NCBI RefSeq assembly: GCF_009799805.1
Contig: NZ_CP047050.1
Span: forward strand, 882,001-946,000
Source of the DNA: Myroides phaeus
Lineage (GTDB): Bacteria > Bacteroidota > Bacteroidia > Flavobacteriales > Flavobacteriaceae
Length of the DNA: 64,000 nt
Reading direction: 5' to 3'
A model generated the notes under the pieces. That model saw only the letters and a list, made by a program, of their open reading frames with translations. It made no database searches and was not told the origin of the DNA. Made by a program: the position numbers and the translations under genes. Below, in pieces: positions 1-64,000 of this stretch. The first letter of the stretch is position 1. Each line of letters begins with the position of its first letter.

Positions 1-312
1 CATTTTCTCTCCAACTTTCAATGAAGCGATACGTCCTGTTCTTTTTACAATAGAACCTTCTTTAATACCAACAGCACCACCTAATAATACAATACCAACA
101 TTGTCTTGCTCAAGGTTTTGTACCATTGCTTCTAATCCATTGTCAAATACAACAAGCTCTCCGTATTCTGCATTTGTTAACCCGTAAACACGAGCAACAC
201 CATCTCCTACTTCTAATACAGTTCCAACTTCCTCTAAAGAAGCTGCAGAGCTAAATCCAGATAACTGTTTCTTTAAAATCGCTGATATTTCAGCTGGTTT
301 AATTTCCGCCAT
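1..312 (-). CDS. atpA: ATP synthase F1 subunit alpha (N-terminal part only)
   Basis: The first 104 codons of the F1 alpha subunit, the non-catalytic nucleotide-binding subunit of the F1 head; the rest lies beyond the left edge of the window. The start MAEIKPAEISAILKKQL and the following region VGDGVARVYGL are the typical N-terminal beta-barrel segment of alpha. The nucleotide-binding P-loop is not in the window. It is the last visible gene of the minus-strand order atpB-E-F-H-A, with 41 bases between it and atpH, so it is co-transcribed. Confidence 0.97.
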   Translation of the reverse strand, partial: MAEIKPAEISAILKKQLSGFSSAASLEEVGTVLEVGDGVARVYGLTNAEYGELVVFDNGLEAMVQNLEQDNVGIVLLGGAVGIKEGSIVKRTGRIASLKVGEKM

Positions 313-353
313 TTTTATCTATGTTTATACACGAACATTCGTGCGGTGATTTT

Positions 354-890
354 TTAATTAATTAATTCTCTTTTTAAAACTTGTAATTGATTCGCAATTG
401 AAGCATTATATTGCTTATCTCCGATTCTAAGAATGAATCCACCTAAAATAGATGAATCAATATCATTAGTAATAATAATTTCTTTTGCTGGAGTTAAGCT
501 TTGAACTTTAGATAAAACTTTTTTCTCTAATACTTCGTCCATTGGAACGGCAGTTGTAACAACAACTTTTACTATACCCTTCAAAACATCGTATTGTTTT
601 TGAAACTCAACAGTAATAGCTTCCAAAATTTCGAATCTACTATTAGTTTTAAGTAACTTAAACAATTCTTTAGTCCCTTCTGAAACTGAAGCAAATACTT
701 CATTTAAAGCGCTGAATTTAATCTCATCATTAACAATTGGATTGTTAAGAAAAGTTTTCAATTCCTCACTTTGAGATATAGAATTAGAGATTAAGATCAT
801 ATCACTATTAATAGCTTCTGAATTTCCTTTTTCACAAGAAATCTCCAGCATTGCTTTTGCATATCTTGCAGCTGCTCTAGTGCCTACCAT
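354..890 (-). CDS. atpH: ATP synthase F1 subunit delta
   Basis: 178 residues, the normal length for the delta (OSCP) subunit that ties the peripheral b stalk to the top of F1. The N-terminal helical region (RAAARYAKAMLEI) and the C-terminal region with SILGGFILRIGDKQYNASI are both recognisable. It begins 12 bases after the atpF stop and is part of the atp operon. No unusual features. Confidence 0.97.
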   Translation of the reverse strand: MVGTRAAARYAKAMLEISCEKGNSEAINSDMILISNSISQSEELKTFLNNPIVNDEIKFSALNEVFASVSEGTKELFKLLKTNSRFEILEAITVEFQKQYDVLKGIVKVVVTTAVPMDEVLEKKVLSKVQSLTPAKEIIITNDIDSSILGGFILRIGDKQYNASIANQLQVLKRELIN

Positions 891-902
891 AATGATCTTT
901 TA

Positions 903-1403
903 TTAGTTTAATTTAACATCGTCTAACATTTTCTCAACCAATGCAGTTTGAGCTTCCTTGTTAGCTAATTGTTCTTTCAATAATTTTTCAGCGATTTCAA
1001 TTGAAATTGAAGCAAATTGGTTTTTCAAATCTACTACTGCTGCAGCTTTTTCGCTTGCAATTACAGCTTTAGCTTGAGAAATCATTTTTTCTCCTTGTGC
1101 TTCACCTTCAGCTTTAGCATCAGCAAGCATCTTTTCTTTTATCTCGCGAGCTTCTTTAATTAAAGAATCACGTTCTACACGTGCTTCAGCTAATAACTTT
1201 TCGTTATCTACTTTTAAATTAGCCATTTCTCTTTTAGCGTTTTCTGCAGCTGCTAATGCATCAGCGATACCCTCTTCACGAGCCTCTAAAGCATTTACAA
1301 TTGGTTTCCACGCGAATTTTCCTAAGACTACAATTAACACAACTAAGATGATTAATTGCCAGAAAAATAATCCAAAACTGAAATCGTTAATTAACTTATC
1401 CAT
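903..1403 (-). CDS. atpF: ATP synthase F0 subunit b
   Basis: 166 residues forming the peripheral stalk. A single N-terminal membrane helix (FFWQLIILVVLIVVLGKFAW, about residues 13-32) is followed by a long charged Ala/Glu/Lys-rich coiled coil, as in all b subunits. It lies between atpE and atpH. The 94-base gap on the atpE side holds a stable hairpin, listed separately. Confidence 0.97.
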   Translation of the reverse strand: MDKLINDFSFGLFFWQLIILVVLIVVLGKFAWKPIVNALEAREEGIADALAAAENAKREMANLKVDNEKLLAEARVERDSLIKEAREIKEKMLADAKAEGEAQGEKMISQAKAVIASEKAAAVVDLKNQFASISIEIAEKLLKEQLANKEAQTALVEKMLDDVKLN

Positions 1404-1447
1404 TATCTAAAATTATACTTTTTAATACCTATTTTGTTTAATTAAGA

Positions 1448-1480
1448 AGTTTATCTGCAACCAACCGTCGCAGATAAACT
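1448..1480 (-). promoter_or_regulatory. Intercistronic hairpin between atpE and atpF
   Basis: An inverted repeat with perfect 11-bp arms (1448-1458 and 1470-1480, AGTTTATCTGC / GCAGATAAACT on the transcribed strand) and an 11-base loop. No run of T follows on the minus strand, so it does not look like a terminator. A 3' hairpin right after atpE could protect that segment from decay or cause partial termination; both are inferences that fit the need for more c subunit than other subunits. Confidence 0.6.
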
Positions 1481-1497
1481 CTTTTAATTGTCTTGGA

Positions 1498-1710
<213 letters not shown>

Positions 1711-1747
1711 TTAAACAAATTTATTTTTATTCTACTTTTTCTATTGA

Positions 1748-2911
1748 TTAGTGTGCTTCATCATGCTCGTGCTCTTGCACTGCCATTCCAATGAATAAAG
1801 ATGATAACATTGTAAAGATGAAAGCTTGTAAGAAAGCTACTAAGATCTCTAATACAACTAAGAAAGTTGATAAGAAGAATCCGATTGAAGTTGCCCCTAC
1901 TGTTCCTAAAGCTTCTTTCATTACGAAAATAATAGCGATCAATCCAAATACTACTGAGTGACCAGCTGTAATGTTTGCAAATAAACGAACCATTAATGAG
2001 AAAGGTTTAATCAACGCTCCTAATAATTCGATTGGTGCTAACATAATTTTCATTGGAACTGGTACACCTGGCATCCAGAACATATGTTTCCAATAATCTT
2101 TGTTTGCTGAAAACTGTGTAATAATAAATGTTACGATTGCTAAACATGCTGTAACTGAAATACTACCTGTAACGTTAAACCCAAGTGGAGTTAACCCTAA
2201 TAAGTTCAAGATAAAAATCAAAAAGAATACTGTTAATAAGAACGGCATGAACTTTTTGTATTTAGCCTTTCCAATATTAGGCATAGCCATTTCGTCACGA
2301 ACATAAATTACTAATGGCTCAAGTACTCTTGAAAATCCTTTAGGTAAGTTATTTGGACCATTTTTGTATGTTTTAGCTAATCCTAAGAACAATACAAAAA
2401 TTAATATTGTAGTAAAAAATAATGATGCTACGTTTTTAGTAATAGAAAAATCCCAAGGTTTCTCATTTACAGGATGATGTGCCTCATCGTAAGTAATTGT
2501 CCCTTCAGCATCAGTTTTGTAGATTTTTCCGTGATAAAGCTTATAGAACTCTCCGTCTTTCTCAACTACTTTGTTTCCATAGTCAAATTCAGAAGACATA
2601 AAGATCTTAAGTCCATTATCAAATAAAATTACTGGTAAAGAAAAACCGTAATTTTTTCCTGTTTCTTCATTTGAGAAGAAAATAAACGAATAATCATCTG
2701 CTAAGTGATGTTGAATATGATCATTCACTTTCTCTTGTTGAGTTTTTTCAACAGCATGCTCTACGCTGCTTAAAGTTTCTTCAACAGATTGCTCAGTTTC
2801 CTGGATAGATTCTCCAAGTTCTTGAGTAGTCGTTTGTGCGTGTGAAAATACCGACGTTGCTGTAAAAATAACAGCTGCTAATAAATTCAGTGATGTCTTC
2901 AGAGTCACCAT
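1748..2911 (-). CDS. atpB: ATP synthase F0 subunit a, with N-terminal extension
   Basis: 387 residues, longer than the roughly 270 of E. coli. The extra part is a signal-peptide-like N-terminus (hydrophobic to about residue 25, ending SHAQ) and a hydrophilic segment of about 130 residues; this arrangement is common in Bacteroidetes. The membrane domain starts near residue 155 and contains the conserved MVRLFANITAGH segment, whose Arg is needed for proton transfer. The C-terminus is His/Glu-rich. A TACTTTTG box lies about 45 bases upstream, so the F0/F1 genes may also have their own promoter. Confidence 0.96.
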   Translation of the reverse strand: MVTLKTSLNLLAAVIFTATSVFSHAQTTTQELGESIQETEQSVEETLSSVEHAVEKTQQEKVNDHIQHHLADDYSFIFFSNEETGKNYGFSLPVILFDNGLKIFMSSEFDYGNKVVEKDGEFYKLYHGKIYKTDAEGTITYDEAHHPVNEKPWDFSITKNVASLFFTTILIFVLFLGLAKTYKNGPNNLPKGFSRVLEPLVIYVRDEMAMPNIGKAKYKKFMPFLLTVFFLIFILNLLGLTPLGFNVTGSISVTACLAIVTFIITQFSANKDYWKHMFWMPGVPVPMKIMLAPIELLGALIKPFSLMVRLFANITAGHSVVFGLIAIIFVMKEALGTVGATSIGFFLSTFLVVLEILVAFLQAFIFTMLSSLFIGMAVQEHEHDEAH

Positions 2912-2952
2912 ACCTTAACTTCTTGAATATTTGTGGTTCTTAAAATTTTGTG

Positions 2953-2960
2953 CAAAAGTA
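2953..2960 (-). promoter_or_regulatory. Candidate -7 box upstream of atpB
   Basis: TACTTTTG matches the Bacteroidetes TAnnTTTG element on the minus strand. I see no clear TTG at the -33 distance. It lies in the 106-base gap between the DUF6168 gene and atpB, where an internal promoter would let ATP synthase genes be expressed apart from sprE and bactofilin. Confidence 0.45.
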
Positions 2961-3017
2961 CAATAAATCTTAGATAATCATACCTTCTTGCGAAACTTTT
3001 TTTTATTAACTTTTTGG

Positions 3018-3416
3018 TTAGCTAACCTTCTTGTTTAAAATACTATACCCTACGAATGCGTCTCCGGCTAAGTAAATCAACACTATTAAGAGAAAATTAT
3101 ACTTAAAATTCTCATCAACTTGTTCACTATCTAATCCAGTTCTTGCAAACAGATAACTTGCGAATAATCGTAGTGTAATCAAGCCAAGGAATACGTATCC
3201 TAAATTATTTGGCATACTATTTTTGATTCCTGCTAAGGCAAATAAACTCGCTATTGAGAAAATATATTCGAAGCCATAAAAACTCGCTAATGAGTATCCT
3301 AAACTTTGAAATGATTCTCCAAAATTTGTAAAAGAGAAAATCGCAAAGTGCAATCCAAAACAGATTAAAAGCACAATACTTAGCTTAACACCAGTACTTA
3401 GTATTCCTTTGTCCAT
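3018..3416 (-). CDS. DUF6168-type small membrane protein of the atp operon
   Basis: 132 residues with about four hydrophobic segments (near residues 10-30, 40-63, 71-91 and 107-125). It overlaps the upstream atpZ/atpI-like gene by one base and precedes atpB, the position usually held by DUF6168 proteins in Flavobacteriia. The function is not known; by position it may help assemble the F0 sector, as proposed for AtpI/UncI. The family name rests on context and general character, not on a search. Confidence 0.75.
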   Translation of the reverse strand: MDKGILSTGVKLSIVLLICFGLHFAIFSFTNFGESFQSLGYSLASFYGFEYIFSIASLFALAGIKNSMPNNLGYVFLGLITLRLFASYLFARTGLDSEQVDENFKYNFLLIVLIYLAGDAFVGYSILNKKVS

Positions 3417-3631
3417 TAATTTTTATTTATTTGATTTACTTGTTTTATTACTTGGTACAAAGCTACTCCTACTCCTAATAAAGTACAAATTTTATTTGCC
3501 AACCCGTCAGGGAAAGAATATTTTTCATCTAACCAGGTGCCAAATATATGAAACAAATAAATAGTAATTCCCATTTGAAATGGCATTGTAATCAAACTTA
3601 ACCATTTATTTGGCCCTGAATTCTTATTCAC
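3416..3631 (-). CDS. AtpZ/AtpI family protein
   Basis: 71 residues with two membrane helices (about residues 10-31 and 45-65) around a short hydrophilic loop (GTWLDEKYSFPDG). This is the pattern of AtpZ/AtpI-type proteins encoded just ahead of F0 genes and linked to c-ring assembly or Mg/Ca transport. It overlaps the bactofilin gene by 8 bases upstream and DUF6168 by 1 base downstream, implying translational coupling. Confidence 0.85.
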   Translation of the reverse strand: MNKNSGPNKWLSLITMPFQMGITIYLFHIFGTWLDEKYSFPDGLANKICTLLGVGVALYQVIKQVNQINKN

Positions 3632-4043
3632 CTTTGTTTACTTTCTTTTTTGATTCTCCTTTTTCTTCCTTTTTATCCAAAGTGTTTACCGTATTACTCA
3701 TATCGCATTTTGCTTCTACAACAGCTCCAGATGCAACAGATAATCGGCCTACAAATAGATCTCCTTTCACAGTAGCAGTATCTGTAATATGAAGCAAATC
3801 ACTCACAAGCATCTTTCCTTCAACTATCCCCTCAATATCAGCATTCTCACACTCAACATTACCATAAACCTGAGCTTTAGGTCCAACAACAACCCTTCCT
3901 TTTACCTTTAAATTACCATACAAAACTCCATCTAAACGAAGATCCGTTACTGATTCAATATCTCCCCTAATAATAGTTTCTTCGATAATTCTATTTGTTC
4001 TACCTAATTGATCAATAGGACCACTTTTTGTTTTTTGAAACAT
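3624..4043 (-). CDS. Bactofilin (polymer-forming cytoskeletal protein)
   Basis: 139 residues with the right-handed beta-helix pattern of bactofilins: short repeats such as LRLDGVLYGNLKVKGRVVVG, VYGNVECENADIEG and VKGDLFVGRLSVASGAVVEA between residues 28 and 110, flanked by disordered charged tails. Bactofilins self-assemble without nucleotide into filaments that organise envelope or cytoskeletal processes. It starts 4 bases after the sprE stop and runs into the atp genes. Confidence 0.9.
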   Translation of the reverse strand: MFQKTKSGPIDQLGRTNRIIEETIIRGDIESVTDLRLDGVLYGNLKVKGRVVVGPKAQVYGNVECENADIEGIVEGKMLVSDLLHITDTATVKGDLFVGRLSVASGAVVEAKCDMSNTVNTLDKKEEKGESKKKVNKGE

Positions 4044-4047
4044 AATA

Positions 4048-6720
4048 TTACTCTTTTTTAGATTCTTGCTGGTCTATTTTTTCAAAAATCAAATATTCCT
4101 GCCAATTCTTTTTAATTTGAACTACTCCGTAGTTTTCTGAACTAATCGGTTTACTTGCGGAATCAAGTAAAGATGCGATACTCCTTGCCTCTTCCTTTGT
4201 TTTAAAGCCATGCAATACAAAAAACTCATCTCTGCTATTATATAAATCTTCTGAATACTTTATACCTCTACTGCTATTTTGATTGGCATATTGAAGAAAC
4301 TTACGACTCATTACTTGATTACTTGAGCTATTTTTATCATCTGCTAAAAACACAACTTTCCAACTTTTCGTTGGCTTTTCAGAGAATCTTTTACCTTCTA
4401 ATAAAGGAATTGTAGTTTCTAATAGTTTATTCGCCTCTCTACCTTCTGGAGACGAACTATAGGTCAATGCTACAAAATTCAATGCTTCTTTATAAGCTTC
4501 CAATCCATTAATATTTCCAATAACGTGAGCCTTTAGCAACTCCAGCTTACTTACATAACCTTCATCATCATATCTTTCTAATGCATCTTCTACCGCACGA
4601 TAAGTACCTTTATAATCCCCTTCATTATACAACTTATAAACTGTAGCATATACTTGCTCTGGTGATAAATCGTCTATTTTATCACTCGACATATTCTGTA
4701 GTAACTTAGCATATCTTGAATTTGGATAACCTGCAATAATACGGTCTTTGACCATAGCTGCTTTATAAATATCTACTTCACTATAAATTTTAAACAACTT
4801 ATATAAGCTTGGTAAAACAAGCCTTTCTGCTGGATCAAAAGTCAATAAAGACTCTAACTTATCACTTGCTAATTGATGTTTCTTAAAACGATCGTAATAC
4901 ATTGATCCTAATTGAAAATAAGCAAAATCACGATCTTTTTTCAATAGTGCGATTTCTTTTTCCTCGGTAGGTATTTTCTCTACGTATGAGTTTACATCAT
5001 AACGCGTATCAACAAAATCGGTTTGAATATCAATATTTTTATTCTTATCCTCAATAACTTCTTCTTGACTTGAAGCTAAATCTTCACTAAAGTCAGCACT
5101 ACTCCATCTCCAATTGTCTCTCAAAGGCCTATTACCCCATTTCTTTTTGAACTCTATTTTCCCATACGAAGTTGCTTGGGTGGAATAAAAGTAAAAGGAC
5201 GACTTTCCTGCTCCAAAACCAGTATTCTTTAAATCATATGCTTCACTTACAGCCTCTCCAAAATTTGCCATATTGAAGTAATCCTGATTTTTCTTTCCCT
5301 TCAAATTTGCTTGTAGTTTTCTAAAATCGCTCTTTCTCAGCTCGTCTATATAATTCTGGAAATAGGTAACACGTTGGTCTTCACTCATTGCTACTAACCT
5401 CAAAATACTATCATTAGTATTTGCAACCTTTTCATAAGCAACAACATCCCTTAAAGCATCTCTTCGCTTACTTATTCTAAAACGTTCTTTTGCTTTTTCA
5501 GGTAAAATTGATAAAGCACTATCATAATATTGTCCTGATAAGGCATAACCAGCATTGTTAAAGTAAATCTCAGCAATACTTACAAAGTTTTTAGCTTTTA
5601 ATTGCTCATCACCTTTGCTTCTTTTTACAGCTTCTTTTAAATATTCTAATGCTTTTGAACTATTATCTCCTTGGTCATAAAACAAACCAACTTGCCTATT
5701 TAAAACATCTAAAAAAGGTCTGTTTTCACGATCATTAAGCAATCTCTTATATTGCTTTAAAAAACTTACTGAATCGGTAATATTAACTGAGCCTATTTCA
5801 AATTGTTGTGCGTGAGAATGAATAATATAAGAACGAGGACTTTTGCGATTTAAGTCAATTACTTCTTGAAACATTTTACCTGCTTCAGCTTTTCGCCCTA
5901 ATTTGCCATATAGCTGTCCAAGAATAAACTTGTATCGTGAATACTCCTCTTTATCTTTCGTTAAATCAATTGCATTAATTAAGGGAGAAATCGCACTTGC
6001 ATAATCTTCAATATTGATATACGCTTGTGCTAAAGTAGCATTAGCATCTGCTTCTACTTGCTTTTTAAGTTTATCTTTTTTGCTGCGCAATAACTCTTTT
6101 AAATTTTTAATCGCAATGTCATCATAAGTAAGACGCACATTAGTCTTCTCTCTCCATACAGTCGCTTGATCGATTTTATCGCTATCTGGATACTTGTACA
6201 AAATATAATTAAATGCCTCTAAAGCAGGGATAAACCTGCCATCATAATACCTTGCTTTTCCCAATAAAAGATAAGCCTCATCCATTTGACTATTGCGTTC
6301 TCTACCCTTGATATACATAGAGTGCTTTTGAATAGCTTTGGCAGCCTTATCTTCTGCTCTTTCAAATCCAGTTCCACTATCTTCTTCTCCTTCTCCTGCA
6401 CTTTTACCGTCAATTTGTAAGTTTTCTAAAAGAGAGCCTTGCTTAGAATCAAGTGATCGGCCTGTTTTAAACTCTTTTTCAGGATCAACCTTAATATCAA
6501 TCCTCTCTATAGGTAATATGTCCCAAAAATCGTCAAAATACCCTTCTTTTAAACTGATTAGAGCATCTTCGTAGGCCAACTCTCCATTATATAGAATATT
6601 ATAACGTGTAGTCATTGCGTGGTACCCTCTATTGATTAATTTGTCCTTTTTCACAGAACAAGCCATGCCAACTAAGAGTAATACAACTACTGATAAATAT
6701 TTAATAAAATTGACTTTCAA
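4048..6720 (-). CDS. sprE: Type IX secretion/gliding lipoprotein SprE (PorW)
   Basis: 890 residues. A lipoprotein signal (hydrophobic stretch, then VGMAC at about residue 21) is followed by a tetratricopeptide-rich body, for example ALEAFNYILYKYPDSDKI and YKFILGQLYGKLGRKAEAG. The extreme C-terminus has an SPOR-like stretch (FFVLHGFKTKEEARSIASLL). Length, lipobox and TPR architecture fit SprE of Flavobacterium (PorW of Porphyromonas), a periplasmic component needed for type IX secretion. It is the first gene of the run that continues into bactofilin and the ATP synthase genes. I saw no perfect TAnnTTTG upstream. Confidence 0.88.
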   Translation of the reverse strand: MKVNFIKYLSVVVLLLVGMACSVKKDKLINRGYHAMTTRYNILYNGELAYEDALISLKEGYFDDFWDILPIERIDIKVDPEKEFKTGRSLDSKQGSLLENLQIDGKSAGEGEEDSGTGFERAEDKAAKAIQKHSMYIKGRERNSQMDEAYLLLGKARYYDGRFIPALEAFNYILYKYPDSDKIDQATVWREKTNVRLTYDDIAIKNLKELLRSKKDKLKKQVEADANATLAQAYINIEDYASAISPLINAIDLTKDKEEYSRYKFILGQLYGKLGRKAEAGKMFQEVIDLNRKSPRSYIIHSHAQQFEIGSVNITDSVSFLKQYKRLLNDRENRPFLDVLNRQVGLFYDQGDNSSKALEYLKEAVKRSKGDEQLKAKNFVSIAEIYFNNAGYALSGQYYDSALSILPEKAKERFRISKRRDALRDVVAYEKVANTNDSILRLVAMSEDQRVTYFQNYIDELRKSDFRKLQANLKGKKNQDYFNMANFGEAVSEAYDLKNTGFGAGKSSFYFYSTQATSYGKIEFKKKWGNRPLRDNWRWSSADFSEDLASSQEEVIEDKNKNIDIQTDFVDTRYDVNSYVEKIPTEEKEIALLKKDRDFAYFQLGSMYYDRFKKHQLASDKLESLLTFDPAERLVLPSLYKLFKIYSEVDIYKAAMVKDRIIAGYPNSRYAKLLQNMSSDKIDDLSPEQVYATVYKLYNEGDYKGTYRAVEDALERYDDEGYVSKLELLKAHVIGNINGLEAYKEALNFVALTYSSSPEGREANKLLETTIPLLEGKRFSEKPTKSWKVVFLADDKNSSSNQVMSRKFLQYANQNSSRGIKYSEDLYNSRDEFFVLHGFKTKEEARSIASLLDSASKPISSENYGVVQIKKNWQEYLIFEKIDQQESKKE

Positions 6721-6878
6721 AATTTTAGCTTTTACTTTAAAACTTGCTTCCCTTCGTTTTAGTATTCAACGAAATGTAAAAATACATTACTTTTCACAAT
6801 TAAATTAATTCTTTTTAAAAGAAACGAGTTCAAATCTTCTATTATCACTAAAATCTAAGTTCAATTACTTAAAGACAT

Positions 6879-6919
6879 AAAAAAAGCTCCTAACAAAACA
6901 ATGTTTGCAGAAGCTTTTT
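6879..6919 (-). terminator. Intrinsic terminator of the ABC exporter pair
   Basis: Arms 6881-6891 and 6909-6919 pair over 11 positions (one G-U), and on the minus strand a run of seven T follows. It lies 24 bases past the stop of the ABC ATPase gene. Confidence 0.8.
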
Positions 6920-6942
6920 AACTAACTAATTCAAAATTCAAT

Positions 6943-7641
6943 CTAACTATTGTGGAAAAAGGCTTCCAATTCTTGTAAAGACAATTCAGAAGTCAATACA
7001 TCTTTTTTAATATGACCTTTTTCTAAAGCGATGATACGATCAGATACTTCAAACGTATGTTGTAAATCATGGCTTGAAATGATTATCGTAACATTCCCCT
7101 CTTGTATTTTTACTTTTACTAATTCTTTTAATCTAATTTGTGTAGTAGGATCTAAATTTGCAAAAGGTTCATCAAGAATTACCAATTCTGGACTTCCTAA
7201 AAAAGCTGCTACAATTCCTATTTTCTTTTGATTTCCTTTTGAAAAATCACGAATATACTTGCGCTGATTCAATACTTCTTCGTTAAAGAAATATGCGTAC
7301 TGACCTACTTGGTCTATAATCTGTTCCTTTGTCAATCCTTTTAATTCTCCAACAAAAGAGAAATACTCTTCCGCTGTTAAGTAGCCAATTAAAAATGATT
7401 CATCTAAAAAAGCTGAAGTATAAGATTTCCAAGTTTCGGAATCACTAACATTCACACCCTTTGACAAGATATTCCCTGTTGACGGCTGAATTAAATCTAA
7501 CAACAAACTAAACAGAGTTGTCTTTCCTGCACCATTATTTCCAACTAACCCGATACTTTGTCCTTCTGGAATTTCTAAATGGTCTATGTTTAAAACCTCT
7601 TTTCCGTTGTAGCTTTTACTTATATTATTTACTGTAATCAT
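6943..7641 (-). CDS. ABC transporter ATP-binding protein
   Basis: 232 residues. Walker A is GNNGAGKTT (about residues 35-43), Walker B is LVILDEPFANLD and the H-loop is SSHDL. The signature motif is degenerate, FSKGNQKK instead of LSGGQ, a form seen in Bacteroidetes export ATPases. The neighbouring gene upstream, three bases away, encodes the membrane partner, so the two form one exporter. The substrate cannot be told from sequence. Confidence 0.93.
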   Translation of the reverse strand: MITVNNISKSYNGKEVLNIDHLEIPEGQSIGLVGNNGAGKTTLFSLLLDLIQPSTGNILSKGVNVSDSETWKSYTSAFLDESFLIGYLTAEEYFSFVGELKGLTKEQIIDQVGQYAYFFNEEVLNQRKYIRDFSKGNQKKIGIVAAFLGSPELVILDEPFANLDPTTQIRLKELVKVKIQEGNVTIIISSHDLQHTFEVSDRIIALEKGHIKKDVLTSELSLQELEAFFHNS

Positions 7642-7644
7642 AAC

Positions 7645-9117
7645 CTAACTTTTTTTATATGCTTGAATAGCACTATACTTTTCCTTTTTATATAACTTGA
7701 TAATTTGCTTAAAAAGATGCTTTCTAAAAATGATCCCTAAAACACCAAACAATACCAAAATTCCAATTCCTCCATTAAAACCAAAACTCATATTACCGAT
7801 CCAGAATAAAACTATTGGCAATACTAATTGTGGTATTGAAACTGCTATAACGCGAAGATTAAAGGCATTCTTATCTCCAAAAACATTCTTATTTGCAGTT
7901 AAATCTATTGGTGATTTCATAAAAGCTCCTCCAATCAAAACAATGAAACTTGAAATACCTATATTAAAAACGCCTACAGCTAAAATCATATAAAACAAAT
8001 TCATACTCTTGATGATATATATCGAACCACATAGAGTAGAAATTGCAGTACCTAACACAATCATTAACCATTTTGATTTTATATAGTCTATATACTTTAC
8101 ATTTTGTGTCATCAGTAATGGATAATATGCCGAATCCCAACTTGGTACATACTGACCATACATCATTAAAAAACCTCCAGTGACAAAATAAGCTATGAAA
8201 ACATACATTGTTAAGGATTCTTTCCCTTCTTGGCCTGACATTAAGAAAATAAAACCATAGAACAAGAACAATACACTCATCAAAACAGTTGTCTTAGCAC
8301 GCTTATTTCTTAATATCAGCTTAATATCATTCTTTAAGAATATTGCTTGTTGTCCAAAGCGATTCAGCCAATTTAATTCCTGTGTTTCTCCTTCTACTAC
8401 TTTCTCCCTAATTAAACTATCTAAATACATATTTTTACGATAATACATATAGGCAGCATAAACAGTACCTACTAATAATAGGATATAAACTACTACTGTT
8501 AATGGATATTTGTAGGCACTATAAAATATAGGTTGAGTAAAAACAGTTATATCAAACAAAGAATAATATTGCGCTAAACCTAATGAAATAACAATCGCCA
8601 AAACACTATAAAACACCTTCTTGTATAACTCCATTAAAATGATAAGAAAATGCATCGTTCCGATTAAACAATACATTGCTATTCCCCACCCTAAAGAAGG
8701 CAATACTCCATAACCTCTAATACAGCAAATGATGATAAAAGGAAGTAAGAAGAATAGTTGCATTAAATTAAATGCACTTAAAAAACTTCTACCTAAGAAA
8801 AATTTAATGATTTTGTCTCTTGCGATAGAAACAATAAGCAATGGTTTTAGATTTGCAACAGGCAATTTTTGAAGAAAAAATCGCATAGTAAACTCTGTCA
8901 TACAATAGTAAATCATAAACTGACTTGCTACCTCAATTGGATTTTGACCAGGTAACTCTTTCTCTACGAACTTTACTAAAGCGATTCCTAAAGTCAAGAA
9001 AACAAAACCAAAATACACTATTCCTAACCACTTTAAAATTGTGGTAACAGTATCAACGGAACTTGTACTTCCTCTCTTCTTTCTCTTCTTCTCTAAAGCA
9101 ATAAACATCTTTGTCAT
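7645..9117 (-). CDS. DUF5687-type ABC transporter permease
   Basis: 490 residues with about a dozen hydrophobic segments and a charged N-terminus (ALEKKRKKRG). The family is usually encoded beside an ABC ATPase in Bacteroidetes, as here with only 3 bases between the genes. It probably forms the membrane part of an exporter whose cargo is unknown. The DUF5687 assignment is from recall of the pairing and general look. A tiny reading frame and a terminator lie directly upstream. Confidence 0.8.
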   Translation of the reverse strand: MTKMFIALEKKRKKRGSTSSVDTVTTILKWLGIVYFGFVFLTLGIALVKFVEKELPGQNPIEVASQFMIYYCMTEFTMRFFLQKLPVANLKPLLIVSIARDKIIKFFLGRSFLSAFNLMQLFFLLPFIIICCIRGYGVLPSLGWGIAMYCLIGTMHFLIILMELYKKVFYSVLAIVISLGLAQYYSLFDITVFTQPIFYSAYKYPLTVVVYILLLVGTVYAAYMYYRKNMYLDSLIREKVVEGETQELNWLNRFGQQAIFLKNDIKLILRNKRAKTTVLMSVLFLFYGFIFLMSGQEGKESLTMYVFIAYFVTGGFLMMYGQYVPSWDSAYYPLLMTQNVKYIDYIKSKWLMIVLGTAISTLCGSIYIIKSMNLFYMILAVGVFNIGISSFIVLIGGAFMKSPIDLTANKNVFGDKNAFNLRVIAVSIPQLVLPIVLFWIGNMSFGFNGGIGILVLFGVLGIIFRKHLFKQIIKLYKKEKYSAIQAYKKS

Positions 9118-9189
9118 ACTTAGTCATTTCTTACATAAGTACACAACTTGTTAAAAATGTTACAGAAAAAATAAAAAAAACCAAAAAAA

Positions 9190-9220
9190 TAAAGTCATCT
9201 CGTTGATAAAGATGACTTTA
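9190..9220 (-). terminator. Intrinsic terminator after a 23-codon reading frame
   Basis: Perfect 11-bp arms (9190-9200 and 9210-9220, AGATGACTTTA on one side) with a 9-base loop; on the minus strand a run of seven T follows. The only thing on the minus strand that it can end is a short transcript from 9221-9340, since the next annotated gene to the right runs the other way. Confidence 0.75.
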
Positions 9221-9228
9221 AATAAAAT

Positions 9229-9300
9229 CTAAAAACCTAAAACTACATAATGATATATTATAATACTAACCAAAAATAATGCCAACAGCATAATTTTCAT
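9229..9300 (-). CDS. Possible 23-residue hydrophobic microprotein
   Basis: ATG to TAG reading frame of 23 codons: MKIM, then an almost wholly hydrophobic stretch (LLALFLVSIIIYHYVV), then LGF. It is one membrane helix long. The stop is 8 bases before a strong terminator on the same strand, which argues for a real short transcript. It could be a small membrane protein, a toxin-like peptide, or chance in AT-rich DNA. No similar protein is recognised. Confidence 0.35.
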   Translation of the reverse strand: MKIMLLALFLVSIIIYHYVVLGF

Positions 9301-9328
9301 TCTTTATTTAAAAATCACAAATAATTTT

Positions 9329-9336
9329 ATCTTTGC
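9329..9336 (+). promoter_or_regulatory. -7 box for the 9352 gene
   Basis: TATCTTTG, a perfect TAnnTTTG element, 15 bases before the ATG. The predicted start of transcription leaves a leader of about 10 bases. Confidence 0.6.
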
Positions 9337-9351
9337 ATCAAAATCAGAATA

Positions 9352-9759
9352 ATGAAAAAAGACATAGAAATTCCAGTCGTTAAAGACATTGAAATAGCAG
9401 TAGTTAAAGAATTTAATGAAGATTATTTACAAGACTCTTGGTATGCTTATTTATTTAACAACTCTGCTTTACCTATAGAAGCCATTATGGTTGTTTCAAG
9501 AGCAGAAGGAACAATTGACGGTGAAAAAAGAAATTCAAGTTTATTTAGACATGCATTCAAAAGCTTAGCGCCAAACGAATCTCAAAAAGTTGAATTACTT
9601 GATGAAGCTATCTTTCAATTAGATAATACATTTATGCTTACATTTTTTCAAGAAGGTAAGTTATATGACAAGAATTACCTTTTCCCAGCAAATAGTATTT
9701 CAGAAGAGAAATTGACAGAATTACCTTTTACTTCTAAAAAAGGAATTTCTGCTAAATAA
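9352..9759 (+). CDS. Conserved flavobacterial hypothetical protein
   Basis: 135 residues, no signal peptide or membrane segment. It opens with a repeated motif (KKDIEIPVVKDIEIAVVKEF) and has a beta-rich look. I recall related Flavobacteriia proteins of this size with the same opening, some mislabelled as a phenylalanyl-tRNA synthetase subunit; nothing in the sequence supports synthetase activity. It is a single gene with its own promoter. Function unknown. Confidence 0.8.
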   Translation: MKKDIEIPVVKDIEIAVVKEFNEDYLQDSWYAYLFNNSALPIEAIMVVSRAEGTIDGEKRNSSLFRHAFKSLAPNESQKVELLDEAIFQLDNTFMLTFFQEGKLYDKNYLFPANSISEEKLTELPFTSKKGISAK

Positions 9760-9821
9760 GATAAACTGTTAATTTACAGCTTAAAACGCTTATTTAAATT
9801 CAATCCAAAGCTTACTTTGAG

Positions 9822-9853
9822 TATTTTGGACATTTAGTATAACATCCAAAATA
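9822..9853 (+). promoter_or_regulatory. Inverted repeat just upstream of the cytochrome gene
   Basis: Nine-base perfect arms TATTTTGGA (9822-9830) and TCCAAAATA (9845-9853) with a 14-base spacer, ending 8 bases before the ATG. It could be an operator or a hairpin over the translation start. Redox or respiratory control would make sense for the gene, but no regulator is identified. Confidence 0.45.
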
Positions 9854-9861
9854 ATTCAATT

Positions 9862-10284
9862 ATGAAAACAAGAAATCTATTTACACTTTCTTTTTTTCTA
9901 ATTCTGTCGGTAGCTCTTTTAGCCTTTACAAATGATACAGAAATAAAAGAAAGCAATGTAACTAAATCAGAATGGAAAAATCTAAAGGTATTACCACAAG
10001 ATATTTCTAACGACAGTTTAAAAAGCTTAATGCGCGGATACAATGATGCCTTGGGAGTAAAATGTAGTCACTGCCATACAGCAATCGAAGGCACTGATAA
10101 GTTAGACTTTGCTGATGATAGTAAGAAAGAAAAAGAAATTGCGAGAAAAATGATATTGATGACTCGTAAAATTAATGCTGATAACTTCAATTGGGAAAAC
10201 CATCCTAATCCAGAATTAATAAATGTTGTCAATTGTACAATGTGTCATAGAGGCAATACCAAAGCAACAAAAATAATTAATTAA
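9862..10284 (+). CDS. Dihaem c-type cytochrome
   Basis: 140 residues. A signal peptide (hydrophobic residues 7-22, LSFFLILSVALLAF) directs export. Two haem-binding CxxCH motifs are present: CSHCH near residue 69 and CTMCH near residue 129. Spacing and the region LPQDISNDSLKSLMRGYNDALG resemble the photosynthetic-reaction-centre-type cytochrome c family found widely in non-photosynthetic Bacteroidetes. It likely carries electrons in the periplasm. It ends at a strong terminator, so it is a single-gene unit. Confidence 0.88.
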   Translation: MKTRNLFTLSFFLILSVALLAFTNDTEIKESNVTKSEWKNLKVLPQDISNDSLKSLMRGYNDALGVKCSHCHTAIEGTDKLDFADDSKKEKEIARKMILMTRKINADNFNWENHPNPELINVVNCTMCHRGNTKATKIIN

Positions 10285-10306
10285 ATTTTTCTTTGTTAAA
10301 AAGCAC

Positions 10307-10340
10307 AATGCGTTATAATCAACTATAACGCATTTTTTAT
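10307..10340 (+). terminator. Intrinsic terminator of the cytochrome gene
   Basis: Perfect 11-bp stem (10307-10317 with 10324-10334, AATGCGTTATA arm), 6-base loop, then a T run. Confidence 0.85.
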
Positions 10341-10413
10341 ACATAAAAACGCATAAAACATATTTATTTCACTATTTTTATAATACTAATTTCGATTTTA
10401 AATGAAATAAACT

Positions 10414-12108
10414 ATGAAAAAGACTATCAAAATCCCAGTCCTAATTACAAACAACTTCCTCTTTATTCCTATTGATGAAACTAAAACAGAAAATCGAATC
10501 GAAATTATAGACCCCTATAACAACACCCTCTATTCATTTAAAGCAAAACTCTCAATAGAAAAGGCGCAATATTACACTCCTTTGGACGTAAGCAATCACT
10601 TAGGAAGAGAGCTTATTCTTAAAATTTATAATACAACACTTGATCAAAGTATTAGTGAATGCCTTATCCTAAAGCCATTTAATATTTACAATTACTGCGA
10701 AAAACATCGCCCCCTTTATCACTTTTCTTCCCCATTTGGCTGGATTAACGACCCAAATGGTCTATACTATAAAAATGGTTTCTATCATTTGTATTACCAA
10801 TACAACCCTTATGGTATTAAATGGGGTAATATAAGTTGGGGACATGCAACTTCTCAAGATTTAATCCATTGGATCAATCACCCTCCTGCTATACTTCAAA
10901 ATCATTTAGGTGATGTATTTTCTGGCAGTATAATCATTGATAATAACAATGATGCTGGTTTTGGTAAAAAAACAATTTGTGCGTTCTATACCTCTTCAAG
11001 TGATAAACAAGTTCAGAGTCTTGCTTATAGTACTGACGACGGTAAAACTTTTAAAAATTATATGAATAACCCAATTCTAACGGATGAAGAAAACAAAGAC
11101 TTTAGAGATCCTAAACTTTTTTGGCATAAGCAAACAAATAAATGGATAATGGCTTTAGCTACAGGACAAACTATTACTTTCTATAGTTCTACAAATCTTA
11201 AAGCATGGAGTAAACTAAGTATATTTGGAAATGGAATTGGCTGTCACAAAGGAGTTTGGGAATGTCCTGATCTTTTTGAAATATCAAATGGAACAATAAC
11301 GAAATGGGTGCTTTTTGTTAGCATAAATCCAGGAGGTCCAAATGGTGGCAATGCAACACAATACTTTATTGGGGAATTTGATGGCACTACATTTACTCCT
11401 GATGATACAGAATATCCTTTATGGTTGGATTATGGTCGTGATAATTATGCTGGAGTAACTTGGCACAACAATCCAAATAAAAAGCCAAGATACATCGGTT
11501 GGATGAGTAATTGGGATTATGCTAATGAAATTCCCACTAAGAACTTTACAAATGCAATGACTTTACCAAGAACAATTGAATTAGCAAAAAATGGTAATTC
11601 TTACTGCTTAAGAACTCAACCTATTAAAGAGTTAAAAAATCTACGAGCAGAAAAGTATCTTATTGAAAGTAAATTACTACAAAAAAGTATACTCGTTCCT
11701 TACTTCTTTGATGATAACTTAGGAGCTTATGAAATACTATTAGACTTTGTAATTATTGATCAATCTACATCAAATGTAAACTTAACTTTAAGCAACTCTG
11801 TGGATGAAAACCTATTGTTCTCCTTTGATATTAAAAATGAAAAACTAACTATAGACCGTAGTAAAAGTGGTCAAGTAAATTTTTCAGAAAATTTCGCAAA
11901 AGATAAAATCGTAGCTCCTTTCCCTTCACAAATAAAGCATCAGCTAAAACTATTTATTGATAAAGCTTCTTCAGAATTATTTATCAATAAGGGTAAAATA
12001 GCTGTTACAAACTTAATATTCCCTACTGAACCATATTCTTCCATCAATCTTGAAGTAGAAAATGGATCAATTGATATAACAAAATTCACTATTTATAAAC
12101 TCCAATAA
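10414..12108 (+). CDS. Glycoside hydrolase family 32 (fructan/sucrose hydrolase)
   Basis: 564 residues. Family 32 motifs are clear: WINDPNG with the nucleophile Asp113, FRDP with Asp232 (transition-state stabiliser), and WECPD with the acid/base Glu283. A five-blade propeller domain (about 100-410) is followed by a C-terminal beta-sandwich. An N-terminal segment of about 95 residues resembles the extra domain of Bacteroides exo-levanases. There is no signal peptide, so the enzyme seems cytoplasmic. No SusC/SusD, transporter or fructokinase lies nearby, which is unusual for this family. Substrate (levan, inulin or sucrose) cannot be fixed. Confidence 0.92.
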   Translation: MKKTIKIPVLITNNFLFIPIDETKTENRIEIIDPYNNTLYSFKAKLSIEKAQYYTPLDVSNHLGRELILKIYNTTLDQSISECLILKPFNIYNYCEKHRPLYHFSSPFGWINDPNGLYYKNGFYHLYYQYNPYGIKWGNISWGHATSQDLIHWINHPPAILQNHLGDVFSGSIIIDNNNDAGFGKKTICAFYTSSSDKQVQSLAYSTDDGKTFKNYMNNPILTDEENKDFRDPKLFWHKQTNKWIMALATGQTITFYSSTNLKAWSKLSIFGNGIGCHKGVWECPDLFEISNGTITKWVLFVSINPGGPNGGNATQYFIGEFDGTTFTPDDTEYPLWLDYGRDNYAGVTWHNNPNKKPRYIGWMSNWDYANEIPTKNFTNAMTLPRTIELAKNGNSYCLRTQPIKELKNLRAEKYLIESKLLQKSILVPYFFDDNLGAYEILLDFVIIDQSTSNVNLTLSNSVDENLLFSFDIKNEKLTIDRSKSGQVNFSENFAKDKIVAPFPSQIKHQLKLFIDKASSELFINKGKIAVTNLIFPTEPYSSINLEVENGSIDITKFTIYKLQ

Positions 12109-12139
12109 AAAAAGGTTACCTCAATGAGGTAACCTTTTT
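12109..12139. terminator. Bidirectional terminator between GH32 and terC
   Basis: Perfect 14-bp stem (12109-12122 with 12126-12139) with a 3-base loop and A/T runs on both sides; it serves the convergent genes on either strand. Confidence 0.9.
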
Positions 12140-12156
12140 CTTTATATAATTCTAAC

Positions 12157-13140
12157 TTACGCTACTTTCTTTGGAGGGAATAAAAACGAAGCTACTACTG
12201 ATAAAATCAATACTCCTGCAATTACTGATAACGATACTAATGAATCGATATGAATGAAAGGAGAGATAATCATCTTCACCCCAATAAATGATAATATAAT
12301 TGCTAATCCATATTTCAATTTAGAGAACTTATCCATAAAGTTTGCCAATAGGAAATAAAGTGATCTTAAACCTAAAATAGCAAATATATTAGATGTATAT
12401 AAGATAAATGGATCGTCTGGTGCAATAGCAAAAATAGCAGGAATACTATCTACAGCAAATATTAAATCTGTGAACTCAATAACCATTAATGCTACAAACA
12501 ATGGGGTTACCATTTTTACGCCATTTTGAACAGTAAAGAACTTCTCTCCATCATAATCCTTACTTACTTTAAAAAACTTGTGTACCATACGTACAGCAAA
12601 GTTTTTAGACAAGTCTTCATCTTCGTGATGATCTTCTTTAGCAAACCATGATTTAATACCTGAAACAAGTAAAAACACCCCAAAAATGGTTAATACAACA
12701 TTTATTTCTACACTCTTACCAAAAATTTCAATTGCTGGTAAGTAAGTATGATTAATTATTTCTACTCCTGCGAAAATAAATATAGCTCTAAAAACTAAAG
12801 CTCCTATAATTCCCCAGAAAAGAACGCGATGATGTAATTCCTTTGGAACTTTAAAAAAGGTAAAAACAAGTATGAATACAAATAGATTATCTACGGACAA
12901 TGCCTTTTCAATCCAATAAGCAGATTGAAAACGTGCAAAGTTTTCAAAATCCATATAATAGTAGATAACACCACTAAAACACATTGCTAAACTTACCCAT
13001 ACAACAGTCCATATCAATGCTTCTTTAGTTGAAACAGTATGACTATGGCGGTTAAATACACCTAAGTCTAATAATAACATTACAAAAACTACAACACCGA
13101 AAACAGCTAAAAGCCCAGGGTGATTAATTAAATGATCCAT
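12157..13140 (-). CDS. TerC/Alx family integral membrane protein
   Basis: 327 residues with about nine membrane helices. The hallmarks of the family are present: WTVVWVSLAM, the acidic membrane motif KALSVDNLFVFILVF, and EFTDLIFAVDSIPAI. Alx-type proteins export Mn(II) and relatives help load metal into secreted proteins; either is possible here. A His/Asp/Glu-rich cytoplasmic loop (KEDHHEDEDL) could sense metal. No yybP-ykoY-like leader is seen; the leader is only about 10-20 bases. Confidence 0.9.
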   Translation of the reverse strand: MDHLINHPGLLAVFGVVVFVMLLLDLGVFNRHSHTVSTKEALIWTVVWVSLAMCFSGVIYYYMDFENFARFQSAYWIEKALSVDNLFVFILVFTFFKVPKELHHRVLFWGIIGALVFRAIFIFAGVEIINHTYLPAIEIFGKSVEINVVLTIFGVFLLVSGIKSWFAKEDHHEDEDLSKNFAVRMVHKFFKVSKDYDGEKFFTVQNGVKMVTPLFVALMVIEFTDLIFAVDSIPAIFAIAPDDPFILYTSNIFAILGLRSLYFLLANFMDKFSKLKYGLAIILSFIGVKMIISPFIHIDSLVSLSVIAGVLILSVVASFLFPPKKVA

Positions 13141-13159
13141 TTTTTTACGTTTATGTGGG

Positions 13160-13187
13160 CAAAACTAAAACATATATTTTTCCCCAA
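13160..13187 (-). promoter_or_regulatory. Promoter of the terC-family gene
   Basis: On the minus strand, TTG (13185-13187), 17 bases, then TAGTTTTG (13160-13167), 19 bases before the ATG. Confidence 0.6.
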
Positions 13188-13260
13188 GAGAATTGCACTT
13201 AATAGACTAATTACCAATTAGTTAAAACAAAACAACAAGATAGTAAAAACTACCTTATAA

Positions 13261-13290
13261 AAAAACAACCTCTTGAAATTCAAGAGGTTG
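13261..13290 (-). terminator. Intrinsic terminator of gpsA
   Basis: Perfect 11-bp stem (13266-13276 with 13280-13290) followed by T7 on the minus strand. Confidence 0.85.
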
Positions 13291-13339
13291 AGTATATCTA
13301 TTTTGTTAATCATAAAAAGACGACAAAAAATAAAAATTT

Positions 13340-14335
13340 TTAATCTAACTTCTCTGTTAACTTTCTAAATGTCTTTTTAGGATCTTTTCCATTGTATAAA
13401 ATATCATACACTGCATTGATAATAGGTGTTTTAGCACCAAAATTCTTATTTAACTCATAAGCACTTTTCGTTGCATAATATCCTTCAGCAATCATATTCA
13501 TCTCCATTTGTGCTGACTTTACAGTATATCCTTTACCAATCATGTTACCAAACATTCTGTTTCTAGAGAACAGAGAGTAACCAGTAACCAGTAAATCGCC
13601 TAAATAAGCAGAGTTATTTATATTTCGCTTCATGCGGTGTACTTTCTTAATGAACTTCTTCATCTCACGGATAGCATTACTCATTAATAGAGCTTGGAAG
13701 TTATCTCCATACCCTAAACCGTGTGCCATACCACAAGCAATAGCATAAATATTTTTCAACACTGCTGCATATTCCGTTCCTACAATATCATCTGTTACTT
13801 TAACTTTGATGTAGTGGCTACTTAAACAATCTTCAATCACTTTTGCGTGTACTTCATTTCTACAAGCAATAGTCAAATAAGATAAACGTTCTAAAGCAAC
13901 TTCCTCAGCGTGACAAGGCCCTGTAATTACAGCAATATTATCATAAGGAATATCATATGTTTTATTAAAATGCTCACCAACTATCATACTCGTTTCAGGT
14001 ATAATACCTTTTATCGCAGATATGATAACTTTCCCCTCTAAACTAACGTATAAGCTTTCCATTTCTGGTGTCAAAAACGCAGATGGAATGGCAAAAATAA
14101 CGTAGTCCGCATAAGAAACAGCTTTATTGATATCGTTAGTCAACAACAATTGATCAACGTCAAATTCTACTGAACTTAAATAATTAGGATTATGATAATT
14201 TACTTTTATTTCTTCAATAGCAGTTTCATTACGCATGTACCAAGCAATTTCATTTAGATTCTCACTCAGCATTTTTACAATAGCAGTAGCCCAGCTTCCA
14301 CCTCCTATAACCGCAAATTTCGGATAATCACTCAT
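13340..14335 (-). CDS. gpsA: NAD(P)H-dependent glycerol-3-phosphate dehydrogenase
   Basis: 331 residues, full length. The N-terminal Rossmann motif is VIGGGSWATAIVKML (GxGxxG type, here GGGSWA), followed by the conserved KGIIPET and the catalytic-domain segment AAVLKNIYAIACGMAHGLGYGDN, whose Lys is the usual catalytic base. It reduces dihydroxyacetone phosphate to sn-glycerol-3-phosphate for phospholipid synthesis. A promoter with good spacing lies directly upstream and a terminator after the stop, so it is monocistronic. Confidence 0.95.
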   Translation of the reverse strand: MSDYPKFAVIGGGSWATAIVKMLSENLNEIAWYMRNETAIEEIKVNYHNPNYLSSVEFDVDQLLLTNDINKAVSYADYVIFAIPSAFLTPEMESLYVSLEGKVIISAIKGIIPETSMIVGEHFNKTYDIPYDNIAVITGPCHAEEVALERLSYLTIACRNEVHAKVIEDCLSSHYIKVKVTDDIVGTEYAAVLKNIYAIACGMAHGLGYGDNFQALLMSNAIREMKKFIKKVHRMKRNINNSAYLGDLLVTGYSLFSRNRMFGNMIGKGYTVKSAQMEMNMIAEGYYATKSAYELNKNFGAKTPIINAVYDILYNGKDPKKTFRKLTEKLD

Positions 14336-14661
14336 ATTCTAAGATTATTTCTTTGTCAAAAGTAAGTAAAAAAGAAATTGCAAACAATTGAAAACAAAAT
14401 CCCTTTTAAGCTAATAAATCTAATTTTATTCAACCTAAAACCCGATTATACTGAAACAAAATTAACAAAAACTACCTAAATCATAATTTTAATGCTCGTA
14501 TACATCTAATCCATAAATTTAAAACAACAGCATTTATTCCCTTGAAATGGTACTTTTAGAAGATATTAACAGCTAAAAGCAAGTTGCAACAATAGAAAAA
14601 GCCTTTCTATAATAGATAATCAACAAATCGAGTAACTATTTTAGAAAGGCTAAAAATATCT
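14336..14661. other. 326-base intergenic region
   Basis: Holds the gpsA promoter on the right of gpsA (TTG at 14385-14387, 20 bases, TACTTTTG at 14357-14364, minus strand) and the terminator of the alcohol dehydrogenase gene at 14595-14651. Between about 14390 and 14590 I see only AT-rich sequence without a convincing reading frame or fold. Confidence 0.6.
14595..14651 (-). terminator. Likely terminator of the alcohol dehydrogenase gene
   Basis: Ten-base arms AGCCTTTCTA (14600-14609) and TAGAAAGGCT (14642-14651) with a long loop, followed on the minus strand by five T. The long loop makes it weaker than the others in this window. Confidence 0.6.
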
Positions 14662-15822
14662 TTAGAAACTTAATTCTACTATTTCTTTTACTTTATCTAC
14701 AGTAATATTGTGCTTTTCTCCCATCGCTTCCCAACCTCTTTCAGCAAATCTATCAGCGATAAAAGCACTCGCTTTTTCAAAATCTTCTGTATAATCTGAA
14801 ATTTTAGTTTGAATACCTAAAGAATGGAAGAATTCAACCATCGCTTCAATTGCTTCTTTAGCCACTACATCATCATTATCTCCTTGTATATTAAATACAC
14901 GTCGACCTAATTGAGCTAATTTCTCTTTTTTCGTTTCAAACATTACACGGTATAAGTTTGGCCCTATAATCGCAAGTGTACGCCCGTGATCAATACCATA
15001 TAAAGCAGTTAATTCGTGTCCAATAGCATGAGTTACCCAATCCACTTTAACCCCCTTGCTAATTAACCCATTTAAAGCCATAGTACAGCACCACATATAA
15101 TTGTTAGCTGCCTCATAGTTTGTTGGGTCCTCTAAGATTGGTTTTGATACTTCGATCACTGTACTTAAAATACCTTCAGCAAAGCGATCTTGTAATGGCG
15201 CATTCTGAGGAAAAGTCAAGTACTGCTCTAAAACGTGTACAAATGAATCTGCTAACCCATTTGCTATCTGTCTTTCTGGTAAAGATGCTATTACTTTGGG
15301 ATCACATACTGAAAACACAGGATATAATGACTCTCCTTCAAATGACAACTTCTCTTTTGTCTTTTCAATTGTAACTACTGCACCACAATTCATCTCACTT
15401 CCTGTAGCTGGTAAAGTCAAAATAGCCCCATAAGGCATCGCTTTCCAATCTACTCTCATTTTCTTTTGAACTATTGCAATAGGATCTCCTTCAAAATATA
15501 CAGCAGCTGAAATAAACTTAACACCATCAATTACACTTCCTCCACCTACTCCAAGAATGAAATCAACTCCTTCTGCTTTGATGATATCTACAGCTTTTAC
15601 AACTGTTTCAAAACGTGGATTAGGTTCTATACCTCCAAATTCCACAACATCAAAACCTTGTAAAGCTTCTTTTACTTGATCGTAAACTCCATTCTTAAAA
15701 ATACTTCCTCCTCCATAAGCTATTAATACCTTAGCATTAGCAGGAATATAATTTTTAATTTCTCCTATTTGTCCCTCACCATATAACAATCTGGTTGGGT
15801 TATATAACTCAAAATTCAACAT
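14662..15822 (-). CDS. Iron-containing alcohol dehydrogenase (YqhD-like)
   Basis: 386 residues. The cofactor motif GGGSVIDGVKF near residue 95 and the C-terminal metal-binding His residues (in WVTHAIGHELTALYGIDHGRTL, written here in part) mark the group III metal-dependent alcohol dehydrogenases. The start FELYNPTRLLYGEGQI is typical of YqhD/butanol dehydrogenase, an NADPH-dependent aldehyde reductase that helps detoxify short aldehydes. It is a single gene with its own terminator. Confidence 0.9.
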   Translation of the reverse strand: MLNFELYNPTRLLYGEGQIGEIKNYIPANAKVLIAYGGGSIFKNGVYDQVKEALQGFDVVEFGGIEPNPRFETVVKAVDIIKAEGVDFILGVGGGSVIDGVKFISAAVYFEGDPIAIVQKKMRVDWKAMPYGAILTLPATGSEMNCGAVVTIEKTKEKLSFEGESLYPVFSVCDPKVIASLPERQIANGLADSFVHVLEQYLTFPQNAPLQDRFAEGILSTVIEVSKPILEDPTNYEAANNYMWCCTMALNGLISKGVKVDWVTHAIGHELTALYGIDHGRTLAIIGPNLYRVMFETKKEKLAQLGRRVFNIQGDNDDVVAKEAIEAMVEFFHSLGIQTKISDYTEDFEKASAFIADRFAERGWEAMGEKHNITVDKVKEIVELSF

Positions 15823-15851
15823 ATCTTCTTTCCTTTTTTATTTACTATAAA

Positions 15852-15883
15852 AATAAAAAAAGGAATGCATAAGCATTCCCTTT
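15852..15883 (-). terminator. Terminator of the yicC-gmk-nadD operon
   Basis: Stem GGAATGC/GCATTCC (15862-15868 with 15873-15879), 4-base loop; a run of seven A on the left gives T7 on the minus strand. Confidence 0.8.
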
Positions 15884-15905
15884 TCTTCGTTATAATTATT
15901 ATAAT

Positions 15906-16493
15906 TTATTTTTTATAAAATAGATTATGATCAATGTATTTCCACACCTCTTTATCTAACAGAGGTTGCACGTTTTTACCTTCTTTAATTGAATCTCTGA
16001 TAAATGTAGCTGAAATCTCCATAATAGGAGCATTTTCAATTAAGTGTACACTTGGATGACTCAAAAGTGGATTGTCTTCTTGTTTATCACTAAATACGCG
16101 CGGATACACGTAAAGAGAATAACGATCTAACAATACTTCATAATTTTTCCACTTCGGTAAAGAATCCAAATTATCTTGCCCCATAATTAAAGCAAACTCA
16201 TACTTTGGAAAACGTTCGTGCAAATATGCCATTGTATTTACCGTATAATTTGGTTGTGGCAAATTAAATTCTATATCCGAAGGTCTGATGTGGTCATAAT
16301 CAGCTGTTGCTAAATTAACCATGTGCATACGATGAAAATCTTCTAACAATCCCTTCTTCTTTTTCAACGGACTATGTGGTGTTACTACCATCCAAACCTC
16401 ATCAAGATCAGTAAACTGAACTAAGTGATTGGCAATAACTAAATGTCCAATGTGAATAGGGTTAAAAGTTCCAAAATACAATCCAACCTTCAT
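15906..16493 (-). CDS. nadD: Nicotinate-nucleotide adenylyltransferase
   Basis: 195 residues. The nucleotidyltransferase motif GTFNPIHIGHL is at the N-terminus and ISATFIRDSIKEG near the C-terminus, as expected for NadD. It makes nicotinic acid adenine dinucleotide from NaMN and ATP in NAD synthesis. The start is 12 bases past the gmk stop, so the gene is last in the yicC-gmk-nadD operon, an order usual in Flavobacteriia. Confidence 0.95.
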   Translation of the reverse strand: MKVGLYFGTFNPIHIGHLVIANHLVQFTDLDEVWMVVTPHSPLKKKKGLLEDFHRMHMVNLATADYDHIRPSDIEFNLPQPNYTVNTMAYLHERFPKYEFALIMGQDNLDSLPKWKNYEVLLDRYSLYVYPRVFSDKQEDNPLLSHPSVHLIENAPIMEISATFIRDSIKEGKNVQPLLDKEVWKYIDHNLFYKK

Positions 16494-16505
16494 AAACTAA
16501 AATCC

Positions 16506-17075
16506 TTATTTAATAAATTCTTTCACTAATTGATAAGCCTCTTCTTTAGCTGTATCTAAATCATAGTTTTTGATAATCATATCAAATTGCGGTGCTGTTG
16601 CTAACTCTACAGATGCTTTTGCAATACGCATATTGATTTTATCTTCACTTTCAGTAGAACGTTTCTTTAAGCGAATTTTAAGCTCATCAATACTTGGTGG
16701 CTTAACAAAAACTGCTAAAGTTTCGTCTGGAAACTTACGTTTAATACGCAATCCTCCTGCTACATCAATATCAAAAATAACATTCTTCCCTAAGGCCCAA
16801 ATTCTCTCTACTTCTGATTTTAAAGTTCCATAGAAATTATCTCTATAAACCTCTTCCCATTCTAAGAAATCTTCTCCTTTAATATGCGTTTTAAAATCAT
16901 CTAAAGATAAAAAGTAATAGTCCTCTCCGTGTACTTCTTCACCTCTCGGCGCACGAGATGTACAAGAAATAGAGAATGCTAAATTCAAATCTTGTTGTTC
17001 TAATAAATGTCTAACTATGGTAGTCTTTCCAGACCCTGATGGAGCTGAAAATACTATAAGCTTACCTTTTTTCAT
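16506..17075 (-). CDS. gmk: Guanylate kinase
   Basis: 189 residues, normal size. The P-loop SAPSGSGKTTI is at residues 10-20 and the GMP-binding region SCTSRAPRGEEVHGEDYYF follows. It phosphorylates GMP to GDP. It lies between yicC (30 bases upstream) and nadD (12 bases downstream). Confidence 0.97.
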   Translation of the reverse strand: MKKGKLIVFSAPSGSGKTTIVRHLLEQQDLNLAFSISCTSRAPRGEEVHGEDYYFLSLDDFKTHIKGEDFLEWEEVYRDNFYGTLKSEVERIWALGKNVIFDIDVAGGLRIKRKFPDETLAVFVKPPSIDELKIRLKKRSTESEDKINMRIAKASVELATAPQFDMIIKNYDLDTAKEEAYQLVKEFIK

Positions 17076-17105
17076 AAATATTGCGTCGTCTTGTTTTATA
17101 TTCTA

Positions 17106-17966
17106 TTAAAGAACGTTTAATACTTGTTCTTTAATTTTTTCTAACTCGTCTTTCATTCTTACTACAAACTTCTGCATTTCAGCATGATTTGATTTTGAAC
17201 CCATCGTATTAATCTCACGTCCCATTTCCTGAGCAATGAATCCTAATTTACGACCATTCGCTTCAGCTCCTTCTAATGTTTCAATAAAGTAATCTAAATG
17301 TTTAGACAAACGCACCTTCTCTTCTGTAATGTCCATTTTCTCAAGATAGTAAATTACCTCTTGCTCAAAACGGTTCTCGTCAATTGTCAATTGCAATTCA
17401 GCTAAGTTAGAACGTAAACGCTCTTTTACAGTTAAGATACGCTCACTATCAAGAATTGCAACTTCGTTCATGTACTCACGAATATTGGCAACTCTTTTTC
17501 TAAAGTCAGCTTCTAATGACCCTCCTTCACTAACACGAAATTCTTTCATATTACTGATGGCTTCTTTTATTACTTTTTCAATCTCTGTCCACTCATTCTC
17601 ATCTAATTCCACACGTTCTACTTTCAATGCATCTGGCATACGAACAGCCATTTTCATCAATTCTGTTGCATCTCCATTAGGAATGATTTCTTTCATTTGA
17701 TTGATATATGAAAGTACAATCGGACCATTAATCTTGTTCGAAGTTTCTTCTGCTGTAATCTCGCAAAACAATGAAAAGTCAACTTTTCCTCTTTCTAACT
17801 CTTGTGCAATTATGTTGCGTAGAGGAAGTTCTTTCTCTCTATAAGTTTGAGGTAAACGTACATTTAAGTCTAAACTTTTACTGTTAAGAGATTTTACTTC
17901 AACTGTGATTTTTTTTGTTGGTAACTGCAAACTTGCTTTACCAAACCCTGTCATCGAATGTATCAT
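17106..17966 (-). CDS. YicC family endoribonuclease
   Basis: 286 residues. The signature start MIHSMTGFGKA and C-terminal segment KLGFIAQEMGREINTMGSKS define the YicC/YloC family; E. coli YicC is an endoribonuclease linked to small-RNA turnover. It is the first gene of the operon. A TACCTTTG box on the minus strand at 17987-17994 sits 20 bases before the ATG, giving a very short leader. Confidence 0.9.
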   Translation of the reverse strand: MIHSMTGFGKASLQLPTKKITVEVKSLNSKSLDLNVRLPQTYREKELPLRNIIAQELERGKVDFSLFCEITAEETSNKINGPIVLSYINQMKEIIPNGDATELMKMAVRMPDALKVERVELDENEWTEIEKVIKEAISNMKEFRVSEGGSLEADFRKRVANIREYMNEVAILDSERILTVKERLRSNLAELQLTIDENRFEQEVIYYLEKMDITEEKVRLSKHLDYFIETLEGAEANGRKLGFIAQEMGREINTMGSKSNHAEMQKFVVRMKDELEKIKEQVLNVL

Positions 17967-18148
17967 ATTCTAAAAAATAATAGGTGCAAAGGTAAGAAAA
18001 ACAACACTAACTAACTTATAAATAGGACAAAATACTACTGTTTTAAACCAAATTAAGCCCAACTTAAAGTAATTATCATAAAATACTCATCCTTTTTTAA
18101 TAAGGACCAATCTGAATACTATGCTCCTCAAACTAAAAATATGCAAAC

Positions 18149-18180
18149 AAAAAAAGGAGAGCTTAGGCTCTCCTTTTTTA
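18149..18180 (-). terminator. Terminator of the candidate RNA
   Basis: GGAGAGC/GCTCTCC core extended by A/T pairs (18151-18162 with 18167-18178), loop TTAG, T run on both sides. There is no gene on the plus strand ending here, so it most likely ends the minus-strand RNA. Confidence 0.85.
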
Positions 18181-18336
18181 TGTCATTCCTACTCTATTTT
18201 CGGTTTCATTACGTTCATAGGAACTAACCAAAACAACCATAACTGAGAATATAACCTCCTTTGTCCTTATTAGACCACCACAATCTACAAAGTCAGTATT
18301 GTATTCAATGTTGTAATGAAACCTACAGAATTAAAT
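18149..18336 (-). ncRNA. Candidate structured RNA with closing stem and terminator
   Basis: On the minus strand, GGTTTCATTAC (18323-18313) pairs perfectly with GTAATGAAACC (18212-18202), closing a domain of 122 bases. Inside lie a large asymmetric internal loop, a short ACAA/TTGT plus CTGA/TCAG helix, and a 6-bp CTTTGT/ACAAAG helix. About 21 bases after the closing stem comes a strong terminator. An imperfect -7 box (TAAGGTTTG, one base longer than consensus) at 18341-18349 would start the RNA near 18336. The long rod with a central bubble recalls 6S RNA; a Flavo-1-type RNA is another possibility. No reading frame explains the conserved pairing. Confidence 0.55.
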
Positions 18337-18704
18337 TTTTCAAACCTTAAAAAACAAAAAACAAACCACTTTATTTCCTCTTCATTAAATTTAATTCACA
18401 ATACACTCAAAAAACACTTGTATTTTCTTTTCTTTTTAAAAAGGATTCATAGCAATTCTTCCCTTTTCGTATACTTAAGACACATAGTAACGTAAAAAGT
18501 CACACCTTATTTAAACATTTTTTTAATTTATTTTACAAATAACTAACATTCAATATATTACACCTGTAAAAAAAGTAAAAAATATTTCACTTAAATCGGT
18601 TACCTTCCTAAAAAACATACTTTTATTCCTCACATTCTTATGTTTTATCACTTTAAAACAAGTATTATCATAAAAGATTAGATAGCTAAACCTCTTTTTA
18701 TTCC

Positions 18705-18745
18705 TATAAAAAAAGTCGACAATACAAATAATGCATTGTCGACTT
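18705..18745 (-). terminator. Terminator of the trhO-trhP-fdx-arsC operon
   Basis: Arms AAGTCGACAAT (18713-18723) and ATTGTCGACTT (18735-18745) pair perfectly over 11 bp; an A run on the left gives T7 on the minus strand. Confidence 0.85.
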
Positions 18746-18770
18746 CAATATTATATACTTACAAGGCTGT

Positions 18771-19124
18771 TTAAAGCGCAGCTTTCTTCTTTGCTTTCTC
18801 AATTACTTTAGCACTGTTTCCAACAAAGATCTCATCTCCAATGAAAATAACAGGTCTGCTTAAAAAAGTATAGTGTTCTAATAATAAGTCTTTATAGTCT
18901 TCCTCTTGTAGATTCTTACTTTTCAACTCTCTATTCTTGTACAATTGTGAACGCTTATTAAAAAGCAATTCATAACTTCCAACTTTTGCATACATTTCTT
19001 CTAACTGCTCAGCAGTAATTGGATCCTTTTTAATCTCTTGTAATTCAAAAGTATCAACCGCTGGCATTTCGCTCAAAATGCGTTTACAAGTACTACATGT
19101 ACTCAAATAATATATTTTTTTCAT
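18771..19124 (-). CDS. ArsC/Spx family thioredoxin-fold protein
   Basis: 117 residues with the ArsC-family layout: an N-terminal Cys motif (STCSTCKR, residues 8-15), a middle charged part, and SRPVIFIGDEIFVGNS near the C-terminus, where Arg-Pro is the family mark. These proteins are arsenate reductases or Spx-type regulators. The CxxC rather than single Cys, and the place at the end of a tRNA-modification operon, argue for a redox role over arsenate resistance. It directly abuts the ferredoxin gene. Confidence 0.8.
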   Translation of the reverse strand: MKKIYYLSTCSTCKRILSEMPAVDTFELQEIKKDPITAEQLEEMYAKVGSYELLFNKRSQLYKNRELKSKNLQEEDYKDLLLEHYTFLSRPVIFIGDEIFVGNSAKVIEKAKKKAAL

Positions 19125-19355
19125 CTAAATATCTTTAACTTTAATTATGTGTACAGGGCATACTTTCTCTGCCTGTTCACAGCCATCTAAGATAGTGTAA
19201 TCAGGCGATTTTAAGGTATGAAACCCCTTATTGTTTACAGACTTCAACAAAACTGTTTTTCCGTCTTTTTTAGACATCTGAAACTGCTTTGGTGCTACCT
19301 CAACACAATAATTACATCCGATACATTTATCTCTTTGTAAAGTAACAACAATCAT
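19125..19355 (-). CDS. Small 4Fe-4S ferredoxin
   Basis: 76 residues. CIGCNYC (residues 11-17) and a C-terminal CEQAEKVCPV supply the cluster ligands, so one cluster is expected, in the style of single-cluster bacterial ferredoxins. It overlaps the trhP gene by one base and abuts the arsC-like gene. By position it may donate electrons to or share redox state with TrhP, itself an Fe-S protein; this is inference. Confidence 0.88.
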   Translation of the reverse strand: MIVVTLQRDKCIGCNYCVEVAPKQFQMSKKDGKTVLLKSVNNKGFHTLKSPDYTILDGCEQAEKVCPVHIIKVKDI

Positions 19356-20596
19356 TATGCCTCTACTATTTTGTATAACTTATCTGACAAGCGAATACGG
19401 AACGGCAATTTAAACGTACAATCGTCTCCTTTTGTCGCTTTTTCTGTTGGTTGCTCATTCACATACATCTCGTCAATAACTAACTCCTGCGCTCCCGTAC
19501 TTGGTCCTGTAATCAAGATTCTATCACCTACTTTAATATCATACGCTTCAATCTTAAACTCTCCAATAGACGCTTTCTGGAAGTAGTGCATTGCCTTACC
19601 TACATACACTTTCTTTTGAGTAGCGTTACTTCCTGGATTATCACTCCACTCTCCTAACTTTTGTCCTAAGTAATATCCACTCCAGAATCCGCGGTTATAA
19701 ACCGTTTCTAAAGCTTTCATCCACTCAGCAACTTTCTCTTGTGAGTATGTCCCTTCAGCAACTGCATCAATAGCCTCTCTATACGTACGAACAACTGTTG
19801 CAACGTACTCAGGAGCCCTACCTCTACCTTCTATCTTCAACACTTTCGTTCCTGCATCAATCACTTGATCTAAGAAATCTAATGTACACAAGTCTTTTGG
19901 AGACATCATATACTCATTATCAATCTCTATTTCAAAGCCAGTTTCTTGATCAATTACAGTATATTTCTTACGGCAATTTTGCTTACATGCACCTCTATTT
20001 GCAGATGAGTTATGTGAATGTAAACTCAAATAACACTTTCCTGAAACAGCCATACACAAAGCACCGTGACCAAAAATCTCAATCTCAACCAAGTTTCCTG
20101 ACGGACCTTTTATTTGTTCGCGCTCAATTCCTTCTGTAATCATTTTTACTTGACGTAAACTCAACTCACGAGAAAGAACTACAGTATCAGCAAATAAACT
20201 ATAAAACTTAACAGTTTCAATATTCGTAACGTTTAATTGCGTAGAAATATGAACTTCTAAACCAATTGCTCTTGCAGAAGCAATTACCGCTTGATCAGAA
20301 GCAATTACCGCAGTTAATCCTGCTTCTTTTGCTCTGTTCAACAACGTTTTTACAACCGACAAATCGTGATCGTAAATAATGGTATTTAAAGTCAAATAAG
20401 TACGAATGTTTTTCTCGTTACAACGTCTTGCAATTTCTTCCAAGTCGTCAATCGAGAAATTAACTGTTGAACGTGCACGCATATTCAATTGGTCAACCCC
20501 AAAGTATACTGAATCTGCTCCGTTATCAATTGCTGCTTGCAATGATTCGAAGTTTCCAGCTGGAGCCATTAACTCAATTCTTCCTGAAACTGTCAT
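19355..20596 (-). CDS. trhP: U32 family tRNA hydroxylation protein TrhP
   Basis: 413 residues. U32 hallmarks are present: the start GRIELMAPAGNFESLQAAID, the Cys-rich region HGALCMAVSGKCYLSLH followed by GACKQNCRKKY, and the C-terminal barrel domain (about 325-410). E. coli TrhP (YegQ) makes 5-hydroxyuridine at tRNA position 34 using prephenate and needs Fe-S cluster biogenesis. It lies 10 bases after trhO, the oxygen-dependent enzyme for the same base. Its C-terminal 85 residues resemble those of the adjacent TrhO. Confidence 0.85.
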   Translation of the reverse strand: MTVSGRIELMAPAGNFESLQAAIDNGADSVYFGVDQLNMRARSTVNFSIDDLEEIARRCNEKNIRTYLTLNTIIYDHDLSVVKTLLNRAKEAGLTAVIASDQAVIASARAIGLEVHISTQLNVTNIETVKFYSLFADTVVLSRELSLRQVKMITEGIEREQIKGPSGNLVEIEIFGHGALCMAVSGKCYLSLHSHNSSANRGACKQNCRKKYTVIDQETGFEIEIDNEYMMSPKDLCTLDFLDQVIDAGTKVLKIEGRGRAPEYVATVVRTYREAIDAVAEGTYSQEKVAEWMKALETVYNRGFWSGYYLGQKLGEWSDNPGSNATQKKVYVGKAMHYFQKASIGEFKIEAYDIKVGDRILITGPSTGAQELVIDEMYVNEQPTEKATKGDDCTFKLPFRIRLSDKLYKIVEA

Positions 20597-20606
20597 ATCT
20601 ATTTTA

Positions 20607-21965
20607 TTAGTCTATTATTTTAAATAATTGATCATTTTTACGAACTCTGAAGCTAAGCTCCATTGTCATTCTATCGCCCTCTTTTGCTACAGTAGCTTCT
20701 TGTCCATTAACCATCATCTTAGCAACAGTTAAACGCTCATCTCCTGTAGTAGGTCCAACGATAGCAATCTTATCGCCAACTTGAATTTCTTTACTCATTT
20801 CAAATTGACCTACTCCTGCTTTAGTAAAGTAATGTTGAACTACTCCAACTAAAACTTTGCGTTCTACTTGCTTCTTGCGAATCTGAGTAACAGTACTTAC
20901 TTTAACAGCTTTTATCTCATCAAACACATTGCGTTCCTTTTGGAACTTTAATGATTCTGAACGTCCCTTTTTGAAAATCAAGTTACCTTTCTGAACTCCT
21001 TGACGTAAACGTTTTTGTTCGTCTTCTGGTAATTGAATAATATCTAAACATTCGTCAGAACAACAACCATGCATTTTTTCAGCACACTCATCACATTGAA
21101 TAAACAATAAATGACATGCCTCATTTGCACAGTTCACGTGTGTATCACATGGTTTTCCACATTGGTGACAGTTAGCAATTACATCATCTGTAATACGCTC
21201 TCCTAAACGGTGATCGAATACAAAGTTTTTTCCGATGAATTTACTATCTAAACCTTCTGCTTTTACCTGGCGTGTATATTCAATAATACCACCTTCTAAT
21301 TGGTAAACATTTTTAAAACCGTGGTGTTTAAAATAAGCAGATGCTTTCTCACAACGAATACCACCTGTACAATACATCAATAAGTTTTTCTCTTCTTTGA
21401 TGTCGTTTAATTCGTCTTTAATTTTTGGTAATGACTCACGGAAAGTATCAACATCCGGAGTTATTGCACCCACAAAGTGACCAACTTCACTCTCATAGTG
21501 ATTTCTGAAATCTACTACAACCGTATTTGGGTCAGCAAGCATTTCATTAAACTCTTGTGCTTTTAAGTGAATTCCTTTATTAGTAACGTCAAATGTGTCA
21601 TCATTTAATCCGTCTGCAACAATCTTATTTCTAACCTTTACAGTTAACTTTAAGAAAGACAAATCATCTTGCTCAACAGCAACATTCAAACGGATTCCTT
21701 TCATAAAATCGTATTGTTCTAATGTATCTCTAAAAGCGTCAAATTTTGAAGCAGGAACAGACATTTGAGCGTTGATTCCTTCGTGCGCAACGTAAGTACG
21801 TCCTAAAGCATCAAGGGCATCCCAAGCAAGGAATAAATCGTCTCTAAATTGTTGTGGGTCTTGTATTTTTGCGTACGCATAGAAAGATAAAGTCAAACGG
21901 TTTTCTCCCGCTTGCTCAATAAGTTCAGCTCTTTCTTCTGCGCTTAATGTGTTATACAGTTGCAT
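20607..21965 (-). CDS. trhO: Rhodanese-type tRNA uridine hydroxylase TrhO with extra C-terminal domain
   Basis: 452 residues, about 100 more than E. coli YceA. An N-terminal ferredoxin-like domain (1-95), a rhodanese domain with the active loop MYCTGGIRCEKA (Cys near 197), and a Cys-rich zinc-like region (CHQCGKPCDTH to CCSDEC) are as in TrhO. The last 85 residues (from RKVLVGVVQHYFTKAGVGQF) are an added domain that aligns with the TrhP C-terminus: HYFxKA, VGD, GPxTG and FRxR are shared. TrhO hydroxylates U34 of tRNA with molecular oxygen. First gene of its operon; a TATCTTTG box lies at 22031-22038. Confidence 0.87.
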   Translation of the reverse strand: MQLYNTLSAEERAELIEQAGENRLTLSFYAYAKIQDPQQFRDDLFLAWDALDALGRTYVAHEGINAQMSVPASKFDAFRDTLEQYDFMKGIRLNVAVEQDDLSFLKLTVKVRNKIVADGLNDDTFDVTNKGIHLKAQEFNEMLADPNTVVVDFRNHYESEVGHFVGAITPDVDTFRESLPKIKDELNDIKEEKNLLMYCTGGIRCEKASAYFKHHGFKNVYQLEGGIIEYTRQVKAEGLDSKFIGKNFVFDHRLGERITDDVIANCHQCGKPCDTHVNCANEACHLLFIQCDECAEKMHGCCSDECLDIIQLPEDEQKRLRQGVQKGNLIFKKGRSESLKFQKERNVFDEIKAVKVSTVTQIRKKQVERKVLVGVVQHYFTKAGVGQFEMSKEIQVGDKIAIVGPTTGDERLTVAKMMVNGQEATVAKEGDRMTMELSFRVRKNDQLFKIID

Positions 21966-22326
21966 GCTATATAATTTAAGTGTAGAATTATTACTATGTT
22001 TTTGAAATCCTAAATGGAAGAATTTCCGTGCAAAGATAATACTTTGATTTAAAAGTATTAACCTATTTTTCGTCTTAGTATGTAGTAAGGCTTATTTATT
22101 CAAGTTATTACATATCAAGAACATAAATAATACTTTCTGCCTATTATACCTCCTACTTCTAAAATGATTCGACCTATATCAGCCATTGTACAGCAATAAT
22201 AGGATTACCAATCTTACTTGTACAACCATAGTAAAATTATACAGGTTTCAATACTATCATAAACGATATGCTTCCATACTGTAATCATAATGAACCCAAT
22301 ATGTACACATACTCTTTCCATAATTC

Positions 22327-22370
22327 TTATGGGAGCATTATGGTACCACTATGGGAGCACTATGGGAACA
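22327..22370. repeat. Four-copy 11-bp tandem repeat
   Basis: Consecutive units TTATGGGAGCA, TTATGGTACCA, CTATGGGAGCA and CTATGGGAACA (consensus YTATGGGAGCA) without gaps. Each differs by one to three bases. It is GC-richer than its surroundings and lies in noncoding DNA just beyond the def terminator. Confidence 0.85.
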
Positions 22371-22385
22371 TCCTGAATATGAGCA

Positions 22386-22413
22386 ACAAAAAAGCCGAGT
22401 AAAACTCGGCTTT
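22386..22413 (-). terminator. Intrinsic terminator of def
   Basis: Perfect 10-bp stem (22391-22400 with 22404-22413, AAAGCCGAGT arm), 3-base loop, T run on the minus strand. Confidence 0.85.
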
Positions 22414-22418
22414 GAACA

Positions 22419-22997
22419 CTATAATTTCATCTTGTAATCCGTAAATACTTTACCTTTTACAATCTTATCTAATTTCTTACTAATCAATTTCTTTGTTAAC
22501 GAACTCAATCGATCAACAAAAAGGACTCCTCTTGTATGATCATACTCGTGTTGAATGATACGAGCAGTAGTTCCATAAAACGTTTTAGTCTGTGGTTTAA
22601 ACTCACGGTCAAAGTATTCAATCGTAATAGACCAAGGGCGATTAACTCGTTTAAAGACATCTGGAATACTTAGACAGCCTTCAATATCATCCCATGTTTC
22701 GTCAGATTTACCAATAATACGCGCGTTGATAAATGTCTCCTTTATCCCAGTATCTCCATTTACAAAGTTTATTTTGCGTTCTTGCTCATCAGCATTTTCA
22801 AACATTACCACACTATCCACAACAAATAACTGAATAGTCTTGTCAATTTGAGGAGCTGCTAAACCACAACCATCAGCATTCTGCATTGTCTCCCACATAT
22901 TATCAACCAATTGATTCAATTCCGGATAATCTGCTGTTACTTCAGTACAATCTTCTTTCAGTGCTTTGTTACCGTATGCTACTATAGATAATTTCAT
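22419..22997 (-). CDS. def: Peptide deformylase
   Basis: 192 residues with all three family motifs: GCGLAAPQI (about 43-51), EGCLSIP (about 107-113) and the metal-binding QHEYDH (about 148-153). It removes the N-formyl group from new proteins. The stretch between motifs 1 and 2 is somewhat longer than in E. coli, as is usual in Bacteroidetes. It appears as a single gene here. Confidence 0.96.
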   Translation of the reverse strand: MKLSIVAYGNKALKEDCTEVTADYPELNQLVDNMWETMQNADGCGLAAPQIDKTIQLFVVDSVVMFENADEQERKINFVNGDTGIKETFINARIIGKSDETWDDIEGCLSIPDVFKRVNRPWSITIEYFDREFKPQTKTFYGTTARIIQHEYDHTRGVLFVDRLSSLTKKLISKKLDKIVKGKVFTDYKMKL

Positions 22998-23247
22998 TGT
23001 TACTTATTTTAATGCAAAGGTCTTACAAATTCTAATTCAAACAAGAATATTCCACCTACATTTTTTTATATTTTATACAGTTAAAGACAGTTAAGTATCC
23101 AAAAACAGAATTTATTTTTAAAGATTTCTCAGAACTAAAAGCATCCTATACATTTAATAATCAAACAATAAAATCTATTCAATAAGATAAAATGTTTAAA
23201 ATCAAACAAAATAAGAAATTGCGATAGCAAATAGCAAGACAGTTGTT

Positions 23248-23262
23248 GCTATAATTTATAGC
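23248..23262 (+). promoter_or_regulatory. Palindrome upstream of recA, possible operator
   Basis: GCTATAATTTATAGC, a perfect 7-1-7 palindrome, 18 bases before the recA -33 element. Next to it ATAGCAA occurs twice in tandem (23224-23237) and its complement TTGCTAT follows at 23246-23252. The cluster of symmetric sites suggests a regulator, for example of a DNA-damage response; it does not match the classical LexA boxes I know. Confidence 0.4.
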
Positions 23263-23279
23263 ATAATAATATAAAGCTC

Positions 23280-23309
23280 TTGGTGAGTTAATAAATTATA
23301 TTACTTTTA
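23280..23309 (+). promoter_or_regulatory. recA promoter
   Basis: TTG (23280-23282), 19 bases, TACTTTTA (23302-23309), with one mismatch to TAnnTTTG. Leader of about 22 bases. Confidence 0.55.
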
Positions 23310-23337
23310 CATCAGTAAGAACGTATTTTTTTAAAAA

Positions 23338-24342
23338 ATGAGCGCAGATAAAGAAGCCAAATTAAAAGCGTTGCAATTAACGCTTGATAAGTTAGACAAG
23401 ACTTACGGAAAAGGAACAGTAATGAAATTGGGAGATACTGCAGTTGAAGAAGTAGAGGTAATCTCTTCTGGTTCACTGGGGATTGACCTTGCATTGGGTG
23501 TTAATGGATATCCTAAAGGACGAATTATCGAAATTTATGGACCTGAATCTTCAGGTAAAACAACGTTGACTTTACACGCAATTGCAGAAGCTCAAAAAGC
23601 TGGTGGAATTGCTGCATTTATCGATGCTGAGCACGCATTTGACCGTTTTTATGCTCAAAAATTAGGAGTTGATATTGATAACTTAATCATATCTCAACCA
23701 GATAACGGGGAACAAGCTTTGGAAATTGCTGAAAACTTAATCCGTTCTGGTGCTATTGACTTAGTTGTAATTGACTCTGTTGCTGCATTAACACCGAAAA
23801 GTGAAATTGAAGGTGAAATGGGAGATTCTAAAATGGGATTACATGCTCGTTTAATGTCTCAAGCTTTAAGAAAATTAACTTCTTCTATCAGCAAAACAAA
23901 CTGTACTGTATTTTTCATTAACCAGTTGCGTGAAAAAATCGGTGTTATGTTTGGTAACCCTGAAACTACAACTGGAGGTAACGCACTTAAATTCTACGCT
24001 TCTGTACGTTTAGATATCCGTAGATCTACTCAGATTAAAGACGGTGAAAATGTTATTGGTAACAGAACAAAAGTGAAAATCGTTAAGAACAAAGTTGCTC
24101 CACCTTTCCGTACTGCAGAATTTGATATTATGTATGGTGAAGGGGTTTCTAAAGTAGGTGAAATCTTAGACTTAGCGGTTGATTATGAAATCGTGAAGAA
24201 AAGCGGTTCTTGGTTTAGCTACGGAGATACTAAATTAGGTCAAGGTCGTGATGCTGTAAAATCATTAATCAAGGATAATCCTGAATTAATGGAAGAACTT
24301 GAAATAAAAATCAAAGAAGAAATTAAGAGTAGAGAAGCTTAA
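23338..24342 (+). CDS. recA: Recombinase RecA
   Basis: 334 residues. The Walker A motif GPESSGKTT (about 69-77) and the L2-region segment [19 protein letters not shown] are canonical, as is [13 protein letters not shown]. RecA drives strand exchange and the SOS response. It is a single gene between its own promoter and a strong terminator at 24361-24394. Confidence 0.98.
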
Positions 24343-24360
24343 TTGACTTGATATAATTAC

Positions 24361-24394
24361 AAGGCCGATTCTTTTGAGAGTCGGCCTTTTTTTA
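24361..24394 (+). terminator. Intrinsic terminator of recA
   Basis: 12-bp stem (24361-24372 with 24377-24388; AAGGCCGA/TCGGCCTT outer part) followed by a T run. Confidence 0.9.
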
Positions 24395-24470
24395 TGCTCT
24401 TTTTCTAAAAAATACAAGCATAATAAATTGCTTTTACTCTCCTTGTTAAAGAATAAAAAAACAATTGTAG

Positions 24471-24478
24471 TAAGTTTG
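24471..24478 (+). promoter_or_regulatory. -7 box for the 24506 lipoprotein gene
   Basis: TAAGTTTG, perfect TAnnTTTG, 27 bases before the ATG. The nearest TTG is 25 bases upstream, slightly too far. Confidence 0.5.
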
Positions 24479-24505
24479 TATTCTTCAAATAACAAAACAA
24501 ACTAA

Positions 24506-25387
24506 ATGAAACTAAAACTATTCGCATTGCTATTAACTATTGTCTCTTTGACAAGCTGTAGTAACATACTTAAAAATCAAGATTTCTACCTTTCTAATCC
24601 TACAGAAAAGGAAATAACTGTTACTATAGATGAGCAAACTTATGCTTTAGCAGCAAACTCTTTTGAAGTCGTGAAAGTAAAGCCGGGTATTCATACACTG
24701 AATTATGAAGGAAAGACATCAGAGTTCAACGTATTTACAGATAATACAGGTGGTATAATAAATCCTACTCTTGCTCCACATTATATATTCTCAATGATCT
24801 ATGCCAAAGAAGGTAGCTTTGACCGTTTTAAAAGTACTGAGCGTAAAGTAGTCATTGATGGTATCTTATATGAGGACAATATCAAATCGACAAACGCACT
24901 GTTTATCGACAATAATTTATACAGATGTAAATATATGTTAGGTGAAGCTTATCCTAAAGAAATGGTAACTAACAACAAAAATAATGAGGGTAACTTTTTT
25001 AACAAATTCTTTACAAAAGGTGAGTTTATTAGCTTCCTTAGTGAAGAGGCTTCTGAAGAACACAAAGACTTCCATGAAAAGAATAAACAAGTAAATGGAG
25101 AAAACACCATAACAGAAGTAAGTGAAAGAACATTGAATATTCCCAACTTCACAGATAAAAACCTGCAAGATTTATTTCAAAAACAGTATGATTTAGTGCT
25201 TGAATATAGAAAAAGTGAAGATCCTAAACGTCAAAAAGAGATTCAAAAAGAATTGTTTGACTTGTCAATGTCTAAAGCTAAAATGAATATCAACTATAGT
25301 TCTTTAGGAGTGGAACAAAATGAACGTATGAACGAATTCACAACGCAAAGTGGTAATATCTACGGAGCAGGAATAATCGAGTTATAA
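24506..25387 (+). CDS. Putative lipoprotein of unknown function
   Basis: 293 residues. The start MKLKLFALLLTIVSLTSCSN is a lipoprotein signal with lipobox LTSC (Cys18). Residues 25-75 have a small beta-domain look (FYLSNPTEKEITVTIDEQTY), like a PEGA-type domain. The rest is charged and probably helical. I do not recognise the family. It is a single gene between recA and plsC with a strong terminator after it. Confidence 0.75.
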   Translation: MKLKLFALLLTIVSLTSCSNILKNQDFYLSNPTEKEITVTIDEQTYALAANSFEVVKVKPGIHTLNYEGKTSEFNVFTDNTGGIINPTLAPHYIFSMIYAKEGSFDRFKSTERKVVIDGILYEDNIKSTNALFIDNNLYRCKYMLGEAYPKEMVTNNKNNEGNFFNKFFTKGEFISFLSEEASEEHKDFHEKNKQVNGENTITEVSERTLNIPNFTDKNLQDLFQKQYDLVLEYRKSEDPKRQKEIQKELFDLSMSKAKMNINYSSLGVEQNERMNEFTTQSGNIYGAGIIEL

Positions 25388-25403
25388 GCTACTAAGAAGA
25401 ATA

Positions 25404-25446
25404 AAAAGAAGCGGCTATGTGTAGTTTACACATAGCCGCTTCTTTT
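25404..25446. terminator. Strong bidirectional terminator
   Basis: 20-bp perfect stem (25404-25423 with 25427-25446), loop GTT, with A and T runs on the two sides. It serves the lipoprotein gene and plsC, which converge here. Confidence 0.9.
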
Positions 25447-25447
25447 T

Positions 25448-26209
25448 TTATCGTGTTGCTTTTACTTCTCTTTCCCAGTTTTCAACCGGTTCTAATATCA
25501 TTTGAAAAGCGTGTTCCTTAACTTCATTGCGACTTTCTAATGTTAATCCAGTCGTATTGATAACTTCCAACATTTTTACTGGAACTTTCCCTGGATATCC
25601 TATCCCCCATACAAATGGGAAAAAATGTCTTAGTTTACCTAAAGCAAATGATGCAATTGGTATTTGGTGTTCAATAGCCAAACGGAAAGCACCATCTTTA
25701 AAACGATCTAAAATAATAGAGCGGTCATCTGTCACTCCTCCCTCTGGAAAAATACAAATACTCAACCCCTTATTCAATCTCTCTTGTGCACTCTGAAACA
25801 CTTGAAAGCGACTCTTAGAATCTGCTCTATCAACTAAAATACACGTCTTGCGATAGAAGTATCCGAAAATGGGAATATTAGCTAATTCTTTCTTTCCTAC
25901 AAATACAAACGGATTATCCTTAACCAGGATATACATCATCATAATATCCAACATTGAGGTATGATTAGCTATAAACATATAACTCTTTCCCTTTTCTAAA
26001 GGTTGATATTCTTCCACATTATAACGCATTCCAATACCATAAAAAGTAAGCTTAGCCCAAATGCGAGCAACCTTATAAAAAGAAGAATAACTATCCTCAA
26101 AATGAATAGTTACCAATAATAATGGCGATAAAATTATAATCACTAAGGTCATCCAGATATAAAACCACAAACGCCATAGTACACTAAAAAAACTTTTAAT
26201 TACTTTCAT
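25448..26209 (-). CDS. plsC: 1-acyl-sn-glycerol-3-phosphate acyltransferase
   Basis: 253 residues. An N-terminal membrane helix (about 12-33) precedes the acyltransferase motifs NHTSMLD (HX4D, about 82-88), the Arg in motif II, and FPEGGVT (about 154-160). The enzyme makes phosphatidic acid from lysophosphatidic acid. A TATTTTTG box on the minus strand at 26245-26252 lies 36 bases upstream. Confidence 0.92.
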   Translation of the reverse strand: MKVIKSFFSVLWRLWFYIWMTLVIIILSPLLLVTIHFEDSYSSFYKVARIWAKLTFYGIGMRYNVEEYQPLEKGKSYMFIANHTSMLDIMMMYILVKDNPFVFVGKKELANIPIFGYFYRKTCILVDRADSKSRFQVFQSAQERLNKGLSICIFPEGGVTDDRSIILDRFKDGAFRLAIEHQIPIASFALGKLRHFFPFVWGIGYPGKVPVKMLEVINTTGLTLESRNEVKEHAFQMILEPVENWEREVKATR

Positions 26210-26316
26210 AACTAATTCCAGAACTCTATATCTCTTACTCCTCCCAAAAATAAGGATTTATCAATGTCAATGACACTTAAACACTAAAAAACAAATCATA
26301 TAAGTCTTAAATGCTT

Positions 26317-26324
26317 TATCTTTG
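26317..26324 (+). promoter_or_regulatory. -7 box for trpS
   Basis: TATCTTTG, perfect TAnnTTTG, leaving a leader of about 22-25 bases. No leader peptide rich in Trp was found. Confidence 0.55.
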
Positions 26325-26352
26325 CTACTTATACAAAATATAATATCACGCA

Positions 26353-27333
26353 ATGGCTAAAATTCTTACAGGAGTTCAAAGCACAGGAACTCCACACTTA
26401 GGGAACCTTTTAGGAGCTATTTTACCAGCAGTAGAAATGGCGAATAACAAGGAGAATGATTCTTTTCTTTTTATTGCGAATTTACATTCGGCAACTCAAA
26501 TTAAAGATGCAAAAACATTACAAGAAAATACCTATAGTGTTGCGGCTACTTGGCTTGCTTGTGGTTTAGATGTTAATCATGTAACTTTTTACCGCCAGTC
26601 AGATGTACCGCAAACGACTGAGCTTACTTGGTACTTAAGTTGCTTCTTTCCATACCAACGATTAACATTAGCGCATTCGTTTAAAGATAAAGCATCTGTT
26701 TTATCTGATGTTAATGCGGGGTTATTTTACTACCCTATGTTAATGGCTGCAGATATCTTATTATATGATGCAGAATTTGTACCTGTTGGGAAAGACCAGT
26801 TACAACACTTAGAAATTACAAGAGATGTAGCTTCAAGATTTAATAACCAAATGGGAGAAACTTTTGTTTTACCAGAGGCTAAAATATCTGAAACAGTTAT
26901 GATTGTTCCGGGTACTGATGGTCAAAAAATGAGTAAATCAAGAAACAATACAATTAACCTTTTCCAAACTGATAAAGCTTTGAGAAAACAAGTTATGGGT
27001 ATTGAAACAGATAGTACTCCACTTGAAGATCCAAAGAATCCAGATACTTGTAACGTATTTACTATCTACAAACTATTAGCTACACCAGAGCAAATTGAAG
27101 CAATGAGAGCTAATTATGAAGGTGGAAATTACGGGTACGGACACGCAAAACAAGCGTTATACGAATTAATCGTTGAGAAGTTTAAAGATGTTCGTGAGAA
27201 GTACGAATATTATATGAACAACTTAGAAGAAGTTGATGCATTACTTTTTAAAGGAGCAGAAAAAGCTTCTGTAATCGCTACAAAAACTTTAAATAAAGTA
27301 CGCGAAAAATTAGGTTATAACACACCAAGATAA
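26353..27333 (+). CDS. trpS: Tryptophanyl-tRNA synthetase
   Basis: 326 residues, class I synthetase of the usual size. The HIGH-type motif is TPHLGNLLGA (about 12-21) and the KMSKS motif is intact (GQKMSKSRNN, about 194-203). It charges tRNA-Trp. Monocistronic with its own promoter and terminator. Confidence 0.97.
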   Translation: MAKILTGVQSTGTPHLGNLLGAILPAVEMANNKENDSFLFIANLHSATQIKDAKTLQENTYSVAATWLACGLDVNHVTFYRQSDVPQTTELTWYLSCFFPYQRLTLAHSFKDKASVLSDVNAGLFYYPMLMAADILLYDAEFVPVGKDQLQHLEITRDVASRFNNQMGETFVLPEAKISETVMIVPGTDGQKMSKSRNNTINLFQTDKALRKQVMGIETDSTPLEDPKNPDTCNVFTIYKLLATPEQIEAMRANYEGGNYGYGHAKQALYELIVEKFKDVREKYEYYMNNLEEVDALLFKGAEKASVIATKTLNKVREKLGYNTPR

Positions 27334-27338
27334 AACGT

Positions 27339-27370
27339 AAAGAGCTACTAAATCAGTAGCTCTTTTTTTT
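27339..27370 (+). terminator. Intrinsic terminator of trpS
   Basis: 11-bp stem AAAGAGCTACT/AGTAGCTCTTT (27339-27349 with 27355-27365), then T run. The dprA stop codon lies within the T run on the other strand. Confidence 0.88.
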
Positions 27371-28481
27371 ATTGTATTAATTCAAAGTATTTACCTGGCA
27401 AAGGTCTTACAATCCCCTTCAACTCTAAATTAAGCAAAGCTGTACTAACTTTATAAATCGGCATTTCGCAGTTTAAAGCTATCATATCTAACAACTCCCT
27501 TTCACAAGTAACCAAATAGTCAAAAACCTTTTGTTCATCATCTGACAAGTCTAAAAACAACATCGGCTGTATTACTTTTGGCTTCTTTGTAATCTGGTCC
27601 CAATTCAAAGTTTCTACTATATCATTCGCACTACTAAGCAATTGTGCTCTATTTTTGCGTATTACCAGATTACACCCTTGACTCATCACATCTGTAATTC
27701 TTCCAGGAACAGCAAAAACATCCCGATTATAGTCATTGGCAAAAGTTACAGTACTCATTGAGCCTCCTTTAATGGCACTTTCTATAACAATTACGGCTTG
27801 AGACATCCCTGCTACAATGCGATTGCGCTGTATAAAGTTCTCACGTTCAACGCGACTATTCATCCAAAATTCACTAATCAAACTCCCTCCATTCTCTTCT
27901 ATTTGTTTAGCTATGCTATAATGTCTTTCAGGGTAAATGCGATTCAGCCCATGTCCCAAAACAGCATAAGTATCTAACCCCTCCTCTAAAGCTGCTGTAT
28001 GGGCACAAACATCAATGCCATAAGCCAAGCCACTAATGATGATGGGATTGTAATCTTTTAAATCACTAATCAATTGTTCGCAAAACTCAACTCCCCTCTT
28101 ACTCGGGTTTCTCGTTCCTATGATGCTAATCACTCGTCTGTTATTAAATTCAAAATTAGCATTAGAATGAAATAACATAATAGGCGAATCATCGCACTCT
28201 CGCAACAAATTAGGGTAATGAGGGTCTTTATAATAACAAATAGACAATCCTTGATTTTGAATAGCCTTTAATTCTAATTCTGCTCTTTGAAGCACCAAGG
28301 GATCGTGTATTTTATTCCACAATACCGTTCCTACTTGATGTACTTGCATAATTTCTTTTTGACTTGCTTGAAAAATTGCCTTAGGCGATTCGAAGTAATC
28401 TATTAGTCGCTTTGCAGTAACTGGCCCAATCCCAGCAACGGTTTGCAAAGCTAAAGTGTAAAACAATTTTTCTTCTTCCAT
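27369..28481 (-). CDS. dprA: DNA processing protein DprA
   Basis: 370 residues. An N-terminal helix-hairpin-helix (VAGIGPVTAKRLIDYF), the Rossmann-type DprA core with SIIGTRNPSKRG and SGLAYGIDVCAH, and a C-terminal winged helix (about 310-370) are present. DprA loads RecA on incoming single-stranded DNA during transformation and protects it. Divergent from the HU/SPOR gene, a neighbourhood usual in Flavobacteriia. Confidence 0.95.
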   Translation of the reverse strand: MEEEKLFYTLALQTVAGIGPVTAKRLIDYFESPKAIFQASQKEIMQVHQVGTVLWNKIHDPLVLQRAELELKAIQNQGLSICYYKDPHYPNLLRECDDSPIMLFHSNANFEFNNRRVISIIGTRNPSKRGVEFCEQLISDLKDYNPIIISGLAYGIDVCAHTAALEEGLDTYAVLGHGLNRIYPERHYSIAKQIEENGGSLISEFWMNSRVERENFIQRNRIVAGMSQAVIVIESAIKGGSMSTVTFANDYNRDVFAVPGRITDVMSQGCNLVIRKNRAQLLSSANDIVETLNWDQITKKPKVIQPMLFLDLSDDEQKVFDYLVTCERELLDMIALNCEMPIYKVSTALLNLELKGIVRPLPGKYFELIQ

Positions 28482-28645
28482 AAATACTTTTGATATATAT
28501 TCGAACTCTTTGTATCTTCACTAAATATCCACAAAAACCTATCCAAAAACTTCAAAAAGTAAGATGCTATTAGTTTCTTTATATCTTTGTAAGAATCTAA
28601 TACTGAAAAACTTAAAAGTAATTGTAAATATTTGTGAATATTTTT

Positions 28646-28675
28646 TTGTTTCAGCTATTGTTTAATGTAATTTTG
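28646..28675 (+). promoter_or_regulatory. Consensus promoter placed at the start codon (leaderless gene)
   Basis: TTG (28646-28648), exactly 19 bases, TAATTTTG (28668-28675). The ATG follows 5 bases later at 28681, so the transcript should begin at or within a base or two of the start codon. Confidence 0.75.
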
Positions 28676-28680
28676 TCTTT

Positions 28681-29619
28681 ATGAAGATCGAGAAATACAT
28701 ATCAGCTTTATTATACAGATACCAGTGTGTGATCATACCGGGGTTCGGAGCATTTTTGACAGAGACTAAGTCATCATACTACAATGAAGAGGAACAAGCG
28801 TTTTTTCCTCCTCAAAAAATGATGTCTTTTAATGCAAATGTTAAGCACAATGATGGGCTATTAGCTAATCATATCGCTATGCAAGAAAAAATCAGTTATG
28901 ACGAAGCAGTTAAGTATATCACTTTAGCTGTTAAAGGTTGGGATAAAGAATTAAGCAACTTAGGTAGTTTAACTTTACCTACTATTGGAGCTTTCCAATG
29001 CAATAGCGAAGGAAGCTTGGTTTTTGAACCTACTTCAAATAGCAATTACTTAATGACTTCTTTTGGATTGTCTTCTGTAATGGCATCTTCTGTTGATAGA
29101 GTTGCTACAATTCCTTTACAAGAAACAGTGGCGGTTCCTCAACAAAGAAAGAAAAGCAAATATGCATTTGTAAAATACGCTGCTGTTATTACACTTTTCT
29201 TAGGTGTTGGTAGTGTTATTGCAGACAAAGGTTATGATGCTTATTTAAACGATCAATCATACACAATTGAGAAAAACGTACAATCAAAAGTTCAAGATAA
29301 GATACAACAAGCAACGTTTATCATTGAGCCAAGTGCTACAACAATCTCAATTCCAGTTAGAGAAGAAGTAATCGTTTCTACAGAAGTGGTAAAACCTTAT
29401 CACATTGTGGCGTGTGCTTTTAGAAGCAAACAAGCCTCTGAAGAAGAAGCGGTTAAATTGCAAAACAAAGGTTTTGAAGGTGCTACAGCACTAGCTCGTA
29501 CGAAATATGGTATGTATCCTGTTTCTTATGGAGGTTTTGAAACACAAGGTGACGCTCAAAAAGAATTAAAGAAAATCCACCGTTCTACAAATAAAGACGC
29601 TTGGATTTTAGTACAATAA
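28681..29619 (+). CDS. HU-CCDC81 and SPOR domain protein
   Basis: 312 residues. The first 130 residues match the HU-CCDC81 type domain (IPGFGAFLTE, LPTIGAFQCNSEG); a membrane helix (about 165-181, YAAVITLFLGVGSVIA) follows; the C-terminal SPOR domain (about 240-312, PYHIVACAFRSKQASEEEA) binds denuded peptidoglycan. It likely links the cell wall or division site with a cytoplasmic HU-like domain. The promoter position implies leaderless translation. Confidence 0.9.
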   Translation: MKIEKYISALLYRYQCVIIPGFGAFLTETKSSYYNEEEQAFFPPQKMMSFNANVKHNDGLLANHIAMQEKISYDEAVKYITLAVKGWDKELSNLGSLTLPTIGAFQCNSEGSLVFEPTSNSNYLMTSFGLSSVMASSVDRVATIPLQETVAVPQQRKKSKYAFVKYAAVITLFLGVGSVIADKGYDAYLNDQSYTIEKNVQSKVQDKIQQATFIIEPSATTISIPVREEVIVSTEVVKPYHIVACAFRSKQASEEEAVKLQNKGFEGATALARTKYGMYPVSYGGFETQGDAQKELKKIHRSTNKDAWILVQ

Positions 29620-29632
29620 ATAGTTAAACATT

Positions 29633-29665
29633 AGTCCCGTAACTGAAAAGTTGCGGGATTTTTTG
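29633..29665 (+). terminator. Intrinsic terminator of the HU/SPOR gene
   Basis: 12-bp stem with two G-U pairs (29633-29644 with 29649-29660), GAAA loop, then T5. The 3' half overlaps the -33 element of the next promoter. Confidence 0.8.
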
Positions 29666-29684
29666 TTTAATGTCTCTATATTTG
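29651..29684 (+). promoter_or_regulatory. Promoter of the thioesterase-nuclease pair
   Basis: TTG (29651-29653), 23 bases, TATATTTG (29677-29684). It excludes an upstream ATG at 29670, which would lie inside the promoter. Confidence 0.6.
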
Positions 29685-29699
29685 CCGAAAACAATTATA

Positions 29700-30212
29700 A
29701 TGGAAGCAAAATTAGTATCAGAATCAGCTACATTGATGACTGACCTTGTTCTACCAGGAGAAACAAACCCCTTAAACAATATGTTTGGTGGTGAGTTATT
29801 GGCTCGTATGGATAGAGCTGCAGGAATTGCTGCAAGACGCCACTCTCGTCGCGTTTGCGTTACTGCATCAGTAAATCACGTGGCATTCAATAGACCTATC
29901 CCCCTTGGCAGTGTTGTTACTGTAGAAGCAAAAATATCTCGTGCATTTAACTCTTCTATGGAGGTATATTTAGATGTTTGGATTGAAGACCGCGAGTCAG
30001 GTATCAAGAAAAAAGCAAATGAAGCAATCTATACTTTTGTTGCTGTTGATGATACAGGACACCCTGTTTCTATTCCGGAGATTATTCCACAAACAGACAT
30101 TGAAAAAGAGCGTTATGTTGGAGCATTAAGACGTAAACAATTAAGCCTTGTTATTGCAGGTAAAATGAAACCGTCTGAAGCAACTGAATTAAAAGCGTTA
30201 TTTAACGAATAA
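29700..30212 (+). CDS. Acyl-CoA thioesterase (hot-dog fold)
   Basis: 170 residues from the chosen start (MEAKLVSESATLMTDLVLPG); an upstream ATG at 29670 is rejected because a promoter overlaps it. Motifs NPLNNMFGGELLARMD and ASVNHVAFNRPIPLGS are typical of YciA/BACH-type thioesterases, which cleave acyl-CoA esters. The S1/P1 nuclease gene starts 5 bases after its stop. Confidence 0.9.
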   Translation: MEAKLVSESATLMTDLVLPGETNPLNNMFGGELLARMDRAAGIAARRHSRRVCVTASVNHVAFNRPIPLGSVVTVEAKISRAFNSSMEVYLDVWIEDRESGIKKKANEAIYTFVAVDDTGHPVSIPEIIPQTDIEKERYVGALRRKQLSLVIAGKMKPSEATELKALFNE

Positions 30213-30217
30213 AGAAT

Positions 30218-31006
30218 ATGAAGAAAATACTTTACTTTTTATTAGCAGCGTTATTCACTTTACAAACTGCTAATGTATTTGCTTGGGGAACTACTGGTCA
30301 CCGAGTAGTAGCTGAACTTGCAGAGAGAAATCTTACGAAGAAAGCTAAAAAACAATTGAAACAAATTATTGGAGACCAACAACTTGCTTACTGGGCAAAC
30401 TGGCCTGACTTTTTAAAGTCTGATCCTACTTGGAAATTCTCTGATAGCTGGCATTATATCAATTTACCTGGTCATTTAGACCGCCAAGCTTTTGATCAAG
30501 AGTTAGCGAATTCTACGGATAAAAACTTATACAAAAGAGCGCTAATGTTGATTGAAGAGTTGAAAGATAAAAACTTACCGCTTGCTAAAAAACAAGAGAA
30601 TTTATACTTCTTAATCCACATTATTGGAGATGCTCATCAACCTTTACACATTGGTAGATTAGACGATTTAGGAGGAAACCGTGTAAAATTAGAATGGTTT
30701 AGAAAACCGACTAACTTACACAGTATTTGGGATTCTTCTTTAGTTGACTTTGACAAATACAGCTATACTGAGTATGCTACTGTTTTAGATGTACACGGAA
30801 AAGCATACAATCAAAAATTAACTGACGGAGGAATTGAAGATTGGATCTTTGATTCATACACAATGGCTAACAAGATTTATGACAGCGTTGAAGCTGAAGA
30901 ATCTTTAAGCTATAAATACCATTTTAATCACAAAGATGATGTTGAAAATCAATTATTAAAAGGAGGTTTGCGCTTAGCAAAAGTTCTAAACGAAATTTTC
31001 AAGTAA
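30218..31006 (+). CDS. Secreted S1/P1-type nuclease
   Basis: 262 residues. A signal peptide ends NVFA, so the mature protein begins with WGTTGHR, the Trp whose amino group binds zinc in this family. Further zinc ligands are visible in HYINLPG, HIIGDAHQPLHIG and HSIWDSSL. Such phospholipase-C-fold enzymes degrade single-stranded nucleic acids outside the cytoplasm. Second gene of the thioesterase operon. Confidence 0.93.
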   Translation: MKKILYFLLAALFTLQTANVFAWGTTGHRVVAELAERNLTKKAKKQLKQIIGDQQLAYWANWPDFLKSDPTWKFSDSWHYINLPGHLDRQAFDQELANSTDKNLYKRALMLIEELKDKNLPLAKKQENLYFLIHIIGDAHQPLHIGRLDDLGGNRVKLEWFRKPTNLHSIWDSSLVDFDKYSYTEYATVLDVHGKAYNQKLTDGGIEDWIFDSYTMANKIYDSVEAEESLSYKYHFNHKDDVENQLLKGGLRLAKVLNEIFK

Positions 31007-31022
31007 TCATTTGACACAATAC

Positions 31023-31058
31023 AAAAGGGCGAAGTAATTAATTACTTCGCCCTTTTTA
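31023..31058. terminator. Bidirectional terminator
   Basis: 16-bp arms (31023-31038 with 31041-31056; AAAAGGGCGAAGTAAT) with A and T runs on both sides, between convergent genes. Confidence 0.9.
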
Positions 31059-31076
31059 TTTGGATTTATCTTATTG

Positions 31077-32663
31077 TTATCTACTATAACTCGATCTTGA
31101 TGAGGATGAGCTGGAACGTGAAGACGATGATGATGACGGCGCTGAATAAGAAGATCTACTTGATCCTGACGAACTACCGCTATAATTACTTCTTGACGAT
31201 GAATTGCTACTTCCTGAGTTAGTATTTGATCGTGAGTAATAACTGCTATTAGAGCTACTACTTGGCGAACTACTACTTCTGCTATAACTTGAGCGAGAGC
31301 TTGACGAACTACTCGGAGATGAGCTGTAATTGCTATTTGAGCCTTGACTATAACTACCTCTACGTGTTGAACTACTATTAGTTGATGAATTATTACTTGA
31401 AGAAGATGTACCTCTATCGTAATTTGATCTATTAGCAGATGAACTTGTAGAATAACTTGAGCGACTTGAAGAAGAATTTGAGCTTCCTTCAATTTTGTTT
31501 ACCTCTCTATTATTTGAGCCACTGTAATAATCGCTACGACTACTTGATCCACTACCACTTGTAGCATATTCACTTCTGCTATTTCCGCGTTTGTAATCTG
31601 AGCTTCCATTACTTGAGTTGCTATTCCCCCCGCTGTAATAATCGCTACGACTACTTGATCCACTACCACTTGTAGCATATTCACTTCTGCTATTTCCGCG
31701 TTTGTAATCTGAGCTTCCATTACTTGAGTTGCTATTCCCCCCGCTGTAATAATCGCTTCTATTATTTGATCCACTACCACTTGTAGCATATTCACTTCTG
31801 CTATTTCCGCGTTTGTAATCTGAGCTTCCGCTACTTGAATTGCTATTTCCTCTGCTGTAATAATCGCTTCTGCTATTTGATCCACTGCCACTTGTAGCAT
31901 ATTCACTTCTACTACTTCTGCTGCTTGTCAAATCAGCACGGTTATAGTAATTACTCTCTCCATATCTCGTTTTAAACGAGTTGTTTGGATTTTGACGTTC
32001 ATAGTAATCTTGTCTAACATTAGAATACATATTCTCTGCTCTATAACTATTTCTATACGGTCTATAGTAATAATTATTGTTTTGATTTATATGCACGTGT
32101 ACGTGTGAAACATAGCGCCCGGTTGAGTATGGAGCATATCCGTAGTAATAATTTGGATAATAGTTCCAATACCAAGATGAATAGTAAGGTCTGTAAGAAA
32201 CACCCCAGAATAAACTAAACATAGGAGGCGTAGTTACATAAATAGGCTCGTAAATGTAGTTTGCTCCATATAAATATGAATTCCCTACTACTTGCATATA
32301 AACTACTTTCTTGCGTTTATCCTTTTCTACTTCAATAGTTGCAACGTCTTGATATAAATCTTTACCAAGAACAGCCTGAATAACAATTAAGTGCGTTCTA
32401 CCCTCAACTACTTCTACAACTCGTAGATAATCTACATAACCATCCCCATTTAGGTCAAGGTTATTTATACGAGAATAAGGGTCATTTAACCTAAACTCAA
32501 AGTCAGCCAAATCAGACGATTCTCCAAAAACAGAAGCCACTGCTTGAAGGTCTAAGTTATCGCTAATGTCATAGTTATTAGCCGTTACCACAGTTCTTTG
32601 TCCAAAAGACACAGAAAAACTGAGTGTTAAAAATAACAGCGCGATATAATGTAATGTTTTCAT
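31077..32663 (-). CDS. Exported Ser/Tyr-rich repeat protein
   Basis: 528 residues. A signal peptide (MKTLHYIALLFLTLSFSVSFGQ, written in part) is followed by an ordered region to about 130 containing an EF-hand-like loop DLNGDGYVD. A Tyr/Asn-rich stretch (140-230) leads to repeats of 37 residues (starting SRSEYATSGSGS, three full and one partial copies), and then a Ser/Arg/Tyr tail to the end. Low-complexity Ser-rich tails of this sort suggest a surface or matrix protein; function unknown. The same DNA is open in other frames, which are shadows. Confidence 0.85.
   Translation of the reverse strand: MKTLHYIALLFLTLSFSVSFGQRTVVTANNYDISDNLDLQAVASVFGESSDLADFEFRLNDPYSRINNLDLNGDGYVDYLRVVEVVEGRTHLIVIQAVLGKDLYQDVATIEVEKDKRKKVVYMQVVGNSYLYGANYIYEPIYVTTPPMFSLFWGVSYRPYYSSWYWNYYPNYYYGYAPYSTGRYVSHVHVHINQNNNYYYRPYRNSYRAENMYSNVRQDYYERQNPNNSFKTRYGESNYYNRADLTSSRSSRSEYATSGSGSNSRSDYYSRGNSNSSSGSSDYKRGNSRSEYATSGSGSNNRSDYYSGGNSNSSNGSSDYKRGNSRSEYATSGSGSSSRSDYYSGGNSNSSNGSSDYKRGNSRSEYATSGSGSSSRSDYYSGSNNREVNKIEGSSNSSSSRSSYSTSSSANRSNYDRGTSSSSNNSSTNSSSTRRGSYSQGSNSNYSSSPSSSSSSRSSYSRSSSSPSSSSNSSYYSRSNTNSGSSNSSSRSNYSGSSSGSSRSSYSAPSSSSSSRSSSSSSRSSYSR
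31520..31920 (-). repeat. 111-bp coding tandem repeats
   Basis: The landmark TGTAGCAT recurs at 31560, 31671, 31782 and 31893, exactly 111 bases apart, giving 37-codon units in the Ser-rich protein. Two neighbouring copies are nearly identical at the DNA level, which indicates recent duplication or gene conversion. Confidence 0.92.
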
Positions 32664-32874
32664 AATCTTCTCTTTTCACTTTACCATATACCTAAAGCAT
32701 TGCAATAAATATACCGTAACAATTTAAAGCAAGGTACTGAAAAACAATATGTAAAAAGCTTAATAATTCCTTAAATACGAGGGAATTGTGCTAAAATGGC
32801 GAAATCACTTCAGTTATTTTAAAGGTTTAAGAAACAGTAAACTAAATAAAACACGATAAGTAGTACATTTTTAC

Positions 32875-32882
32875 TAATTTTG
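32875..32882 (+). promoter_or_regulatory. -7 box for hflX
   Basis: TAATTTTG, perfect TAnnTTTG. It overlaps a possible TTG start at 32880 and so rules it out; the ATG at 32901 is 18 bases downstream. Confidence 0.6.
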
Positions 32883-32900
32883 TACTATAATATAGTTTAT

Positions 32901-34133
32901 ATGATTGATAGAGAAGAAATAAATTTTGAACGTTCTGTAATCGTAGGTATCGTTACAAAAGATCAAGATGAGTCAAAACTTAATGAATATTTAGATGAAT
33001 TAGAGTTTTTGACATATACGGCTGGAGGAGAAGTATATAAGCGCTTTACACAGAAAATGGAAAAGCCTAACCCTAAGACCTTTGTTGGAACAGGGAAAAT
33101 GGAAGAAATCCACCACTATATAGTAGAGAACGATATTCATACCGTAATATTTGATGATGAGCTTACACCAGCTCAACAAAAAAACGTTTCAAAAATATTA
33201 GATTGTAAGGTGTTAGACCGTACCAACCTAATCTTAGATATATTCGCACAAAGAGCACAAACTTCTTATGCGAGAACACAAGTTGAATTAGCACAATTTC
33301 AATATTTACTACCCCGTCTTTCTGGAATGTGGACTCACTTAGAGAGACAGCGTGGAGGTATTGGTATGCGTGGTCCTGGGGAAACAGAGATTGAAACAGA
33401 TAGACGTATCGTTCGTGATCGTATTACGCTATTACGCGAAAAGTTGAAAGTTATCGATAAACAGATGGCTTCACAAAGAGGAAATAGAGGTGCGATGGTA
33501 CGTGTTGCTTTAGTTGGGTACACAAACGTTGGTAAATCTACTTTGATGAATACAATCGGTAAAAGTGAAGTATTTGTTGAGAACAAGCTGTTTGCTACCC
33601 TTGATACTACCGTTCGTAAAATCGTAATAGGCAACTTGCCTTTCTTGCTTTCTGATACCGTTGGTTTTATTAGAAAACTACCTACACAGTTAGTAGAATC
33701 GTTCAAGAGTACCTTAGACGAGGTTAGAGAAGCAGATTTACTATTACACGTAGTTGATATTTCTCACCACGACTTTGAAGACCACATCGAATCTGTAAAT
33801 ACGATTCTAAAGGACATCAAAAGTGATGATAAACCAACGATTATGGTGTTTAATAAAATTGACGCTTATAAACCGGAAGTTATCGCTGAAGATGATTTAA
33901 TGACTGAACGTACATCACGCCACTACACGATTGAAGAGTGGAAAAAAACGTGGATGAACAAAGTTGGAGAGAATAATGCAATCTTTATTTCTGCAACAAA
34001 CAAGGAAAATATGGAAGAATTTAGAAAGAAATTATATGAAGCTGCACGTGAGATTCATATCACCAGATTCCCTTATAACAACTTTTTATTCCCTGACTAT
34101 GACCACTTAGTAGAAGGTCCAGACAGCGAATAA
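32901..34133 (+). CDS. hflX: Ribosome-associated GTPase HflX
   Basis: 410 residues from the ATG at 32901 (MIDREEINFERSVIVG). An upstream TTG frame start at 32880 is rejected because the promoter -7 box covers it. The N-terminal HflX domain includes FVGTGKMEEI and RGGIGMRGPGETEIE; the GTPase domain has GYTNVGKST (G1), DTVGFI (G3) and NKID (G4). HflX splits stalled or hibernating ribosomes under stress. Confidence 0.95.
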   Translation: MIDREEINFERSVIVGIVTKDQDESKLNEYLDELEFLTYTAGGEVYKRFTQKMEKPNPKTFVGTGKMEEIHHYIVENDIHTVIFDDELTPAQQKNVSKILDCKVLDRTNLILDIFAQRAQTSYARTQVELAQFQYLLPRLSGMWTHLERQRGGIGMRGPGETEIETDRRIVRDRITLLREKLKVIDKQMASQRGNRGAMVRVALVGYTNVGKSTLMNTIGKSEVFVENKLFATLDTTVRKIVIGNLPFLLSDTVGFIRKLPTQLVESFKSTLDEVREADLLLHVVDISHHDFEDHIESVNTILKDIKSDDKPTIMVFNKIDAYKPEVIAEDDLMTERTSRHYTIEEWKKTWMNKVGENNAIFISATNKENMEEFRKKLYEAAREIHITRFPYNNFLFPDYDHLVEGPDSE

Positions 34134-34187
34134 AATATTTGTTCATAAAAAAATTTATAAAGTAACTCAGTGTAATAATATTTTTTC

Positions 34188-34195
34188 TATTTTTA
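34188..34195 (+). promoter_or_regulatory. Candidate -7 box for the asnA leader
   Basis: TATTTTTA, one mismatch to TAnnTTTG, about 25 bases before the leader ATG. No clear -33 TTG. Transcription would start near 34201. Confidence 0.4.
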
Positions 34196-34219
34196 CACTA
34201 TTGCTAAAAAGCTGATTAT

Positions 34220-34306
34220 ATGTATTTATCATTGAACAATAATTTCTCTAATAATAATTTGAATTGTGTATACGATTTGAAGAGGGAAGCTATTGGCAAT
34301 GATTAA
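34220..34306 (+). CDS. Asn-rich leader peptide of asnA (predicted attenuator)
   Basis: ATG to TAA, 28 codons. Asn occupies codons 6-8, 11-13, 15 and 27, that is 8 of 28, with 7 packed in codons 6-15 (MYLSLNNNFSNNNLN...). A terminator follows 31 bases after the stop and asnA 30 bases after the terminator stem. The segment 34281-34291 can pair with the 5' arm of the terminator. This is the arrangement of ribosome-mediated attenuators such as his and trp, with Asn codons matched to an asparagine synthetase gene. I know of no description of this one; translation has not been shown. Confidence 0.7.
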   Translation: MYLSLNNNFSNNNLNCVYDLKREAIGND

Positions 34307-34349
34307 AGTTAATTATATATTATTTCATTATCCGTTTAAAGGCTCCTCT
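34281..34349 (+). promoter_or_regulatory. Predicted antiterminator helix
   Basis: AGAGG (34281-34285) pairs with CCTCT (34345-34349), and AGCT (34288-34291) pairs with GGCT (34341-34344, one G-U), with a two-base bulge. The 3' arm is the 5' arm of the terminator, so the two folds exclude each other. A ribosome held at Asn15 (34262-34264) would cover to about 34279, leaving the 5' arm free; one that reaches the stop at 34304-34306 would cover it. Confidence 0.6.
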
Positions 34350-34368
34350 CTGAGGAGCCTTTTTTTTA
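34338..34368 (+). terminator. Attenuator terminator ahead of asnA
   Basis: Perfect 11-bp stem AAAGGCTCCTC/GAGGAGCCTTT (34338-34348 with 34352-34362), 3-base loop, then a T run to 34367. It is 205 bases after hflX and only 24 bases ahead of the asnA ATG, so asnA must be read through it or use an unseen promoter. Confidence 0.88.
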
Positions 34369-34392
34369 TTAAAAAATTCAAACCTAAATATC

Positions 34393-35397
34393 ATGAGTAA
34401 AAAACAAATTTTACAGACCGAAAAATCAATTGCATTAGTAAAAGACTTCTTTTCTAAAGACTTGTGCAATACATTGAACTTGTATCCTATTTCATCTCCG
34501 ATGATTGTAAATGAAGGAACAGGAATCAATGACGACTTAAACGGTGTGGAGCGTGCTGTCTCTTTTCCTGTAAAGTTTCTTAACAATGATCGAGGTGTTG
34601 TCGTACATTCACTAGCCAAATGGAAAAGAATTAGACTAGAAGAGTTAGGCCTTGATGTACACGAAGGTATTCTAACAGACATGAGAGCGCTTAGACCTGA
34701 CGAAGATAGTAGCCCAATACACTCAATTTATGTTGACCAATGGGATTGGGAATTAAAGATTGAAGATAAAGATCGCAGTCTTGATTTTCTTAAATCTATC
34801 GTTCGCAAATTATATCAAGTGTTGTTAGAAACAGAGGAACAAGTTTGGAAAGAACTACAAATAGAACGTATTCTGCCTGAATCAATCTCTTTTATCCATT
34901 CTGAAGAATTATTACAGCGTTACCCTACTCTATCTCCAAAAGACAGAGAACACGCAATAGCGAAAGAATATGGAGCTGTTTTCATTATGGGAATTGGACA
35001 CAAATTATCAAACGGAGAGCAACACGACAGTAGAGCTTCTGATTATGATGATTGGAGTACTGAAACAGAAGGAGGATACAAAGGATTAAACGGTGATTTA
35101 TTAGTTTGGGATCCTATTCTAAACAGATCATTAGAACTATCTTCTATGGGAATCAGAGTAAACAAAGATGTTCTTTTAAAACAATTAGAGATTACACAAT
35201 CTTTAGAAAAGAAAAACTTACTTTACCACAGTATGTTATTACAAGATAAATTACCATTGTGTATTGGTGGTGGTTTAGGTCAATCAAGAATCTGTATGTT
35301 CTTATTGAGAAAAAGACATATTGGAGAAGTACAAGCAAGCTTATGGCCTCAAGACGTAAGAATTGAAGCTGAAAAACAAGGAATCAGTTTATTATAA
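34393..35397 (+). CDS. asnA: Aspartate-ammonia ligase (asparagine synthetase A)
   Basis: 334 residues, the standard size. The conserved N-terminal SSPMIVNEGTGINDDLNG, VHSLAKWKR, DQWDWE and GGGLGQSRICMFLL segments identify AsnA, a class II synthetase-like enzyme making Asn from Asp, ammonia and ATP. It stands alone with a strong terminator after it and an Asn-rich leader with terminator before it, indicating control by Asn supply. Confidence 0.97.
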   Translation: MSKKQILQTEKSIALVKDFFSKDLCNTLNLYPISSPMIVNEGTGINDDLNGVERAVSFPVKFLNNDRGVVVHSLAKWKRIRLEELGLDVHEGILTDMRALRPDEDSSPIHSIYVDQWDWELKIEDKDRSLDFLKSIVRKLYQVLLETEEQVWKELQIERILPESISFIHSEELLQRYPTLSPKDREHAIAKEYGAVFIMGIGHKLSNGEQHDSRASDYDDWSTETEGGYKGLNGDLLVWDPILNRSLELSSMGIRVNKDVLLKQLEITQSLEKKNLLYHSMLLQDKLPLCIGGGLGQSRICMFLLRKRHIGEVQASLWPQDVRIEAEKQGISLL

Positions 35398-35398
35398 A

Positions 35399-35434
35399 TA
35401 AAAAAGCTCGGTAGAAAACTACCGAGCTTTTTTA
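35399..35434. terminator. Bidirectional terminator of asnA and the DUF3078 gene
   Basis: Perfect 14-bp stem (35401-35414 with 35419-35432; AAAAAGCTCGGTAG arm), AAAA loop, runs of A and T on the outer sides. Confidence 0.92.
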
Positions 35435-35457
35435 TTTTATTGCTAATTCTAATTAGA

Positions 35458-36303
35458 TTAGAAATTATAGTTAACTCCTAAACCAACCATTTCTCTAATT
35501 TGGAATCCTTGGAATGCAAGGTCATCATAGATAGTTTGGAATGTTAAGTTAGTAGAAAGATATTTATTAATCTTCATTACTACGTTTAACTGATAATCAA
35601 GAACAACGTTCTGAGGGTCTTTTAAATAGTTAGAATACAAGTTTAAGATGTTTTCAACTGAAACGTTTTCCATAACATTAAATTTATAGTAAGCGTTTAC
35701 AGACATACCTAATTGGTATTCCATTGATTTTCCTTCTTTCACACCAAAAGCATCACCAAATTCAGTGAAGTGATTGTGAACAAAGATAAATCTTGATGTT
35801 GCTGGAGCGATGTTTACTTTTAAGTTATCATCTTTTTTCCATAACATACCCGGACCTATTTGTAAATAAGCAGGAGACATAAAGTGAGAATTTCTAATTC
35901 CATCTTTGTCAATACCAGCATCCATTTGTGTTTTGAAATTCAAAAACGCAGAGTAATACCAGTTTTTAGCTGCTTGTTTACCTAATAAAGAGTTTAACTC
36001 TAAACGGTCATTTGTTTTCTTTTGTTTATCTCCTTTTAACTTAGAAATACCATAGCTTACCATAGCTTTGTTATCCCAAGTCCAATCATCTTTCTTGTAG
36101 TTCAAATCATAATTTACATTAATGTTACCAGACAGGTTATTATCCCCACCAGCTTGCCAATTTGAAAAACTTGATTGATTTACTAAGAAATTAAAATTTC
36201 CTTTTGATGTCCAATTGCTTGTATTTTCTACTGTTTCAGCTTCTTGAGCTTGAACAGAGAATGAAGCAAAAACTGCTAATAATCCTAAAACGATTTTCTT
36301 CAT
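35458..36303 (-). CDS. DUF3078 domain outer-membrane-like protein
   Basis: 281 residues from MKKIVLGLLAVFASFSVQAQ, a clear signal peptide. An earlier in-frame start at 36402 is rejected: it overlaps the DUF2480 gene and a promoter box (TAGTTTTG, minus strand, 36322-36329). The repeated aromatic beta-strand pattern (NWTSKGNFNFLVNQSSFSNW, then alternating strands, ending VNYNF) is typical of DUF3078 beta-barrel proteins found at the end of flavobacterial SUF operons. Role unknown. Confidence 0.87.
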   Translation of the reverse strand: MKKIVLGLLAVFASFSVQAQEAETVENTSNWTSKGNFNFLVNQSSFSNWQAGGDNNLSGNINVNYDLNYKKDDWTWDNKAMVSYGISKLKGDKQKKTNDRLELNSLLGKQAAKNWYYSAFLNFKTQMDAGIDKDGIRNSHFMSPAYLQIGPGMLWKKDDNLKVNIAPATSRFIFVHNHFTEFGDAFGVKEGKSMEYQLGMSVNAYYKFNVMENVSVENILNLYSNYLKDPQNVVLDYQLNVVMKINKYLSTNLTFQTIYDDLAFQGFQIREMVGLGVNYNF

Positions 36304-36321
36304 AGTTACATACTTTTTGCG

Positions 36322-36329
36322 CAAAACTA
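36322..36329 (-). promoter_or_regulatory. -7 box for the DUF3078 gene
   Basis: TAGTTTTG on the minus strand, 18 bases before the ATG, in the short gap after the DUF2480 gene. It decides the start of the DUF3078 protein. Confidence 0.55.
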
Positions 36330-36356
36330 CTAAGAAAATGCTAAAAAGAAAAACTA

Positions 36357-36875
36357 TCAACCTCTTTTTACCGCTCTCTTGAAGACAGGAACAGCCGAAC
36401 AAGCTTCTCCAAACATCACAGAACGTGCATGATTCATCATTAATTGAGTTGCTAAAACATAAGCCTCTTCAGGAATCTCTTTTTTTGAACAACCTTTAAT
36501 AATTACAGGCAAATCAGCATACTGTGTATAGTCTATTGCAAACAACAATTCTTGGAATATAGAGCTTTCTAAATGATGCTTATCTCCTAAATAAACGCGT
36601 TTTGCTATTGGTTGTAAGTGGCTTGTTAAAACCATATATGCCCAACCTGGTAAGATTGCATCTGTAGAACAATGTAATCCTACATAAGCATCTTGATAGA
36701 TAGACCAATCAACTTCTTTCAAAGCCGCTCTAAAGTCTTTCTCTCTAAGAACAAACCCTTCATAAAGCCATTGCGCAATATCAATCTCCATTCTCGGATT
36801 TGTTGGATAAATATCCTCTAAATCGAAAACTACAAGAGCACTATTGGCTACTTTATTTACAATTTCTCCTTCCAT
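36357..36875 (-). CDS. DUF2480 family protein of the SUF locus
   Basis: 172 residues, soluble, with FDLEDIYPTNPRMEIDIAQWL near the start and GWAYMVLTSHL in the middle. DUF2480 genes regularly accompany SUF genes in Bacteroidetes, and here it sits 2 bases after the DUF59 gene. A part in Fe-S cluster assembly is inferred only from that neighbourhood. Confidence 0.85.
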   Translation of the reverse strand: MEGEIVNKVANSALVVFDLEDIYPTNPRMEIDIAQWLYEGFVLREKDFRAALKEVDWSIYQDAYVGLHCSTDAILPGWAYMVLTSHLQPIAKRVYLGDKHHLESSIFQELLFAIDYTQYADLPVIIKGCSKKEIPEEAYVLATQLMMNHARSVMFGEACSAVPVFKRAVKRG

Positions 36876-36877
36876 AA

Positions 36878-37198
36878 TTATAGCATTCCCAATTCTAACT
36901 TAGCCTCTTCACTCATCAAGTCTTTAGACCATGATGGGTCAAATGTCAACTCAACCTCTACTCCTTTTACGTTGTCGATTGATTTTACTTTCTCTTCTAC
37001 TTCCATTGGTAACGTTTCAGCTACTGGACAGTTTGGAGAAGTCAAAGTCATTAAAATCTTTACATCGTGAGTTTCGTTTACAAAAACATCGTAAATTAAA
37101 CCTAACTCGTAAATATCTACTGGAATTTCAGGGTCATAAATAGTTTTTAAAACACGAACTATATTTTCTCCTAATTGTTGTACATCAATTGCTTCCAT
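36878..37198 (-). CDS. DUF59/MIP18-type Fe-S assembly protein (SufT-like)
   Basis: 106 residues. The motif VLKTIYDPEIPVDIYELGLIY and the conserved TSPNCPVAETLP with its single Cys define the MIP18/PaaD/SufT family, which helps deliver or mature Fe-S clusters. It follows sufE by 18 bases. Confidence 0.92.
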   Translation of the reverse strand: MEAIDVQQLGENIVRVLKTIYDPEIPVDIYELGLIYDVFVNETHDVKILMTLTSPNCPVAETLPMEVEEKVKSIDNVKGVEVELTFDPSWSKDLMSEEAKLELGML

Positions 37199-37216
37199 AC
37201 CTTAACTATTCTATTT

Positions 37217-37636
37217 TTAGTGCTTCGCTTGATAAGCTAAAGCATACATTCTTATTTGTTTAACCATTGATACTAATCCATTTGCACGTGTTGGCGACAA
37301 ATGTTCTTTCAAACCAATCTCATCAATAAAAGACAGGTCTGCATTTAAAATATCTTCAGCTTTGTGACCTGAAAATACGCGAATTAAAATTGCGATAATT
37401 CCCTTCGTTAAAATTGCATCACTATTAGCAGTAAACACAATATTTCCATTTGACTCCTCTGCATATAACCAAACTTGCGATTGGCATCCTTTAATAAGGT
37501 TCTCTTCTACTTGATACTGTGCATCAATCAACGGAAGTCCTTTTCCTAATTCGATGATATACTCATATCGTTCCATCCAATCGTCAAACATTGAAAACTC
37601 ATCAATGATTTCCTCTTGAGTTTCTTTAATTGTCAT
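37217..37636 (-). CDS. sufE: Sulfur acceptor protein SufE
   Basis: 139 residues. The active Cys lies in LIKGCQSQVWL (about residue 51), and EHLSPTRANGLVSMV near the C-terminus is typical. SufE takes persulfide from SufS and passes it to SufBCD. It starts 27 bases after sufS. Confidence 0.95.
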   Translation of the reverse strand: MTIKETQEEIIDEFSMFDDWMERYEYIIELGKGLPLIDAQYQVEENLIKGCQSQVWLYAEESNGNIVFTANSDAILTKGIIAILIRVFSGHKAEDILNADLSFIDEIGLKEHLSPTRANGLVSMVKQIRMYALAYQAKH

Positions 37637-37663
37637 ATTGTTGTAATTATTTTATTTCTCTAT

Positions 37664-38878
37664 TTATGATAACATCATTTTTGCCTTTTTCACTGCAGCA
37701 ATGAATGTATCGATCTCTTCTTTTGTATTGTAAAAACTAAAAGAGGCTCTAATTGTACCAGGAATACCAAAGAAATCCATGATTGGTTGTGTACAATGAT
37801 GCCCTGTACGTACAGCAACACCTAATTTATCTACAATAACACCAATATCATACGGGTGAATACCTTCAATATTAAACGAAATAACAGATGCTTTTTCTTT
37901 TGCTGTTCCTATAATCTTAACCCCCTCGATTTCAAGTAACTTCTCAGTTCCGTAAACCAATAGTTCGTGCTCATAAGCAGCAATATTGTCAAAACCAATC
38001 TCATTCATATAATCAAGAGCATATCCTAAAACAATTCCTCCTGCAATATTTGGTGTTCCTGCTTCAAATTTATGAGGCAAACACGCATAAGTAGTCTTTT
38101 CAAAAGTAACTGTCTTAATCATCTCCCCTCCACCTTGATAAGGAGGCAATTGATTTAACCACTCTTCTTTTCCATACAAAACTCCTGTCCCCGTTGGTCC
38201 ACAAACTTTATGTCCTGAAAACACGTAAAAATCACAATCTAATGCTTGTACATCTGGTTTAATATGTGGAGTAGCTTGAGCCCCATCAATTAAAACAGCA
38301 GCTCCAACTTCGTGCGCTTTCTTAATGATGTATTCAATTGGATTAATAGTTCCTAATGCATTTGAAATATGGTTAACAGCTACAACTTTTGTGTTTTTAG
38401 AAAGCAATTTATCATACTCATCCATTAAAAGCTCTCCGTTTTGATTCATTGGAATAACTTTTAACGTAGCCCCTGAACGTTCACAAGCAAACTGCCAAGG
38501 CACAATATTAGAATGGTGTTCCATAGCAGAGATAATAATCTCATCTCCTTCTTTCAACAAAGCTCCAAATCCGTTAGCAACAAGGTTGATACCGAATGTA
38601 GTACCTGCTGTAAAGATTATCTCTCTATCCTCTTTCGCATTAAGATGCGCTTTTATTTTTTGTCTCGATTCCTCATACGCATCTGTAGCCAATTGACTAA
38701 GCGTATGTACTCCTCTGTGAATATTTGCATTTATCGTTTCATAATACTCAACAATAGCATCCTCAACCACTTTTGGTTTTTGCGCTGTTGCTGCATTATC
38801 GAAATACACTAAAGGCTTTCCATTTACTTTTTGTTTAAGAATTGGAAAATCCTCTCTAATCTTATTTATATCTAACAT
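37664..38878 (-). CDS. sufS: Cysteine desulfurase SufS
   Basis: 404 residues, a PLP enzyme. The cofactor Lys is in FSGHKVCGPTG and the catalytic Cys in RTGHHCTQP (about residue 361). It releases sulfur from cysteine for SufE. The gene heads the sufS-sufE-DUF59-DUF2480 unit. In related genomes it follows sufD directly; here a block of plus-strand genes separates the two, and sufS has its own TATCTTTG promoter box. Confidence 0.96.
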   Translation of the reverse strand: MLDINKIREDFPILKQKVNGKPLVYFDNAATAQKPKVVEDAIVEYYETINANIHRGVHTLSQLATDAYEESRQKIKAHLNAKEDREIIFTAGTTFGINLVANGFGALLKEGDEIIISAMEHHSNIVPWQFACERSGATLKVIPMNQNGELLMDEYDKLLSKNTKVVAVNHISNALGTINPIEYIIKKAHEVGAAVLIDGAQATPHIKPDVQALDCDFYVFSGHKVCGPTGTGVLYGKEEWLNQLPPYQGGGEMIKTVTFEKTTYACLPHKFEAGTPNIAGGIVLGYALDYMNEIGFDNIAAYEHELLVYGTEKLLEIEGVKIIGTAKEKASVISFNIEGIHPYDIGVIVDKLGVAVRTGHHCTQPIMDFFGIPGTIRASFSFYNTKEEIDTFIAAVKKAKMMLS

Positions 38879-38939
38879 GCTATTACCCTTTTTATTATAT
38901 CAATAAAATATTGACTCTCTTCAATAACAACTTTAGAAG

Positions 38940-38947
38940 CAAAGATA
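38940..38947 (-). promoter_or_regulatory. -7 box for the sufS unit
   Basis: TATCTTTG on the minus strand, about 60 bases before sufS. It would give sufS-E its own transcription now that the unit is cut off from sufBCD. Confidence 0.55.
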
Positions 38948-38954
38948 ATAATTC

Positions 38955-39047
38955 ATAAGCTTTGATGCTTATAATAATAATTTAAAATTAATCTAAATAT
39001 GTTTTGTATAGCTTGAAAAAGATTCTATTTTTGCTGTAATTTAGATT
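38955..39047 (+). promoter_or_regulatory. hmu promoter with flanking inverted repeats
   Basis: The promoter is TTG (39004-39006), 19 bases, TATTTTTG (39026-39033), a perfect match. AATCTAAAT (38990-38998) lies just ahead of it and its complement ATTTAGATT (39039-39047) just after it. A second small inverted repeat ATAAGC/GCTTAT spans 38955-38972. Such symmetry suggests an operator, plausibly iron-linked, but a standard Fur box is not obvious. Confidence 0.55.
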
Positions 39048-39067
39048 TAATACAAATAACTACCATA

Positions 39068-39922
39068 ATGAAAAACCTAACAGCTTTATTCCTTGTAGCA
39101 ATCTCTCTATTGAGTTGCAATCAAAACAAAAAACAAGAATCAACTGATTCTACTGAAGTTAAAACAGAACGCATTATATCATTAAATGGTGCAATAACAG
39201 AGATACTTGCAGATTTAGGAGAAAAACAAAACATTGTAGCAGTTGATGTTACAAGTACTTTTCCAGAGGACCTAAAACAAACGGCAACTGATTTAGGGCA
39301 TACATCTAAAATATCAATTGAAAGCATTATGGCGCTAAATCCAAGTATTTTATACGCTACAGAAAAAGATATGACAGATGAAATGAAAGCTCAATTGCAA
39401 AAATCAGGTATCCGCTTAGAAATCATTAAACAAGTTTTTACTGTTGATGGTACAAAAGATATGATTAAAACGATTGCAGAATCATTAAATAAAACAGATT
39501 ATAACGACTTACTTACTCGCATTGACAAAGACTTAGAAGGGTTTCACAAGTTTGAAAAACAACCAAAAGTCTTGTTCATTTATGCAAGAGGTGCTGCAAC
39601 ATTATTAGTAGCTGGAGACGAAACTCCTGTAAACAATGTGATTTCATTAGCAGGAGGAATTAATGCTGTAACTGAATTCAAGGATTTCAAACCTCTTACA
39701 CCAGAGTCATTATTGAATAGCAACCCTGACTATATCTTAATGTTTACAACAGGTTTAGAAAGTATGGGAGGCATTGACGGAGTTCTTAAAATAGATGGTA
39801 TTAACCAAACTAATGCAGGTAAAAACAGAAAAGTTATCGCAATGGATGGTCAATTATTAGCCGGTTTTGGTCCAAGAGTTGGTCAAGCAGCAAAAGAATT
39901 AAATCACTTATTATCAGAATAA
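39068..39922 (+). CDS. hmuT: Haem ABC transporter substrate-binding lipoprotein
   Basis: 284 residues. Lipoprotein signal with lipobox LLSC (Cys17), then the class III binding-protein fold typical of haem and siderophore binders (RIISLNGAITEILADLG; DGQLLAGFGPRVGQAAKEL at the end). The GFGPR segment is common in HmuT-type haem binders. It hands haem to the HmuUV permease. First of four genes. Confidence 0.88.
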   Translation: MKNLTALFLVAISLLSCNQNKKQESTDSTEVKTERIISLNGAITEILADLGEKQNIVAVDVTSTFPEDLKQTATDLGHTSKISIESIMALNPSILYATEKDMTDEMKAQLQKSGIRLEIIKQVFTVDGTKDMIKTIAESLNKTDYNDLLTRIDKDLEGFHKFEKQPKVLFIYARGAATLLVAGDETPVNNVISLAGGINAVTEFKDFKPLTPESLLNSNPDYILMFTTGLESMGGIDGVLKIDGINQTNAGKNRKVIAMDGQLLAGFGPRVGQAAKELNHLLSE

Positions 39923-39926
39923 TAAA

Positions 39927-40958
39927 ATGCAGAAAAAACTCTCATTTTACGTTATTTGCCTAATTACAATACTTGTACTCATAGCAATAGCGTCTATTTT
40001 CATAGGAGTTTACCAATTTGAAGAGGGAGCTTTTCAAACTATTTACAAAATTCTATTTACACAAGAAGCAGTAAAAGCAAGTGATTACTACGTCTTTTTT
40101 GACGTGAGATTACCACGAGTACTAATGGCTATATTAACTGGAGCAGGTCTTTCCCTTGCGGGAACCTGTTTACAGGGAATGTTTAAAAACCCTTTGGCTT
40201 CACCTGATTTAATTGGTATTACAGCAGGATCAGTCTTATTCGCAGCGGTTACCATTGTCTTAGGTAGTTATGTCAAAGCAATTGTGCCTGAAGTTATTCA
40301 CTACTCTCTATTAAGCATTATGAGCTTTATTGGAGCAATGGTTACAATGACGTTTGTATATAAAATGTCAACACAAGCAGGAAAAACAAACGTTAGTATA
40401 TTGTTGCTCTCAGGTGTTGCAATTACAGCATTAACAGGTGCTGCAACAGGACTACTTACCTATGTATCCGACGAAGAAGAACTGAGAAACTTAACGTTTT
40501 GGACACTTGGTAGTTTGGCTGGTGCAACGTGGACTAAAGTAGCTATCCTTGGTATTGTCATCCTTGGTGCACTTATTTTCTTAATAAACAAAGGAAAGGC
40601 TTTAAATGCAATGATGCTTGGAGAAAGAGATGCCTCACATTTAGGAATCCCTGTGGAAACCATCAAGAAGCGCATCGTTTTACTATCTGCTTTAATGGTA
40701 GGAACAGCAGTTGCATTTACAGGAACTATCGGTTTTGTGGGATTAATTGTTCCCTATATCTTGCGATTAATCTTTAAATCGAACTACTATTTCATCCTGC
40801 CACTATCTACTGTTTGTGGTAGTATACTATTATTAGTTGCTGATACAGTAAGCAGAACCATCGTTCCTCCGTCAGAAGTTCCAATCGGAATATTGACATC
40901 TATTATGGGAGCACCGGTATTTATTGCTATTTTAATCCGATTCAAAAAATCTTTATAA
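39927..40958 (+). CDS. hmuU: Haem ABC transporter permease
   Basis: 343 residues with about ten membrane helices, FecCD family. Conserved pieces include RLPRVLMAILTGAGLSLAG, FKNPLASPDLIGITAG and GFVGLIVPYILRL. It starts 4 bases after hmuT and ends 2 bases before hmuV. Confidence 0.93.
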   Translation: MQKKLSFYVICLITILVLIAIASIFIGVYQFEEGAFQTIYKILFTQEAVKASDYYVFFDVRLPRVLMAILTGAGLSLAGTCLQGMFKNPLASPDLIGITAGSVLFAAVTIVLGSYVKAIVPEVIHYSLLSIMSFIGAMVTMTFVYKMSTQAGKTNVSILLLSGVAITALTGAATGLLTYVSDEEELRNLTFWTLGSLAGATWTKVAILGIVILGALIFLINKGKALNAMMLGERDASHLGIPVETIKKRIVLLSALMVGTAVAFTGTIGFVGLIVPYILRLIFKSNYYFILPLSTVCGSILLLVADTVSRTIVPPSEVPIGILTSIMGAPVFIAILIRFKKSL

Positions 40959-40960
40959 TT

Positions 40961-41737
40961 ATGATTGAAGCACAAAAAGTCAACTATAAGTCTAAAGAAA
41001 ACTATATCATAAACAACATAGATTTCGACTGTCAAGCAGGAGAATTTATTGCTATACTTGGACCGAATGGAGCTGGTAAATCTACATTTTTAAGTGTCTT
41101 AGCAGACGAATTACACGAGAAGGGCAATAAGATTTTATTGAAGTCTTGCGATTATACCAAATGGTGTAAAAAAGAACTTCCAAAGCATAAAGCGAAATTC
41201 TCTCAACATCACAATGGCGATATCCCACTAAATGTAGAGGATGTTGTTATGATGGGAAGATATCCTTACTTTGACCATATCCCCACTGAAAACGACAAAA
41301 AAGCAATTCAAGATAGTATGGAATGCATAGATATTTGTCCACTAAAAGAACGAGAGTACAATCACTTATCAGGAGGAGAAAAACAACGTGTACACTTGGC
41401 AAGAGTATTATCACAATTGACCAATGACATCGAAAACAAACTGTTATTTTTAGATGAGCCCTTAAACAACTTAGATGTTCTCCACCAGCATAAGATTTTA
41501 GACTTAATCAAGTCTTTTACTGCAAAAGGAAACACAGCCATAGTTGTTATACACGACCTAAATTTAGCTGCTCAATTTGCAGATAAAATATTACTTTTAG
41601 AAAAAGGGAAGAAAGTTATATACGATACACCTCAGAATGTTTTAACACAAGAAATCATCACAAAAGTTTACAACTTTCCTTGTATCGTTACTCAAAACCC
41701 TGTCAACAATAACCCGCTAATTATATTTGGCGTTTAA
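40961..41737 (+). CDS. hmuV: Haem ABC transporter ATPase
   Basis: 258 residues. Walker A GPNGAGKST (about 38-46), signature LSGGEKQR, Walker B LLFLDEPLNNLD and H-loop VIHDLNLA are all intact. The segment NVEDVVMMGRYPYF is common to HmuV-type ATPases. It powers haem import with HmuTU. Confidence 0.94.
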   Translation: MIEAQKVNYKSKENYIINNIDFDCQAGEFIAILGPNGAGKSTFLSVLADELHEKGNKILLKSCDYTKWCKKELPKHKAKFSQHHNGDIPLNVEDVVMMGRYPYFDHIPTENDKKAIQDSMECIDICPLKEREYNHLSGGEKQRVHLARVLSQLTNDIENKLLFLDEPLNNLDVLHQHKILDLIKSFTAKGNTAIVVIHDLNLAAQFADKILLLEKGKKVIYDTPQNVLTQEIITKVYNFPCIVTQNPVNNNPLIIFGV

Positions 41738-41749
41738 AAAACAACAACA

Positions 41750-42790
41750 ATGAACACAGAAACACTTACATTAAAACAACGTTGGGATGCTTTAAAAGCA
41801 GAAAATCCAACTATGAGAATACGCAATGCTGCTCAAGCATTGAAAGCAAGTGAAATGGAATTATTAGCAACACAAGTGGGTGACACAGTTACCCGTTTAC
41901 AACCTTCTTTTGTTGAAATTTTATCAGAAGTTGAAACACTTGGAAAAGTAATGGCTTTAACGCGTAATGACGAATGTGTACACGAGCGAAAAGGAGTTTA
42001 TAGCAATCCAGACTTTTCATCACCACACGCTGGATTATTTGTAAACCCTGATATTGATTTAAGAATATTCTTAAGCCATTGGAAAAAGGCTTTTGCTGTA
42101 GTAGAACAAGCAGGAGATAAACCAAGAAAGAGTTTACAATTCTTTGGAAAAGATGGAGAAGCAATTCACAAAATATATCTTGTACCTCAAAGTAATGATG
42201 AGGCATTTGACGCTTTAGTTTCAAAATACAAATCAGACGACCAAAGTACAGTTGAAACAACAGAAGCTTATATTCCAAGTTTAGACGAACGTTTAGATGA
42301 AGAAATAGACGTAGAAGGATTCCGCCAAGGCTGGAAAGACTTAAAAGACACACACGACTTTTATATGTTGTTGAGAAAATACAATGTAACAAGAACACAA
42401 GCATTGCGTTTAGCTCCTGATGCTTACTATGCTAAGCAAATTTCAAAAGAAGCAATTGTTACAATGTTAGAAACAGCGGCAGAAAAAGAATTGCCAATTA
42501 TGGTGTTTGTAGGAAACAGAGGAAACATCCAAATCCACACAGGACCAGTTAAACGCACAATGTGGCATCAACAATGGTACAATGTTTTAGATCCAGATTT
42601 CAATATGCACTTAGATATGGACAAAATCAACCAAGTTTGGGTAGTAAGAAAACCAACGGAAGACGGTATTGTTACATCAATTGAAGTCTTCAACGAAATT
42701 GGAGAAATCATTGTTCAATTCTTTGGAAAAAGAAAGCCAGGAATACCAGAATTAGAAGAGTGGAGAGAAATAATCTCATCTTTAGAATAA
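41750..42790 (+). CDS. hmuS: Haem-degrading factor HmuS/HemS family
   Basis: 346 residues built as two similar halves, as in HemS/ChuS/HmuS. Conserved parts include RNDECVHERKGVY in the first half and MVFVGNRGNIQIHTGPV with MWHQQWYNVLDPDFNMHLD in the second. Members bind haem and either release its iron or store it. The gene follows hmuV by 12 bases and ends at a terminator, so the operon is hmuTUVS. Confidence 0.92.
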   Translation: MNTETLTLKQRWDALKAENPTMRIRNAAQALKASEMELLATQVGDTVTRLQPSFVEILSEVETLGKVMALTRNDECVHERKGVYSNPDFSSPHAGLFVNPDIDLRIFLSHWKKAFAVVEQAGDKPRKSLQFFGKDGEAIHKIYLVPQSNDEAFDALVSKYKSDDQSTVETTEAYIPSLDERLDEEIDVEGFRQGWKDLKDTHDFYMLLRKYNVTRTQALRLAPDAYYAKQISKEAIVTMLETAAEKELPIMVFVGNRGNIQIHTGPVKRTMWHQQWYNVLDPDFNMHLDMDKINQVWVVRKPTEDGIVTSIEVFNEIGEIIVQFFGKRKPGIPELEEWREIISSLE

Positions 42791-42792
42791 TT

Positions 42793-42826
42793 AAAAAAAG
42801 CAGAAGTTATCCTTCTGCTTTTTTTA
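42793..42826 (+). terminator. Terminator of the hmu operon
   Basis: 13-bp stem (42794-42806 with 42812-42824; AAAAAAGCAGAAG arm) with a T run. Confidence 0.88.
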
Positions 42827-43215
42827 TTTCGAGTAGTTACTCGACTAAAAACAGGAAAATCAAACAATGAAAAAAACACAAAAGCAATCCCTAAAATTTA
42901 AGAATACCAAAAAAATATTGGTACAATAAATAAATAAAAAACAGCCTAACTAAGACAGCCAGCTTAAAATTGATAATCACAAAAAAAACAATAACTTTAG
43001 TTATCAAACATTTGTTGATAACTATTCTTCTTCAATAAATAAAAATACTTGAAATCAATGTCTTATTAGTTTAAATTAGCATAGCTAACTTAGTCGCTTT
43101 TAGGGCTTAAAACATCGCAATATTTACTATATTAGTGCTTTACTACTTCACAGTATTTGATGTTTTTAGCCAATTACAAGGCACTAATAGTATTAACCTC
43201 AATAAAAATTAAGCT
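42827..43215. other. 389-base region between hmuS and nrdB
   Basis: Contains a 20-codon basic reading frame (42867-42929, MKKTQKQSLKFKN..., not supported as a gene), a small TACCAA/TTGGTA hairpin near 42906-42923, and an inverted repeat TAGTTATCAA/TTGATAACTA at 42998-43007 and 43015-43024. TGTTGATAA (43013-43021) is one base from a DnaA box. I find no perfect TAnnTTTG box for nrdB. Confidence 0.5.
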
Positions 43216-44193
43216 ATGTCTATTTTTGATAAAAGAGTTAACTACAAACCATTTGAGTACCCAGGAATCTACCAATTTACTGAAGCAATTAACAAATCCT
43301 TTTGGGTACATAGTGAAGTGGACTTCACTGCAGACACACAAGATTTTCACTCTCACTTAACAAGAGAAGAGCAACTTGCTATTAAAAACAGTTTACTGGC
43401 TATTGCACAAATCGAAGTTGCTGTTAAAACCTTTTGGGGTAACTTATATCAACATTTCCCTAAACCAGAATTTAACGGTTTAGGAAGTACATTTGCTGAA
43501 TGCGAATTCAGACATTCAGAAGCTTATTCAAGACTATTAGACGTACTTGGTTACAATGATGAATTTGAAAATTTATTAACGGTTCCTGTTATTAAAGAAC
43601 GTGTTGAATACTTATCTTCTGTATTAGAGAACTCAAGTAATCAAACTGACCGTAAAAAGTATATTGTATCTCTTATTCTATTCTCTTTATTGATTGAAAA
43701 CGTTTCTTTATTTAGTCAATTTGCAATCATTTTATCTTTTACAAGATTCAAAGGGTATATGAAAAACGTTAGTAATATCATCGCTTGGACTTCTGTAGAT
43801 GAACAAGTACACGCTAACGCAGGAATCTATATTATTAATATCGTTAAAAAAGAGTTTCCAGATTTCTTTGACGAAGAACTTATCAACCACGTAAACGAGG
43901 TAATTGAGAAGTCAATTAATATTGAAAGCAAAATCTTGGATTGGATCTTTGAAGCAGGAGATATTGAAACAGTAAATAAGCACGATCTATTAAACTTTAT
44001 GAAGTTTAGAGTTGACGAAAGTATGGAGAAAATTGGCTTGAAAAAAGTGTATAATATTTCATCAGAACAATATAACCCTATGGCTTGGTTCGAAGAAGAA
44101 GTATTTGCTAATAGCTTAGATGATTTCTTTGCTAAAAGACCTGTAGAATACACTAAACACGACAAGAGCTTTACTGCTGACGATTTATTCTAA
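43216..44193 (+). CDS. nrdB: Class I ribonucleotide reductase beta subunit, possibly class Id (Mn)
   Basis: 325 residues. Metal ligands in the usual order: Glu67, Glu97 and His100 (CEFRH), Glu161 (IENVSLF), Glu196 and His199 (DEQVH). The first ligand is Glu, not the Asp of E. coli NrdB. Tyr104 sits four residues after His100, as the radical Tyr does in class Ia. The pattern and the start MSIFDKRVNYKPFEYP match my memory of the Flavobacterium johnsoniae class Id subunit, which uses a dimanganese centre activated by superoxide. The metal type needs experiment. nrdA follows. Confidence 0.88.
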   Translation: MSIFDKRVNYKPFEYPGIYQFTEAINKSFWVHSEVDFTADTQDFHSHLTREEQLAIKNSLLAIAQIEVAVKTFWGNLYQHFPKPEFNGLGSTFAECEFRHSEAYSRLLDVLGYNDEFENLLTVPVIKERVEYLSSVLENSSNQTDRKKYIVSLILFSLLIENVSLFSQFAIILSFTRFKGYMKNVSNIIAWTSVDEQVHANAGIYIINIVKKEFPDFFDEELINHVNEVIEKSINIESKILDWIFEAGDIETVNKHDLLNFMKFRVDESMEKIGLKKVYNISSEQYNPMAWFEEEVFANSLDDFFAKRPVEYTKHDKSFTADDLF

Positions 44194-44243
44194 ATCGCTA
44201 TTTCAAAAGCCTATTAAAACTAAAAAAAAAGAAAAAAGATACT

Positions 44244-45938
44244 ATGAATAATTTTTCACTACCATTAATCTCTGAAGATAATCCAAACACTTGTGAAAAA
44301 CTGTGGTGGAAGAACTCAGAAAGTGAGCAAATTCTAAACAGAGGTTACCTATTAAAAGGTGAAACTGTAGAAGGAGCAATCGACAGAATTTCAACTGCTG
44401 CTGCAAAAAGATTATACAAACCAGAATTAAAAGAGTCATTTCAAGAAATGATTGAAAGAGGATGGATGAGTTTAAGCTCTCCTATCTGGGCTAATATGGG
44501 AACAGAAAGAGGATTGCCTATTTCTTGTTTTAACGTACACGTGCCGGATAGTATAGAAGGAATTACTCATAAATTAGGTGAGGTAATTATGCAGACAAAG
44601 ATTGGTGGTGGAACATCAGGATATTTTGGTAATCTAAGAGAAAGAGGAAGTGCTGTAACAGATAATGGTAAAAGTAGTGGAGCTGTTAGCTTTATGAAGT
44701 TATTTGATACTGCAATGGACACTATTTCTCAAGGAGGTGTTAGAAGAGGTGCTTTTGCAGCTTATTTAGATATTGACCACCCTGATTGTGAAGAATTTAT
44801 TCAAATTAAAAATATTGGTAACCCTATTCAAAACCTATTTACAGGTGTTTCTATTCCAGATTACTGGATGCAAGAAATGATTGACGGGGATAGAGAAAAA
44901 CGCCAACTATGGGCTAAAGTATTGGAAAGTCGTCAACAAAAAGGATTGCCTTACTTATTCTTCTCTGACAATGTAAACGGACATAAACCTCAGGTGTACA
45001 AAGACCTTAATATGCGTATTAATGCAAGTAACTTATGTTCTGAGATTATGTTACCTTCTTCTATGGATGAATCATTCATATGTTGTTTATCTTCTATGAA
45101 CTTAGAGTTATATGACGAGTGGAAAGACACAGAAGCTGTTAAATTAGCAATCTTCTTTTTAGATGCTGTATTACAAGAATTCATAGAAAAAACAGAAGGA
45201 AACTACTACTTAGCCTCAGCAAACCGCTTTGCTAAGCGTCATAGAGCTTTAGGTTTAGGAGTTTTAGGATGGCATTCATACTTACAAAAGAATATGATTC
45301 CATTTGAAGGATTACAAGCTAAAATGATTACTAATCAAATCTTTGCTGACATTAGTAGCAAAGCTGATAAAGCAACACAAGACTTAGCTCGTATCTATGG
45401 TGAACCTGAAATATTAAAAGGATACGGTAGAAGAAATACAACCACTATGGCCATTGCTCCTACTACTTCATCATCTGCTATCTTAGGTCAAACATCTCCT
45501 GGTATCGAACCATTTAGTAGTAATTACTATAAAGCAGGTTTATCTAAAGGTAACTTTATGCGTAAAAACAAATACCTTAAAATGCTTTTAGAGGCTAAGG
45601 GAATGGACAATGAAGAAACGTGGAGAAACATTATGTTAAGCGGAGGAAGTGTTCAACAACTTGAAGGCTTAACTGATGAAGAAAAAGCGGTATTCAAAAC
45701 ATTCAAAGAGATCAGCCAGCTTGAGATTATTCAACAAGCAGCAATCAGACAGAAATACGTTGATCAATCACAAAGTTTGAACTTAAACATCCCTTCTGGT
45801 TTACCAATTAAAGATGTAAACAATCTAATGATAGAAGCTTGGAAACTTGGAGTTAAAACATTGTATTACCAACGTAGTCAAAGTGTTTCTAAAGAAATGG
45901 TAACAAACTTAGTTTCTTGTAGCAGTTGCGAATCGTAA
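44244..45938 (+). CDS. nrdA: Class I ribonucleotide reductase alpha subunit, short form
   Basis: 564 residues, far shorter than the 761 of E. coli NrdA; the N-terminal ATP-cone is absent. Active-site residues are present: Cys95 (ISCFNVHV), the Asn263-Cys265-Glu267 set (NLCSE), Cys280/281, and the C-terminal CSSC (559-562) for reduction by thioredoxin or glutaredoxin. Without the ATP-cone, overall dATP inhibition is not expected from this subunit. It lies 50 bases after nrdB, in beta-alpha order. Confidence 0.92.
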   Translation: MNNFSLPLISEDNPNTCEKLWWKNSESEQILNRGYLLKGETVEGAIDRISTAAAKRLYKPELKESFQEMIERGWMSLSSPIWANMGTERGLPISCFNVHVPDSIEGITHKLGEVIMQTKIGGGTSGYFGNLRERGSAVTDNGKSSGAVSFMKLFDTAMDTISQGGVRRGAFAAYLDIDHPDCEEFIQIKNIGNPIQNLFTGVSIPDYWMQEMIDGDREKRQLWAKVLESRQQKGLPYLFFSDNVNGHKPQVYKDLNMRINASNLCSEIMLPSSMDESFICCLSSMNLELYDEWKDTEAVKLAIFFLDAVLQEFIEKTEGNYYLASANRFAKRHRALGLGVLGWHSYLQKNMIPFEGLQAKMITNQIFADISSKADKATQDLARIYGEPEILKGYGRRNTTTMAIAPTTSSSAILGQTSPGIEPFSSNYYKAGLSKGNFMRKNKYLKMLLEAKGMDNEETWRNIMLSGGSVQQLEGLTDEEKAVFKTFKEISQLEIIQQAAIRQKYVDQSQSLNLNIPSGLPIKDVNNLMIEAWKLGVKTLYYQRSQSVSKEMVTNLVSCSSCES

Positions 45939-45957
45939 TCACAAGAACTTAAAATAC

Positions 45958-45993
45958 TAAAAAGAGTGAACTATATAGTTCACTCTTTTTTTG
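45958..45993 (+). terminator. Terminator of nrdBA
   Basis: Near-perfect palindrome (45961-45988, arms AAAGAGTGAACTA/TAGTTCACTCTTT) followed by T run. Confidence 0.9.
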
Positions 45994-46214
45994 CTCTAAA
46001 ATCAAAAAGCTTTATATTTTATTCTCTTACCACTATAAACCAATACAAGCCATCTAAAGCAATTTCTATCAAAATACCACGTGAACTTTATTAAACTACA
46101 AAAACAGCCTTAAAATCACTATAATTCAGTAATATCAACACATTACAAGCCAACTCACCTCCAATTACTGTTAATAGCGAAATAATTTATTCTAACTTAT
46201 TTTCTTTTCATAAA

Positions 46215-46320
46215 TAACTTTGGCACAATATCTGTAAATAGAAAACGCAACAACAAAATAACAAAATTTCTTTTTCATCAAAAGCCTAATTAGAGCCAAT
46301 AATTAGGCTTTTACTTTTTA
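46215..46320 (+). ncRNA. Candidate small RNA with promoter and terminator
   Basis: A perfect -7 box TAACTTTG (46215-46222) is followed about 65 bases later by a hairpin AAAAGCCTAATT/AATTAGGCTTTT (46280-46291 with 46301-46312) with a T-rich tail on the plus strand. The predicted RNA (about 46228-46320) has no ATG reading frame. No -33 TTG is seen, so the promoter is uncertain. Confidence 0.4.
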
Positions 46321-46368
46321 GTAAAGACATACAATAAAATATATATCATTCTTAGCCCAAACTAACAC

Positions 46369-46405
46369 AAAAAAAGGGATTACTCAGTAGAGCAATCCCT
46401 TTTTA
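46369..46405 (-). terminator. Terminator of sufABCD unit
   Basis: Stem AAAAGGGATT/AATCCCTTTT extended by CTC/GAG with one mismatch; A run on the left gives T7 on the minus strand. Ends the sufA-B-C-D transcript. Confidence 0.8.
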
Positions 46406-46429
46406 CTATATGATAATTCTAAAGTTCTA

Positions 46430-47746
46430 TTAGATATCAAATCCCATAGAAACACCAAGCTTACCAGCGATAACCTTAGCTACTTTAGATTTTAATTCTG
46501 GAATTTTTACAGACTCCATTACTTCATCTGTAAACGCGTACATCAATAAAGCTTTAGCTTCTTTTTTCGGAATACCACGTTGACGCATATAGAACATTGC
46601 ATCCTCGTTTAACTGTCCGATTGTACATCCGTGAGAACACTTAACATCATCAGCAAAAATCTCTAACTGAGGTTTAGCATAAATATTAGCTTTCTCACTT
46701 AACAAGATGTTGTTACTCTTTTGGAAACCATCTGTTTTTTGAGCAATTTTATCAACGTAAATTTTACCGTTAAACACCCCTACAGAGTTACCATCATAAA
46801 TACCTTTATAATTTTGGTGACTCTCACAGTTTGGTTGATTGTGAGAAACTAATGTATAATGGTCAACGTGTTGTTTACCATCAATCAATGTAATTCCTTT
46901 TAACGTACTATCAATACGCTCACCATCTTGGTAGAAATTAAGGTTGTTTCTTGTCAATTTACCTCCGAAAGAGAACGTATGAACAGAAACTCTACTTTCT
47001 TGTTTTTGTTTAACGAAAGTATTGTCAATTAACGTACCTGTTTCTAAGTCATTTTGCAACTTATAGAAATCAACAATAGCACGTTTATGCGCTACAATTT
47101 CAGTTACAGAGTTAGTAAACACGTTAGATTCAACGATACTTTGGTGTCTTTCTAAAATTTGCACGTGAGCATTTTCACCTACAACAACTAAGTTACGAGG
47201 TTGCACTAAAAGCGCTTGGTCTTCCACTGTAGATAAGTAAATAATCTCAATCGGTTTAGCAACCACTGTACTTTTAGGGATATTAATAAAAGCTCCTTCA
47301 CTTGCAAAAGCAGTGTTTAAAGCAGTTAAACTATCCTCTTTATCAGCACAAGTATTGTAGAAAGAGTCGATAATCATTTTATACTTCGGCTTAGTAAAAG
47401 CAGAAGACATTAAACAAACATCAAGTCCATCGTGAGTAGTTGACGATAAATGAGAACTAAAGATTCCATTGATAAATACCAATTTGTATGTATCAGAATC
47501 ACTTAAGAAATACTTCTTAACGTCTTTATATTCAACCGCTACTTCTTTTTTAGGAAAAACACTAAAATCATTCTTTAAAATAGAATTTAATGATGTGTAC
47601 TTCCAAGCTTCCACTTTTTTAGTAGGGAAACCTTTATTTTCAAATGTCTTAAGACCTTCTAAACGGATATTGTGTAAACTTTCGTGTTCACTAAGTCCTT
47701 GTTCAAAAGCGACAAAAGACGATAATAATTTATCTTTAAGCTCCAT
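46430..47746 (-). CDS. sufD: Fe-S scaffold subunit SufD
   Basis: 438 residues with the beta-helix core and C-terminal SufD motif (DVKCSHGCTIGQLNEDAMFYMRQRGIPKKEA, quoted in part: KCSHGCTIGQL). The Cys in KCSHGCT and nearby His are usual for SufD. It pairs with SufB in the SufBC2D scaffold. In related genomes sufS follows; here the gene ends at a terminator. Confidence 0.95.
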   Translation of the reverse strand: MELKDKLLSSFVAFEQGLSEHESLHNIRLEGLKTFENKGFPTKKVEAWKYTSLNSILKNDFSVFPKKEVAVEYKDVKKYFLSDSDTYKLVFINGIFSSHLSSTTHDGLDVCLMSSAFTKPKYKMIIDSFYNTCADKEDSLTALNTAFASEGAFINIPKSTVVAKPIEIIYLSTVEDQALLVQPRNLVVVGENAHVQILERHQSIVESNVFTNSVTEIVAHKRAIVDFYKLQNDLETGTLIDNTFVKQKQESRVSVHTFSFGGKLTRNNLNFYQDGERIDSTLKGITLIDGKQHVDHYTLVSHNQPNCESHQNYKGIYDGNSVGVFNGKIYVDKIAQKTDGFQKSNNILLSEKANIYAKPQLEIFADDVKCSHGCTIGQLNEDAMFYMRQRGIPKKEAKALLMYAFTDEVMESVKIPELKSKVAKVIAGKLGVSMGFDI

Positions 47747-47800
47747 AATTATTTCTTTGCAATTAGATTAAAATGATTGATTTATAAGATTCTATTGAGA

Positions 47801-48553
47801 CTATTTCCCTAAAGATTCTTTAATCCAATCGTATCCTTTTTCTTCTAATTCCAATGCTAATTCTTTACCTCCTGTTTTCACAATTTTACCATCGTATAAA
47901 ACGTGTACATAGTCAGGAACGATATAATCTAATAAACGTTGGTAGTGCGTAATTAAAACAACAGCGTTGTCTTCGCTTTTCAACTTGTTAACTCCATTAG
48001 CAACGATACGTAAAGCATCAATATCCAATCCTGAGTCAGTCTCATCAAGGATAGCTAATTTTGGCTCTAACATAGCCATTTGGAAAATCTCATTACGTTT
48101 TTTCTCACCACCAGAGAAACCTTCATTAAGAGAACGCGACAAGAATTTTCTGTCGATTTCTAATAACTCAGCTTTTTCTTTGATTTTTTTCAACATTTCA
48201 CTTGCAGGCATCTCTTCAAGACCTTGAGCCTTTCTTGATTCGTTGATAGCCGTTTTCATAAAGTTTGTCACAGAAACTCCAGGAATCTCAACTGGGTATT
48301 GGAAAGACAAGAAAACACCTTTATGAGCTCTTTCTTCTGGCCCTAATTCGTTTAATTCTTCTCCTTCTAAAATAATTTCACCTTCCGTTACTTCGAAAGC
48401 TTCATTACCAGTAATTACAGAAGATAAAGTACTCTTACCAGCACCGTTAGGTCCCATAATAGCGTGTACTTCACCAGCTTTAACTTCTAAATTAATTCCT
48501 TTTAATATTTCTTTATCTTCAACACTTGCGTGTAAATTTTTTATCTGTAACAT
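47801..48553 (-). CDS. sufC: Fe-S assembly ATPase SufC
   Basis: 250 residues. Walker A GPNGAGKST (about 34-42), signature GFSGGEKKR, Walker B LAILDETDSGLD; the Glu-Thr in place of Glu-Pro in Walker B is typical of SufC. It drives shape change of SufBD. It lies 54 bases from sufD and 61 from sufB. Confidence 0.97.
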   Translation of the reverse strand: MLQIKNLHASVEDKEILKGINLEVKAGEVHAIMGPNGAGKSTLSSVITGNEAFEVTEGEIILEGEELNELGPEERAHKGVFLSFQYPVEIPGVSVTNFMKTAINESRKAQGLEEMPASEMLKKIKEKAELLEIDRKFLSRSLNEGFSGGEKKRNEIFQMAMLEPKLAILDETDSGLDIDALRIVANGVNKLKSEDNAVVLITHYQRLLDYIVPDYVHVLYDGKIVKTGGKELALELEEKGYDWIKESLGK

Positions 48554-48614
48554 AAAATTGTCTTTTTAAAATTTTGAGGGTTTGTAAACTAAGTTGAACT
48601 AAGAATCTAACATC

Positions 48615-50063
48615 TTAACCAACACTTCCTTCTAATGAAATCTCCAATAATTTTTGTGCTTCCACAGCAAACTCCATTGGCAATTTATTTAAAACTTCTT
48701 TAGAGAAACCATTAACGATTAAAGCGATAGCCTTCTCTGTAGGAATACCACGTTGGTTACAGTAGAAAATTTGATCTTCACCAATTTTACTTGTTGTAGC
48801 CTCGTGCTCAATTTGAGCAGTAGTATTCTTAGCTTCAATGTAAGGGAAAGTATGAGCACCACATTCGTTACCCATTAACAATGAATCACATTGAGAGAAG
48901 TTTCTTGCGTTCTCAGCTCTTGGTCCCATATGAACCAATCCTCTATAACTATTTTGTGATTTACCAGCAGAAATACCTTTAGAAATAATCGTTGATTTCG
49001 TATTCTTACCTAAGTGAATCATTTTAGTACCTGTATCCGCTTGTTGGAAGTTATTCGTTACTGCAATTGAGTAGAACTCACCAACAGAATTATCTCCTTT
49101 TAAAACACAAGAAGGATATTTCCAAGTAACAGCAGAACCTGTTTCAACCTGAGTCCAAGAAATTTTTGCATTCTTCTCACAAAGACCTCTTTTCGTCACA
49201 AAGTTGAATACCCCACCTTTACCTTCACTGTCTCCAGGGAACCAGTTTTGAACAGTAGAATATTTAATTTCAGCATCATCCATTGCGATTAACTCAACAA
49301 CAGCAGCGTGTAATTGGTTTTCATCACGAGATGGAGCAGTACATCCCTCTAAATAAGAAACATAACTTCCTTCATCAGCAATTACTAACGTTCTTTCGAA
49401 CTGACCAGTACCTGCTTGGTTAATACGGAAATACGTAGATAACTCCATCGGACAACGAACACCCTTAGGAATATAACAGAAAGAACCATCTGAGAATACA
49501 GCAGAGTTTAATGCTGCATAGAAGTTATCTGTTTGAGGCACTACAGACCCTAAATATTTTTTAACTAACTCAGGGTGGTTTCTAATCGCTTCAGAAATTG
49601 AACAGAAAATAATACCACGCTCAGCCAAAGTTTCTTTAAAAGTAGTTGCTACAGAAACAGAGTCCATAACAATATCCATTGCCACACCAGACAATCTTTT
49701 TTGTTCATCTAAAGAGATACCAAGTTTTGCAAACGTTGCTAATAACTCAGGGTCTACTTCGTCTAAACTTTTATATTGATCTTTTTTCTTTGGTGCAGAA
49801 TAATAAGAAATAGCCTGAAAATCAGGTTTAGTATATCTTACATTCGCCCATTCTGGTTCAACCATTTCCTTCCAAATACGGAAAGCCTCTAAACGCCATT
49901 CAGTCATCCATTCAGGCTCTTCTTTCTTTGCAGAAATAGCTCTAACAATATCTTCATTTAAACCAATAGGAAATGTCTCTGATTCTATATCAGTATAAAA
50001 ACCATACTCATACTCCTTGGTTTCTAATTCTTTCTTTAAATCTTCTTCTGTATACTTACTCAT
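48615..50063 (-). CDS. sufB: Fe-S scaffold subunit SufB
   Basis: 482 residues, full length. Conserved parts include [40 protein letters not shown] with its Cys, and [14 protein letters not shown]. SufB is the main scaffold of SUF-type cluster assembly. Second gene of the unit after the A-type carrier. Confidence 0.97.
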
Positions 50064-50167
50064 ATATTTTACTTAAAAGCAAATACGGTGTCGTACGCTT
50101 CTTTAATTTTAACTAATTATCAAAAAGGAAGAAAAACGAAATAAATCCCGCTTTTCTACCATGAGTC

Positions 50168-50497
50168 TTATAATGAAAAACTTTCACCACAACCACAAGT
50201 TCTACTTGCGTTAGGATTGTTGAAATAGAATCCTTTTCCATTCAATCCTCCTGAATATTCTAAAGTAGTTCCTACAAGATATAAAAAGCTCTTTTTGTCA
50301 ACAGCGATTTTCACACCATTATCTTCGAAAACTTTATCATCTTCACCAACTTCGCGATCAAAATTTAATTGATAAGAAAGTCCGGAACATCCTCCACTTG
50401 TCACCCCTACGCGAACATAATCCACTGTAGAATCAAACCCTTCATCTTCCATCAGAAGGGCGACGCGTTTACTCGCTATATCTGAAACCTTTATCAT
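50168..50497 (-). CDS. sufA: A-type Fe-S carrier (SufA/IscA/HesB family)
   Basis: 109 residues. The three cluster ligands are Cys in GGCSGLSYQL and in the C-terminal SRTCGCGESF. It carries clusters from the SUF scaffold to target proteins. First gene of the suf unit, with a TACCTTTG box (minus strand, 50536-50543) about 40 bases upstream. The exact name (SufA or ErpA-like) is not certain. Confidence 0.92.
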   Translation of the reverse strand: MIKVSDIASKRVALLMEDEGFDSTVDYVRVGVTSGGCSGLSYQLNFDREVGEDDKVFEDNGVKIAVDKKSFLYLVGTTLEYSGGLNGKGFYFNNPNASRTCGCGESFSL

Positions 50498-51213
50498 ACC
50501 TTTTTTTAAAATAGATTAGTTCTAAATGTAAGATGCAAAGGTATTATAAAAAAACGGTTTCTAATAGTAACTAACATATTTATAACGATTAGAAGTTTAA
50601 ATACTAATATCAATAAAAACTATAGTTTGAACCCTGTTTTAATTATTTATTCCTAAGTCATTTAGTAAAAAAACTACTAAAAACGGAACGCTAAAAACAG
50701 ACATAAAAAGCTACTTTCACTCCCTTTTAGTCTTAAAACTACTAAAAACGCTATTTCTTATTAATTCAAATTAATGAAAACAAGCCCCTATTAAAACCAA
50801 CTTACTATAAAACAATATTTTACATCGTTTAAAGGCAACTAATCCAACTATAAAATTCGGACTTTATTCCTTTAAAGACAAATGAAATACTGAAAAAAAA
50901 AAACAACTCTTTGCTTTAGTATATCATCATCAAAAGGTAGTTTTAAAATCTATGCTTGTATACTGTATGTATAGTGCTTGTATAAAATCTATGTTAAACT
51001 GTACAACCAAAATACATACACTTTAGAAAAAATATACATACTCCATTTATAACATAAATCTAAAACGTTGCTATGATTGCAAAATCCTCATTTGGCCTCG
51101 ATTCTTAGATAAATAGTTATGAATTACTTAGCTAAACTAAAAGCTAATTTTACCGTTGGTGTATCGTATAAAAATGTGTATTTTGCACCTTACAACCAAA
51201 AAACTAAATCATT
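50498..51213. other. 716-base divergent region between sufA and the MBL gene
   Basis: Contains the suf promoter box (50536-50543, minus), a 15-bp direct repeat AAACTACTAAAAACG (50671-50685 and 50736-50750), and a second cluster of short repeats at 50945-50993 (AAAATCTATG twice, TGCTTGTATA twice). Near 51170 there is a promoter-like TTG followed at about 20 bases by TATTTTG, possibly for the MBL gene. No gene is seen. Confidence 0.55.
50671..50750. repeat. 15-bp direct repeat
   Basis: AAACTACTAAAAACG occurs at 50671-50685 and again at 50736-50750, 65 bases apart, in the noncoding region upstream of sufA. A partial copy of the core (CTAAAAAC) lies between. Confidence 0.7.
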
Positions 51214-52074
51214 ATGAAATTATATGCTATCGAAAGTGGCAACTTTAAATTAGATGGAGGAGCAATGTTTGGCGTTGTTCCGAAAGTCATTTGGAACAAA
51301 ACCAATCCTGCTGATAACAACAACCTGATTGAATTAGGTGCGCGACTTCTTCTTATTGAAGATGGCAATAAACTTATTCTGATTGACACTGGAATGGGTA
51401 ATAAACAGTCTGAAAAATTCTTTGGATACTACAATCTTTGGGGAGAACACTCAATTGACAAGTCATTGGCAAAAGTAGGTTTTCACAGAGATGATATAAC
51501 AGATGTATTTTTAACTCACTTGCATTTTGACCACGTTGGTGGAGCTGTAAATTGGAATTCTGATAGAACAGGATACGTTAATGCTTTTAAAAATGCTAAA
51601 TATTGGACTAATGATAGCCATTGGGATTGGGCGACAAAACCAAACCCAAGAGAAAAAGCATCTTTCTTATCTGAAAATATACTTCCAATTCAAGAAAGTG
51701 GTGCTTTAAACTTTATCCAACGCCCTGAAGGAGATTTGCTACACAATTCTGAATTGGGATTCGATATTTTCTTTGCAGATGGGCATACTGAAAAACAGAT
51801 GATTCCGATTATTAATTACAACGGACAAAAAATAGCTTATACAGCAGATTTACTGCCTACAGCAGGACATATTCCTCTTCCTTATGTAATGGGATATGAT
51901 ACTCGGCCACTCTTAACGATGCAAGAAAAGGAGAAATTCTTAAAAATGGCAACTGACGAAAATTGGCTTTTATTTTTAGAACATGATGCTCATAATGAAA
52001 TCATAACCCTACAACATACTGAGAAGGGAGTTCGCTTAAAAGACATACATAAAGCCAACGATATCTTAATTTAG
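51214..52074 (+). CDS. MBL-fold metallo-hydrolase
   Basis: 286 residues. The zinc motif THLHFDHVGG is at about 100-109, with further His in ADGHTEKQM and EHDAHNE. The overall form resembles the lactonase/AHL-hydrolase-like branch of the fold, with GLPxxG-type sequence replaced by LIDTGMGNKQ. Substrate unknown. Single gene; 78 bases separate it from the S8 peptidase. Confidence 0.88.
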   Translation: MKLYAIESGNFKLDGGAMFGVVPKVIWNKTNPADNNNLIELGARLLLIEDGNKLILIDTGMGNKQSEKFFGYYNLWGEHSIDKSLAKVGFHRDDITDVFLTHLHFDHVGGAVNWNSDRTGYVNAFKNAKYWTNDSHWDWATKPNPREKASFLSENILPIQESGALNFIQRPEGDLLHNSELGFDIFFADGHTEKQMIPIINYNGQKIAYTADLLPTAGHIPLPYVMGYDTRPLLTMQEKEKFLKMATDENWLLFLEHDAHNEIITLQHTEKGVRLKDIHKANDILI

Positions 52075-52152
52075 TGTTAACACCGTGCTTTAAAGCGTAC
52101 AATTTGATACTTTTAAGGCGATGAAAATAAAATTTACAATAAAATAAATATA

Positions 52153-53766
52153 ATGCGATTAATTAAACCTATTTACCTTTCTGCTGCTTTAGCACTTGCT
52201 TTGACAAGTTGTGGTGGTGCAAAAATTGTATCTAACACACCAATCCAAGGTGTTGACAATTTACCTAAAAGAACATCAGAATTATCTGAAGAACAATTAC
52301 AAAGATGGAGTCACTTAGACATTTTAAGAGACACAGTACCTGGAATGTCTGTTGATAGAGCTTATGAAGAAATCTTAAAAGGAAAAGCACTTCCTAAAAA
52401 AGTAATTGTAGGTGTAGTAGATTCAGGAATTGAAATTGACCACGATGATTTAAAATCACACGTGTGGACAAATCCTAAAGAAATCGCTGGAAACAATATT
52501 GATGACGACAACAATGGATATGTTGATGATATTCACGGATGGAACTTTTTAGGAGAGTCTGTTCACGAAAATATGGAATTAGTTCGTGTTGTAAGAAGAG
52601 GTGACGACGGTTCTGACCAATATAAAAGAGCTGTAAAACAACTTGAAGAAGAAAGAAAAGAAGCACTTGAAAGCAAAGTACGTTTAGATATGTTATTACG
52701 TGCTAACGAAAGAGTTGCTAAATTCTTAGATAAAAAAGATTATACAAAAGAAGATTTAGAGGCTATTCCTGATACAGCATCAGAAGAGATCATTCACTCT
52801 AAAAATGTAATGTACGGAATCCTTGCTGGAGGTAGAGAATTATCTTGGTTAGATAGCTTTAAAGGTTATGTAGACAGCAAATTAAACTACCACTTAAACG
52901 TTGATTTCGATGGTCGTAAAATCGTTGGAGATAATCCTGCTGACATCAATGACAGAATATACGGAAATAACGATGTATTAGGTCCTGTTAGAGAAGAGGC
53001 TAAACACGGAACTCACGTTGCTGGTATTATTGCACAATCTCGCCACAATAACTTAGGTGGAGACGGTGTTGCTTCAGACGCAGTAGAAATTATGGCTGTT
53101 AGAGCAGTACCTGATGGAGATGAGTACGATAAAGATATTGCATTAGGTATTCGCTATGCAGTTGACAACGGAGCTAAAGTAATCAACGGAAGTTTTGGTA
53201 AATACTACGAAGAAAATAGCCAATGGGTTAGAGACGCTATTAAATACGCTGAAGAAAAAGACGTATTAATTGTTGTAGCTGCTGGAAATGACGCTATGGA
53301 CTTAAACATTGAAGGTGGTGTAGAACGTTACCCTAACGACAATGTGAATATGGGACCAGAAATTTCAAATAACTTCTTAGTTGTTGGAGCTCTTAACCCT
53401 CAGTTTGGTAAAAATATGGTAGCTCGTTTTTCTAACTACGGACATTACGACGTTGACGTATTTGCTCCTGGTGTAAAAATCTACGCTACTGTTCCTAACA
53501 ATACGTATGAGTACTTACAAGGAACATCAATGGCATCTCCAAACGTTGCTGGTGTAGCTGCTTTAGTTAGAGCTTACTACCCTCAGTTTACTGCTGGTGA
53601 AGTTAAAAAAATCATTATGGATTCAGGTGTTGCTGTAAACTTTGATGTTGTAGTTGGAGAGAAAAAAGAAGTTAGAAACTTCCAATCAATTTCTACTTCA
53701 GGAAAATTTGTAAATGCATACAATGCTTTGTTATTAGCTGAAAAATTAGCTGCAAACAAAAAATAA
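52153..53766 (+). CDS. S8 family serine peptidase, lipoprotein
   Basis: 537 residues. Lipobox LTSC (Cys20) predicts membrane anchoring. The subtilisin triad is Asp in VVDSGIEIDH (about 92), His in HGTHVAG (about 288) and Ser in GTSMASPNVAG (about 460). A long insert of nearly 200 residues lies between Asp and His, which is common in flavobacterial S8 enzymes. Its terminator follows at 53787-53823. Confidence 0.93.
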   Translation: MRLIKPIYLSAALALALTSCGGAKIVSNTPIQGVDNLPKRTSELSEEQLQRWSHLDILRDTVPGMSVDRAYEEILKGKALPKKVIVGVVDSGIEIDHDDLKSHVWTNPKEIAGNNIDDDNNGYVDDIHGWNFLGESVHENMELVRVVRRGDDGSDQYKRAVKQLEEERKEALESKVRLDMLLRANERVAKFLDKKDYTKEDLEAIPDTASEEIIHSKNVMYGILAGGRELSWLDSFKGYVDSKLNYHLNVDFDGRKIVGDNPADINDRIYGNNDVLGPVREEAKHGTHVAGIIAQSRHNNLGGDGVASDAVEIMAVRAVPDGDEYDKDIALGIRYAVDNGAKVINGSFGKYYEENSQWVRDAIKYAEEKDVLIVVAAGNDAMDLNIEGGVERYPNDNVNMGPEISNNFLVVGALNPQFGKNMVARFSNYGHYDVDVFAPGVKIYATVPNNTYEYLQGTSMASPNVAGVAALVRAYYPQFTAGEVKKIIMDSGVAVNFDVVVGEKKEVRNFQSISTSGKFVNAYNALLLAEKLAANKK

Positions 53767-53786
53767 GAATACACAAAATACATTTA

Positions 53787-53823
53787 AAAACTCCACACTA
53801 TTCAAGAATAGCTGTGGAGTTTT
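53787..53823 (+). terminator. Terminator of the S8 peptidase gene
   Basis: AAAACTCCACA/TGTGGAGTTTT outer stem (53787-53797 with 53813-53823) and CTATTC/GAATAG inner stem, one bulged C. T content after the stem is moderate. Confidence 0.75.
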
Positions 53824-53838
53824 AATTTCAAACACGAT

Positions 53839-55734
53839 ATGAAAAAACTATTACTATCTCTTACAATTTGTGCCATATCTCTTTTTGAAGTTCAAGCTCA
53901 AAACAATCCAAATCCTGGATATTGGCAACAACACGTTGATTATACGATGGACGTCAAAATGGACGTTAAAAAGTTTAAATACAACGGTACACAAAAGCTT
54001 ACTTATACTAACAACTCTACAGATACACTAAAAAAGGTTTTCTTTCATTTGTATTACAATGCATTTCAACCTAATAGTGATATGGATGCTTTATTAAAAA
54101 ATATTGCTGATCCAGACTCAAGAATGGTAGATACTAAAACAGTTAGAGGTAGAAAAATACAAGAGAGTAGAATTTCAAAGCTTACACAAGATGAGATTGG
54201 TTACTTAAAAGTATTAAATCTAAAACAAGACGGTTCTTCTGTTGAAACGAAAGAAGTAGGAACTGTTTTAGAGGTTACATTAAAGTCTCCAATTGCTCCT
54301 AAATCTTCTACTGTTTTCACAATGAACTTTGAAGGACAAGCGCCTAAAATGATTCGTAGAGCAGGTAGAGAGTCTAAAGAAGGTGTTGCCTTGTCAATGT
54401 CTCAATGGTTCCCTAAAATAGCTGAATACGACTTTGAAGGTTGGCACGCTGAACAATATTTAGGAAGAGAATTCCACAGTGTTTGGGGAGATTTTGACGT
54501 AAAAATTACGTTAGATAAAAACTACATTGTTGGAGGTACTGGTGTTTTAGTTAACAACAACGAAATTGGATACGGTTATCAAGATAGTAATGTAGCTGAA
54601 GTTCCTGCTAAAAAAGGAAAAGATTTAACTTGGCATTTTAATGCTAAAAATGTGTTAGACTTTACTTGGGGAGCAGATCCTAACTTCATTCACGATACGT
54701 ATGAAGGACCAAATGGTGTAAAGTTACATTTCCTTTATAAAGATAATCCTGCTATTAAAGACAACTGGACAAAGCTACAACCAGTTACAGCTGAGTTAAT
54801 GAAATTCTTTAATGAAAATGTAGGTCCTTATCCTTACCCTCAATATTCAATTATTCAAGGTGGAGACGGAGGAATGGAATACTCAATGTGTACTTTAATC
54901 ACAGGAGAAAGATCATTCCCAAGTTTGGTTGGGGTAACTGCTCACGAATTAGCACACAGCTGGTTCCAACACGCATTAGCAACAAATGAAACAAAGCACG
55001 AATGGATGGACGAAGGATTTACTTCTTTTATATCTGACCTTGCGATGTTAAAAGTGATGCCAAAAGACCAACAAGAAGATGCAAATCCTTTTGGTTCTAC
55101 TTACAAAAGTTACTACAATTTAGTAGCTAAAAATATGCAAGAGCCTTTAAGTACTCACGCAGATCATTACTTAACAAACAGAGCATATTCTATATCAGCT
55201 TATAGTAGAGGTTCTATTTTCTTAACACAATTATCTTATTTAATTGGTTGGGATAATATGATGAAAACACTTCAAACATACTACCAAGACTACAAATTTA
55301 CGCATCCAACACCAAATGACTTTAAACGTACGGCAGAGCGTGTTACAGGAGCTAATTTAGATTGGTATATGACTGATTGGACACAAACGAATAACACGAT
55401 TGATTATAGTGTACAGTTTGTAGAAGAAGTACAAAAAGACCAAACTTTAGTTACTTTAAAACGAATTGGAAGAATGGGAATGCCTTTAGATATTCTTGTA
55501 GAATATGAAGATGGTACTATTGAAACATACTACGTTCCTTTTACTTCAATGCATTGGATTAAACCAAATCCTTACTTAGAATATGAAAGAACAGTATTGA
55601 CAGGATGGGGATGGGCTCAACCAGAATACAAGTTTGTCATCAACAAACCAAAGAATACAATTAAAACTATTTTAATTGATCCGAGCCAATTTATGGCTGA
55701 TGTGAATCAAGAAAATGGTATCTACAAAAAATAA
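53839..55734 (+). CDS. M1 family zinc aminopeptidase, exported
   Basis: 631 residues. A signal peptide ending VQAQ (about residue 21) leads to a beta domain and the gluzincin catalytic domain: HELAHSWFQ (about 369-377) with the third zinc ligand Glu in KHEWMDEGFTSF, and GGMEYSMCTLI as the exopeptidase-type motif upstream. It probably trims peptides in the periplasm or outside. Single gene. Confidence 0.92.
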   Translation: MKKLLLSLTICAISLFEVQAQNNPNPGYWQQHVDYTMDVKMDVKKFKYNGTQKLTYTNNSTDTLKKVFFHLYYNAFQPNSDMDALLKNIADPDSRMVDTKTVRGRKIQESRISKLTQDEIGYLKVLNLKQDGSSVETKEVGTVLEVTLKSPIAPKSSTVFTMNFEGQAPKMIRRAGRESKEGVALSMSQWFPKIAEYDFEGWHAEQYLGREFHSVWGDFDVKITLDKNYIVGGTGVLVNNNEIGYGYQDSNVAEVPAKKGKDLTWHFNAKNVLDFTWGADPNFIHDTYEGPNGVKLHFLYKDNPAIKDNWTKLQPVTAELMKFFNENVGPYPYPQYSIIQGGDGGMEYSMCTLITGERSFPSLVGVTAHELAHSWFQHALATNETKHEWMDEGFTSFISDLAMLKVMPKDQQEDANPFGSTYKSYYNLVAKNMQEPLSTHADHYLTNRAYSISAYSRGSIFLTQLSYLIGWDNMMKTLQTYYQDYKFTHPTPNDFKRTAERVTGANLDWYMTDWTQTNNTIDYSVQFVEEVQKDQTLVTLKRIGRMGMPLDILVEYEDGTIETYYVPFTSMHWIKPNPYLEYERTVLTGWGWAQPEYKFVINKPKNTIKTILIDPSQFMADVNQENGIYKK

Positions 55735-55739
55735 TTATT

Positions 55740-55770
55740 AAAAAAAGCCACATATGTGGCTTTTTTTTTG
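55740..55770 (+). terminator. Terminator of the M1 peptidase gene
   Basis: Palindrome AAAAAGCCACATATGTGGCTTTTT-type stem at 55742-55765 followed by T run. An in-frame ATG at 55756 inside it is not the start of rnpA. Confidence 0.88.
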
Positions 55771-55801
55771 TCCTATTATTACGTTTGCTTTTCTACCTTT
55801 G
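55768..55801 (+). promoter_or_regulatory. rnpA promoter, nearly leaderless
   Basis: TTG (55768-55770), 23 bases, TACCTTTG (55794-55801). The ATG at 55810 is only 8 bases on, so the leader is about 2-4 bases. Confidence 0.6.
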
Positions 55802-55809
55802 CAATCTCT

Positions 55810-56226
55810 ATGGAACAACAAAATTTAAAATATCCTAAAAAGGAAAAGCTAAAGAGCAAGATAGTAATAGACGAACTGTTTACTACTGGAAAATCTGTTA
55901 GTAAATATCCGCTTCGCATGGTTTATGTACCAAGTGAAAATAGCGATAACGTACCTTTAAAAACAGGTGTATCTGTGTCTAAGCGTTACTTCAAAAAAGC
56001 GGTAGATAGAAACTACTTCAAAAGACTACTACGCGAAGCTTATAGACATAACAAACAAATGTTGTTAGACAACATCGAACAGCCTTATGCTATTATGTTG
56101 TTTTACCAATCTAAAAACAGGTTGACTTACCAAGAGATTAATGAAAAAATGGTTAAACTCTTTGAAAAGTTTATCGAAGCAAACAAAGCAGAAAAAGCCG
56201 TTGTTACCAATTCTGAGGAAGAATAA
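55810..56226 (+). CDS. rnpA: Ribonuclease P protein component
   Basis: 138 residues from the ATG at 55810 (MEQQNLKYPKKEKLKS). An upstream ATG at 55756 is rejected because it lies within the preceding terminator and promoter. The family signature is GVSVSKRYFKKAVDRNYFKRLLREAYR (quoted in part: SKRYFKKAVDRNYFKRLLRE). It binds pre-tRNA with the RNase P RNA. There is no rpmH next to it, unlike the order in many other phyla. Confidence 0.93.
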   Translation: MEQQNLKYPKKEKLKSKIVIDELFTTGKSVSKYPLRMVYVPSENSDNVPLKTGVSVSKRYFKKAVDRNYFKRLLREAYRHNKQMLLDNIEQPYAIMLFYQSKNRLTYQEINEKMVKLFEKFIEANKAEKAVVTNSEEE

Positions 56227-56357
56227 TATTTAAACGTTTTCATTTGTATATATCCTTAAAAAACAATAACTTAAACCTACTCTTTTCTTTCTTTAAAAGA
56301 AACTGAAAAATACAGAATGGTAATTATTGTTTAAACTAAATTATAGCCTCACTTTTG

Positions 56358-57347
56358 ATGCTTATGGGTACCAAAGGATCTAATCAAACTATTGATTTAA
56401 AAACGGATAAAAAGAACAACAAAACGATAGCTATTATCAAGGCAAATCAGCCTTGGAAATTATATAAAGCGAATTCTTCTTTTGTAATTAATGCTGCTCA
56501 AGAAATAGCAAGTGGCGATTCTAATGACTCTATATCATTAGGACAGATAGCATCCTTTCAATTATTTGCTTTTGAAAACAATCGAAATTATGATATCACA
56601 GGGCTTAGATGTTTGCCCTTAGAAGGACAAAATAATTTTAGAGACCTTGGTGGTTATAAAACTACAGAAGGAAAAACAGTTAAATGGGGACTCCTTTTTA
56701 GATCAGGTCAATTAAGTAGTTTGTCGGAGAGAGATCTTCGTTACCTCTCTTCTATTCCATTGTGCACTATTGTAGATTTTAGAACAAATGAAGAAAGAGA
56801 TAGTCAGGTTACCAAACTACCTTCGTCAACCATAAATGACATTTCGTTGCCCATATCTCCAGGGAATTTAAGTCGGGAAATAGTTGAAAATATGATTTAT
56901 GAAGGTGAAGTTGAACAAACTGTCCAATTCTTAACCGACATAAATGAGCAACTAATTCTTATCAATCAGGAACAATACAAAGCTTTCTTTGCTATTTTAC
57001 AGAAGAATACTACTCCACTTATGTATAATTGTACTGCGGGAAAAGATAGAACTGGTTTAGCAACAGCTTTACTTTTAAGTGCATTAGGAGTTGATAACGA
57101 CACTATTATAGCAGATTACTTATTGACAAATACGTTTGTAAACTTGTCTATTGATGTAGTAAAAGACAAATACTTATTAGCCAATAATCAGCAAGCGGAA
57201 GCATTGATGACCTTGCAAACAGTGAAAAAAGAATACTTGTTAAAAGCACTTGAAACAATCAAACAACATTATGGTTCCGTTGAAAGTTACTTGACGAATC
57301 AGTTAGCGGTTGATATTCCTTTGATGAAACAATTGTATTTATATTAA
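56358..57347 (+). CDS. Tyrosine/serine phosphatase, N-terminus possibly lost
   Basis: About 329 residues from ATG 56358. Active-site loop NCTAGKDRTG (CX5R) near 225-234 and NFRDLGGY near 94-101 identify the PF13350-type phosphatases. Residues 25-85 resemble the N-terminal Ig-like part of Bacteroidetes members. Those normally begin with a signal peptide, which is absent; an in-frame stop lies 18 bases upstream. Either the 5' end was lost or this one is cytoplasmic. The start (56358 or 56364) is uncertain. Confidence 0.75.
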   Translation: MLMGTKGSNQTIDLKTDKKNNKTIAIIKANQPWKLYKANSSFVINAAQEIASGDSNDSISLGQIASFQLFAFENNRNYDITGLRCLPLEGQNNFRDLGGYKTTEGKTVKWGLLFRSGQLSSLSERDLRYLSSIPLCTIVDFRTNEERDSQVTKLPSSTINDISLPISPGNLSREIVENMIYEGEVEQTVQFLTDINEQLILINQEQYKAFFAILQKNTTPLMYNCTAGKDRTGLATALLLSALGVDNDTIIADYLLTNTFVNLSIDVVKDKYLLANNQQAEALMTLQTVKKEYLLKALETIKQHYGSVESYLTNQLAVDIPLMKQLYLY

Positions 57348-57525
57348 ACATCTCATTTCTTAATAAGATACTTTAGTATTATCTATATTGAAGTCTTTTA
57401 TAAGCATAATAAACACTATTTAAGCTATCATCTCCTTTTTTACAACTTACGAGAAGTTAATTAATAAATAGCCATTAAAAGCACCCCAAAATTAACTCAA
57501 TACAATATAGATATACATATAAACG

Positions 57526-57556
57526 AAAAAAGCGAATGATTAGATCATTCGCTTTT
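57526..57556 (-). terminator. Terminator of the DUF4837 gene, overlapping its stop
   Basis: 13-bp stem AAAAGCGAATGAT/ATCATTCGCTTTT (57528-57540 with 57544-57556), 3-base loop; T run on the minus strand. The 5' arm lies inside the last codons of the gene. Confidence 0.8.
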
Positions 57557-58537
57557 CTTTATTTTAAAACGCATTGTTTGAATTATTGCTTCAAGTTCAA
57601 GAAGTACGTTTCGTTTTCCCATCGATGGATTGTACACGAGACCTTCTATAAACAAATATCTTTTTTCCGTAGAATCTCTAAAGACATAACTTAGATATGG
57701 ACCACTCATAAAGCTATTTTGCATATCCCAAGTTCCTTTTAACTCAATTGCTTTTCTATTGTCAAAAGAGATTTCCTTGTTAAATGGTATAAATCCTTCG
57801 TTCAATTTCATAAACGAATTATCTTCAATCGAATGAATATAACGTCCATTTACAGAATCTTTTACAGCTAAAATATTGTGTAATTCTGTATCCTTATCAT
57901 TTAATATTCTTTTTAATGGTACATCATAAATAAGAATATTACTATTCCCTGAAGCTACATCCTTTTTATACCAAACAAAATGTTCATTACTACTAATTTC
58001 TTTATAATCAGAAGGAACATTGATCGTAATCTTAAATCTATCTTCAAACTTTTCTCGATCAATTAATTTACTTGCATTAAGGGTCTCAGTAATTGTAGAA
58101 ACCTCTAATTGATGCATCGTTTTGATGATAGAATCAATGTTCTTTTTAAAAGCCTTTACAACAGCTAATTTTGAACCACCATTAACAACAAAATAGTTTT
58201 GTGGTGAAGCAAACTTATTCTTCTCAAGAGAGAAAAACTCATCATTATGATTGTCTGAAAAGACAATAATATTACGTCGATCCTTAGTTTTAGATGAGAA
58301 CAAATTAGGAGATATTTGTTCGATAGTAAACAAAGGTTCTGACGGACTAATTCCGTCTACAGAAGCTGCTAAATACTCTCGAATGCTGTCTCCTACATTA
58401 CCATACCACAATCTATCGTTTACAACTACTAATACACTGTTATACTCCCCCACAGATTTAGTTGATAATTCTGTAGTTGGCGCATCTTTACAATTAGCAA
58501 AGCATAATAAAACGATAAAGAAATAGAGGTATCTCAC
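57545..58537 (-). CDS. DUF4837 family lipoprotein
   Basis: 330 residues. Lipobox FANC (Cys16) after a short hydrophobic stretch. The segments VVVNDRLWYGNVGDSIREYL and MSGPYLSYVFRDSTEKRYLFIEG (quoted in part) match DUF4837 proteins of Bacteroidetes, whose function is unknown. It lies just downstream of the MltD-like gene on the same strand, with a gap of 26 bases, so the two may act together in the envelope. Confidence 0.85.
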   Translation of the reverse strand: MRYLYFFIVLLCFANCKDAPTTELSTKSVGEYNSVLVVVNDRLWYGNVGDSIREYLAASVDGISPSEPLFTIEQISPNLFSSKTKDRRNIIVFSDNHNDEFFSLEKNKFASPQNYFVVNGGSKLAVVKAFKKNIDSIIKTMHQLEVSTITETLNASKLIDREKFEDRFKITINVPSDYKEISSNEHFVWYKKDVASGNSNILIYDVPLKRILNDKDTELHNILAVKDSVNGRYIHSIEDNSFMKLNEGFIPFNKEISFDNRKAIELKGTWDMQNSFMSGPYLSYVFRDSTEKRYLFIEGLVYNPSMGKRNVLLELEAIIQTMRFKIKKSE

Positions 58538-58563
58538 GAAAATCTAAAAATTAAGTAACTAAT

Positions 58564-60066
58564 TTAATTGATGCGTAATTTCATTCCTGGCTGAATAGCA
58601 TCATTATCTTTCATATTATTCATATTCTTCAATTGAGCTAATGATACCCCTGGCAATTTTTGACTTATAGAATATAATGAATCACCTTTTTTAACTGTGT
58701 AAAAAGAGTTTTTAGCACTTGATTGAGCCACAGTAGCTTTACCAACAACTAATTTCTTTCCAGGATATATAATGTTACTTTTCATATTGTTCAACTTCTT
58801 CAATTGAGCAACACTAATACCATATTTATTAGCAATAACACCAATACTTTCACCTTTCTTAATAGTGTGATAACGCGACTTTACACTCTTTGTTTCTGCA
58901 ACAGAAACTTCTAACAAGCTTGGTAATGGTTTCTCTCTTCTCTCCTCTTCAAACGCAATATAATCATAGATTTTATCTTCATTTGAAGCCATTAAACCAA
59001 TCTTAGAAACAGGTAATCTTAAGAAACTTTGTTTTCCACTTACATAAGGAACAACTTGCAACTTATACGTTGGATTTAAAAACTCTATTTCAGCTTTAGA
59101 AACATCTAATAATTTAGCTACCTGATCAAAACTAATCGTCTTCTTAACAGCGATTGTATCTGTTTCTACCAGTTTAAAAGGTGAGCTATTTGATGTAATT
59201 CCGTGTTCTTTTGCATATTCAAAAATATACATTGTAGCATAGAATGCAGGTAAATAGTTTTGTGTTTCACGTGGAAGATTTGGTCTAATATTCCAATAGT
59301 TTGTATAACCATTAGAACGACGAATTGCCTTAGTAACGTTACCAGGACCAGCATTATACGATGCTAATACCAAGTCCCAATCACCAAACATTCCGTACAA
59401 ATCTGACAAGAATTTAGCAGCAGCCTCAGATGATTTAATCGGATCAATACGATCATCTACATAAGAATTTACTTCTAAATTATACTGTTTACCAGTAGGA
59501 TACATAAACTGCCATAAGCCAGTTGCACCAACTCTTGAACGAGCAACAGGATTCAATGCAGACTCAACAATAGCAAGATACTTCACTTCTAATGGAACGT
59601 CGTGTTTAGCTAATTGCTCTTCAAACATTGGAAAGTAGTATTCAGACAAACCTAATAATCTTTCAAAAGAGCGTTTTCTATTTTTAAGAAAAGACTTAAT
59701 AACACGTTCTAAAGTTTCGTTGTATTCTACTTTAAAAGGTGTTTTCTCATTTAAACGTTGCAAACGTTCTTTTAAAAGTTTCGTTGGTAACTCATCTAAA
59801 ACTATAGTTCCCTCGTCAAAATTTGCATCAGCTAATTCATTTTCTATTTCATTAAATAGATCTTGATTTAATAGCTCATTTAACCATCGCTTTTCTATTG
59901 AAGCACCGGTAGCATGATTTACGAATGTATTCTTGATAGAGTCAAGATACACTACAGGATCAATTTCCTTTTTGATTTCGATACTCGTGTTTATAGGTTC
60001 GCTCTGTCCCCATACAGAATATGAAAACAAACTACATACAACAAAAGTTAATGCTTTATAGTTCAT
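58564..60066 (-). CDS. MltD-like lytic transglycosylase with two LysM domains
   Basis: 500 residues. A signal peptide (ending SVWGQ) is followed by a helical region, an SLT domain (about 150-290) with catalytic Glu in AIVESALNPVARSRVGATGLWQF and the ASYNAGPGNV motif, and two C-terminal LysM domains (about 403-446 and 455-499). It cleaves peptidoglycan glycan strands. Forms a pair with the DUF4837 gene. Confidence 0.94.
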   Translation of the reverse strand: MNYKALTFVVCSLFSYSVWGQSEPINTSIEIKKEIDPVVYLDSIKNTFVNHATGASIEKRWLNELLNQDLFNEIENELADANFDEGTIVLDELPTKLLKERLQRLNEKTPFKVEYNETLERVIKSFLKNRKRSFERLLGLSEYYFPMFEEQLAKHDVPLEVKYLAIVESALNPVARSRVGATGLWQFMYPTGKQYNLEVNSYVDDRIDPIKSSEAAAKFLSDLYGMFGDWDLVLASYNAGPGNVTKAIRRSNGYTNYWNIRPNLPRETQNYLPAFYATMYIFEYAKEHGITSNSSPFKLVETDTIAVKKTISFDQVAKLLDVSKAEIEFLNPTYKLQVVPYVSGKQSFLRLPVSKIGLMASNEDKIYDYIAFEEERREKPLPSLLEVSVAETKSVKSRYHTIKKGESIGVIANKYGISVAQLKKLNNMKSNIIYPGKKLVVGKATVAQSSAKNSFYTVKKGDSLYSISQKLPGVSLAQLKNMNNMKDNDAIQPGMKLRIN

Positions 60067-60078
60067 TGGTTTTATATT

Positions 60079-60113
60079 TGAAAAGTACCCTCTTTTTCAA
60101 GAGGGTACTTTTT
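60079..60113 (-). terminator. Probable terminator of pgk
   Basis: Stem AAAGTACCCTCTT/AAGAGGGTACTTT (60082-60094 with 60099-60111), short loop. The T run on the minus strand is short. Confidence 0.65.
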
Positions 60114-60116
60114 ATT

Positions 60117-61307
60117 TTATTCTTGAATTGCTTTAATACCCGGTAAAGCTTTTCCTTCTAACATTTCTAACATTGCACCACCTCCAGTTGACACATAGCT
60201 CATTTTTGGAGCTAAACCAAACTGTTTTACTGCCGCAACAGAGTCACCACCTCCTACTAAAGAGAAAGTTCCTTTCTTAGTTGCTTCCGCAATAAAGTTT
60301 CCTAATTCGATTGTACCATTAGCAAATTTCTCCATCTCGAATACTCCTAACGGCCCATTCCACAAGATAATTTTTGATTCAGCTACAACAGGTTTTAAGC
60401 TCTCTAATGTTTTTGGTCCTACGTCAAGTCCTTGCCATCCGTCAGGAATTTCATTAGCAGCAACAATTTTTACATTTGCATCAGCTGCGAAAGCGTCAGC
60501 AGCAACAATATCAATTGGCAAGTGAATTTGTACATTTTTCTCTTTAGCTTTTTCTAAGATTTCTAAAGCTAATTCGATTTTATCATCTTCACAGATAGAG
60601 TTTCCAATCTTTCCACCTAATGCTTTGATGAATGTAAAAGTCATACCACCACCAATGATCATATGATCAATTTTATCTAAGATATTCTCGATAATAGTGA
60701 TTTTAGAAGAAACTTTTGAACCTCCTAAAACAGCAGTAACAGGTTTATCTGTACTATTTAATACTTTATCTAAACTCTCTATTTCTTTAGCTAATAAATA
60801 ACCAAAACACTTATTTTCACCGAAGTATTTAGCTACAATTGTAGTTGAAGCGTGCGCTCTATGTGCTGTTCCAAATGCATCGTTAATATAGAAATCAGCT
60901 AAAGAAGCTAAAGCTTTAGAGAACTCCTCTTCACCTTTTTCTTCTTGAGCATAAAAACGTAAATTCTCTAATAATATTACATCACCAGATTTACTGTTAT
61001 CAATTACAGCTTTTACGTTATCTCCAATACAGTCGTTTACAAATGTTACTTCTCTTCCTAAAACTTCTGCTGTTTTAGCAACAATATGTTTTAAAGAATA
61101 TTTCTCATTAACTTCTCCTTTTGGTCTTCCTAAGTGAGACATTAAAATAGCAACTCCACCATCATTTACTACTTTATCAATAGTAGCTTTAGCAGCTTCT
61201 ATTCTATTAGTATCTGTAACATTAAAATTTTCATCTAATGGCACATTAAAGTCAACGCGAATTAAGACTTTCTTATCTTTAAAATTTAAGTTTCCGATAG
61301 AACTCAT
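60117..61307 (-). CDS. pgk: Phosphoglycerate kinase
   Basis: 396 residues. The N-terminal [10 protein letters not shown] and [10 protein letters not shown], and the C-terminal nucleotide-binding [16 protein letters not shown] and [13 protein letters not shown] are canonical. It makes ATP in glycolysis. A TATATTTG box lies at 61341-61348 (minus strand), 33 bases upstream. Confidence 0.98.
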
Positions 61308-61647
61308 ATCAAATATTTTTATATTCTAATTTAACATATACAAATATAATTCTTTTCCTGCACCAGAATATCTGATATTTGTTAGGTATAAAAACAAATT
61401 TAACACTTATTATGATTATATACTAATCAAAAAAATAGTTAATAATGTAATATCTATTAGATTATATTTAATTATTAGAATAAATATATTATTCATCTGT
61501 TATTACAAATATATATTCACTAATTCTATTACTACATAACATAAATTAGACCAACAAATATTATTTTCAAATATTTAGTAATGCAATTATAACAATAATA
61601 TGCTTTACATTATTTCAATCGCATAGGATTTAATATATCTTTGTATT
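61308..61647. other. 340-base divergent promoter region
   Basis: Extremely AT-rich. Holds the pgk box (TATATTTG, minus strand, 61341-61348) and the holB box (TATCTTTG, 61636-61643). No gene or hairpin of note between. Confidence 0.6.
61636..61643 (+). promoter_or_regulatory. -7 box for holB, placed at the start codon
   Basis: TATCTTTG, perfect TAnnTTTG, with the ATG only 4 bases downstream at 61648. The transcript should be leaderless. No TTG is seen at -33. Confidence 0.6.
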
Positions 61648-62796
61648 ATGCAATTCTCAGATATTATAGGCCAAGCCTACCTTAAAAATCATTTAATTCA
61701 AACTGCATCTACAGGTAGAATACCTCATGCACAGTTATTTATAGGTCCTGAAGGTTCAGGTACATTACCTATGGCAATAGCGTATGCTCAGTATTTACTT
61801 TGTCAAAATGTTGGAAATGAAAATACTGGAGGAAATGATTCTTGTAATATTAAATTCAATAATTTATCACATCCTGACTTACATTTTGTATATCCTGTAG
61901 CAACAACAGATGCGGTTAAAAGAAATGCTACAAGTGATTTGTTTGCTTCACAATGGCGCTCTTTCATCAAAGACAATGTTTATGGAAACCTTTTTGATTG
62001 GTATTCACATATTGAAATACAAAATAAACAAGGACAAATAGGTGTAGATGAAGCAAGTGAAGTTCTTAAAAAACTTGCTTTAAAGTCATTTGAGGGTGGG
62101 TACAAAATTATGATTATCTGGATGGCAGATAAAATGAATACAGAGGCGTCAAATAAATTATTAAAGCTATTAGAAGAACCACCTGCAAAGACATTATTCT
62201 TATTGATAGCAGAGAATGTAAAGAACATTATCCAAACGATTTTATCAAGATGTCAAGTTCTTAACTTTCCTCCTATTAACAATCGTGAGATAGAAGAAGC
62301 TTTGATTGTAAAACAACAATGTGATAGACAAGAAGCAGCTTTAATTGCTGGTCAAGCACAAGGAAGCTATAATAAGGCATTAAAATTATTACTCAATAAA
62401 AATAGTACACAACCATACGAAAAATGGTTTGTTCAATGGGTACGTGCTGCTTTTAGAGCCAAGGGAAATGCTGCTGTAATTCAAGAGTTGATTGAATGGA
62501 GTGAAGAATTAGCTGCTTTAGGTAGAGAACAACAAAAGCAATTTATTGAGTTTTGTATAGAACTGTTTAGACAAGCACTTTTAATCAATTACCAAACGCC
62601 AAACTTAGTTTATTATAAAACAACAGTTGACAATTTTAAACTTGAAAAGTTTGCCCCTTTTGTCAATGGTGCTAATATTAATGACATTTATAAAGAATTG
62701 TCAGATGCAATTTACCATATTGAACGAAATGGAAATGCGAAAATGATATTTACTGATTTATCAATTAAATTGACAAGACTAATTCATCGTAAATAA
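61648..62796 (+). CDS. holB: DNA polymerase III subunit delta prime
   Basis: 382 residues. Clamp-loader features: FSDIIGQAYLKNHLIQT start, a P-loop-like but degenerate GPEGSGTLPMA (the usual GKT is lost, as is normal for the non-ATPase delta prime), and LLKLLEEPPAKTLFLLIAEN. It is part of the ring that loads the sliding clamp. The first zinc Cys occur near CQNVGNE...CNIK but the full set is not clear. Confidence 0.9.
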   Translation: MQFSDIIGQAYLKNHLIQTASTGRIPHAQLFIGPEGSGTLPMAIAYAQYLLCQNVGNENTGGNDSCNIKFNNLSHPDLHFVYPVATTDAVKRNATSDLFASQWRSFIKDNVYGNLFDWYSHIEIQNKQGQIGVDEASEVLKKLALKSFEGGYKIMIIWMADKMNTEASNKLLKLLEEPPAKTLFLLIAENVKNIIQTILSRCQVLNFPPINNREIEEALIVKQQCDRQEAALIAGQAQGSYNKALKLLLNKNSTQPYEKWFVQWVRAAFRAKGNAAVIQELIEWSEELAALGREQQKQFIEFCIELFRQALLINYQTPNLVYYKTTVDNFKLEKFAPFVNGANINDIYKELSDAIYHIERNGNAKMIFTDLSIKLTRLIHRK

Positions 62797-62798
62797 AC

Positions 62799-62838
62799 TA
62801 AAATAGGCCTTATGCATTGATACATAAGGCCTATTTTA
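62799..62838. terminator. Bidirectional terminator of holB and the helicase gene
   Basis: 14-bp stem AAATAGGCCTTATG/CATAAGGCCTATTT (62801-62814 with 62823-62836), 8-base loop. Confidence 0.88.
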
Positions 62839-62869
62839 TTTGATAGTATTAGTTCATCAAATTGTAATA

Positions 62870-64000
62870 TTACTCTTCACTTTCTTTCAAAGCATCTTTT
62901 GCGCGTTGAAATAACTTTAATTCTTCCCAAGAATACAAGTCTTCTACTGTAGCTTTTATTTCTGATAAAGGTTTGTCCTTAAAAGTGATAAATAACTCTT
63001 CTAATTCATCTATTTTGTCTTTAGGAAGTATCTCATCAAGTTGAATCAAACCATCTCCTACCAGTTTACCTAAATGCGAATAGATAGTAGTAGGAACCAG
63101 TTTTCTGATTTCAGCAATCTCTTCTATGCTTTTCTTCTGTTTCCAGTATTCCAAAGTAATTGAAGTGGTAGATTTTTTCTTTTCCTTCTTCTCCCCTTTT
63201 TTTGTTGAGGAATATTTACTTACATCATCGTCTTCATCTAAATCTAATTGAGTATCTCTTAGTAAATTTGCAATATTAACTAAGTGGTTAATTTTGTATT
63301 CACTAATTTCTAATGAACGTAAATTTTCTTTAGAAATCTTCTTACCTTCTTCTAAGAGTTGTAACATTTTTTCAGCTTTTTTCATCTGAATGACTTGCTT
63401 CAATAAAGCGTCTTCTAAAACAACTAACTCTTCATAAAAACCTTTTAATTGTCGTTTTCCCTTAACTTGAGCAATGTTAAAAAGTAATTCAAAAACAAGG
63501 TGATCCATCATTGGAAAAAAGTACTGATAAGCTTTATTAACTCTTTCCTTTACGTGGGCAAACCTAAAATTCTCTTCATTAAATAAACATCTTAATTGAT
63601 GAACAAACTTCTCTGAATGAATAAGCATATCGTTCAAACTTTTGGTAGTTTTAATTGCCCATGGTTTAAAAGAATTCTTTTTACTACGATCTGTTTCTGC
63701 ATCATAAGTATGTATATGAGCATGCCAAAGCGTACCAAGATTAAACCAAGAATAGGTATCTATTAAAAAGTTTCTAAGGAAGTCTTTAGTTGCTAACTGC
63801 AATTCTTGTGTTAATCTATCTACAGTGGCTTTATTATTTGCATAGCTCATTACCTCTTCATCATTTACTAAACCATTCATCTGAATAGGAGAGAGTAAAA
63901 CTAAGCCTTCTAACGACCTTAATCTTGATAAAGCAACGTATGCTTGTCCAGGTAAGAAAACGCTTGATACATCAAGTACAGCTTTGTCAAAAGTAAGTCC
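62870..64000 (-). CDS. Pif1/RecD-like helicase, C-terminal part
   Basis: The frame is open to the right edge of the window, so this is the C-terminal 376 residues only. The first visible residues (GLTFDKAVLDVSSVFLPGQA, then YVALSRLRSLEGL) are the last helicase motif of the Pif1/RecD group. An ATG at 63880 inside it is not the start. After a helical region, a C-terminal helix-turn-helix domain (SIEEIAEIRKLVPTTIYSHL), like that in YpbB and some RecQ proteins, ends the protein. Likely a DNA repair or recombination helicase. Confidence 0.87.
   Translation of the reverse strand, partial: GLTFDKAVLDVSSVFLPGQAYVALSRLRSLEGLVLLSPIQMNGLVNDEEVMSYANNKATVDRLTQELQLATKDFLRNFLIDTYSWFNLGTLWHAHIHTYDAETDRSKKNSFKPWAIKTTKSLNDMLIHSEKFVHQLRCLFNEENFRFAHVKERVNKAYQYFFPMMDHLVFELLFNIAQVKGKRQLKGFYEELVVLEDALLKQVIQMKKAEKMLQLLEEGKKISKENLRSLEISEYKINHLVNIANLLRDTQLDLDEDDDVSKYSSTKKGEKKEKKKSTTSITLEYWKQKKSIEEIAEIRKLVPTTIYSHLGKLVGDGLIQLDEILPKDKIDELEELFITFKDKPLSEIKATVEDLYSWEELKLFQRAKDALKESEE

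Follow-up and report, generated by a model that had tools for sequence, protein, structure and literature searches.

A putative asparagine-codon leader-peptide attenuator upstream of asnA in Myroides phaeus and other Bacteroidota

How is asnA controlled in Myroides phaeus? We studied a window, i.e., the whole analyzed stretch of 64,000 nucleotides (NZ_CP047050.1, positions 882,001 to 946,000, forward strand), in which hflX (TIGR03156 match) is the gene upstream and where a preliminary description had placed an Asn-codon leader peptide and an attenuator ahead of asnA. The gene is uncommon, with matches in 17/398 same-genus, 30/397 family and 21/395 phylum genomes. Matches to asnB (TIGR01536) are present in 50/60 family genomes and none was found in the window genome at E ≤ 1e-30, so the product of asnA is probably the sole asparagine synthetase there; asnA is also probably transcribed alone, since a terminator follows it. 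We conclude that asnA is very probably under ribosome-mediated transcription attenuation of the kind known from the trp and his leader peptides, with asparaginyl-tRNA supply as the signal. The parts of the locus, in window coordinates, are as follows.

34188..34195, + strand: promoter -7-like element TATTTTTA, matching TANNTT[TG][GA], placed by motif position across units
34220..34306, + strand: leader peptide frame, 28 codons and a stop, MYLSLNNNFSNNNLNCVYDLKREAIGND
34228..34303, + strand: protector hairpin (1:2), -19.7 kcal/mol, shuffle z -2.67, P = 0.010, with covariation across relatives
34235..34264, + strand: proposed stall site, Asn codons 6-8, 11-13 and 15 of the leader
34281..34297, + strand: segment 2, 5′ arm of the antiterminator, which forms a duplex with segment 3 and appears in the stalled-ribosome decision-state fold
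34335..34350, + strand: segment 3, common to antiterminator and terminator, from the duplex test and ribosome-position folds
34338..34367, + strand: intrinsic terminator (3:4), stem 34338-34362 of 11 pairs with a 3-nt loop, -17.0 kcal/mol, T run 34360-34367
34393..35397, + strand: asnA, aspartate-ammonia ligase, the target gene (TIGR00669, 398.3 bits vs. a cut-off of 292.8)
35402..35431, + strand: terminator 3′ of asnA

This locus carries the features of an attenuator: a short frame rich in codons for the end product before asnA (7 Asn in codons 6-15), an intrinsic terminator between leader and asnA (34338-34367), a protector pairing inside the leader (in type-A units, see below), and an antiterminator that excludes the terminator, though weak on alignment A1 (below). 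The 28-codon frame with 8 Asn codons first described was reproduced at 34220-34306, with Asn at codons 6, 7, 8, 11, 12, 13, 15 and 27. Its 11-bp terminator ahead of asnA also stands, at a corrected spacing of 25 nt rather than 24 from the end of the T run (34367) to the ATG (34393). The competing helix is real and longer than the 34281-34291 originally claimed, with 34281-34297 facing 34335-34350 in 13 pairs and three blocks (-11.3 kcal/mol); by itself, the helix is only marginally better than shuffles in the window (P = 0.046, 500 shuffles). The earlier reading had overlooked the protector hairpin (arms 34228-34234/34297-34303, 34237-34241/34291-34295 and 34243-34249/34283-34289, apical 34258-34267/34272-34281), as well as the spread beyond Flavobacteriia, the asnB leaders, the serial double units and the failure to find asnB. 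TANNTT[TG][GA], which we take to be the flavobacterial -7 box, lies 26-40 nt upstream of the leader ATG in 18/24 units, against a mean of 1.6 and a maximum of 7 in 1000 shuffles. Elsewhere in the window, a 528-aa frame (31077-32663, - strand) has a Ser-rich repetitive C-terminal part and no NCBIfam match at 1e-20.

The hairpin could be merely the hflX terminator and the Asn-rich frame a chance run in AT-rich DNA, as would suit a genome of 33-34% GC and the presence of hflX upstream in the window and 13 other loci. We compared the run with a background of the window plus 20 stretches of 20 kb from the same genome (464 kb, both strands). Among 4801 ATG frames of 10-40 aa, exactly one has at least six Asn in ten codons, the leader at 34220-34306 itself, and dinucleotide shuffles of the stretch before the window terminator gave at least seven Asn in ten in 0/2000 cases. 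The terminator lies 205 nt beyond the hflX stop. An hflX match is found in 14/37 loci (window included, flanks of 1.5-3 kb), all of the same genus, whereas the unit is kept in the 23/37 loci without such a match in the flank, among them the same-genus L005 and also L100, where the contig ends and the flank is short. It is also kept in seven loci of 59-69% GC (L016, L018, L020, L021, L025, L162 and L163), where AAT and AAC are mixed; five of these loci are from Hymenobacter or Solirubrum. An hflX terminator with a chance run is thus very improbable. In a scan of the same 464 kb for a frame, a terminator and a gene, 14 candidates had at least four of one residue in ten codons and 2/14 fit their gene by inspection: Asn before asnA and His before hisG. 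The latter (L122:18302-18361, in the window's own genome) has the His-rich leader MFTNKLHHHHHLTCTHASR followed by a terminator, both ahead of hisG (TIGR00070), and we count it in favor of the Asn attenuator.

Is the unit conserved across asnA loci? We gathered 141 loci with at least 250 nt upstream by their likeness to the window AsnA, close relatives included. A terminator-like hairpin lies within 500 nt in 47/141, and in 30/141 such a hairpin is preceded by a leader in which ten codons hold five Asn or more; the same criterion applied to other amino acids gives Ala 1, Leu 1 and none for the remaining 17. Seven further loci have 3-4 Asn and a terminator (L003, L016, L101, L102, L104, L159 and L064, the last probably by chance), and L185 has MNAKTINNNFFNNSNINLFRSRKIMS before a hairpin scoring under the terminator cut-off. 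The expectation that relatives would keep the frame and terminator was borne out directly upstream of asnA in each of the further genomes of the genus that have a real asnA (15/15; in G528 the matching stretch covers just 63 residues and contains stops). The pattern that would speak against the proposal, a hairpin retained while the Asn codons are lost, is seen in part in a clade of five genomes (L003/L101/L102/L103/L104), where ten codons hold 3-5 Asn and the antiterminator does not outdo shuffled sequences (P = 0.28-0.48). In genome G369 the asnA match comes in two overlapping pieces (L106 and L108), so that the gene looks interrupted; the Asn leader is still present.

Leader peptides across lineages have little in common except Asn and range from 14 to 31 aa. 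The genus provides six distinct leaders in the length class of the window leader, and in 6/6 of these codons 6-8, 11-13 and 15 are Asn. Both AAC and AAT occur at codon 6, whereas the other six positions have AAT throughout. Counted by codon position, the leaders differ at 30/14/17 sites, a lack of third-position excess that gives no sign of synonymous-site selection in these six leaders. On a tree of the 141 AsnA proteins, all leaders except that of L173 fall in one clade of 43 (35 with, 8 without), with 5 changes vs. at least 26 in 200 shuffles, the labels for L003, L016 and L185 being assigned by hand. The tree shows clustering of the leaders, not their route of spread. The exception, L173 (62% GC, another family of the phylum), carries VNANLNSNLNLNANNNAMTAGG with a GTG start before its terminator, and its separate place on the tree suggests that it may have arisen independently. 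In L095, a contig labeled Aminicenantes, an Asn-rich frame upstream of asnA comes directly before a GC-rich hairpin that lacks a T run.

We tried covariance model R1 as a detector and rejected it: its automatic structure consists of 9 terminator pairs, and 164/199 same-genus genomes match at E ≤ 0.01. Its ten top matches in those genomes (E ≤ 1.5e-12) are the ten asnA genomes, most of which had trained the model, and the next match (8e-8) is by inspection the end of a coding frame. Weak matches that we inspected were terminators, coding ends or other leaders, and R1 was kept only as a lead.

RNA structure distinguishes two unit types. In type A, found in the window, its genus, Vaginella, Hymenobacter and others, a hairpin spans the whole frame and beats dinucleotide shuffles (P ≤ 0.05) in 19/22 units; in type B the leader hairpin does so in 0/5. 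In an alignment built without structure, protector and terminator positions pair in 68.7% of cells vs. 43-56% when slid by 1-3 columns, and two-sided cells number 86 in true register vs. at most 58 when slid. Two of five covariation measures (pairs with two-sided change, further pair types) are not above shuffles. The antiterminator is weak on alignment A1, with 59.1% of cells paired vs. 58.9% when slid by -2; because terminators shift by one base between lineages, we prefer duplex tests on each unit. The duplex of segment 2 with the terminator 5′ arm beats shuffles (P ≤ 0.05) in 24/31 units, many of them from close relatives, and fails clearly in L101, L102, L103, L104, L003 and L008b and narrowly in L071b. 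Swapping segment 3 among units was dropped as proof, since the own partner came first in just 7/31.

From the computed parts, conservation and competing folds, we infer how the promoter would be used, how the leader would be translated and stall the ribosome, and how asnA would respond to asparagine. Polymerase would start near 34200 and a ribosome would translate the leader from 34220. With ample Asn-tRNA, the ribosome would reach the stop (34304-34306) and cover segment 2 (34281-34297), leaving segment 3 to pair with segment 4, so that the terminator forms and asnA is off. When Asn-tRNA is scarce, the ribosome would stall at the Asn codons within 6-15, with the protector opened and segment 2 left bare; the latter would capture segment 3 while segment 4 has yet to be transcribed, and transcription would continue into asnA. 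If the leader is not translated, the protector would hide segment 2 and the terminator would form.

Folds of the nascent RNA, in which the ribosome is assumed to cover 13 nt past the first base of the A-site codon, are consistent with this scheme. In the window the protector forms when there is no ribosome, a stall at Asn 11 or Asn 15 lets the antiterminator form (-13.0 kcal/mol, with 9 pairs counted), and nothing competes with the terminator when the ribosome is at the stop. The ribosome geometry first suggested, with the antiterminator arm free at an Asn15 stall and covered at the stop, is thus recovered under the assumed 13-nt reach. With the window RNA at full length, the terminator is favored whatever the state, so the antiterminator must act kinetically, by forming first. 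In L018 and L021 the antiterminator survives in the full RNA with a ribosome stalled at a middle Asn. Antiterminator pairs form without a ribosome in 6/13 units folded (L004, L105, L106, L006, L018 and L071), making the role of the protector less clear there.

A long structured leader might also point to a riboswitch or T-box, i.e., a metabolite- or tRNA-binding RNA beside which the frame is incidental, and some Firmicutes do control asnA by a T-box. In the window, however, no Rfam family reaches its gathering score, and weak matches such as Phe_leader (25.7 bits vs. 55) sit on the terminator; we judged the 16 weak Rfam matches in 34100-34420 to be chance or plain terminator. Conservation is centered on the Asn codons, and the leaders before asnB (below) share those codons rather than RNA sequence, which makes such a binding RNA highly unlikely. 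It is scarcely credible, too, that the leader chiefly yields a functional small protein or small RNA and that the stop ahead of asnA is a by-product. A transcript ending at the terminator would measure about 165 nt, and a trans-acting leader peptide has been reported (PMC7298713, in the part available), but across lineages the peptides share little beyond Asn and vary in length. Such a role would in any case be compatible with attenuation rather than exclusive of it.

We examined the upstream regions of 69 of 78 asnB-family matches and found a terminator in 6/69 (2/30 and 4/39). Leaders holding five or more Asn in ten codons precede asnB in 5/69 loci (L226, L277, L283, L286 and L292); the sixth terminator-bearing locus, L224, has MIVIKVNNNFKT. 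Their antiterminator duplexes are weak singly (P from 0.036 to 0.223), and they share Asn codons, not RNA sequence, with the asnA leaders. asnA and asnB are non-homologous, and the same codon before unrelated genes indicates that asparagine is the signal. Upstream of asnS, an Asn leader was found in 0/30 loci (one with a short flank). Taken together, the Asn leader is real, conserved and specific to asparagine; it belongs to a known kind of regulator, with a well-supported mechanism class and a predicted function.

Some genes are preceded by more than one unit. Two units, type A then type B, lie before asnA in L006, L008, L031, L071, L180, L183, L189 and L190; L031 has an Asn-poor first leader and L183 an Asn-poor second one. 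In L008, L189 and L190 the second Asn-rich frame contains PPPGG, has no stop before its terminator and reads through it, and the classic scheme does not explain these three. Serial units are not specific to Asn, with three Ile units in L142 and two Cys units in L148. In L142 (1493-1881), Ile-rich leader and terminator units precede a gene at 1925 that is presumably ilvE-like, with an ilvD-like frame downstream, and in L148 (1449-1790) the Cys-rich leader units precede a uroporphyrinogen-III C-methyltransferase gene. Single leaders of other composition include a Cys leader before cysH (MMMCCCMRNFARGRLLYCLK, L147), an Ile/Val-rich leader before ilvD (MKLIINLILIVSVIVITTYGKGLV, L144) and an Asn/Tyr-rich leader before an aminotransferase gene (MSNNSNYYNNSYYFLTGKRACYAVI, L152), the last gene under curated cut-offs among the matches listed.

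We consider it fairly probable that Bacteroidota use codon-sensing attenuators as a general control of amino-acid genes, that Asn is sensed before the unrelated asnA and asnB with different RNAs, and that several genes carry two or three units in series (Asn x2, Cys x2, Ile x3). If so, serial attenuators would multiply repression and sharpen the response, providing a natural test of whether attenuators multiply, and such general control would imply close transcription-translation coupling in this phylum. The mechanism needs a ribosome close behind the polymerase, so a working Asn attenuator would itself show such coupling in Bacteroidota. Asparagine would join the amino acids that stalled ribosomes sense, and asparagine synthesis would gain a regulator in a phylum without one in the literature searched. 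The leader signature could also aid annotation of missed leader peptides. Term searches revealed no Asn attenuator in the parts available of PMC9723704, PMC2965389, PMC7366714, PMC4833913, PMC1183508, PMC5009743, PMC1262725 and PMC3675131. An Asn leader-peptide attenuator was not found in the literature searched, which covers few of the older comparative studies of attenuation; a prior prediction may exist there.

How does this system compare with known ones? The trp, his, leu, thr and phe operons of Proteobacteria have ribosome-mediated attenuators, and the Asn system resembles them in its frame rich in codons for the regulated amino acid, its 1:2, 2:3 and 3:4 pairings and its terminator before a biosynthetic gene. 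It differs in the amino acid (asparagine), the genes (asnA/asnB), the phylum (Bacteroidota), a long protector over the whole frame, and double units, which some relatives carry. In Firmicutes, T-boxes act on asnA and asparagine genes with the same signal (tRNA-Asn charging) and target, but a T-box RNA binds tRNA, whereas the Asn codons here would be read by the ribosome, and no T-box match was found in the window. In E. coli the same target, asnA, is controlled by AsnC, a protein regulator of initiation, unlike the attenuation proposed for the window. Within Bacteroidota, leader-like short frames have been noted in B. thetaiotaomicron (PMC7366714, in the part available). Closest is Flavobacterium psychrophilum, of the same family-level lineage, for which strong indications that leader peptides attenuate amino-acid operons, the same proposed kind of control, have been described; asparagine is absent from the main text of that proposal as available (PMC9723704). 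The kind of control is therefore already known, and the asparagine version is what we add.
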